Translations under genes and position numbers: made by a program
DNA from: Aneurinibacillus thermoaerophilus
GTDB lineage: Bacteria > Bacillota > Bacilli > Aneurinibacillales > Aneurinibacillaceae
DNA: 36,337 bases
Direction of reading: 5' to 3'
Assembly: GCF_900099925.1 (NCBI RefSeq)
Contig: NZ_FNDE01000036.1
Location: 1-36,337 of the forward strand
The notes under the pieces: model-generated
What the model was told of the DNA's origin: nothing
What the model saw: the letters and a program-made list of their open reading frames with translations, nothing else
Databases searched by the model: none
Shown here: positions 1 through 36,337 of the stretch, one piece after another
How positions within the stretch are numbered: the stretch's first letter is position 1
Layout: every line of letters starts with the position of its first letter

Positions 1-1
1 G

Positions 2-259
2 TTTGGAATTGTTCATGAGCGTATTCCGCCACGAACACCGAATATGAATGGGTACATCGAAGCGTTTCATCGCATCCTGGAAGATGAATGTCTGGCACGT
101 TATGAGTTTATGTCCTATGCAGAGGCGTATCAAGTTGTAACAGATATCCGCTTTTATAACGAGAGACGAATCCATTCGAGCATTTGCGATTTAGCTCCAC
201 AAGAGTTTTATGCGCTCCAAACAGAACGTAAGTTCGTAATTAGAGGAGTGCGAGTATAA
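2..259 (+). CDS. IS3-family transposase, C-terminal part (cut by window edge)
   Basis: Open in frame from base 2 to a TAA at 257-259, about 85 residues. It contains RTPNMNGYIEAFHRILEDEC followed by YNERRIHSSI and a short basic tail. This is the end of the rve/DDE integrase core of IS3-type OrfB proteins: the E in NGYIEAFHR is the usual third acidic residue of the DDE triad, and the YNxxRxHSS block follows it in the family. The rest of the element lies outside the window. The right end appears to lie near base 325, where TGTCCAAGTAATGGGGG resembles IS3-type terminal repeats. Family call is firm; whether the full copy is intact cannot be seen. Confidence 0.8.
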   Translation, partial: FGIVHERIPPRTPNMNGYIEAFHRILEDECLARYEFMSYAEAYQVVTDIRFYNERRIHSSICDLAPQEFYALQTERKFVIRGVRV

Positions 260-321
260 GCGAGGAATTTTACGAAAAAGGATGAATAAGGTTGTTTGTG
301 TCCAAGTAATGGGGGTTAATC

Positions 322-451
322 CGATTTCTTTTTAAGAATAGCCTTGTAAATAGAAATAGATGGTTTGATAATGTTCATACACTCGTATATCTTTTGTTGT
401 TTTCATCAATGCAAGCAAGGCTTGAATTTCATTTTGACGTGAATCAATCAT
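322..451 (-). pseudogene. IS630-like transposase N-terminus, broken
   Basis: On the minus strand an ATG at 451 has a good ribosome site (GGAGAG about 8 bases before it) and opens a 39-residue frame starting MIDSRQNEIQALLALMK and ending YFYLQGYS, then TAA at 332-334. One base change (TTA to TAA) would explain the stop, because the frame continues as KEI before it meets the IS3-like right end at about 325. The text resembles the helix-turn-helix start of IS630-type transposases (inference from memory). It is read as a transposase cut by the IS3 insertion and also carrying a nonsense change. Confidence 0.5.
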
Positions 452-483
452 CTGGTTTCTCTCCGTTCGTTTGAATTTTCAAT

Positions 484-520
484 AAAAAATATTTACCAGG
501 CCAGAAAAAATATTTACCAG
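484..520. repeat. 16-bp tandem direct repeat, period 21
   Basis: AAAAAATATTTACCAG occurs at 484-499 and again at 505-520. It lies just upstream of the broken IS630-like frame and of the secreted-peptide gene. It could be a transposase-binding repeat of the element end or a regulator site; the sequence alone does not decide. Confidence 0.6.
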
Positions 521-596
521 CCAAATTCCGGTTTCATGTATGTTAAAGTGGAATAGGAGTTAGCAACAACAATTTTTAGTTTAGGAGTGAAGAAAA

Positions 597-878
597 TTGA
601 AAAAGTTACTAGCAGCCGTTACTATTCTTGGTGCATCCCTACTAACATTTGATGCGGGAAGTGCAAGTGCAGCAAATTGCCCATTCAAAACTGGATTCCA
701 AAACCCAGCTACTAACGCTGTAGCACAACAACCAAAATTCGCTAACTGCGGACAATTTGGAAAGTTATTCCAATCATTCTTTGGTAATAATGCTCAAACT
801 GCACCTGCACAGCAGTTTAACTTCCCTACTCAACAGTTAAACCTGCCTGTTCAGCCATCTAACTGCCCGTTCAAGTAA
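597..878 (+). CDS. Small secreted protein with terminal NCPFK repeats
   Basis: A 93-residue protein with a TTG start; GGAG lies 9 bases upstream, and TTG is the only start that leaves a complete signal peptide (MKKLLAAVTILGASLLTF, then DAGSASA before A). The predicted mature chain, about 68 residues, begins ANCPFK and ends SNCPFK, so the same pentapeptide stands at both ends. A third cysteine lies in FANCGQFGKLF. The middle is rich in Q, N, P and F with no charged stretch, which suggests an extracellular, perhaps surface or self-assembling peptide. I do not recognise the family. It stands alone between insertion-sequence debris and its own terminator hairpins. A peptide released or crosslinked through cysteines is possible but is only speculation. 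Confidence 0.7.
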   Translation: MKKLLAAVTILGASLLTFDAGSASAANCPFKTGFQNPATNAVAQQPKFANCGQFGKLFQSFFGNNAQTAPAQQFNFPTQQLNLPVQPSNCPFK

Positions 879-897
879 GAGGTAGTATTCTTACTTG
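872..897 (+). terminator. Hairpin over the stop codon of the secreted-peptide gene
   Basis: CAAGTAAGA at 872-880 pairs perfectly with TCTTACTTG at 889-897 across an 8-base loop. The stem includes the TAA stop. The following T-run is poor (CCTTTATG), so it may be an RNA 3' stabiliser rather than a strong terminator. Confidence 0.45.
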
Positions 898-1083
898 CCT
901 TTATGCGGATTTCCAGCTTACGCAAATTCTTTAACGTATCATAGCGGATATAAATCGTAAATGAAATTGGAAAACCGGATAAAGACAGAAATGAACTTAC
1001 ATGTAGTATGTACAGTGAAGAGATACACATTCGATCAAAATCGTCTAACAAAAACAATAACAAGCCATGTGATTCAGTAACCG

Positions 1084-1133
1084 ATACACAATAAATGAAG
1101 GAGTATATCTTCACTTATTGTGTATTTTCTTTT
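1084..1133 (+). terminator. Rho-independent terminator
   Basis: An 11-bp perfect stem (ATACACAATAA / TTATTGTGTAT) with a further inner TGAAG/CTTCA pairing is followed by TTTCTTTT. It lies 205 bases after the secreted-peptide gene. The 898-1083 stretch between them has no frame I can support, so the transcript may carry a long untranslated tail. Confidence 0.7.
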
Positions 1134-1162
1134 ACACTTTGATGTAGTAAAGTGGAGGATAC

Positions 1163-1354
1163 ATGTCTATAGATGGATGGAGGGTTATGCAAAAAATTTC
1201 CCGACCCCAAAGGAGCAGCTCTATATGGGTGATTACTCGAATTAAGAATGGAAAACAACAGATGGGATATTTTAAGGTACCTAATAGAAATAAAAAAGGC
1301 AAAAAATACACTGGGCCTGTGCTTCTTGCGAATGAATTAATTTGTTACCGTTGA
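1163..1354 (+). CDS. Hypothetical basic 63-residue protein
   Basis: ATG with GGAGG 5 bases upstream. The product begins MSIDGWRVMQKISRP and is rich in K and R, especially in RNKKGKKYTG. No signal peptide, membrane segment or known motif. It follows the terminator at 1084-1133, so it would need its own promoter, which I did not find. The good ribosome site is the main reason to keep it. It could equally be the eroded start of a larger gene, since insertion debris surrounds it. Confidence 0.35.
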   Translation: MSIDGWRVMQKISRPQRSSSIWVITRIKNGKQQMGYFKVPNRNKKGKKYTGPVLLANELICYR

Positions 1355-1413
1355 TTGTAAAACGGTGGATTAAGGAATATAAATCTGGATACATCCAATA
1401 ATCTCTGTTATCT

Positions 1414-1442
1414 AAAAAACCCTTATCCAAAGGAGATAAGGG
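1414..1442 (-). terminator. Terminator on the minus strand, orphan
   Basis: Read on the minus strand, CCCTTATC and GATAAGGG form an 8-bp stem followed by TTTTTT. The minus strand upstream (about 1460-1530) shows only a short reading frame end with KKVIKKEAYPYHKVMQK, with no start. This looks like the last piece of a lost gene plus its terminator. Confidence 0.55.
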
Positions 1443-1555
1443 TCGCTACGAGGGACTATCCTATTTTTGCATTACTTTATGATATGGGTAAGCTTCCTTT
1501 TTGATTACTTTTTTCGGGATTTTAGCTTCTTACGTCCGATAATGTCAATTATAGC

Positions 1556-1576
1556 GCGACAAGAAAGTCGTTTTTT
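1556..1576 (+). terminator. Short hairpin with T-run just before the intron remnant
   Basis: CGAC at 1557-1560 pairs with GTCG at 1567-1570 (one outer wobble pair possible), followed by six T. It ends 5 bases before the intron-like GTGCAAC at 1582. Some bacterial group II introns (class C) insert just after terminator hairpins, so this may be the original target; the stem is short. Confidence 0.35.
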
Positions 1577-1581
1577 ATACA

Positions 1582-1775
1582 GTGCAACGTCGATTCAGTC
1601 GATATGTTGCTAGCCTAGTCGCAAGGGCTATCTCCGCTCGAAACAACGTGCTGTATCGCAAAATGTTGTCTTACGATACAAGGAAAAAGAAGGTTTGAGT
1701 TGTATATATAAGTTGAAAGGCTCACGTATGGTTCTGAGGGGAGAAAGGGGCAGTGATGCCCCCGACTTACCCGAC
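1582..1775 (+). mobile_element. Group II intron remnant, internally deleted
   Basis: The 3' part shows a domain V fold at 1697-1734: GAGTTGTAT pairs with GTATGGTTC (9 bp with wobbles), a GAAA tetraloop at 1715-1718 and the usual AC bulge at 1724-1725. Domain VI follows, with GGGGCA-GTGA-TGCCCC at 1747-1762 and a typical ending CTTACCCGAC at 1766-1775. The 5' boundary GTGCAAC at 1582 approximates the GUGYG intron start, and the text after it resembles domain I of such introns (from memory). A whole ribozyme needs several hundred bases plus usually a reverse transcriptase gene; only 194 bases remain. Domain V also has AGT in place of the AGC catalytic triad and an extra ATAT in one strand. It should be inactive. 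Confidence 0.6.
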
Positions 1776-1779
1776 TAAA

Positions 1780-1809
1780 GGATCACTTTTGGACAGCGAA
1801 AAGTGATCC
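1780..1809 (-). terminator. 11-bp perfect hairpin, likely terminator of the YjcZ-like gene
   Basis: GGATCACTTTT at 1780-1790 and AAAAGTGATCC at 1799-1809 pair fully. On the minus strand it comes 50 bases after the stop of the 28-residue gene and is followed by only TTTAG, so it is a weak-tailed terminator. Confidence 0.45.
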
Positions 1810-1858
1810 GTGGTAATTCTGCTGCTACATGACGAACAACGGAATTCTGCTCTACCTA

Positions 1859-1945
1859 TTAGTCACATGCACATGCGATAATAACTAAAAGGATAAAGAG
1901 AACAAGAATAACGCCAATTTCTCGTCTCTCACCACAAAAACTCAT
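1859..1945 (-). CDS. YjcZ-like hydrophobic sporulation miniprotein
   Basis: A 28-residue frame: ATG at 1943-1945, TAA at 1859-1861, with GGGAGG 6-7 bases before the ATG on the minus strand. The peptide starts MSFCGERREIGVIL and continues as one hydrophobic helix (VLFILLVIIACACD). Small Bacilli peptides of the YjcZ family have a short polar head followed by the near-identical run ALIVVLFILLIIVG, so VILVLFILLVIIA is a close match. In that family the glycine-rich head is usual; here it is replaced by CGERRE and four cysteines are present. Such peptides are linked to spores in B. subtilis. A hairpin at 1780-1809 follows. Good ribosome site and family-like helix make it likely real. Confidence 0.65.
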   Translation of the reverse strand: MSFCGERREIGVILVLFILLVIIACACD

Positions 1946-2101
1946 ACAATTCCCTCCCATGTACAATGGATTGAATTACATTTCATACTATGTAGATGGG
2001 TACAGACAAGTGTTAGGTTACTGCCTTTATTCAGAAATTTATTTTATGCTTACTATTTTTGTGCTATTGTTCTGTTTCTTATTGATGTCTTCTTAATGGA
2101 A

Positions 2102-2475
2102 TTAAAGCAGGAATAGAGCGGCAATGAGAGCTAGAGGTATCGCAATAAATCCAAAGTGTCTACGACCAAACGAGTTTATTTTTACCATACCAGCCGCTTT
2201 TTTGGTTTTAGGCACAGCTAAATAAACATGTCCATCATCCACTTTTTGAATATATCCTTTGTAGATTTGTGATTATCTTTGGTTTTTATTTTTACTTGTT
2301 TAGATATGTTTTTTTCAAAAACACTGTGTATCCTTTGTATATTTGGTTTTTTTGTACCCATTCCTTTACTTCCCCCCAACATGTAGATTCCCTCTATCAT
2401 ATGCTCGTCCTTTATCTTTGTTATGGACAAGTGTTCAGTCCACTTATTTTTGGATGTACGTCCGATAATCGTCAT
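2102..2475 (-). pseudogene. Hypothetical membrane-tail protein with one frameshift
   Basis: An ATG at 2475 with GGTGAG upstream opens 85 residues (MTIIGRTSKNKWTEHLSI...) that stop at 2218. The adjacent frame, starting at the five-A run near 2243-2247, continues without a stop as KVDDGHVYLAVPKTKKAAG and then a hydrophobic helix FGFIAIPLALIAALFLL, ending with TAA at 2102-2104. One added A in the run would join the two into a 124-residue protein with a soluble basic N-part and a C-terminal membrane anchor. A single-base loss, a homopolymer sequencing error, or translational slippage would all fit. I do not recognise the family. Confidence 0.5.
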
Positions 2476-2543
2476 ATAGTAAACTCACCAACACCAAAAA
2501 ACCGTAATTCGGTCAAATCGGCTAAAATCCGGGTTTTTGCCTT

Positions 2544-2768
2544 TCAGGAAATTTTAACCTTGTGTACAGTTTGTAGAGTGTGATCAAGTTTTTCAAGAAT
2601 CTTCTCTGCTAATCCATCTATTTTATTTCTTATATTATTTTTTAAATCATTTTGACCAGCTTCAAGTGTTTCCATCCGTTTTTCAAGTCTGCTTTGGACC
2701 TCTCTAAGTGACTGTAACTCAGAAAGAATTTTCTTCAATATTTTTCCATTTTTCGTCCCTCGCCTCAA
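2544..2768 (-). CDS. Hypothetical coiled-coil protein
   Basis: A 74-residue frame on the minus strand starting with TTG; no convincing ribosome site precedes it, so the start is uncertain or the 5' end is lost. Residues about 10-65 (ILSELQSLREVQSRLEKRME and onward) have heptad-like spacing of L, I and V with many E, K and R, as expected of a coiled coil. Similar short coiled-coil proteins are common near phage and plasmid debris in Bacilli (general knowledge). No enzyme motif is present. The plus-strand frames here are without support. Confidence 0.4.
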   Translation of the reverse strand: MRRGTKNGKILKKILSELQSLREVQSRLEKRMETLEAGQNDLKNNIRNKIDGLAEKILEKLDHTLQTVHKVKIS

Positions 2769-3068
2769 TTTTTTTGTTATTTTATCACGAAGTCAGTGAT
2801 AATGGACGGGTAACAAATTCATCTTTTTTGAATGATAATATTTTTAGGACAAGTAAATGGGACGCAACAAACCCTTATCGTACCGTCGTTTCTTAACTGT
2901 CTCATTATAACCGTACCTTACTGATACGAAATTGCATTGACAACGCCTTAGAGTAGGAAAAACAGGCTTCTTTCATGCCAAAATGATCTTAGCGTATATT
3001 TTCATTAAAAAGTTAGCGATACCCCAACTACCAATCAAACATAATAAACGCAAATACTCGTGCTAAAT
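2769..3068. other. Gene-free AT-rich stretch
   Basis: Nothing I can support. All frames are short. A minus-strand frame of about 28 residues (EYLRLLCLIGSWGIANFL...) has no start signal. It separates the coiled-coil gene from tnpB debris. Confidence 0.5.
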
Positions 3069-3090
3069 AAAAAAACAGGGAGTTCCCCTG
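3069..3090 (-). terminator. Minus-strand terminator, orphan
   Basis: CAGGG at 3076-3080 and CCCTG at 3086-3090 pair; on the minus strand the stem is followed by a run of seven T. No minus-strand gene directly upstream is intact. Confidence 0.45.
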
Positions 3091-3198
3091 CTACTTAAAC
3101 TAATTTATATATCCATAGTGGTATATATTGAATAAAAATAAAACTCGCCAAGACTAAACCCGCGAGGTTCGATAAGACAGGAACTAATCCCTCCTACC

Positions 3199-3393
3199 CT
3201 AAACCTTTTGGTGTATACAAGTACATCGCAAACCTGTCCGGTTTGCGGGGCGAAAAAGAACGTGCGTGGTGCGGCTATACCCAACATCGGGACATTCACG
3301 GTGCGGCGAATCTACTGTCCAAAGTGTTGTATGAAAACCGGATTCAGTCCTTGCCGTTTGAAATTCAGAAACCCACGTATCTACGGATCGCCT
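3199..3393 (+). pseudogene. TnpB C-terminal fragment (zinc ribbon, RuvC III)
   Basis: One frame reads TSTSQTCPVCGAKKNVRG, the first half of the TnpB zinc ribbon; the next frame, with a few codons missing, reads CGYTQHRDIHGAANLLSKVL and runs to a TAA at 3391-3393. The second CxxC of the ribbon is partly lost. The HRDIHGAAN block carries the last RuvC aspartate of TnpB. So at least one frameshift and a small deletion have broken it, and nothing of the N-terminal 80 percent remains. It differs from the tnpB remnant at 7472 and from the tnpB at 36088, so it is a separate element. Confidence 0.7.
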
Positions 3394-3549
3394 AAGCGAG
3401 AAGTAGTAGATGGTTTGTTCCGACCCACGCCCGTAAGGGTGTGTTGCTGAATGATTTCCCTCGCAGACGGCACGTGTCTGTGAGATCAGCGACAACCTGC
3501 TGATCGCCTGTTCTATCGAGGTGGCTCGTTCAGAAACCTCCACTTCATG
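3394..3549 (+). ncRNA. Right end of tnpB element, possible decayed omega-RNA scaffold
   Basis: In IS200/IS605 elements the guide RNA of TnpB is made from the end of tnpB and the right end of the element, with the guide taken from flanking DNA. This stretch has several hairpins, for example ACGCCC/GGGTGT near 3426-3443, CAGACGG-CACGTG-TCTGTG near 3470-3483 and GAGGT/ACCTC near 3519-3540, and ends at about CACTTCAT (3542-3549). The placement fits; the RNA itself is inferred. Confidence 0.35.
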
Positions 3550-3780
3550 TACTACTATTCACTTGTAAAAAACTGCCTAATCAGCACCCGTGACATATGC
3601 TTTCTTTTCATGAGTAAACGGGGAAACAATCGTGAGACGTGTGCCAAACGTTGCTTTTTCTATGTAGCAAAGCGACCTTTTTTTCAGTTTTATTACATTT
3701 TTCTATCTAGCGGAAATTTATAAAAAGAGGTAGAATACTCACTAAAGGAGTGGATTTTTTATTTTTCGCGAAATATATTC

Positions 3781-3798
3781 TGACTGAATAGTCATTCA
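3781..3798. promoter_or_regulatory. FadR-type operator before fadF
   Basis: TGACTGAATAGTCATTCA is an 18-bp near-palindrome very close to the B. subtilis FadR (YsiA) consensus TGAATGANTANTCATTCA. It overlaps the -35 element of the fadF promoter, as expected for a repressor relieved by long-chain acyl-CoA. fadF is a known FadR target in B. subtilis. The FadR gene itself is not identified here; the TetR gene at 12553 could be the ligand or a second regulator. Confidence 0.75.
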
Positions 3799-3823
3799 TA
3801 ATTTGAGTGAAACATGCTATGAT
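3795..3823 (+). promoter_or_regulatory. SigA-type promoter of fadF
   Basis: TTCATA at 3795-3800 and TATGAT at 3818-3823 are 17 bases apart. Transcription would start near 3830, which rules out the upstream in-frame TTG at 3803 as start of fadF. The stretch 3550-3780 before it has no gene I can support. Confidence 0.6.
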
Positions 3824-3880
3824 AGAATAAACAATTTTCCGTACAGTCAGAATAATTTCGGCGAAGGAGAGGAGAAACAA

Positions 3881-6010
3881 ATGAATGTATTGTCGCTAGT
3901 TAACCTCATTGCGTTTTTTGCGGTCGTAGGTTATGCAGTATACTTGTTTGCGCACCTGGTGTACAGCCGCATCACCTACATGAAGCTTGGCCGCCCGGCG
4001 GACTTGCGCGAAGACGCGACACGCAGCCTGAATGCGTTTTGGGTCAACGTTTTTGGACAGAAGAAGCTGTTAAAGGATTCCAAAAGCGGTGTGATGCATA
4101 TTGTCTTGTTCTACGGCTTTCTGCTTGTGCAGTTTGGAGCCATTGATTTAATTTGGAAAGGACTAAAGCCGGGTTCACATCTGCCGTTCGGTTCGGCATA
4201 TCCGTATTTTCTTTTATTCCAGGAAGTCGTTGTTACGGCTATTCTTATCGCCATTTTTTATGCATGGTATCGTCGGAATGTTGAGAAATTAAAGCGCTTA
4301 AAACGAGGTTGGAAAGCGAACCTTGTTGTCTGGCTCATTACGATTCTCATGGTGAGTACGTTGCTTTCCGAAGGAATGGAAATCATCTGGTTACATCCGG
4401 ATGAGATCGGCTTCCGCTCGACGCAACCGATCGCTTCCAGTCTTGCAGTGTTGTTTGCAGGCATCGGTTCGACGGCAGCAGGTGCGGCGTTCTATGTGTT
4501 CTGGTGGATTCATTTGCTTACGCTCTTATTCTTCCTGGTATACATTCCACAGGGCAAGCACGCCCATCTGATATTTGCGCCGTATAACTGGCTGGTGAAA
4601 GACAAAACACGCCCGCCGGGAAGATTGAGCACCATCGACTTTGAGAAGCTGGAAGAAGAAGGTGCGGAAGAGTTCGGCGTCGGACGAATCGAGAATTTCA
4701 CGCGAACGCAATTGATTGACTTGTATGCCTGTGTCGAGTGCGGGCGATGCACCAGCATGTGTCCAGCCGCAGGAACGGGCAAGACGCTGTCACCGATGGA
4801 TCTAATCACTAAAATGCGGGATCACCTAACGGAAAAAGGGGCGGCGATCACGGGACGTACACCGTGGATGCCGGCCGGGTTGTTTAAAGAGTCGAAAGGT
4901 AACGTGCTAGCGATGCAGGCGCGTGAAGCCGGAGCCGGACAAGCCAGCAGTGAGGTGGCCGCTACGACGGAAGGGACGGCCGCACTGAAAATCGACTATG
5001 ATGTGCAGCTTATCGGGGATGTGATCACGGAAGAAGAACTGTGGGCTTGTACGACGTGCCGCAACTGTGAAGACCAGTGCCCGGTCGCCAACGAACATGT
5101 AGGTCATATCATCGATATGCGCCGCTATCTTGTGATGACAGAAGGCCGCATGCCGTCCGATGCGCAGCGTGCGCTGAGCAACATCGAGCGCCAGAGCAAT
5201 CCATGGGGGATTAACCGCAAGGATCGGATCAAATGGCGCGAAGGCATGGAAGAGCTGGTGCCAACCGTCAAAGAAACGGATGACTTTGAATATTTATTCT
5301 TTGTTGGTTCGATGGGTTCGTTTGATAATCGGAGCATCAAACTTACGCAATCCTTTGTGCGTGTGATGCACAAAGCGGGCATCAAGTTCGCGATTCTTGG
5401 CAATGAAGAGAAGAACTCTGGCGACACGCCGCGCCGCCTCGGCAATGAGCTGTTGTTCCAGGAGCTGGCAATGGAAAATATCGCGAACTTCCAGAAATAC
5501 GGCGTGAAGAAAATCGTTACGATGGACCCGCATGCCTACAATACATTCAAGAACGAGTATCCGGAATTCGGTCTGGAAGGCGTGGAAGTGTACCACCATA
5601 CCGAACTGTTGGCGAAATGGATCAAAGACGGCCGCCTGAAGCCGACCAAAGAAGTCAAGGAACGCATAACCTACCACGACTCCTGTTACCTGGGCCGCTA
5701 CAACGAAGTGTACGATGCACCGCGCGAAATTCTATCAGCCATTCCTGGCGTCGAGATCGTGGAGATGGAACGTTCCGGCTGTGACAGTATGTGCTGCGGT
5801 GCCGGTGGCGGAATGATGTGGCAGGAAGAGCATCAAGGCACCCGCGTTAACATCGCGCGTACCGAACAGGCGCTGGCGGTAAATCCGACTACAATCGGAA
5901 GTGCGTGTCCGTACTGCTTGACGATGTTATCTGACGGTACGAAAGCGAAAGAAGTGGAAGACAAAGTGCAAACTTTGGATATGGTAGAGATTTTAGAAAA
6001 ATCATTATAA
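3881..6010 (+). CDS. fadF: FadF: membrane FeS oxidoreductase, acyl-CoA electron route
   Basis: A 709-residue protein. The ATG at 3881 follows GGAGAGGAG; 26 in-frame codons upstream are rejected because they overlap the promoter. The first 240 residues hold about six membrane helices (near 4-26, 71-92, 107-130, 146-166, 185-205, 210-235), like the NarI/HdrE cytochrome b part. Two [4Fe-4S] motifs follow: C284, C287, C290, C294 and C390, C393, C396, C400. The C-terminal half holds two CCG-type domains of heterodisulfide reductase subunits; the second keeps DSC602 and SMCCGAGGG, while the first has SGD where a CCG pair would be. Length and layout match YwjF/FadF (about 705 residues). Known or proposed role: passing electrons from acyl-CoA dehydrogenases, via ETF, to quinone. 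A FadR box precedes it and beta-oxidation genes follow. Confidence 0.9.
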   Translation: MNVLSLVNLIAFFAVVGYAVYLFAHLVYSRITYMKLGRPADLREDATRSLNAFWVNVFGQKKLLKDSKSGVMHIVLFYGFLLVQFGAIDLIWKGLKPGSHLPFGSAYPYFLLFQEVVVTAILIAIFYAWYRRNVEKLKRLKRGWKANLVVWLITILMVSTLLSEGMEIIWLHPDEIGFRSTQPIASSLAVLFAGIGSTAAGAAFYVFWWIHLLTLLFFLVYIPQGKHAHLIFAPYNWLVKDKTRPPGRLSTIDFEKLEEEGAEEFGVGRIENFTRTQLIDLYACVECGRCTSMCPAAGTGKTLSPMDLITKMRDHLTEKGAAITGRTPWMPAGLFKESKGNVLAMQAREAGAGQASSEVAATTEGTAALKIDYDVQLIGDVITEEELWACTTCRNCEDQCPVANEHVGHIIDMRRYLVMTEGRMPSDAQRALSNIERQSNPWGINRKDRIKWREGMEELVPTVKETDDFEYLFFVGSMGSFDNRSIKLTQSFVRVMHKAGIKFAILGNEEKNSGDTPRRLGNELLFQELAMENIANFQKYGVKKIVTMDPHAYNTFKNEYPEFGLEGVEVYHHTELLAKWIKDGRLKPTKEVKERITYHDSCYLGRYNEVYDAPREILSAIPGVEIVEMERSGCDSMCCGAGGGMMWQEEHQGTRVNIARTEQALAVNPTTIGSACPYCLTMLSDGTKAKEVEDKVQTLDMVEILEKSL

Positions 6011-6065
6011 ATTACTCTTTTTAATTTTTGTGAATATTGATAAGATGGAAGGAGAAGGAATAAAG

Positions 6066-6088
6066 ACCCGGCAGTCGAACTGCCGGGT
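6066..6088 (+). terminator. Hairpin after fadF
   Basis: ACCCGGCAG at 6066-6074 pairs with CTGCCGGGT at 6080-6088 around a 5-base loop, 55 bases after the fadF stop. The T-run is short (GTTTCC), so some read-through into the thiolase gene is likely. Confidence 0.6.
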
Positions 6089-6106
6089 ACGTTTCCGCGA
6101 TCAAAC

Positions 6107-6124
6107 TGACCGAGCAATCGCTCA
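6107..6124. promoter_or_regulatory. TetR-type operator before the thiolase gene
   Basis: TGACCGAGCAATCGCTCA has the same dyad layout as the box at 3781 and shares the 13-base core GAGCAATCGCTCA with the site at 12510 before tetR. A possible promoter uses CTGACC (6106-6111) and TAGGAT (6128-6133), 16 bases apart, so the operator would sit between -35 and -10. Inference: it is bound by the TetR protein encoded at 12553. Confidence 0.6.
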
Positions 6125-6219
6125 AATTAGGATACCGGAAATTTTTCTGCTTCTTACTTGTTTTCACGAAAGCATATGAATGTATCAATACGTAGAGATA
6201 TAAGGAGGCGCAAAACAAG

Positions 6220-7407
6220 ATGAGAAAATCCGTAATCGTAAGTGCGGCCCGGACTCCATTTGGTAAATTTGGTGGTAGCCTTTCCTCGCTGCAAGCGGTT
6301 GAGCTTGGAGGCATTGTGATTAAAGAGGCCGTAAAACGCGCTGGAATCTCTCCCGATATGGTCGATGAAGTTATCATGGGCATGGTGCTGCAAGGAGGAG
6401 CAGGACAAATCCCTTCTCGCCAGGCGGCGCGCAAGGCAGGATTGCCCTGGGAAGTACAGACGGAGACGATTAACAAAGTATGTGCATCCGGCCTGCGCAG
6501 CGTAACGTTAGCCGATCAGATCATTCGTGCCCAAGATGCGGACATTATCGTTGCGGGCGGCATGGAGAGCATGAGCAACGCACCGTATGCTTTGCCAAAC
6601 ACGCGTTGGGGCATGCGCATGGGGGATGGCAAACTGGTGGACTTGATGCTTAGGGATGGGTTAACCGACGCGTACGATGGCAAGCATATGGCAGTACACG
6701 GCAGCAATGTAGCCGCAGAATACAAAATTACGCGCGAGGAACAGGATAAGTGGGCGCTCCGCAGTCAGCAGCGTGCGGCGGCGGCGATAAAAGCTGGCAG
6801 GCTGAAAGAGGAAATTGTACCGGTGGAAGTGCCTCAGCGCAAAGGCGATCCGGTTATCGTCGAGCAGGATGAAGCACCGCGTGAGACGAGCCTTGAGCAA
6901 CTACAGAATCTGCCTCCTGTATTTACAAAAGACGGTACAATTACGGCCGGCAATGCGCCAGGCGTAAATGATGGAGCAGGCGCTATGGTTGTTATGTCTG
7001 ACGAAAAAGCGAAAGAGCTTGGTATTAAGCCGCTGGCGACGATTCTTGGGCATGCGGCCGTCGGACAAGAAGCCCCGTATATCGCGACCACGCCGGGCCT
7101 CGCGATTAATAAATTGCTTAAGAAAACCGGTTATACAATTGACCAGATCGATTTGTTTGAAGTGAATGAAGCGTTTGCAGCCGTTGTGCTTACAAGCCAG
7201 AAAATTGCTGGATGGGACCCGGAAAAAGTAAATGTCAACGGAGGAGCCATCGCGTTTGGCCATCCGATTGGTGCAAGCGGAGCCCGTATCTTAATGACGT
7301 TGATTTACGAATTGCGACGTCGCGGCGGCGGTCTCGGCATTGCCGCAATTTGTTCCGGCGCGGCGCAAGGTGACGCGATTCTGGTGGAAGTTCAGGCTGC
7401 CAAATAA
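6220..7407 (+). CDS. mmgA: Acetyl-CoA C-acetyltransferase (thiolase)
   Basis: A 395-residue enzyme; ATG preceded by AAGGAGG. It condenses two acetyl-CoA or, in the breakdown direction, cleaves acetoacetyl-CoA. The nucleophile is C88 in [11 protein letters not shown]; the C-terminal [10 protein letters not shown] supplies the histidine and CSGAAQGDA supplies the second cysteine. Full family length (about 390). The following genes are a 3-hydroxybutyryl-CoA dehydrogenase and acyl-CoA dehydrogenase, the same order as B. subtilis mmgA-mmgB-mmgC, so a role in short-chain beta-oxidation is likely. A TetR-type operator lies about 95 bases upstream. An IS200/IS605 remnant starts 1-2 bases after the stop and now separates it from the rest of the operon. 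Confidence 0.9.
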
Positions 7408-7408
7408 T

Positions 7409-7463
7409 TTTTTATGATTTAGCCGAGAACACTCGTAACTTCAGTCATGAGATGAATGGGCTT
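7409..7463. repeat. IS200/IS605 left end, copy 1 of 2
   Basis: These 55 bases recur at 35814-35868 with a single difference (A at 7437, G at 35842). They contain the imperfect hairpin CTCGTAACT-TC-AGTCATGAG, of the kind recognised by single-strand TnpA transposases at element ends. The first bases (TTTTTATGATTT) may include the target motif rather than the element. Confidence 0.75.
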
Positions 7464-7471
7464 TTGTTTCG

Positions 7472-8089
7472 TTGTTAGTAGAAACAGACGTGCAACCATT
7501 GCCGAAAACAAACAGCGAAGTTGGAATTGATGTTGGCCTCAAAGAATTTGCTGTTCTTTCGACAGGAGAAGTGTTTGAAAATCCGAAATTTCTGCGCAAT
7601 ATGGAACAAAAACTTAAACGCGCTCAACGCATTCTTTCCCGACGTGTGAAAGGTTCTTCAAATTGGAATAAGCAACGGATGAAGGTTGCCCGAATCCATG
7701 AACGTATTGCAAATGCTCGAGAAGACTACTTGCAAAAGATTTCAACCAACGCATATTGTCAAAAACCACGACATGATTGCGATTGAAGATTTGCAAGTGT
7801 CTAATATGATGAAGATCATAAACTTGCCAAAGCGATTAGCGAGGTGTCTTGGTATCAATTCAGAACGATGCTTGAATACAAAGCAAAGTGGTATGGTCGC
7901 ACTGTTGTTGCCATAGGCAAAACCTTTGCTTCCTCTCAGATCTGTTCATGTTGCGGATACCAAAACAAAGAAGTTAAAAATCTTACCTTGCGACAATGGG
8001 AATGCCCGGAATGCAATACTTCCCATGACCGCGATGTAAACGCAAGTTTGAATATTCTTGCCGAAGGCAAAAGACGACTATCTGCATAA
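7472..8089 (+). pseudogene. tnpB: tnpB pseudogene (RNA-guided nuclease remnant)
   Basis: Three frames join into the C-terminal two thirds of TnpB. From 7472 the text has GIDVGLKEFAVLS with the first RuvC aspartate; a shift near 7750 gives [17 protein letters not shown] with the RuvC II glutamate; a lost A near 7812 shifts again to [16 protein letters not shown], the zinc ribbon CSCCGYQN...CPEC, and [15 protein letters not shown] with the third acidic residue. The N-terminal wedge and REC-like part is missing. So catalytic residues persist but the gene cannot make one chain. The two frameshifts compensate each other (back to the first frame), but stops lie in between. Confidence 0.85.
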
Positions 8090-8192
8090 TTGCAGGAACT
8101 GCGGAGATAGCTTGGGGTACATCATGTACTAATTCTGCTCGGTAGAGCGGGCTAGTCAAGAATCTCGTGGCTTTAGCCATGAGAGGTTCAAA
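8090..8192 (+). ncRNA. Right end with omega-RNA-like scaffold
   Basis: After tnpB come GGGGTACATCATGTACT, TCTGCTCGGTAGAGCGGG (hairpin CGCTC/GAGCG type) and the terminal hairpin at 8164-8183 ending AGGTTCAA. Such ends form the 3' scaffold of TnpB guide RNA, with the guide copied from DNA just past the element, here AACAAAATCTAACC and onward. The scaffold looks better preserved than its protein. Expression is not shown. Confidence 0.45.
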
Positions 8193-8241
8193 ACAAAATC
8201 TAACCATACTATGAAGGAATTTAAAAAAGGGGTGGAGATGC

Positions 8242-9093
8242 ATGGAAGTCAAAAAATTTATGGTTGTCGGCGCAGGTCAGATGGGAAGCGGTATCGCTCA
8301 GGTAGCAGCACAGGCGGGTCTGGAAGTTGTGCTGCACGACATTCAAGAAGAGTTTGTAAACCGTGGCCTTGGCGTCATTACAAAAAATCTGACCCGTGAT
8401 GTGGAGAAAGGACGCAAAACAGAAGCAGAAAAGCAAGCGATCTTAGCGCGTATTAAGCCTTCTACTGATTTGAACCATGCAAAAGATGTTGATTTCGTTG
8501 TGGAAGCGGTTGTCGAAAATATGAACATCAAAACCGAGATTTTTAAGCAACTGGATGAAATCGCGCCAGAGCACGCCATTCTGGCAAGTAATACATCTTC
8601 GCTCCCCATTACGGAAATTGCAGCGGTAACTAAACGGCCAGAGAAAGTGATTGGCATGCACTTCATGAACCCGGTACCGGTTATGAAGCTAGTAGAAGTT
8701 ATCCGTGGTTTGGCGACTTCCGATGAGACGTACCGTATAGTGGCCGAACTATCTGAGAAGATGCAGAAAGTAGCGGTGGAAGTTAATGATTTCCCGGGCT
8801 TTGTATCCAACCGCGTACTGATGCCGATGATTAACGAAGCGATTTACTGCGTATATGAGGGCGTGGCGACACCGGAAGCGATTGATGAAGTAATGAAGCT
8901 TGGTATGAACCATCCGATGGGGCCTCTAACACTGGCCGACTTTATCGGCTTGGATACATGTCTATATATCATGGAAGTGCTTCATGAAGGATTTGGCGAT
9001 TCCAAATATCGTCCGTGCCCGTTGCTTCGCAAATATGTAAAAGCGGGATGGCTAGGCCGCAAATCCGGACGTGGATTCTATGTATATGAGTAA
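8242..9093 (+). CDS. hbd: 3-hydroxybutyryl-CoA dehydrogenase
   Basis: A 283-residue NAD(P)-dependent enzyme of the HCDH family that interconverts 3-hydroxybutyryl-CoA and acetoacetyl-CoA. The ATG follows GGGGTGGAG. The N-terminal Rossmann fold shows G10-x-G12-x-x-G15 ([10 protein letters not shown]). The catalytic histidine is in [17 protein letters not shown], and [18 protein letters not shown] marks the start of the helical C-terminal domain. Length is normal (about 282). It lies 50 bases after an IS remnant and 59 bases before an acyl-CoA dehydrogenase gene; corresponds in position to B. subtilis mmgB. It may now depend on a promoter in or after the insertion element, but I see no clear one. 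Confidence 0.92.
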
Positions 9094-9152
9094 ATAAGGG
9101 AAATACAACAGCAAACATAAAGTAAAGAGAACAGGAGTTAGGAGGAGAAACC

Positions 9153-10295
9153 ATGCATTTGCAGTTTACAGAAGAGCAGGAAATGATGCGTCGTATGGTG
9201 CGTGATTTTGCTCGTGAAGTGATCGCGCCGCAGGTAGAAAAAATGGAAGAAACCGATGAATTCCCGCTCGAGCTCATCCGCAAAATGGGCGAATACGGCT
9301 TGATGGGAATTCCAGTGGCAGAGGAGTGGGGTGGCTCGGCAGCGGATTTTGTCTCTTACATCATTGCCATTCATGAGATTTCCAAAGTCAGCCCGACCGT
9401 TGGCGTTATTCTGTCCGTTCATACATCGGTAGGCACGAATCCGATCCTTTATTTTGGAAGCGAGGAACAGAAGAAAAAATACGTACCGAAGTTGGCTTCT
9501 GGACAATATATTGGCGCGTTTGCACTTACAGAACCGAATGCCGGCTCCGATGCGGCAAGTATACGGACGTCTGCGGTGAAAAAGGGTGACAAGTATATCC
9601 TGAATGGTTCGAAAATATTTATTACAAACGGCGGTGTAGCAGACACTTATATAACATTCGCTGTCACCGATCCGTCGAAAGGGCCCAAAGGAATCTCTGC
9701 TTTTATCGTAGAAAAGGATACGCCGGGATTTCAGGTAGGCAAAAAAGAAAAGAAAATGGGCCTTCAAGGTTCTAATACGACAGAACTCATTTTTGACAAT
9801 GCCGAAGTGCCAGCCGAAAACTTGCTTGGTGAAGAAGGCATGGGCTTTACGATTGCGATGGCAAACCTGGATGTGGGTCGCATCGGCATTGCAGCGCAAG
9901 GTCTAGGGATTGCAGAAGGTGCGTTTGAACACGCGCTCGCGTACGCAAAAGAGCGTCATCAATTCGGCAAACCGATTGCTGCACAACAGGCGATTGCATT
10001 TAAGCTGGCCGACATGGCGACCCAAATTGAAGCGTCCCGCATGCTTGTATACCGTGCGGCTTCTCTGCGTAACCAGGGTATTAAGTGTGGGATGGAAGCC
10101 TCTATGGCCAAGCGTTTCGCGACGGATACTGCAATGAAAGTGGCGACAGAAGCTGTGCAGATTTTTGGCGGCTATGGCTATACACGCGAATATCCTGTAG
10201 AGCGCTATTTCCGTGACGCCAAAGTTACGCAAATTTATGAGGGAACCAACCAGATTCAACGCATTGTAATTTCCAAACACTTGTTAAATAAATAA
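9153..10295 (+). CDS. Acyl-CoA dehydrogenase, short-chain type (copy 1)
   Basis: A 380-residue FAD enzyme that introduces the 2,3 double bond of acyl-CoA and passes electrons to ETF. The ATG follows TAGGAGGAG. FAD and substrate motifs: FALTEPNAGSDA, IFITNGGVADTY, and [20 protein letters not shown]; the catalytic base is E363 in QIYEGTNQIQR, in the place typical of short and medium-chain enzymes (butyryl-CoA dehydrogenase, MmgC). It is followed after 18 bases by a paralogue. Substrate cannot be read from sequence; with IcmF and Hbd nearby, butyryl- or isobutyryl-CoA is a reasonable guess. Confidence 0.9.
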   Translation: MHLQFTEEQEMMRRMVRDFAREVIAPQVEKMEETDEFPLELIRKMGEYGLMGIPVAEEWGGSAADFVSYIIAIHEISKVSPTVGVILSVHTSVGTNPILYFGSEEQKKKYVPKLASGQYIGAFALTEPNAGSDAASIRTSAVKKGDKYILNGSKIFITNGGVADTYITFAVTDPSKGPKGISAFIVEKDTPGFQVGKKEKKMGLQGSNTTELIFDNAEVPAENLLGEEGMGFTIAMANLDVGRIGIAAQGLGIAEGAFEHALAYAKERHQFGKPIAAQQAIAFKLADMATQIEASRMLVYRAASLRNQGIKCGMEASMAKRFATDTAMKVATEAVQIFGGYGYTREYPVERYFRDAKVTQIYEGTNQIQRIVISKHLLNK

Positions 10296-10313
10296 TAAAG
10301 GGAGTGGAGACGC

Positions 10314-11456
10314 ATGGATTTTCAACTATCTGAAGAACACAAAATGATACGCAAAATGGTGCGCGAGTTTGCGGAAAACGAGTTGGCTGACAAAGCTGCG
10401 GAACGCGACGAAGCGGAACGTTTCGACATGGAAGTGTTTGATAAGCTGGCTGAGTTGGGACTTACCGGAATTCCCTGGGATGAAAAATACGGCGGCGCAG
10501 GTTTCGATTATTTAAGCTATGTGATCGCGGTGGAGGAGCTGTCCCGGGTTGATGCTTCCGTCGGCGTTACCTTATCCGCGCATACTTCGCTGGCGAGCTG
10601 GCCGATTTACAAATTTGGTACGGAAGAACAAAAGCAAAAATATCTTCGCCCGCTTGCGGAAGGCAAAAGCATGGGGGCGTATTGTTTGACGGAGCCGGGG
10701 TCGGGTTCCGATGCAGCTGGCATGAAGACAACAGCGAAGAAAGATGGCGATCACTATATCCTGAATGGCAGCAAAATTTTCATTACCAATGGTGGCCTGG
10801 CGGATATCTATATCGTATTTGCAGCGACCACGCCGGAGTTGAAGCATAAAGGCCAAACGGCGTTTATCGTCACGAAAGATATGCCAGGGTTCAAAGTCGG
10901 CAAAAAAGAAAAGAAACTGGGTATCCGCTCTTCTGCGACAACTGAGGTCATTTTCGAAGATTGCCGCGTTCCGGCGGAAAATGTGCTTGGCCAAGAAGGT
11001 CAGGGTTTTAAGATTGCAATGATGACCCTGGACGGCGGCCGTAACGGTATTGCAGCGCAGGCTGTGGGAATTGCGGACGGTGCGCTGACGCACGCGCTTG
11101 CGTACGCGAAGGAACGTCATCAGTTCGGCAAACCGATTGCCGCGCAGCAGGCAATTGCGTTCAAGCTGGCTGATATGGCGACAAAAGTTGAAGCAGCGCG
11201 TCTGTTGACATATCAAGCGGCATATTTGGAAGACAACAGCTTGCCATACGGCAAAGCATCGGCGATGGCAAAGCTATTCGCGGGCGATATTGCAATGGAA
11301 GTGACGACAGACGCCGTGCAAATTTTCGGCGGCTATGGTTACACGCGTGAATATCCGGTCGAACGTTTTATGCGCGATGCGAAGATTACGCAAATCTATG
11401 AAGGAACAAACGAAATCCAGCGTCTTGTTATCTCGAACTATCTGCTTAAAGACTAA
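10314..11456 (+). CDS. Acyl-CoA dehydrogenase (copy 2)
   Basis: Also 380 residues, ATG after GGGAGTGGAG. Same motifs as copy 1: [26 protein letters not shown] and catalytic E363 in [11 protein letters not shown]. It shares with copy 1 an identical block of about 30 residues, from [14 protein letters not shown] to FKLADMAT, although the DNA there differs at many third positions, so the block is conserved by selection rather than by recent copying. The pair is probably an old tandem duplication specialised for straight and branched acyl groups. In B. subtilis a single gene, acdA, stands between fadF and rpoE. The meaB gene starts within about 15 bases of its stop. Confidence 0.9.
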
Positions 11457-11469
11457 GGATGTGAACGCA

Positions 11470-12414
11470 TTGCATACACTGGTAGAACGGATTTTGGCGG
11501 GAGATCGTCGGGCGGTTGCCCGTGCGATCTCCTATATAGAAGATGATCATCCAGAGAAAAAAGAAATTCTACAAGATGTGTTTCCATACACGGGAAAAGC
11601 GTTTCTTGTCGGCATTACTGGCTCTCCAGGTGCAGGAAAAAGTTCTTTTGTCGATAAGTTAATCGGGTATTTGCGTAAACAGAGCCTGACCGTCGGAATT
11701 ATAGCGGTTGATCCTACCAGTCCGTTTACCGGGGGGGCCATTCTGGGGGATCGTATCCGCATGCAGGATCATTTTCTTGACGAAGGTGTGTTTATCCGCA
11801 GTATGGGCACGCGCGGTAGTCTGGGCGGGCTGGCTCGTTCCACGAAGGAAGCGGTACGCATATTGGACGCATACGGCAAGGATGTAATTATCATTGAGAC
11901 GGTCGGTGTTGGCCAATCGGAGCTTGATATTATGAACATTGCTGATTCGACGGCGGTTGTGCTTAATCCAGGCGGCGGTGATACTGTGCAGGCGTTCAAA
12001 GCAGGTATTATGGAAATCGCGGATTTGTTTATCCTGAATAAGGCCGATTTGCCGGGTACAGAGAAGCTATTTCGTGAAGTTGAACAAATGCTGGATCTTG
12101 TCAAGCATAACGCCCCCTGGCGTCCACCGATCGTTAAAACGATTACCCTGCAGAACAAAGGGATTGCTGAGGCGTGGCGGGCGTTCCTTGACCATAACGA
12201 ATACCTCAAAGAGAGCGGAGAATGGGAGAAGCGACGTGCATCTCATTTAAAAGAAGAAGTGGCGGAAATCGTCGAACATGAGGTGCACAGGCTTGTCGTA
12301 ACAAACCTGCGCGGTGAAGCGTATAAAGAAACGATGGAACAGGTGGCCCGCCGCGAAGTCAATCCGTATGAAGTAGCCGATCGCTTGCTTAGACAATTGG
12401 TGAAAGAAAAATAG
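11470..12414 (+). CDS. meaB: MeaB-type G-protein chaperone of B12 mutases
   Basis: Start placed at TTG 11470 (MHTLVERILAGDRRAV), 10 bases after AAGGA; GTG 11461 is an alternative, and longer frames overlap the previous gene. This gives 314 residues. G-domain motifs: P-loop GITGSPGAGKSS, VDPTSPFTGGAILGDRIRM, ETVGVGQSELD (switch region) and NKAD. MeaB loads or protects adenosylcobalamin in methylmalonyl-CoA or isobutyryl-CoA mutases using GTP. Notable here: the mutase downstream (IcmF) already has its own fused G-domain of this family, so MeaB may serve another mutase elsewhere or assist IcmF repair. Confidence 0.88.
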   Translation: MHTLVERILAGDRRAVARAISYIEDDHPEKKEILQDVFPYTGKAFLVGITGSPGAGKSSFVDKLIGYLRKQSLTVGIIAVDPTSPFTGGAILGDRIRMQDHFLDEGVFIRSMGTRGSLGGLARSTKEAVRILDAYGKDVIIIETVGVGQSELDIMNIADSTAVVLNPGGGDTVQAFKAGIMEIADLFILNKADLPGTEKLFREVEQMLDLVKHNAPWRPPIVKTITLQNKGIAEAWRAFLDHNEYLKESGEWEKRRASHLKEEVAEIVEHEVHRLVVTNLRGEAYKETMEQVARREVNPYEVADRLLRQLVKEK

Positions 12415-12470
12415 TTTTCTGAAAAATGTTGCGGATTCGATTTCTTCACGCGTATAATAAAATCAAGAAG

Positions 12471-12499
12471 AAAGAGAAGGCCGTGTGCCTTTTCTTTTT
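12471..12499 (+). terminator. Terminator after meaB
   Basis: AAAGAGAAGGC at 12471-12481 pairs with GCCTTTTCTTTTT at 12487-12499 (one wobble), and the 3' arm itself is T-rich. A TATAAT at 12453 with TTGCGG 18 bases upstream is a possible promoter for tetR, but then its RNA would pass through this hairpin. Confidence 0.6.
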
Positions 12500-12509
12500 C
12501 CCTGCACTC

Positions 12510-12527
12510 TGAGCAATCGCTCAGTCG
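12510..12527. promoter_or_regulatory. TetR-type operator before tetR (autoregulation)
   Basis: TGAGCAATCGCTCAGTCG, or CGACTGAGCGATTGCTCA on the other strand, matches the site at 6107 in 14 of 18 positions and shares its 13-base core GAGCAATCGCTCA. It lies 26 bases before the tetR start, the usual place for self-repression. Confidence 0.6.
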
Positions 12528-12552
12528 GCGTGAGGAAAGGAGTAATGAAACA

Positions 12553-13179
12553 ATGGAACATCGAAAATCGATTCCTTCGATGGTAAAAGATCCGAAACTT
12601 ATCGAAAAGCGGCGCGATCAAATTATCGAAGCTGCGGTTGAGCTTTTCATCTCCAAAGGTTTTCACAAGACAACGACCCGTGAAATTTCCCGTGCGTCAG
12701 GATTCAGCATAGGTACATTATATGAATATATTGAATCAAAAGAAGATGTTCTCTATCTTGTATGCGATGCGATTCACGAAGGTGTGGAAAAAGGATTAAA
12801 GGAAGTGCTGGTAAACGGCGTCAGCGGCGCTGTGATGCTAAAGGCAGCGATCAAAGGTTTTCTGCGTGTAATGGATGAAATGCAGGATCGTGTACTTCTG
12901 ATTTATCAGGAAATTAAATCGTTGCCGAAAGAAGCGATGAAGTACGTTTTGGCCAAAGAAGAAGAAATTACGAGTTTTTTTGAAGAAATTTTGCGCCGGG
13001 GCCGGGAAGACGGTTCCCTTAAAATCGATGAGAAGTACATTAAGCTGATGGCCCATAACATTGTTGTGCTGGGAGAAATGTGGACGTTCCGGCGTTGGAG
13101 TTTGCATAAGCACTACACGCTGGAAGAGTATATGGAAATGCAGACGTCTCTGATTTTGCGCGAGCTAACAGAAGAGTGA
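12553..13179 (+). CDS. TetR/AcrR-family regulator of the acyl-CoA genes
   Basis: A 208-residue protein; ATG 10 bases after GGAG (an overlapping ATG at 12544 is out of frame and stops at once). The N-terminal helix-turn-helix is typical: TTREISRASGFSIGTLYEYIESKEDVLY at about residues 37-64 (only part quoted motifs: TTREISRASG, TLYEYIESKEDVLY). The C-terminal 140 residues are helical and variable, as expected for the ligand pocket. Its gene lies between meaB and icmF, and a shared dyad is found at its own promoter and before the thiolase gene, so it probably represses this operon and is released by an acyl-CoA. It does not closely match B. subtilis FadR in the C-terminal half, so I do not name it FadR. 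Confidence 0.85.
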   Translation: MEHRKSIPSMVKDPKLIEKRRDQIIEAAVELFISKGFHKTTTREISRASGFSIGTLYEYIESKEDVLYLVCDAIHEGVEKGLKEVLVNGVSGAVMLKAAIKGFLRVMDEMQDRVLLIYQEIKSLPKEAMKYVLAKEEEITSFFEEILRRGREDGSLKIDEKYIKLMAHNIVVLGEMWTFRRWSLHKHYTLEEYMEMQTSLILRELTEE

Positions 13180-13282
13180 TTGAGAAGACACCTAGTGAAA
13201 GGAGAAACCTTCCTTAGACCGGGTTTAGTGATTATGATTGAAAAAGCGCGTCCGATTCGCGACCTTGAAGGAGGAGAACAAA

Positions 13283-16200
13283 ATGGAAACGAATATTTAT
13301 CGTCCAAAACATAATGTCCGTTTTGTCACAGCTGCCAGCCTGTTCGACGGTCATGATGCTTCCATTAACATCATGCGTCGCCTTTTGCAGGCGTCCGGGG
13401 TGGAAGTGATTCACCTTGGCCACAACCGTTCAGTAGAAGAAGTCGTAAATGCCGCCATTCAGGAAGATGTGCAGGGAATCGCAGTTAGTTCATACCAGGG
13501 CGGCCATGTGGAGTATTTTAAGTACATTATTGATTTACTAAAAGAAAAGGGCGCCTCCCATATTAAGGTGTTTGGCGGTGGCGGCGGTGTCATAGTTCCT
13601 TCTGAAATTCGCGAACTGCATGAATACGGTGTAACGAAAATTTTTTCTCCGGATGACGGACGTAAGTATGGTCTGCAAGGCATGATTAATTACATGATCC
13701 AGCAAACAGACTATCCGACTCCAAAAGAAGTAGAAAAAGAAATTCATGAACTGAAAAATCGTAGCTGGAACGCGATCGGCCGCCTGATTACACTGGCGGA
13801 GGAAAACGTGGAAAAGCAGGATCAAGAAGTAGCAACCACGCTTGAAAAAGTGAACGAAATGGTAAAAACGGTTCCGGTGCTTGGCATCACAGGAACAGGC
13901 GGGGCTGGCAAAAGCTCGTTGACAGACGAGTTAGTGCGCCGTTATTTGGAACAGTATCCGGATAAAACAATTGCCATTCTGTCAGTGGATCCATCGAAGC
14001 AAAAAACAGGCGGCGCGCTGCTGGGCGACCGTATCCGCATGAATGCTATCCATTCTCCGCGCGTATATATGCGCTCGCTGGCGACTCGTAAATCTCACAG
14101 TGAACTTAGCCAGGCGATCGAAGACGCCATCAATATCGTAAAAGCAGCAGGCTATGATTTTATCATCGTCGAAACTTCCGGCATTGGCCAGGGCGACGCT
14201 GGCATTACGCAGGTATGTGATGTCGCGATGTACGTAATGACGAGCGAATTCGGCGCGCCGACCCAGCTTGAAAAAATCGATATGATTGATTACGCGGACA
14301 TTATCGCGATCAATAAGTTTGAGCGCCGTGGCTCAGAAGATGCGCTGCGCGATGTGAAGAAGCAATGGAAGCGTAGTCGCAATCTGTTTGATATGAAGGA
14401 CGAAGACGTTCCTGTTTACGGTACGATTGCCAGCCAATTCAACGATCCAGGCACAAATATACTATTCGTTAACCTGATGCGGATCATCTCTGAGAAAACG
14501 GGTGAGGAATGGCCGACTACTCTCGATATTTCCAAAGACAGAATGTCGAAGAAAAAGTATATTATTCCGTCTGACCGCGTACATTATCTGGCCGAAATCG
14601 CAAATACGGTTCGTCAGTACAATAACTTCACAGAGAAACAAGTGCAAATCGCACGTAAATTGTTCCAACTGAATGGAACAAAAGAAGAACTCGCAAAACA
14701 AACAGGTGAACTGGCAACCGATCTTCAAAAGGAACTTGATAAGCTTATCGCACACTATGAAGAAAAATTGCACCCGGAAAGCAAAAAGATTTTGGATAAT
14801 TGGAAAGCGCTTAAGGAAGCGTACCAGCAGGACGAGTTCGTCACGAAAGTACGCGACAGGGAAATCGTGACAAAGTTGTACACGACTTCTCTGTCCGGTA
14901 CGCGTATTCCGAAAGTATCGTTGCCAAAGTTTGAAGATTGGGGCGAAATCTTGCGCTGGGTGATGAAAGAGAACCTGCCTGGCCATTTCCCATACACGGC
15001 TGGAGTATTTCCGTTCAAGCGTGATGGTGAAGATCCGAAGCGCCAGTTTGCGGGTGAAGGAACCCCGGAAAGGACAAACCGCCGTTTCCATTATCTGTCC
15101 AAGGAAGACACAGCGAAGCGGCTCAGCACTGCGTTTGACAGCGTCACATTGTATGGCGAAGATCCGGATTACCGTCCGGACATTTACGGAAAAATTGGCA
15201 CAAGTGGAGTTAGCGTCTGTACGCTGGATGACATGAAAAAGCTGTATGCTGGATTCGATCTTTGCCATCCGTCCACATCCGTGTCCATGACCATTAACGG
15301 CCCGGCGCCGATCATTCTGGCGATGTACATGAATACGGCTATCGATCAACAAATGGAGAAATTCAGGAAGGAAAACGGCCGCGAGCCGAACGCCGAGGAA
15401 GCAGAACAGATTAAAGCCAGGACGTTGCAAAGCGTGCGAGGTACAGTGCAGGCCGATATTCTGAAGGAAGACCAGGGTCAGAATACGTGTATTTTCTCTA
15501 CAGAGTTTGCGCTCAAGATGATGGGTGATATTCAGGAATACTTTATTCAGAACAAAGTGCGCAATTACTATTCCGTAAGTATTTCTGGCTATCATATTGC
15601 CGAAGCGGGCGCGAATCCGATTTCCCAGCTTGCTTTCACGCTGGCCAACGGCTTTACGTATGTGGAATATTACTTAAGCCGGGGTATGCATATTGATGAT
15701 TTTGCGCCGAATCTATCATTCTTTTTCAGCAATGGTCTCGATCCGGAATACAGCGTGCTTGGACGGGTGGCTCGTCGCATCTGGTCAACGGTTATGAAGT
15801 ACAAGTACGGTGCGAATGAGCGCAGCCAGAAGCTGAAATATCACATTCAGACATCCGGACGTTCGCTGCATGCCCAGGAAATGGATTTTAACGATATCCG
15901 CACAACGTTGCAGGCATTGATGGCGCTTTACGATAACTGCAATTCGTTGCATACAAATGCGTATGACGAAGCAATTACGACACCAACAGAAAATTCTGTG
16001 CGTCGTGCGATGGCGATTCAGATGATTATCACAAAAGAGTTGGGACTCGCGAAAAATGAAAATCCCCTGCAAGGTTCGTTTATTATTGAAGAACTAACCG
16101 ATCTGGTAGAAGAAGCTGTTCTGGCGGAATTTCAGCGCCTAAGCGATCGCGGCGGCGTGCTGGGTGCGATGGAGACCCAGTATCAACGCAGCAAGATTCA

Positions 16201-16537
16201 GGAGGAATCGCTCTACTATGAGACATTGAAACATAGCGGCGAACTTCCAATTATTGGGGTTAATACATTCCTGAATCCGAACGCGTCTGAAGAAGACTAT
16301 GAAATTGAACTTGCTCGTGCAACAGAGGAAGAGAAGGTTCAGCAGATCAACAACTTGCGCGCATTCCAGGAACGCAATAAAGATAAGGTGGGCCCTGCAC
16401 TCCAGCGTTTGAAAGAAGTGGCTCGCAGCGGCGGAAACATCTTCGCGGAGCTGATGGAAACGGTCAAAGTCGCAAGCTTGGGCCAGATCACCGGCGCGCT
16501 TTATGAAGTAGGCGGTCAGTACCGTAGGAATATGTAG
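13283..16537 (+). CDS. icmF: IcmF: fused isobutyryl-CoA mutase
   Basis: 1084 residues from ATG 13283, which follows AAGGAGGAG. Order of domains: a B12-binding domain (about 10-145) with DGH24DAS, the histidine that ligates cobalamin, and GGGGGVIV; a G-domain from about residue 200 with P-loop [41 protein letters not shown] and the base motif NKFE (E where many GTPases have D); a linker; then the TIM-barrel mutase domain with [35 protein letters not shown] and QTSGRSLH. It interconverts isobutyryl-CoA and n-butyryl-CoA with adenosylcobalamin; the G-domain guards cofactor loading. Length equals known IcmF proteins (about 1080-1090). A strong terminator follows, ending the acyl-CoA cluster. Confidence 0.93.
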
Positions 16538-16541
16538 AGTT

Positions 16542-16587
16542 GAAAGATGAGGGAAAAAGCACTGTCTTTTTCCCTTCGTCTTTTTTC
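16542..16587 (+). terminator. Strong terminator after icmF
   Basis: GAGGGAAAAAG pairs with CTTTTTCCCTTC around CACTGT, followed by GTCTTTTTTC. It separates the metabolic cluster from rpoE. Confidence 0.85.
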
Positions 16588-16619
16588 AGAGGGTAGAACT
16601 GCTCCGCCAAACATCCGTC

Positions 16620-16649
16620 TTGATTTTTGTGCATGAATTTGGTTAAAAT
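16620..16649 (+). promoter_or_regulatory. SigA-type promoter of rpoE
   Basis: TTGATT at 16620-16625 and TAAAAT at 16644-16649, 18 bases apart. It lies between the icmF terminator and the rpoE start. Confidence 0.5.
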
Positions 16650-16751
16650 AAGGAATGCTAAATAATAGGGTATAGTATGTCCGGGACGCGGTTTTGCGTC
16701 TTGTTTCTGAATCAAAGTTAAAGAAGGGAAGTGCCGAGGTTGGGCAATGCT

Positions 16752-19045
<2,294 letters not shown>

Positions 19046-19053
19046 TGAGTTTT

Positions 19054-19085
19054 AAAAGGGACGAGTTGTAAATTCGTCCCTTTTT
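19054..19085 (+). terminator. Terminator after pyrG
   Basis: GGGACGA at 19058-19064 pairs with TCGTCCC at 19074-19080, followed by TTTTT and preceded by AAAA. Confidence 0.85.
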
Positions 19086-19101
19086 ATCATTTGTGAAATA
19101 A

Positions 19102-19128
19102 GCAGGAATTTTTTATGTTTCCACGAAT
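19102..19128 (+). promoter_or_regulatory. SigH-like promoter of spo0F
   Basis: GCAGGAATT (19102-19110) fits the SigH -35 consensus RnAGGAwWW; 11 bases later CACGAAT (19122-19128) fits RnnGAAT except for the first base. spo0F is a SigH gene in B. subtilis. A weak Spo0A-box-like TTATGTCAAG lies near 19189. The leader of about 110 bases holds no other gene. Confidence 0.55.
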
Positions 19129-19240
19129 TTGTAAAATAAATGCTGAAACATAATCTCGTACATAGTTGCAGCAAGATTTACACAAGGTTTATGTCAAGTT
19201 TACGTAAGTTGCATGATTAAAGGGTGGAAGGGGGAGTAAC

Positions 19241-19606
19241 ATGAAAGACAAGAAAGTGTTAATTGTAGATGATCAGTATGGGATTCGTGTGCTGTTGTTT
19301 GAGGTATTTGGAAAAGAGGGGTATCAAACGTTCCAGGCCGCAAATGGAAAGCAGGCACTTGAGATTGTGATTCACGAGTCGCCGGATCTTGTCATTCTTG
19401 ATATGAAAATCCCTGGCATGGATGGACTTGAAATCTTAAAAGAAATTAAAAAAATTGCTCCTGATACGAAAGTCATTATGATGACAGCCTACGGCGAATT
19501 GGATATGATTAAAGAGGCGACAGAATTAGGAGCTTTGACGCATTTTACGAAGCCGTTTGATATTGATGAACTGCGGATGGCGGTTAATAAGCAACTCGCA
19601 TGCTAA
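19241..19606 (+). CDS. spo0F: Spo0F: sporulation phosphorelay response regulator
   Basis: A 121-residue single-domain receiver; ATG after AAGGGGGAG. Acidic pocket D10 and D11, phospho-acceptor D54 ([13 protein letters not shown]), T82 and K104 fall at exactly the residue numbers known for B. subtilis Spo0F. No output domain. It receives phosphate from sporulation kinases and hands it to Spo0B, leading to Spo0A~P. Position between pyrG and fba is the conserved one. The C-terminus ends in cysteine (NKQLAC). Confidence 0.95.
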
Positions 19607-19671
19607 TCCTGCATTGTGATATAATAAGCAATGTTTGAGAGTATGCACGAAAATAAGGAGGATTCTTACAT

Positions 19672-20535
19672 ATGCCATTAGTTTCGATGACAGAAATGTT
19701 AAATAAAGCCGTGGAAGGTAAATATGCAGTTGGTCAATTTAATCTGAATAATCTTGAATTTACCCAGGCTATCCTGCAAGCGGCGGAAGAAGAACAGTCT
19801 CCTGTCATCCTTGGAGTAAGTGAAGGTGCTGCTCGTTATATGGGCGGATTTAAATTGGTTGTGGCCATGGTAAAAGCTTTGATGGAAGAGTATAAAATAA
19901 CTGTGCCCGTGGCGATTCATCTTGACCATGGTTCTTCCTTTGAAAAATGCGTGGAAGCGATGTATGCAGGCTTTACATCCGTTATGATCGATGGTTCGCA
20001 CTATCCGCTCGCGGAAAATATTGCGCTCACGAAGCGTGTAGTGGATGTAGCGCACACACTCGGCGTATCGGTGGAAGCGGAATTGGGCCGCATCGGTGGC
20101 CAAGAGGACGATTTGATGGTAGAAGACGTGGAAGCAATGTACGCGGTTCCATCTGAATGTGAACAGCTTGTGCGTGAGACTGGTGTAGACTGCTTCGCAC
20201 CTGCGCTCGGCTCTGTACATGGACCTTACAAAGGCGAACCGAAGCTTGGTTTTGATAGAATGGAAGAGATTATGAAGCTGACCGGGGTTCCGCTTGTGCT
20301 GCATGGTGGTACAGGCATTCCAACAAAAGATATTCAGCGTGCGATTTCCCTTGGTACAGCAAAAATTAACGTGAATACGGAAAACCAAATCGCAGCTTCC
20401 AAGACCGTTCGTCAAATTCTAGAAGAAAAGCCCGAGTTGTACGACCCAAGAAAATATCTCGGTCCGGCGCGTGATACAATTAAAGAAACCGTTAAAGCGA
20501 AAATGCGCGAGTTCGGCAGCAGCCATAAAGCGTAA
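19672..20535 (+). CDS. fba: Fructose-1,6-bisphosphate aldolase, class II
   Basis: 287 residues, ATG 9 bases after AAGGAGGA. Zinc-dependent aldol cleavage of fructose-1,6-bisphosphate in glycolysis and gluconeogenesis. Metal ligands are in [14 protein letters not shown], with further histidines in [15 protein letters not shown] and [10 protein letters not shown]; the phosphate-binding loop [10 protein letters not shown] is near the end. Length matches B. subtilis FbaA (285). TATAAT at 19620-19625 may be its own -10, but the matching -35 is poor. It is followed by fsa and, further on, glpX, so the region holds three sugar-phosphate enzymes. Confidence 0.95.
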
Positions 20536-20577
20536 GCCGACTTTGCCAGCATGGAACGGAAACAGAAGGAGTGCATT

Positions 20578-21225
20578 ATGAAATTTTTTATTGATACAGC
20601 CAATGTAAACGAAATTCGTGAAGTAAACGAATGGGGCGTATTGGCCGGTGTTACAACTAACCCGTCTCTTGTGGCAAAGGAAGGGCGTGACTTTGAAGAA
20701 ACGCTGAAAGAGATCATTGATATTGTCGATGGCCCGATCAGCGCGGAAGTCATTAGCCTGGATGCTGAAGGTATGATCGAAGAAGGTGAAAAGCTCGCTT
20801 CGCTTTCTAAAAATATCGTGATCAAAGTACCGATGACGATAGAGGGCTTAAAAGCCGTAAAATATTTTACAAAGAAGAAGATCAAAACAAACGTAACGCT
20901 CGTATTCTCTGCGACTCAGGCATTGCTTGCCGCGCGCGCAGGCGCAACATACGTTTCTCCGTTCCTTGGGCGTTTGGACGACATCTCACATGAAGGTTTG
21001 CAGCTAATTAAGGATATCTCTCAGATCTTTAGCGTCCACAACATTGAAACAGAGATCATTTCGGCGAGCGTTCGTCATCCGCTGCATGTAGTAGAGTGTG
21101 CGAAGATGGGGGCGGACATTGCCACAATTCCGTACAAGATTTTCAAACAAATGGTGCAGCACCCGCTTACGGATATTGGAATTGAACGCTTTCTTGCCGA
21201 CTGGGAAAAAGCGCAACAAAAATAA
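20578..21225 (+). CDS. fsa: Transaldolase / fructose-6-phosphate aldolase-like
   Basis: 215 residues from ATG 20578 ([13 protein letters not shown]), which follows AGAAGGAG; nine in-frame codons upstream are rejected. Small TalC/FSA-type (alpha-beta)8 barrel: [13 protein letters not shown], Schiff-base lysine K83 in NIVIKVPMT, then [20 protein letters not shown] and SPFLGRLDD. In B. subtilis the neighbour YwjH is a transaldolase. It shuffles three-carbon units between sugar phosphates; from sequence alone, transaldolase and F6P aldolase activity are hard to separate. A terminator follows directly. Confidence 0.9.
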
Positions 21226-21236
21226 TAACGGAAAGA

Positions 21237-21275
21237 AGCACCTTTTCAAAAATTGTGTTAGAAAAGGTGCTTTTT
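21237..21275 (+). terminator. Terminator between fsa and murA
   Basis: AGCACCTTTTC at 21237-21247 pairs with GAAAAGGTGCT at 21261-21271, followed by TTTT. It ends only about 25 bases before murA, so murA may depend on read-through or on an unseen promoter. Confidence 0.8.
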
Positions 21276-21300
21276 CCCGTTGAGTAAGGGGAATCAAACT

Positions 21301-22569
21301 GTGGAAAAATTGTTCATTAGAGGCGGACAAAAGCTTGCGGGCAGAATCCAAATCAGCGGAGCAAAGAACAGCGCGGTTGCGCTAATTCCTGCGGCGATTT
21401 TGGCCGATGGGGAAGTGATTTTGGACAATGTGCCCGATATTAGTGATGTCCATATCTATAGCGAAATTCTGCAGGACTTAGGCGCGGTAGTAGAGCGTGA
21501 CAACGATACACTGCGCATTGATTCCCGCCATATAGAAGCGAAACCAATGCCCAATGGAAAAGTAAAAGAGCTGCGTGCTTCCTATTATTTGATGGGAGCA
21601 ATGCTGGGCAGGTTTGGACAGGCGACGGTTGGCATGCCAGGTGGATGCAATCTTGGTCCCCGCCCGATTGACCAGCACATTAAAGGATTTGAAGCGTTGG
21701 GAGCAACTCTTTTCCATAAGCATGGCGCTTTACATATTGAAGCGAAACAATTGGTCGGTAACAAAATCTTTCTAGATGTGGTCAGCGTCGGGGCAACCAT
21801 TAATATTATGCTGGCTGCGTGTCGAGCAAAAGGTAAAACCGTGATTGAAAACGCAGCGAAAGAGCCCGAAATTATTGATGTCGCAACGCTGTTAAACGCC
21901 ATGGGTGCAAATATTAAAGGCGCTGGGACGGACGTAATTCGGATCGAAGGTACGAAAAATCTTCATGGGTGCCGTCATTCTATTATCCCCGACCGGATTG
22001 AAGCCGGAACATACATGATCTTTGCCGCAGCGACAGGTGGTGATGTCGTCATCGACAATATTATTCCCCGACATCTTGAATCCCTTATCGCCAAATTGCG
22101 GGAGATGAACGTCAGGGTGGAAGAAGACGATGATGCCGTTCGCGTCATTGGTAATGAGAAGTATGAAGCGATTGATATAAGAACTCTTCCTTATCCTGGA
22201 TTTGCTACGGATCTTCAGCAGCCTATCACCTCTCTTTTAACAGCAGCTTCAGGTACCAGTATTGTGACAGATAACATCTATCACACAAGGTTTAAGCATG
22301 TGGACCATTTATTAAATATGGGTGCGAAAATTAAAGTAGAGGGACGTTCGGCTGTCATTGAGGGAAGGACGCTACTTACAGGCACCAGGGTAACAGCGAC
22401 TGACTTGCGCGCTGGAGCAGCCCTTATTGTGGCCGGATTAATGGCCGAGGGCGTTACGGAAATTACTGGGGTACACCATATTGATCGCGGATATGCTAAC
22501 CTTGAAGAGAAGTTAAGAAGTTTGGGTGCCGATATGTGGCGCGAGAAACCGATAAAAAGTGCTTACTAA
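21301..22569 (+). CDS. murA: UDP-N-acetylglucosamine 1-carboxyvinyltransferase
   Basis: 422 residues from GTG 21301, 9 bases after AAGGGG; the TTG at 21280 lies in the terminator tail and is less likely. First committed step of peptidoglycan synthesis: transfer of enolpyruvate from PEP to UDP-GlcNAc. The active-site cysteine is C116 in [14 protein letters not shown] (fosfomycin target; sensitive form keeps Cys). [16 protein letters not shown] opens the fold. Firmicutes usually carry two murA genes; position beside fba and rho points to the MurAB/MurZ copy of B. subtilis. Confidence 0.94.
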
Positions 22570-22588
22570 GAAATAGGAGATGAAAAGT

Positions 22589-23557
22589 ATGGAACGCAGT
22601 TTAACTCTTGAATTGGTACGTGTAACAGAAGCGGCGGCTTTGGCATCCGCGCGCTGGATGGGACGCGGAAAAAAAGAAGAGGCTGACGAAGCCGCTACAT
22701 CTGCTATGCGCGCTGTGTTTGACACCGTGCCGATGCAAGGAACAGTTGTCATTGGCGAGGGTGAAATGGATGAGGCGCCGATGCTGTATATTGGGGAAAA
22801 GTTGGGCCAGGGCATTGGCCCGGAAGTGGACGTGGCTGTGGACCCGCTGGAAGGCACGAACATCGTTGCCAAAGGAACGTGGAACGCACTTACTGTGCTT
22901 GCGGTAGCTGATCGCGGAAATCTGCTGCATGCGCCTGACATGTATATGGAGAAGCTGGCGGTAGGTCCGAAAGCGGCGGGAAAGGTTGACATTGATGCGC
23001 CGATTATCGACAATTTAAAAGCGGTGGCGCAGGCGAATGGCAAAGACATTAGCGATCTTGTAGCATGTGTAATGGATCGTGAACGTCACGCGAAAATCAT
23101 CCAAGAAATTCGCGAAGCTGGCGCTCGAATTAAGCTGATTTCTGATGGAGACGTGGCCGGCGCCATTAATACAGCGTTTGAGCATACTGGTGTGGATATT
23201 TTATTCGGTATCGGCGGCGCACCGGAAGGGGTTATCGCGGCAGTGGCGCTGAAATGTCTTGGCGGTGACTTCCAGGGACGTCTTGTTCCGTATGATGAAG
23301 CGGAATATGAGCGCTGTAAAAAGATGGGACTAAAAAATCCGAAGCAGGTGCTTCGTATGGAAGATCTTGTAAAAGGCGACGATTGTATTTTCGCAGCGAC
23401 GGGTGTTACGGATGGCGAATTGTTGAAAGGCGTGCGTTTTGACGGTACGAAAGCTGTTACCCAATCGATTGTTATGCGTGCAAAATCAGGAACGGTTCGT
23501 TTCATCGAGGGTCAGCATCGTCTTGAACGCAAACCGCAATTTGTTATGAAAGACTAA
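22589..23557 (+). CDS. glpX: Fructose-1,6-bisphosphatase, class II
   Basis: 322 residues from ATG 22589, 9 bases after AGGAG (an ATG at 22580 overlaps the ribosome site). Removes the 1-phosphate of fructose-1,6-bisphosphate. Metal-binding parts: [13 protein letters not shown] and [25 protein letters not shown] and [12 protein letters not shown] are family signatures. Normal length. It works against glycolysis, so together with fba and fsa it suits gluconeogenesis, which also fits the nearby fatty-acid genes. Lies 19 bases after murA, so the two are probably one transcript. Confidence 0.93.
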
Positions 23558-23618
23558 TAGAATTCCAAATCGGATACAATGAAGATTAATTAAGAAAAGT
23601 GTGGTGTTTGAGCATTAT

Positions 23619-24899
23619 ATGGAAATGAACCTTGCGCAATTAGAAGAAATGAAGTTAACGGAACTCTATAAGCTGGCGAGAGAATACCAGATTCCTTATT
23701 ATGGAACATTCAAGAAACGAGAACTAATTTTTGCGATTTTGCAAGCGCAGGCAGAGCGGCAAGGTCACATGTTTATGGAAGGGGTGCTGGATACGCACCC
23801 CGACGGCTTTGGCTTCTTACGTCCTATCAATTATCTTCCAAGCGCGGAGGATATATATATTTCGGCTTCGCAAATCCGGCGCTTTGATTTACGAACCGGC
23901 GACAAAGTATCAGGGAAGGTAAGGCCGCCGAAAGAAAATGAGCGGTATTTCGGATTGCTGCATGTTGACGCGGTCAACGGCGAGCCTCCAGAAACCTCAC
24001 CCGAACGTTTGCATTTCCCGGCGCTAACGCCTCTTTATCCTCAGAAGAAGATGGTGCTCGAAACATCGCCTACCAGCATTTCTTCCCGTATTATTGATTT
24101 AATAGCGCCTGTCGGCTTCGGACAGCGCGGGCTGATTGTTGCTCCTCCGAAAGCCGGGAAAACGGTGTTGTTGAAAGAAATCGCGAACAGCATCGCAACC
24201 AACCATCCTCAAGTCGAATTGATTGTTCTACTAATTGATGAGAGACCGGAAGAAGTAACTGATATGCAGCGCTCAGTCAAAGGGGAAGTCGTAAGTTCCA
24301 CATTTGACGAATTACCGGAAAATCATATTAAGGTGGCCGAACTTGTGCTGGAGCGCGCCCTGCGCCTAGTTGAGCACAAAAAAGATGTAGTTATCCTGTT
24401 GGACAGTATTACCCGTTTGGCGCGCGCGTACAACCTAACCGTGCCGGCGAGTGGACGTACGTTGTCCGGGGGTATCGATCCTGCTGCATTCCACCGTCCG
24501 AAGCGATTCTTTGGATCGGCGCGGAACGTGGAAGAAGGCGGCAGCCTGACGATTCTTGCCACCGCGCTCGTAGAGACGGGTTCGCGCATGGATGACGTAA
24601 TCTATGAGGAATTTAAAGGTACGGGTAATATGGAACTTCACCTGGATCGCAAGCTGGCCGAGCGCCGCGTGTATCCGGCGATTGACATCCGCCGTTCCGG
24701 CACACGCCGCGAGGAATTGTTATTCAGCAAAGAAGAGCTTGATAAAATCTGGGCGCTCCGCAAATTTATTCATGATAACAATGACTTCACCGAAGCCTTC
24801 ATTAAAAAGCTTAGCGAAACGAAAACCAACCAGGAATTTCTTGATTCTCTTGTACTTGATGACATTAAAAAAATAGGCGCAACTAAAGCGCGGGCTTAA
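23619..24899 (+). CDS. rho: Transcription termination factor Rho
   Basis: Start at ATG 23619 ([20 protein letters not shown]) is preferred because it aligns with B. subtilis Rho and gives 426 residues (427 there); the GTG at 23601 is also in frame, and neither has a strong ribosome site. Domains: N-terminal helical SAP-like part, cold-shock RNA-binding domain with [15 protein letters not shown], then the RecA-like motor with P-loop [13 protein letters not shown], Walker [17 protein letters not shown], and R-loop [17 protein letters not shown]. No acidic or repeat insertion between domains, unlike some Firmicutes. Hexameric helicase that ends untranslated transcripts. Confidence 0.94.
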
Positions 24900-24941
24900 T
24901 TATAGATTCGATGCAAACTTTCTGAAGTACAGGCAGGAAAA

Positions 24942-24971
24942 ACTCGCGAGGCGTGCCCGCGGGTTTTTTTA
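24942..24971 (+). terminator. Terminator after rho
   Basis: ACTCGCG at 24942-24948 pairs with CGCGGGT at 24958-24964 (one wobble), followed by seven T. Confidence 0.8.
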
Positions 24972-25024
24972 TTATATTCAACCTGGTTCGTTCATAGGAT
25001 TGTACAAGAAAGGAGACAAGAAGT

Positions 25025-25810
25025 ATGAACGAACTTCAGGCGATGATTCTTGGGATGATTCAAGGATTGACGGAATTTCTCCCCATTAGCAGCACCGGAC
25101 ATTTATATCTTGGACGGCATCTTTTTGGGTTGGATGAGGCCGGATTGTTTCTGGATACGATGCTGCATATCGGCACTTTATTTGCCGTGCTGGCAGTTTA
25201 TGGAGACGACGTGGTTGAAATGTTAAAAAGACCGTTTAGCCGTTTGATGGGCCTTTTGCTGGTCGGAACCATTCCGGCAGCAGGGGCAGGGCTTTTATTT
25301 GAAGACTTTTTTGAAGAGATTTCCCGTACTGGCGTAACGATAGGCTATGAGTTTCTTCTGACGGGAGCTATACTCTGGATGGCGGAACGGTGGAAAGATA
25401 AGGAGGGAGCGCCGATTGAGAACATTACATACAGGGATGCTTTGTTTATCGGCTGCTTTCAGGCGGCGGCCATTATGCCTGCACTGTCGAGATCAGGGCT
25501 TACAATCGCTGCTTCATTGTTCCGCGGTATAAATCGGGAGGCATCTGCACGTTTTTCTTTCCTGCTTTCGTTGCCAGCGATTGGAGGCGGGGTTATGCTG
25601 CAGGGAGCTAAGCTGTTTAGCGGGGAAGGCAGAGAGGCAATTGGCCTGTCTCCGCTTCTTCTTGGTGCGTTGTTTTCCGCCGTATTTGGTTATCTTGCCG
25701 TGCGCTGGATGAGAGGTTTACTGAAGCGAGGTTCACTCCGCCCGTTTGCGATATATGTCTGGATATTGGGGTTATTGATTATCGGGGCGCAGTGGTTTGG
25801 AGTATTTTAG
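25025..25810 (+). CDS. uppP: Undecaprenyl-diphosphatase (UppP/BacA)
   Basis: 261 residues, ATG after AAGGAGAC. Integral membrane phosphatase that recycles undecaprenyl diphosphate, the lipid carrier for wall polymers; overproduction gives bacitracin resistance. Both signatures are present: QGLTEFLPISSTGHL at residues 13-27 and ALSRSGLTIAASLFRG (second motif, with MPALSRSG where PGxSRSG is usual). About seven hydrophobic helices. It lies between rho and a convergent K+ channel gene. It is not part of the conserved B. subtilis order at this point, so it is an insertion into the syntenic block. Confidence 0.92.
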   Translation: MNELQAMILGMIQGLTEFLPISSTGHLYLGRHLFGLDEAGLFLDTMLHIGTLFAVLAVYGDDVVEMLKRPFSRLMGLLLVGTIPAAGAGLLFEDFFEEISRTGVTIGYEFLLTGAILWMAERWKDKEGAPIENITYRDALFIGCFQAAAIMPALSRSGLTIAASLFRGINREASARFSFLLSLPAIGGGVMLQGAKLFSGEGREAIGLSPLLLGALFSAVFGYLAVRWMRGLLKRGSLRPFAIYVWILGLLIIGAQWFGVF

Positions 25811-25838
25811 AAGCGGTTGCCAAAAACCTCTCAAAATT

Positions 25839-27209
25839 CTATCCGATCATGATTTTACCCTCAGAATAGCGAAAGCGCCGTTTTTTGCGATCCAAGCTCA
25901 GCGCGAATGCGACAGTAAGCGGTCCGACGCGTCCTGCGAACATGACAATCGACAATAGAATCTTGCCAAACATTGTAAGATGAGGGGTCAGTCCCATTGA
26001 TAATCCGACCGTGCCGAAGGCGGACGTCGTTTCAAAAAGAATGGTAAGAAATTCGCTCTGCTTTTCGGTAATGCATAGAATCATGGTTACGCTAATGACG
26101 AGAAGGACAGATGCCATAGTTATTGTTAGCGCTTTATACACCTTATCTTCGTCCACTCGTTGCCTGAAAAACACAACATCCCCCTCGCCGCGGATCATTG
26201 CCCACACGGCTCCAAGCAGTGTCATGAACGTTGTCGTCTTGATACCACCGCCGGTGGAACCGGGCGAGGCGCCGATGAACATCAGGATAATAATGAAAAA
26301 TAAGGACGCTTGATGGAGATCGCCAATCGGCAACGAATTCATACCTTCTGTACGTGCTACGACCGATTGGAAAAACGCGCTCAGAATTTTACCCGTCCAG
26401 CTGAGCGGCCCCATTGTTTTCGGGTTGTTGTATTCAATGCTAAAGATGACGAAGGCACCGATAAGAATTAAGAATGCGGAAGCCGTAAGTACGACTTTGG
26501 TATGCATGGAAAGCTTTTTTCTTTTGCGAAGCTCGACAAGCTCCGCGATAACAATGAAGCCGATACCACCGGAAATGACCAGCAACATAATTACGATATT
26601 GATAACCGGATCGCTGACGTACCCGGTCATGCTTTTAAAGCCGCCCAATATATCGAAGCCGGCATTGTTAAAGCTAGATATGGCGTGGAAAATCCCAAGA
26701 TACAAGGCGTGTGACCAATCGTAATCGAACGACCAGCGCAACGCCAACAAAATGGCACCCGCCGTTTCAAATATGAAAGTAAACAATACCACGTTTTTAA
26801 CGAGCCGCACCATTCCCTCTAAGTTTATTTGGTTCATTGATTCCTGAATCAGGATGCGCTGGCGCAGTGAAATTTTTCTTCCCAGCAGAAGCGTCACAAG
26901 TGTGGCAAATGTCATAAACCCCAGCCCGCCAACCTGAATCATAGCCAGAATTGTGAGCTGGCCGAACAGAGTAAACGTTGTTCCGGTATCGACAACTACC
27001 AAGCCAGTCACACAGGTAGCGGAAGTGGCCGTAAAAAGAGCGTCTACAAATGGAAGCCCTTGCCCATCAACAGTGGCGACAGGCAGTGTGAGAAGAAACG
27101 CTCCAAGGAAAATAATGGAGGCAAATCCGATAACGAGAATTCTGGCCGGGCTTATGATATTGGGTGAGAAAGATGTTTTGCCTTTGCGGGGCTGCTGCGG
27201 TATTTGCAT
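25839..27209 (-). CDS. Ktr/Trk potassium uptake channel subunit
   Basis: 456 residues on the minus strand; ATG after AAGGAAGG. Four repeated M1-P-M2 units of the superfamily of K+ transporters are visible by their filter loops: SATCVTGLVV, SSFNNAGFD, GASPGSTGGGIKTTT and SAFGTVGLSMGLTP. The conserved glycine in each loop lines the K+ path. Length and the short basic C-terminus fit KtrB/KtrD (about 445-450). KtrB needs a cytosolic ring protein KtrA/KtrC; no such gene is nearby, so the partner is encoded elsewhere. Converges with uppP, sharing only 28 bases between stops. Confidence 0.9.
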   Translation of the reverse strand: MQIPQQPRKGKTSFSPNIISPARILVIGFASIIFLGAFLLTLPVATVDGQGLPFVDALFTATSATCVTGLVVVDTGTTFTLFGQLTILAMIQVGGLGFMTFATLVTLLLGRKISLRQRILIQESMNQINLEGMVRLVKNVVLFTFIFETAGAILLALRWSFDYDWSHALYLGIFHAISSFNNAGFDILGGFKSMTGYVSDPVINIVIMLLVISGGIGFIVIAELVELRKRKKLSMHTKVVLTASAFLILIGAFVIFSIEYNNPKTMGPLSWTGKILSAFFQSVVARTEGMNSLPIGDLHQASLFFIIILMFIGASPGSTGGGIKTTTFMTLLGAVWAMIRGEGDVVFFRQRVDEDKVYKALTITMASVLLVISVTMILCITEKQSEFLTILFETTSAFGTVGLSMGLTPHLTMFGKILLSIVMFAGRVGPLTVAFALSLDRKKRRFRYSEGKIMIG

Positions 27210-27260
27210 TCGCGCCTACCTTCCTTTCCGGTTCATTGCCTGTTTTAGCAAGCTAATCTT

Positions 27261-27288
27261 ATTATAGAGAATTCCTTTTAGAGCACAA
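27261..27288 (-). promoter_or_regulatory. Promoter of the K+ channel gene
   Basis: On the minus strand TTGTGC (27283-27288) and TATAAT (27261-27266) are 16 bases apart. It stands back to back with the next promoter, only a few bases away. Confidence 0.5.
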
Positions 27289-27291
27289 TCT

Positions 27292-27321
27292 TTGACTTTT
27301 TGATTCGTCGTGAATTATAAT
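27292..27321 (+). promoter_or_regulatory. Promoter of the radical SAM gene
   Basis: TTGACT at 27292-27297 and TATAAT at 27316-27321, 18 bases apart. The -35 region CTTTGACTTTTTG is identical to that of prfA at 30351. Confidence 0.6.
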
Positions 27322-27379
27322 ATTTCGGATGTAGCGACCCTTTGTGCTTGCGAACGAATTAGATAAGGAGCTTTGATAT

Positions 27380-28654
27380 ATGTATCTGGTTTACGCAGAT
27401 GAGCAGGGACAGGTATATGATCATCCCGAGTTATACGGCTTGGGCCGCAGCGGTGACTTGCTGATAGAAATTTTGGAAGAAGAGCTGATTCCGCTGCCGG
27501 AGGGCGCCACTTTAGTAAGCCTGCCGAACTGTCATCCCGTCGGTATGGATCCGGAAACGGGCGAGATGGTTCGACTGACTGAATATCAGGCGGTCGGTGC
27601 GCTCATGCCGCAAGGGTTTACCCGTCTTATGTTGCCCGGCTATGTAAAAGTTGATAAGAACGAAAAACTTCCTTTGTTTGGCTACACGGCGGTTGTCTGG
27701 CATAATGGCGGTTTTTACGTGGCGGCTGAACAGTCGGACGATCCGTACAAATGGAACCCTTTGAACTTTCCGGAGGATGAAAAAGAACGTCTGGTAAAAA
27801 GCGTATTGAAACAATATCCGGAAAACCGTGTGTTTCATCATTTAAGCAACTGCACGCTAGGATACGGGTGCCTAACTGCGTCCAACACATTTTTTAACCG
27901 CTGGGAAGCAGGGCTTCCGGTATCGTATTCCTGTAACGCGGGCTGTTATGGCTGTATTTCTGAGCAACCGGAAGACAGCGGGTTTCCGGCGCCACAGACA
28001 CGAATGAATTTTAAGCCGACAGTGGACGAGCTAGTAGAAGTCATGCTGCACCATCTGAAAACGCCGGAGTCGATCATTAGTTTTGGTCAAGGATGTGAAG
28101 GAGAACCTTCCACCCAGGCAGCGATTATTACACAGGCGATGCGCCGGGTGCGGGCGCAGACAAAGCTGGGTTTTGTTAACATTAACACAAATGCCGGGTT
28201 AACGGACCATATCAAAGCGATCGTCGATGCCGGGCTTGATTTAATGCGCATTAGTACAATTAGCGCTATAGATGAACATTACAACGCTTATTATCGCCCG
28301 CGCGCGTATACGCTAGAGAACGTGGCGAAATCGGCGCGCTATGCCAGCGAGAAAGGGGTATACACCTCCATTAACTATCTCGTCTTTCCAGGCGTGTTTG
28401 ATCGTGAGGAAGAGATGGAAGCAATGATTGACTTTATCCGTAAGAATGGCATTCGTCTGATTCAAATGCGCAATCTTAATATTGATCCGGACAGTTATCT
28501 AGCGATGATTCCGCCGGCAAAAGGCCAGGTGTTCGGCATGAAGCAGGCGCTGGAGATTTATCGTCAGGAACTGCCTGATGTGGTGATCGGCTCCTATACG
28601 CATGTACCGCCACTGGAATTTCAGGAACGGCGGCGCCAGACGCTGAATGTATGA
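27380..28654 (+). CDS. Radical SAM protein of unknown function
   Basis: 424 residues, ATG after AAGGAGC. The radical SAM cluster motif CxxxCxxC is C185-NAG-C189-YG-C192 in YSCNAGCYGCISEQ, unusually far from the N-terminus. Before it lies a domain of about 180 residues with no recognised motif (PNCHPVGMDPETGEMV). After it, ISFGQGCEGEPSTQAA gives the usual GE-type SAM contact and RISTISAIDEHYNAYYRPRA looks like a substrate segment. No SPASM-like cysteine cluster at the C-terminus. Not in the B. subtilis locus; alone on its transcript. Substrate unknown; I do not assign one. Confidence 0.8.
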   Translation: MYLVYADEQGQVYDHPELYGLGRSGDLLIEILEEELIPLPEGATLVSLPNCHPVGMDPETGEMVRLTEYQAVGALMPQGFTRLMLPGYVKVDKNEKLPLFGYTAVVWHNGGFYVAAEQSDDPYKWNPLNFPEDEKERLVKSVLKQYPENRVFHHLSNCTLGYGCLTASNTFFNRWEAGLPVSYSCNAGCYGCISEQPEDSGFPAPQTRMNFKPTVDELVEVMLHHLKTPESIISFGQGCEGEPSTQAAIITQAMRRVRAQTKLGFVNINTNAGLTDHIKAIVDAGLDLMRISTISAIDEHYNAYYRPRAYTLENVAKSARYASEKGVYTSINYLVFPGVFDREEEMEAMIDFIRKNGIRLIQMRNLNIDPDSYLAMIPPAKGQVFGMKQALEIYRQELPDVVIGSYTHVPPLEFQERRRQTLNV

Positions 28655-28672
28655 TTTTTTTCTGAATACTAT

Positions 28673-28701
28673 TTGCAAACAGGGTATAACCGTGATATAA
28701 T
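28673..28701 (+). promoter_or_regulatory. Promoter of rpmE
   Basis: TTGCAA at 28673-28678 and TATAAT at 28696-28701 with 17 bases between; a near-ideal SigA promoter. Confidence 0.7.
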
Positions 28702-28766
28702 GCATTCATGTGTGTTTGAGTGTAACTCTGTTTCGTAAAGATTCAGGGCAGAAAGAGGTGAATGTA

Positions 28767-28967
28767 ATGAAACCGGCTATCCATCCTGACTACAAGTTAA
28801 CAAAAGTTACTTGTGCATGCGGTAACGAATTCGAGACCGGTTCAGTGAAAGAAAACCTGCGCGTGGAGATTTGCTCCGAGTGTCATCCTTTCTTCACTGG
28901 CAAACAAAAGTTTGTAGATTCCGGTGGACGTGTGGACCGCTTCAAAAAGAAATACAATCTCAAGTAA
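28767..28967 (+). CDS. rpmE: 50S ribosomal protein L31, zinc form
   Basis: 66 residues from ATG 28767 ([14 protein letters not shown]), after AGAGGTG; 19 in-frame codons upstream overlap the leader and are rejected. Cysteines in VTCACGNEF and [12 protein letters not shown] are the zinc ligands of the C+ form. Part of the large subunit central protuberance bridge. Own promoter and terminator. The paralogue without cysteines, made under zinc shortage, is not in this window. Confidence 0.96.
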
Positions 28968-28983
28968 TTGTATAAAAGTAAAG

Positions 28984-29011
28984 CAGACAGGTCGTATGCC
29001 TGTCTGTTTTT
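28984..29011 (+). terminator. Terminator after rpmE
   Basis: CAGACAGG at 28984-28991 pairs with CCTGTCTG at 28999-29006, followed by TTTTTATTTT. Confidence 0.85.
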
Positions 29012-29100
29012 ATTTTCGTATAAGAAAGTATATGAGAAATGCGGCTGTTCGCTTGGCTCAAGGTTTTTTTGTTCATGAATGAGCTAGAAGGAGAGGAAAC

Positions 29101-29697
29101 ATGGCACAGTTATATTTTCGATACGGTACAATGAATAGTGGCAAGTCGGTTGAAATATTGAAGGTGGCGCATAACTACGAAGAACAGGGAAAGCGGGTAA
29201 TGATTTTTACGTCTGTATTGGATGATCGATACGGTAAGGGATACGTAGCTTCCCGGATCGGGTTGAAGCGCGAAGCGATTGCTGTTGAAGAGGATACAAA
29301 TATAAAAACGATCGTGGAAATGAATGAACAAGGCTTGCCGAATTGCGTGCTTGTGGATGAAGGGCAGTTTCTGAAAAGGCATCATATTTTGCAGCTGACA
29401 GAAATTGTAGACGAACTGGAAATTCCGGTTATCGTATATGGCTTAAAAAATGATTTTTCTAATCGTTTATTTGAAGGCAGCGAGGCTCTTTTGCTGTATG
29501 CGGATAAGCTGGAAGAAATTAAAACGGTGTGCTGGTTTTGCGACCGTAAAGCGACGATGGTGCTGCGCGTTAAAGATGGGGAACCTGTATATGAAGGTGA
29601 GCAAATCCAAATCGGCGGCAATGACAGTTACATACCGGTTTGTCGTAAATGTTATAAGCATCCAAAAATCATAAGCGGAAAAATTGCCCTTGCCTAA
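29101..29697 (+). CDS. tdk: Thymidine kinase
   Basis: 198 residues, ATG after AAGGAGAGG. Phosphorylates thymidine with ATP in the salvage path. P-loop GTMNSGKS at residues 9-16; [10 protein letters not shown] holds the D86-E87 pair, E87 being the catalytic base (most enzymes have DEAQF, here DEGQF); zinc cysteines in CWFCDRKA and CRKCYKH; lasso loop with GNDSYIPVC. Type II family, cytosolic tetramer. Follows rpmE as in B. subtilis. Confidence 0.94.
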
Positions 29698-29754
29698 TGC
29701 GGGCGCATAAGTCCGCCTCTTCCCAGAAACAATACAACTGAGGAGGTGGGCTGT

Positions 29755-30282
29755 ATGCGAAAAATTATCGGAATCGCGCTGCTTGGCGTGACCCTTTTGT
29801 TGACGGCGGCCTGCGGCCAGAACAACCAAGGAGCGGCCCCCGAAAGAAAAGGCATTCAGATTAATCAATATAATCGCACGACGCCGGAGCGGAAGACCCG
29901 CGTCCTGGTGGGGAGCGATTTGAATCCGAATATTGTAACCGGGCGCAACGATGTGCGCGATATTCAGGCGGAAGCCGACAGCATGGCGAATGTGGCGGTA
30001 CAAGTTCCGAAAGTGAAGCGGGCCAGCGTAGTGATTAATGGCTCTCGTGCGTATGTGGGACTTACGCTTGCCGAGACAGTACGCAGCAGGAAAGAAGCGG
30101 CTGACATTATGGAAAGAGTTCGTGTGCTCGTTCAGCAAAAAATGCCGCGCTATGAAGTGCGTGTTAGCTCTGACGCGGGTATTTTCAACCGTATTCAGGA
30201 CATCGGCGACGGCATCCGTAGCGGAACTCCGCTTAATAACTACCGCATCCATATGAATGATTTGGATACACGCATGAAATAA
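29755..30282 (+). CDS. YhcN/YlaJ-type sporulation lipoprotein
   Basis: 175 residues from ATG 29755, after GAGGAGGTG (a GTG at 29746 overlaps that site). Lipoprotein signal MRKIIGIALLGVTLLLTAAC with lipid-bearing C20. The mature part has VLVGSDLNPNIVTGRNDV, then VPKVKRASVVINGSRAYVGL and a helix RSRKEAADIMERVRVLVQQK, the plan of the YhcN/YlaJ family, whose members are found in spores of Bacilli and include germination proteins. Exported and anchored outside the membrane. Own terminator follows. Confidence 0.8.
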   Translation: MRKIIGIALLGVTLLLTAACGQNNQGAAPERKGIQINQYNRTTPERKTRVLVGSDLNPNIVTGRNDVRDIQAEADSMANVAVQVPKVKRASVVINGSRAYVGLTLAETVRSRKEAADIMERVRVLVQQKMPRYEVRVSSDAGIFNRIQDIGDGIRSGTPLNNYRIHMNDLDTRMK

Positions 30283-30307
30283 AAAGATGTATTTATCAAT
30301 AATCTAG

Positions 30308-30336
30308 GGAAGGTCTAATAAGCCTTCCTCTTTTTT
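30308..30336 (+). terminator. Terminator after the lipoprotein gene
   Basis: GGAAGG at 30308-30313 pairs with CCTTCC at 30323-30328, followed by TCTTTTTT. Confidence 0.75.
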
Positions 30337-30352
30337 GTATTATCTTTTTGCT

Positions 30353-30382
30353 TTGACTTTTTGGTTTATCCCCCATTATAAT
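30353..30382 (+). promoter_or_regulatory. Promoter of prfA
   Basis: TTGACT at 30353-30358 and TATAAT at 30377-30382, 18 bases apart; a second ATTATAAT follows directly. Confidence 0.65.
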
Positions 30383-30420
30383 TATAATGTTACGCATTTT
30401 TGAAATGGGGGTGAAGCGCC

Positions 30421-31494
30421 GTGTTACAGCGATTGGAAGCGGTTGTTGAACGGTATGAACGTTTGACGCAGTTGCTTTGCGACCCGAAGGTCATGAATGA
30501 CCCGGACAAGCTGCGTGAGTATTCGAAAGAACAATCAGACATAGAAGAAACGGTACAAGCGTATCGCGAATATAAAGAAGTAGCCCAGCAACTGAAAGAC
30601 GCCAAAGAGATGCTGGAAGAAAAGCTCGATGACGACATGCGTGAAATGGTCAAAATGGAAATCAGCGAGCTGGAAGACAAGAAACAGGAGCTGGAAGAGC
30701 GCATCAAAATTCTTTTGCTGCCGAAGAACCCAAATGATGACAAGAACGTTATCGTTGAAATTCGGGGCGCAGCCGGCGGCGATGAAGCCGCTTTATTTGC
30801 GGCCGATTTGTTTGAAATGTATACCCGCTATGCAGCAAAGCACAAATTTAAAGTTGAAGTGCTCGAAGCAACACCGACCGATATCGGCGGTTATAAGGAG
30901 ATTATTTTCTCCATCAATGGTAAAGGCGCATACAGCCGCCTGAAGTTTGAAAGCGGCGCCCATCGGGTGCAACGTGTGCCGACCACCGAATCGGGCGGAC
31001 GTATTCATACATCCACCGCAACGGTAGCTGTGCTGCCAGAAGCTGAAGAAGTAGAAGTTGAAATTAATGAAAATGACATACGCGTCGACCTATTCTGTTC
31101 CAGCGGCGCCGGCGGACAGAGTGTTAACACGACCAAATCGGCTGTTCGCTTGACACACATCCCGACCGGAATTGTGGTAACATGTCAGGACGAAAAATCT
31201 CAGCATAAAAACAAAGAAAAGGCAATGCGCGTATTGCGCGCGCGCCTATACGACAAATACCAGCAGGAAGCGCAGGCGGAATATGCGGACGCACGCCGTT
31301 CCGCTGTTGGAACCGGCGATCGGAGCGAACGCATCCGTACGTATAATTTCCCGCAAAGCCGTGTAACTGATCATCGCATTGGTTTGACGCTGCACAAGCT
31401 GGATCAGGTGCTAAATGGGGAGATGGATGAGATTATTGATGCGCTTGTGTTGCATGAACAAGCGGAATTGATGCGCAACGCTGAAGGAGCGTAA
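30421..31494 (+). CDS. prfA: Peptide chain release factor 1
   Basis: 357 residues; GTG start 8 bases after GGGGGTG. Reads UAA and UAG stops and triggers peptide release. The universal GGQ motif is G231-G232-Q233 in [15 protein letters not shown]; the N-terminal 100 residues are helical, rich in E and K. Codon-recognition part is in the middle ([20 protein letters not shown]). Immediately followed by prmC, which methylates that glutamine; the two are one operon (3 bases between). Confidence 0.96.
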
Positions 31495-31497
31495 AAG

Positions 31498-32373
31498 ATG
31501 AAAGGAATAACGGTACGGGAAGCCTTGCAGAAGGCTTCTCGTTTTTTACGTGAAAAGGGCATTGAAGACGCCGCGTTTCTGGCTGAGTATGCTATCCGGC
31601 ATGCGCTGGGCTGGGATCGTACCCGGTTTATTTCGGGTATGTCTTACACGTTAACAGAGGAAGAGTGGGCAGCAATTGAAGCAATTTTGCTGCGGCGCAC
31701 CGCTGGGGAGCCGATGCAGTACATTGTCGGTGAACAAGAATTTTACGGGTTGGCATTCGAAGTCAATCCTTCTGTATTAATTCCCCGCCCGGAAACGGAA
31801 TTGCTTGTGGAAGAGATTGTTAAACAAGCGTTTAAATTATGGCCTGCTGATGCGGCGCTTTTCGCGGCGGATATCGGGACAGGCAGTGGGGTGATTGCGG
31901 TTACGCTGGCGGTTATTGGTGGAGCGAACTGGAGGATCACCGCGACCGATATTGCAGAAGAATCGCTTGCTACAGCGAGCCGTAACGCGAAGCGGCATCA
32001 TGTGGAAAACAAGGTTTCGTTTGCTCAGGGAGATTTGCTTGCACCGCTGCTGAATGCCGGGCAGCGCGTAGACATTCTTGTGTCCAATCCGCCTTATATC
32101 CCTTCCGCCGATATTATCGATCTAGATGTGCAGGTTAAGGACCATGAGCCGCGCCGCGCGTTAGATGGCGGAGAAGATGGCCTTGATTTTTACCGGCGCA
32201 TAATAGAAGGATTGGATTCTGTGCTAACGCGGCGGGCGTTGGTTGGATTTGAAGTCGGTATTCACCAAGCTGATACGGTTCGTTGTTGGCTTATGGAGAC
32301 AGGTCTTTTTCTAGAAACGTATATTGTGCGTGATCTGGCAGGTATTGGCCGTCACGTGATCGCGATCCGATAG
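31498..32373 (+). CDS. prmC: Release-factor glutamine N5-methyltransferase
   Basis: 291 residues; ATG after GAAGGAGC, which lies in the end of prfA. N-terminal helical domain binds release factors; the SAM-binding motif is ADIGTGSGVIAVTLA and the catalytic motif is N197-P-P-Y200 in VSNPPYIPSAD. Modifies the GGQ glutamine of RF1 and RF2. The N-terminal part of this family (REALQKASRFLREKGIEDA) is also clear. Formerly called HemK. Confidence 0.95.
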   Translation: MKGITVREALQKASRFLREKGIEDAAFLAEYAIRHALGWDRTRFISGMSYTLTEEEWAAIEAILLRRTAGEPMQYIVGEQEFYGLAFEVNPSVLIPRPETELLVEEIVKQAFKLWPADAALFAADIGTGSGVIAVTLAVIGGANWRITATDIAEESLATASRNAKRHHVENKVSFAQGDLLAPLLNAGQRVDILVSNPPYIPSADIIDLDVQVKDHEPRRALDGGEDGLDFYRRIIEGLDSVLTRRALVGFEVGIHQADTVRCWLMETGLFLETYIVRDLAGIGRHVIAIR

Positions 32374-32433
32374 TGAGCGTTCCTTTTCTACCTTTTCGCA
32401 AAAAGATAAATGTACGAGAAACGAAAATAGCGA

Positions 32434-32463
32434 GTTTATCCCCGGCCTCTTCTGTCCATACTG
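32434..32463 (+). promoter_or_regulatory. Possible SigF promoter of spoIIR
   Basis: GTTTA at 32434-32438 fits the SigF -35 (GywTA) and, 15 bases on, GTCCATACTG fits the spaced G..A.A.T pattern of the -10, with mismatches at the fourth and last positions. Location, 30 bases before spoIIR, is right and spoIIR is a forespore SigF gene in B. subtilis. Confidence 0.4.
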
Positions 32464-32492
32464 GTGAACAGGGAGAGGAAAGGGGAGTCGAA

Positions 32493-33083
32493 ATGATGAA
32501 AAAATATTATCTGCTATTTTTCGCCTTATTTCTTTTAATGATGAGCTGGGAAAGTCAGAAGGAAGCGCTGGCTGTCTTTACGAATCATTTCGTTCCGGAG
32601 CATTCGATTCGCCTGCGGATTCTAGCAAATAGCGACAGCCCAAAAGATCAGCAATTGAAGCGCTATGTGCGCGACCGCGTAATCGAGTCAGTGAAGCAAT
32701 GGGCTGGTGAAGCGGGAACAATGGAAGAGGCGCGTGCTGTTATTAGCAACCATTTACCAGAGTTGCAGGAACTGGTGAACAATGCAATTAAGGAAAAAGG
32801 TTTTTCGTATTCTGCGCGTGTAGAGCTGCGGCCGACCGAGTTTCCAACAAAGATGTACGGCACACAAGTATTTCCAGCCGGAAGGTACGAAGCGGTTCGC
32901 ATTGCTATTGGCAATGCTGAAGGACAAAATTGGTGGTGCGTGCTGTTCCCTCCGCTTTGCTTTGTGGATATTTCAAATGGGGACACGGCACATGCCGAAC
33001 AAGCGAAGGAACAGGGCAAAGATAAAAGCCAAATTAAAGTCCGATTCTTTTTGGTTGAATGGTTCCACAAACTATTTTCTTGA
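32493..33083 (+). CDS. spoIIR: Stage II sporulation protein R
   Basis: 196 residues from ATG 32493 after AAAGGGGAG; 40 in-frame codons upstream lie in the promoter region and are rejected. One N-terminal membrane helix or signal (YYLLFFALFLLMMSW), then SIRLRILANSDSPKDQQLKR, the hallmark of the family. Secreted by the forespore to trigger SpoIIGA, which cleaves pro-SigE in the mother cell. The typical C-terminal cysteines are represented by WWCVLFPPLCFVD. Position after prmC and before ywlC is conserved. Confidence 0.93.
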   Translation: MMKKYYLLFFALFLLMMSWESQKEALAVFTNHFVPEHSIRLRILANSDSPKDQQLKRYVRDRVIESVKQWAGEAGTMEEARAVISNHLPELQELVNNAIKEKGFSYSARVELRPTEFPTKMYGTQVFPAGRYEAVRIAIGNAEGQNWWCVLFPPLCFVDISNGDTAHAEQAKEQGKDKSQIKVRFFLVEWFHKLFS

Positions 33084-33086
33084 ATA

Positions 33087-33120
33087 AACTCTGTCTATGC
33101 GGCGGAGTTTTTTCTTTTTT
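33087..33120 (+). terminator. Terminator after spoIIR
   Basis: AACTC at 33087-33091 pairs with GAGTT at 33105-33109, followed by TTTTCTTTTTT. Confidence 0.65.
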
Positions 33121-33140
33121 ATTTTCTCTATAAGAAAGCA

Positions 33141-33434
33141 TTATACACAATGAATCGAATTATAATTATCCACAAATTATTCACATCATGTGGATATGTT
33201 GTTTATTGCAAACGGAAAAAAGAGCAGGTATAACTAAAAAAAGAGCATAATTAGCAGAATTGAGGGTTATTCAATGAAACAAGAAACGAAGTACTGGAAT
33301 GTGGATAAGTTTGTGGATGGATTAGAAAATTATCCACAAGTTCGCGAGGCGGCGTTGCTTTTGCGGCAAAATGAACTTATTGCTTTTCCTACAGAGACAG
33401 TATATGGACTCGGCGGTAATGGACTCGTGGATAA
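33141..33434. promoter_or_regulatory. Cluster of DnaA boxes over the start of ywlC
   Basis: Boxes matching TTATNCACA: 33141-33149 (TTATACACA), 33166-33174 (TTATCCACA), 33177-33185 (TTATTCACA), 33189-33197 (minus, ATATCCACA), 33300-33308 (minus, perfect), 33330-33338 (perfect), 33426-33434 (minus, TTATCCACG). Three are perfect copies within 173 bases, where one per 262 kb per strand is expected for a random 9-mer. B. subtilis has DnaA-box clusters at several loci away from oriC, one of them at ywlC (from memory of published surveys). Likely titrates DnaA or regulates ywlC. Some boxes are inside the coding region. Confidence 0.8.
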
Positions 33435-34332
33435 GACGGTGGAAAAGATATACATAGCCAAGGGACGACCGAGCGATAATCCACTGATTCTTCATATTGC
33501 CGAGCGCAAACAACTGGGCGAGCTTGTATCCGAGATTCCACCGCTAGCGGAAGCATTAATGGAGGCGTTTTGGCCAGGACCGCTGACCATTGTATTTCCT
33601 AAACAGCTTGGTGTGGCAATGCGGGCGTCTGCAGGGCTCAATACAATAGCGATCAGGATGCCGGATCATCCGCTTGCGTTGGCACTTATCCGCGCTTCAG
33701 GTTTGCCGATTGCAGCGCCGAGCGCCAACCTTTCTGGTCGTCCAAGCCCTACGACGGCGCAGCATGTACTGGAAGATTTAGATGGCCGAATTGCGGGCGT
33801 TCTGGACGGAGGATCGACCGGCATCGGTGTGGAATCGACCGTAGTGGATGTTACGGGAGATGTGCCGATGATTCTCAGACCAGGTGGGGTAACGGCCGAA
33901 CAAATTGCTGAGATTACGGGCGAAGTGAGGATGGATCCGGGAATTCTGGAAGAAGGTGTGGCTCCGAAATCACCGGGAATGAAATATCGCCACTATGCGC
34001 CTGCAGGAGACATGAGATTAGTAAAAGAAAATAGTGTGGAAGAGATGGTACGGCGCATTCGGAAGTTGGCGCACGAAGCCCAAGCGCAGGGTAAAAAAGT
34101 GGGGATTCTTGCTACGGCGGAGTCTAAATTATGTTACGGCGAAGACTATGTAGTCATTGCTTGCGGAAAGCGCAGTGACTTGATTAGCGTAGCCCGTCAT
34201 CTTTATGATGCGCTGCGCCGTTTTGATCAGGAGGGAGTGGATATGATTTTTTCTGAAACGTTTCCGGAAAGCGGCGTTGGTGCAGCGATTATGAACCGCC
34301 TGGCAAAGGCGGCAGGCGGCCGTTATCTATAG
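33274..34332 (+). CDS. tsaC: L-threonylcarbamoyladenylate synthase
   Basis: 352 residues (YwlC/Sua5 long form); ATG after GAGGG. Makes threonylcarbamoyl-AMP from threonine, bicarbonate and ATP for the t6A37 base of tRNA. The YrdC domain covers about residues 15-210: FPTETVYGLGGNG, KIYIAKGRPSDNPL, WPGPLTIVF, AIRMPDHPLA and PSANLSGRPSPT. A linker with SPGMKYRHYAPAG leads to the C-terminal Sua5 domain (about 240-352). Three DnaA boxes lie within its first 55 codons, so its expression may respond to DnaA. Confidence 0.94.
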   Translation: MKQETKYWNVDKFVDGLENYPQVREAALLLRQNELIAFPTETVYGLGGNGLVDKTVEKIYIAKGRPSDNPLILHIAERKQLGELVSEIPPLAEALMEAFWPGPLTIVFPKQLGVAMRASAGLNTIAIRMPDHPLALALIRASGLPIAAPSANLSGRPSPTTAQHVLEDLDGRIAGVLDGGSTGIGVESTVVDVTGDVPMILRPGGVTAEQIAEITGEVRMDPGILEEGVAPKSPGMKYRHYAPAGDMRLVKENSVEEMVRRIRKLAHEAQAQGKKVGILATAESKLCYGEDYVVIACGKRSDLISVARHLYDALRRFDQEGVDMIFSETFPESGVGAAIMNRLAKAAGGRYL

Positions 34333-34344
34333 CGTTTCGCTTCC

Positions 34345-34377
34345 CCGCATATCCTGTCCGTTTCCGCATATCTTGTC
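34345..34377. repeat. 14-bp tandem repeat, period 19
   Basis: CCGCATATCCTGTC at 34345-34358 and CCGCATATCTTGTC at 34364-34377 differ in one base. They lie right after ywlC in the 164-base gap before mntP. Possibly paired binding sites on one face of the helix (about two turns apart). No yybP-ykoY-like Mn riboswitch is visible in the gap. Confidence 0.55.
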
Positions 34378-34496
34378 TATATACATCATCTTTTGAAATT
34401 TTGAAATTTCGACATTGGTTTTGTGGTAAGAGACTCCACCTCTTCCTCAAGTATCGAAAGGTCAAAAGCTATGTATATAATATAAGGAGGATGTAT

Positions 34497-35066
34497 GTGG
34501 ACATGGGATGGGGAGCGTTGCAGTGGGGGGAACTAATTACGGTTTTAATGATTGGGGTTGCGCTGGGCATGGATGCTTTTTCGCTTGGCGTAGGCATGGG
34601 AATGGGCGGTATACGTCTTTTGACGATCGCAAAAGTTAGTATAACGATCGGCGTGTTTCATATTATCATGCCACTTATCGGCATTGCCTTTGGCATTTTT
34701 TTGACTTCGTATGTCGGCTATATTGCCGTCTATATCGGCGGTCTCATTCTTGTCGTGTTGGGACTGCATATGTTGTGGAATTGTTTTTTTGATGGCGAAG
34801 AGAAAAGTCCTATCTTAAAAAAAACATTCTGGGGCCTTTTGTTGTTTAGTTTTAGTGTCAGCTTAGATGCGTTATCGGTTGGGCTTTCATTTGGTCTGTT
34901 TCGCGTTAACGTTGCGTTGGCCGTTTTGATTTTTGGCGTAACGAGTACGGTGCTGGCGGCAACCGGTCTTTTGCTTGGACGAAGGGTCGGAGGATGGTTC
35001 GGAGAGTACAGCGAGGTTTTTGGTGCGCTCATCTTGCTTGGATTTGGGCTTAAGTTTTTGCTGTAG
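34497..35066 (+). CDS. mntP: Manganese efflux pump MntP (YwlD-like)
   Basis: Start at GTG 34497, 6 bases after AAGGAGG; ATG 34491 abuts that site and ATG 34503 is the alternative. About 189 residues with six hydrophobic helices. Two related halves carry ALGMDAFSLGVGMGM and SVSLDALSVGLSFGL, the paired aspartate motifs of the family that bind and export Mn2+. Conserved after ywlC in B. subtilis. TATAAT at about 34476-34481 may be a -10. Only 11 bases separate it from a ZIP-type metal transporter, so the two may be one metal-handling operon. Confidence 0.9.
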   Translation: MDMGWGALQWGELITVLMIGVALGMDAFSLGVGMGMGGIRLLTIAKVSITIGVFHIIMPLIGIAFGIFLTSYVGYIAVYIGGLILVVLGLHMLWNCFFDGEEKSPILKKTFWGLLLFSFSVSLDALSVGLSFGLFRVNVALAVLIFGVTSTVLAATGLLLGRRVGGWFGEYSEVFGALILLGFGLKFLL

Positions 35067-35077
35067 AGGTCAGGCAG

Positions 35078-35827
35078 ATGAGCGAACTTTTATTTATAAG
35101 CACACTTGCTGGCCTTACAACGGTTATCGGCGTGTTGATAACATTGTTTATTGGAACGCCAGGGCGTAAGCTGATGGCGTTTTACCTCGGGCTTTCCACC
35201 GGGATTATGGCCTTAGTTGTAGCGGTTGAATTATTGCCAGCCACCCTCTGGAAAGGAGAGGTATATGGCGCTTTTCTCGGAATGGTCATGGGGTTCATGT
35301 TGCTTAAGCTTCTCCATCATCTAATGGGCATGCGGAGTGCAGGTTCTGACAGCACTCAAGCCCGGCCGCGCCACAATGATGTGCAGGAGTGGAGGAGAGC
35401 CGGTTGGATGATGGCCGCGGCGCTCGCATTTCATCATGTGCCGGAAGGCATTGCGATTGGTGCCGGATTTCAGGCACACCATCATGCAGGAGTTATGATT
35501 GCTTTATCCATGTCATTGCACAACATTCCGGAAGGGATGGGATTGGCTGCTCCTTTTTTGCTTGGATGTATGCGGGAACGATGGATCTTGTTATTCGCTT
35601 TTTTTATCAGTTTATGTATTCCCGCGGGGGCGTGGATAGGCGGCTTTTATTTTACTTCCAGTCCTCAGGCTGTCACATTTGGTATGGCGTTCGCCGCCGG
35701 GGCGATGGTTTATCTTATTTGGAAAGAGCTTGGACCGGCCGGACTTAGAATGCATACGCTAAGCGCCCAGTTTGGCATGCTGGTTAGCCTGGTGGGGATG
35801 CTGCTGCTTCATATTTTTATGATTTAG
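35078..35827 (+). CDS. ZIP-family metal transporter
   Basis: 249 residues; ATG after AGAGGTC. About eight membrane helices with a His-rich loop (KLLHHLMG ... ARPRHNDVQEW). The metal-path motifs are AFHHVPEGIAIGAGF (helix IV) and SLHNIPEGMGLAAPF (helix V), characteristic of ZIP carriers for Zn2+, Fe2+ or Mn2+. Substrate unknown; pairing with mntP suggests divalent metal balance. Its last residues, FMI and the TAG stop, lie inside the 55-base sequence also found at 7409, so the native C-terminus may have been replaced by an inserted element. Confidence 0.88.
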   Translation: MSELLFISTLAGLTTVIGVLITLFIGTPGRKLMAFYLGLSTGIMALVVAVELLPATLWKGEVYGAFLGMVMGFMLLKLLHHLMGMRSAGSDSTQARPRHNDVQEWRRAGWMMAAALAFHHVPEGIAIGAGFQAHHHAGVMIALSMSLHNIPEGMGLAAPFLLGCMRERWILLFAFFISLCIPAGAWIGGFYFTSSPQAVTFGMAFAAGAMVYLIWKELGPAGLRMHTLSAQFGMLVSLVGMLLLHIFMI

Positions 35828-35868
35828 CCGAGAACACTCGTGACTTCAGTCATGAGATGAATGGGCTT
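35814..35868. repeat. IS200/IS605 left end, copy 2 of 2
   Basis: Matches 7409-7463 at 54 of 55 bases. Contains hairpin CTCGTGACT-TC-AGTCATGAG (35838-35857). Marks the start of the second element; the first part overlaps the end of the ZIP gene. Confidence 0.75.
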
Positions 35869-35905
35869 CGGACAAGGCGTGTCTTTTGACACGCCAATTG
35901 TCCGA
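35868..35905 (+). promoter_or_regulatory. Long leader hairpin before tnpA
   Basis: TCGGACAA-GGCGTGTC, loop TTTT, GACACGCC-AA-TTGTCCGA: 16 paired bases with a two-base bulge. No T-run follows. In IS200-type elements a hairpin of this kind in the tnpA leader blocks read-through transcription and hides the ribosome site; the position fits. It could also insulate the element from the ZIP gene transcript. Confidence 0.6.
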
Positions 35906-35908
35906 CAT

Positions 35909-36080
35909 ATGTTAACTTTGAAATCAATAAAAGCAAGGTTGCTATTTAAAGAGTTCCCCCAGTTAAAAAAGAAACTATGGGGAGGGGATCTTTGGAATCC
36001 ATCCTAACTTTGTGGCAACGGCTAGCGAACATACAGAAACGCAGATACGACAATACATTCAAAATCAGAAAGTGAGGTGA
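35909..36080 (+). pseudogene. tnpA: tnpA remnant (Y1 transposase tail)
   Basis: Reads LKSIKARLLFKEFPQLKKKL then WGGDLWNPS to a TAA at 36005-36007. One extra A there (CTAACTTT for CTACTTT) breaks the frame; the next frame continues YFVATASEHTETQIRQYIQNQKVR to TGA at 36078-36080. This is the last third of an IS200/IS605 TnpA, including the tyrosine in RQYIQNQ expected to be catalytic. The HUH motif and all N-terminal sequence are gone. The element cannot move on its own. Confidence 0.8.
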
Positions 36081-36087
36081 AAAGACA

Positions 36088-36337
36088 ATGGTAGTCAATA
36101 AAGCATACAAATTCCGTATCTATCCAAACAAAGAACAAGAAGTCTTAATCGCTAAAACGATGGGATGTAGTCGATTTGTGTTTAACTACTTCTTAGCAAA
36201 GTGGAACGAAACGTACAAAGCAACAGGCAAAGGGTTGTCATATGGAGCCTGTTGTTCTGAATTGCCGAATCTGAAAAAAAAATTACCTTGGCTAAAAGAA
36301 GTGGACAGCATCGCCATTCAGTCGTCAGTAAAAAATC
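36088..36337 (+). CDS. tnpB: TnpB, N-terminal part (runs off the window)
   Basis: ATG at 36088, 8 bases after GAGGTG, which overlaps the tnpA remnant's stop. 83 residues are seen, starting MVVNKAYKFRIYPNKEQEVL and including GCSRFVFNYFLAKWNE, the standard opening of IS200/IS605 TnpB (RNA-guided nuclease, ancestor of Cas12). No frameshift or stop in the visible part. Catalytic RuvC residues lie beyond the window. Because tnpA beside it is dead, this would be a TnpB kept or stranded without its transposase. Confidence 0.88.
   Translation, partial: MVVNKAYKFRIYPNKEQEVLIAKTMGCSRFVFNYFLAKWNETYKATGKGLSYGACCSELPNLKKKLPWLKEVDSIAIQSSVKN

Follow-up and report, generated by a model that had tools for sequence, protein, structure and literature searches.

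Why are seven DnaA boxes gathered at the beginning of a gene for tRNA modification, and do they serve that gene or the supply of DnaA? The question is raised by positions 33141-33434 of the window, by which is meant the whole stretch of Aneurinibacillus thermoaerophilus DNA that was analysed (36,337 nucleotides). Within these 294 bp the boxes extend over the promoter region and the early codons of ywlC (tsaC). The name of this gene and its function as a threonylcarbamoyl-AMP synthase are presumed, partly by homology, and the reading frame at 32373..33083 is taken to be spoIIR, the name given in the first-pass annotation.

The box cluster at the start of ywlC

The region contains the following features, with the basis for each given in brackets.

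32373..33083, + strand: spoIIR (presumed), the upstream neighbour here, outside the proposed device (open reading frame; name presumed)
33141..33149, + strand: DnaA box TTATACACA, exact to TTATNCACA (sequence match)
33166..33174, + strand: DnaA box TTATCCACA, first of the upstream triplet (match; register kept in relatives)
33177..33185, + strand: DnaA box TTATTCACA, second of the upstream triplet (match; relatives)
33189..33197, - strand: DnaA box ATATCCACA, third of the upstream triplet, facing the second (match; relatives)
33206..33234, + strand: putative sigma-A promoter of ywlC, TTGCAA-17-TATAAC (consensus scan)
33262..33266, + strand: putative ribosome-binding site GAGGG (sequence)
33274..34332, + strand: ywlC/tsaC, presumed threonylcarbamoyl-AMP synthase, 352 aa (open reading frame; homology)
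33300..33308, - strand: DnaA box TTATCCACA in ywlC codons 9-12, where the protein reads V-D-K (match)
33330..33338, + strand: DnaA box TTATCCACA in ywlC codons 19-22, where the protein reads Y-P-Q (match)
33426..33434, - strand: DnaA box TTATCCACG in ywlC codons 51-54, the least conserved of the in-gene boxes (match)

Judged against TTATNCACA, the published DnaA-box consensus as given in the accessible part of PMC4447404, five of the seven boxes are exact and two carry one mismatch. Against TTATCCACA three are perfect and four carry one mismatch, and all seven boxes described in the first-pass annotation (three perfect, four near-perfect) were recovered. The upstream triplet has the orientation + + - at -108, -97 and -85 from the ATG, with start-to-start spacings of 11 bp and then 12 bp, and is accompanied by an additional box at -133; its third box stops 8 bp short of the putative -35 element. 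The in-gene boxes each start on the third base of a codon (9, 19 and 51), and the putative promoter sits between the upstream and in-gene groups. The promoter scan is crude, being a consensus match alone, and several loci have no convincing promoter; among the eleven loci of family f1, the TTGCAA and TATAAC hexamers are identical in five (the window included), similar in three more and absent by the consensus scan from L003, L009 and L010.

Local dinucleotide shuffles of the 334-bp stretch around the cluster yielded far fewer boxes. With at most one mismatch to TTATCCACA, the seven observed compare with a shuffled mean of 0.12 and a maximum of 2 (2000 shuffles); with at most one mismatch to TTATNCACA, seven compare with a mean of 0.56 and a maximum of 4 (1000 shuffles), and the five exact matches to TTATNCACA with a mean of 0.02 and a maximum of 1. 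The whole 36-kb window has 24 boxes at one mismatch or fewer against 8.1 expected. A chance origin of the cluster was ruled out by the shuffles and this whole-window expectation. The feature that marks a cluster of the Bacillus subtilis type, a ywlC/tsaC orthologue with several DnaA boxes over its 5' end, is thus found here; the cluster is real, looks functional and corresponds to the ywlC site known from B. subtilis.

Distribution and register of the boxes among relatives

Conservation was followed in 140 of 299 genomes of the same class, the Bacilli, picked to spread over its families and representing 50 of them, with the conserved peptide F-P-T-E-T-V-Y-G of the ywlC product as the anchor for register. 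Six loci were left out before the counts: L012, L146 and L178 (anchor peptide missing, or a gene piece only), L017 (no match), and L037 and L051 (anchor missing). Over the 140 genomes, the interval from -200 to +250 of ywlC (63 kb in all) contains 288 exact boxes and the flanks (351.7 kb) contain 61, which makes the boxes 26 times as dense at the ywlC start. At least two exact boxes are present in 81 genomes, one in 10 and none in 49. When one mismatch is allowed, 41 genomes still have no box, 81 reach five or more and the other 18 range from one to four, although a one-mismatch consensus may miss weaker sites and loci scored as empty may still have some. For B. subtilis a search of this kind was judged too strict for DnaA sites, according to the accessible part of PMC4447404. 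The box counts are two-peaked: for the most part a genome retains the entire cluster or has lost all of it. Thirty families have at least one member with two or more exact boxes, 18 have none in any member and two consist only of members with a single box.

Exact boxes number three in Aneurinibacillus danicus, whose ywlC is 80% identical to that of the window, five in Sutcliffiella halmapala and four in Halobacillus litoralis. No exact box was found in the loci named as Paenibacillus (two), Cohnella (one), Neobacillus mesonae (one) or Lachnospiraceae (three), and among eight Trichococcus-like loci (seven with that title and one titled Sedimentibacter whose N terminus is similar) a single box occurs in one. 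Beyond the class, the 28 loci examined across the phylum (L244-L271) were among the best-scoring of 244 matching genomes and include two from the window's own class; the other 26 have no exact box at ywlC, and in nine of these there are near-boxes, one or two each. On the ywlC gene tree, which was made by a quick method, is weakly resolved and does not separate gains from losses, at least 12 changes of state are needed against a shuffled mean of 41, and four are forced by starred branches. Family f11 has six exact boxes in each of L174 and L175, from two genera, and no exact box and two near-boxes in L177, which is of another genus; this contrast is a loss or gain inside one family. In G010, ywlC is found as two contig pieces (L011 and L012), each at or near a contig end, which is probably a matter of assembly.

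The boxes also keep a fixed position relative to the codons of ywlC. At one mismatch or fewer they recur at anchor -85 in 52, -55 in 47, +103 in 38, -73 in 27 and +53 in 24 of the 81 cluster-bearing loci, whereas at most two of the 49 clusterless loci have a box at any of these five positions, a comparison that is partly circular since cluster presence was scored over the same stretch. The register of the codon-9 box is kept in 52/81 loci (35 exact) and that of the codon-19 box in 47/81 (26 exact); the codon-51 register (anchor +41) is found in 5/81, and the neighbouring +53 register in 24/81. Upstream, the inverted box pair with 12-bp spacing is found in 16 families. When six loci from the family, picked for being already in gene orientation, are aligned, the boxes form conserved islands within an otherwise variable 5' region, with some one-base departures. 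The distance to the preceding gene also differs, with a median upstream gap of 150 bp where the cluster is present and 53 bp where it is not; by a crude open-reading-frame rule, gaps below 50 bp occur in 10/81 cluster-bearing and 23/49 clusterless loci. A longer gap is to be expected if the cluster belongs to ywlC's own promoter.

Some clusterless genomes have tight groups of boxes elsewhere, at 1487-1516 of L302 (G209), beside an amino-acid ABC transporter gene; at 1444-1483 of L303 (G143), on the tsaD side, at an ABC-F gene's 3' end; and at 1015-1044 of L305 (G143), upstream of a guaB-like gene. These gene names were assigned by eye and are presumptive. It is possible that in clusterless genomes the ywlC cluster has been replaced by another.

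Proposed control of ywlC and possible holding of DnaA

The cluster is probably part of a conserved region through which DnaA binds and regulates ywlC, and which perhaps adds to DnaA buffering. In the proposed mechanism DnaA would bind cooperatively to the upstream triplet abutting the -35 element and to the box group in the first codons, so that the promoter is held between two DnaA-bound groups. High free DnaA would then repress ywlC, and with it the step of t6A modification of tRNA that makes threonylcarbamoyl-AMP, and, as a by-product or second function, several DnaA molecules would be kept near the origin. For Aneurinibacillus we infer the binding, the repression, the identity of the marked promoter and any buffering or titration by analogy. 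That a promoter lying between DnaA groups would be the mechanism is well supported by this analogy and by the anatomy of the site. To our knowledge, no physiological reason for DnaA control of ywlC has been given.

The analogy is with B. subtilis, where ywlC is described as repressed by DnaA in the accessible parts of PMC4447404, PMC12112137 and PMC8203912. The region upstream of ywlC is the sixth listed in-vitro DnaA region in the available text of PMC4447404, with nine sites and a Kd of 0.25 uM with ATP, and expression of a ywlC-lacZ fusion drops in a mutant whose DnaA level is raised about twofold (PMC12112137, from the part available). A cluster at ywlC's own promoter fits this repression, and the suggestion that the B. 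subtilis ywlC cluster is the counterpart of the one in the window is supported by the same two sources, PMC4447404 and PMC12112137, as far as their accessible text goes. The two clusters share the gene, the location over the promoter region and gene start, and the presence of many boxes. Binding and repression have been shown in B. subtilis, whereas the Aneurinibacillus cluster is known from its sequence. The register also differs, being + + - at -108, -97 and -85 with boxes at codons 9 and 19 in Aneurinibacillus, and exact boxes at -150, -105, -25 and +39 in G234, which is presumed from the N terminus of its YwlC to be related to B. subtilis.

The cluster might instead be mainly a DnaA sink or timing element, kept for its distance from oriC and its number of sites, with the control of ywlC incidental, but this is rather unlikely. 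In B. subtilis the joint deletion of six clusters causes early initiation, and the return of one of them at various places gives partial relief (PMC5295017, in the part available), the advance being reported as strong only with all six gone; the deletion effect is likewise found in the accessible text of PMC13220808 and PMC11019786. A sink role is thus drawn from the literature on these six clusters, jointly deleted in B. subtilis. According to the accessible part of one of these reviews, no cluster identified in B. subtilis plays a significant part in the control of initiation (PMC5295017). Chromosomal position at first seems to favour a sink. Thirty-three relatives have dnaA, ywlC and tsaD together on a single contig; with that contig treated as circular and distances given as percentages of it, ywlC is found on the left arm in 32 of them, at 2-20% from dnaA, and tsaD on the right arm in 31, at 5-21% except for two at 35% and 43%. 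Twenty-four of the 33 were counted as cluster-bearing, among them G114 and G179, which have no ywlC box count and have rounded lengths. In clusterless genomes, however, ywlC is on the left arm too (9/9), at a median of 3.4% against 6.1% with the cluster, so that the position may be plain synteny and is not diagnostic of timing; origin-proximal position as the mark of a timing device was rejected for being the same with and without the cluster. In G257, moreover, ywlC is on the other arm, yet three exact boxes are present. A sink would need neither a fixed codon register nor closeness to a promoter, and the fact that the boxes stay with the 5' end and codons of ywlC speaks for regulation of ywlC first. 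The best reading is therefore an old DnaA-repressed promoter, which may also hold DnaA near the origin. The description of the cluster as far from any origin genes holds within the 36-kb contig but not in relatives, given the 2-20% distance of ywlC from dnaA. The boxes do not lie beside dnaA-dnaN as those of an oriC do; the genome's own dnaA-dnaN region, with its boxes, is on a separate contig, G000:C22 (genes named by eye).

Another t6A gene, tsaD (gcp), has a second conserved cluster at its 3' end. This cluster does not precede tsaD itself, which is a further point on the side of a sink. At least two exact boxes are found there in 37 of 60 genomes (35 of the 57 with both counts, plus G114 and G148; G027, with a match and no locus, is excluded); these 3' ends, 30 kb in total, contain 139 boxes, and 206 kb elsewhere contain 43. 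By counts uncorrected for kinship, 29 of the 57 genomes have both the tsaD and ywlC clusters, 12 that of ywlC only, 6 that of tsaD only and 10 neither. The genome studied here has three exact and three one-mismatch boxes after tsaD, at about 1645-1749 of L317 (G000:C84), and its only three same-direction pairs of exact boxes within 30 bp are two at ywlC and one at the end of tsaD. Like ywlC, then, the gcp (tsaD)-ydiF cluster of B. subtilis is broadly conserved at a t6A gene and is present in this genome, but it sits at a 3' end rather than at a promoter. Around rlmH (yydA), from -300 to +650, at least two exact boxes are found in 15 of 30 genomes, this one included; in L318 (G000:C22:1500-4000) boxes flank rlmH on both sides. 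The genome also has two exact boxes at the start of an mnmE-like gene (named by eye) and in the preceding gap. The sda/yqeG cluster of B. subtilis shares with that of ywlC a DnaA-controlled promoter and several boxes, but is narrow in distribution: the 400 bp that precede yqeG contain two exact boxes or more in 8/30 genomes, and no exact box was found upstream of yqeG (yqeG/sda) in the genome studied here. The datA, DARS1 and DARS2 loci of Escherichia coli, which act on DnaA, are likewise DnaA-box regions away from oriC. According to the accessible part of PMC13220808, B. subtilis has neither these loci nor IHF.

Six of the eight strongest B. subtilis regions thus have counterparts here, namely the two at oriC and those at gcp, trmE, ywlC and yydA; of the remaining two, yqeG/sda has none and ywcI was outside the comparison. 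The four counterparts outside the dnaA region (gcp, trmE, ywlC and yydA) are at RNA-modification genes, a pattern that was seen post hoc and may be a coincidence, with mnmE lying beside oriC anyway. A bolder proposal, which is doubtful, is that the Bacilli inherited ancestral extra-oriC DnaA clusters at tsaC (ywlC), tsaD (gcp), rlmH (yydA) and mnmE (next to the origin), through which the level of DnaA would set t6A synthesis and perhaps other modifications, the N terminus of YwlC having been rewritten for DNA sites rather than for the protein. If true, translation capacity would be tied to replication initiation through the DnaA level.

Neighbouring genes and the N-terminal tail

The gene order prfA-prmC-spoIIR...ywlC-mntP, as read from matches to the window's reading frames, is conserved among relatives, although in some loci one or another neighbour was not found; the names prfA, prmC, spoIIR and mntP are presumptive. 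The first-pass annotation had proposed a tie of the cluster to sporulation; spoIIR adjoins ywlC upstream in the window, and matches to it lie upstream of ywlC in many relatives. That spoIIR connects DnaA with sporulation is nevertheless very improbable. In L155 (with one exact box only), L164, L166, L167, L169, L174 and L175, prmC ends some 90-300 bp before ywlC, no spoIIR match is found within the available stretch, and the boxes are kept; in several others, such as those of family f14, spoIIR ends at least 600 bp upstream. The cluster is kept at the start of ywlC whether the upstream gene is spoIIR, prmC or another, and in following ywlC without spoIIR it argues that sporulation is not the link.

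The claim that the boxes constrain the early protein sequence has been borne out, both in codons and in part of the peptide. As the coding boxes had helped to define presence, the first codon test was partly circular and was repeated with presence judged from upstream boxes alone, giving 82 loci with boxes and 48 without (10 with near-boxes only were excluded). The loci in all of these tests are related by descent, so that Fisher values overstate their independence. In the N-terminal tail of the 82 loci, V before D or E is written GTG in 103/111 cases, against 771/2037 in the rest of the gene, and the base preceding that codon is T in 102/110; Y-P is written TAT CCA in 33/33. In the 48 loci without an upstream box GTG is used in 8/17 cases and Y-P is absent. 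An exact box lies within the tail in 56 of the 82 loci and in 3 of the 48. Deeper in the domain, where the peptide is the identical I-V-H, the DNA is box-like in 27/61 cluster-bearing loci (15/25 families) and in 1/37 others (1/19 families). The view that the +103 near-box is a by-product of the conserved I-V-H peptide was rejected, the codon bias being found there too. The residue after V, I or L followed by D or N is K or N in 45/55 cluster loci and in 1/9 without the cluster, where P is commonest (four). The bias in codons and in the next residue indicates that the DNA sites shape the codons and part of the peptide.

That the boxes are due to chance or arise unaided from a protein that needs V-D-K and Y-P-Q is scarcely credible and was rejected by the codon tests, for although V, I or L followed by D or N near the N terminus of 9/49 clusterless loci suggests that part of the peptide may predate the boxes, codon choice contradicts it even for an identical peptide, K or N follows the motif in 45/55 cluster loci against 1/9, and boxes are also intergenic. 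The check for conservation beyond coding need has therefore been made among relatives, with boxes kept in many, intergenic boxes present and codons biased. In the 49/140 genomes with no exact box, either the device is dispensable or the consensus misses sites.

No report of the conservation of the ywlC cluster, or of a link between DnaA and t6A, was found in a literature search in which subscription journals were thinly covered. This is weak evidence that class-wide conservation and codon constraint are new; the type of cluster was already known. The papers found describe the ywlC site in a single species, and it now extends to thirty families of the class. The cluster is a clear case of regulatory sites shaping the sequence of a protein's N-terminal tail, and the lineages with and without it provide a ready comparative system for the purpose of a DnaA cluster away from oriC. 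Its conservation in register with the codons implies that the control of ywlC by DnaA, or the holding of DnaA, has been under very long selection.
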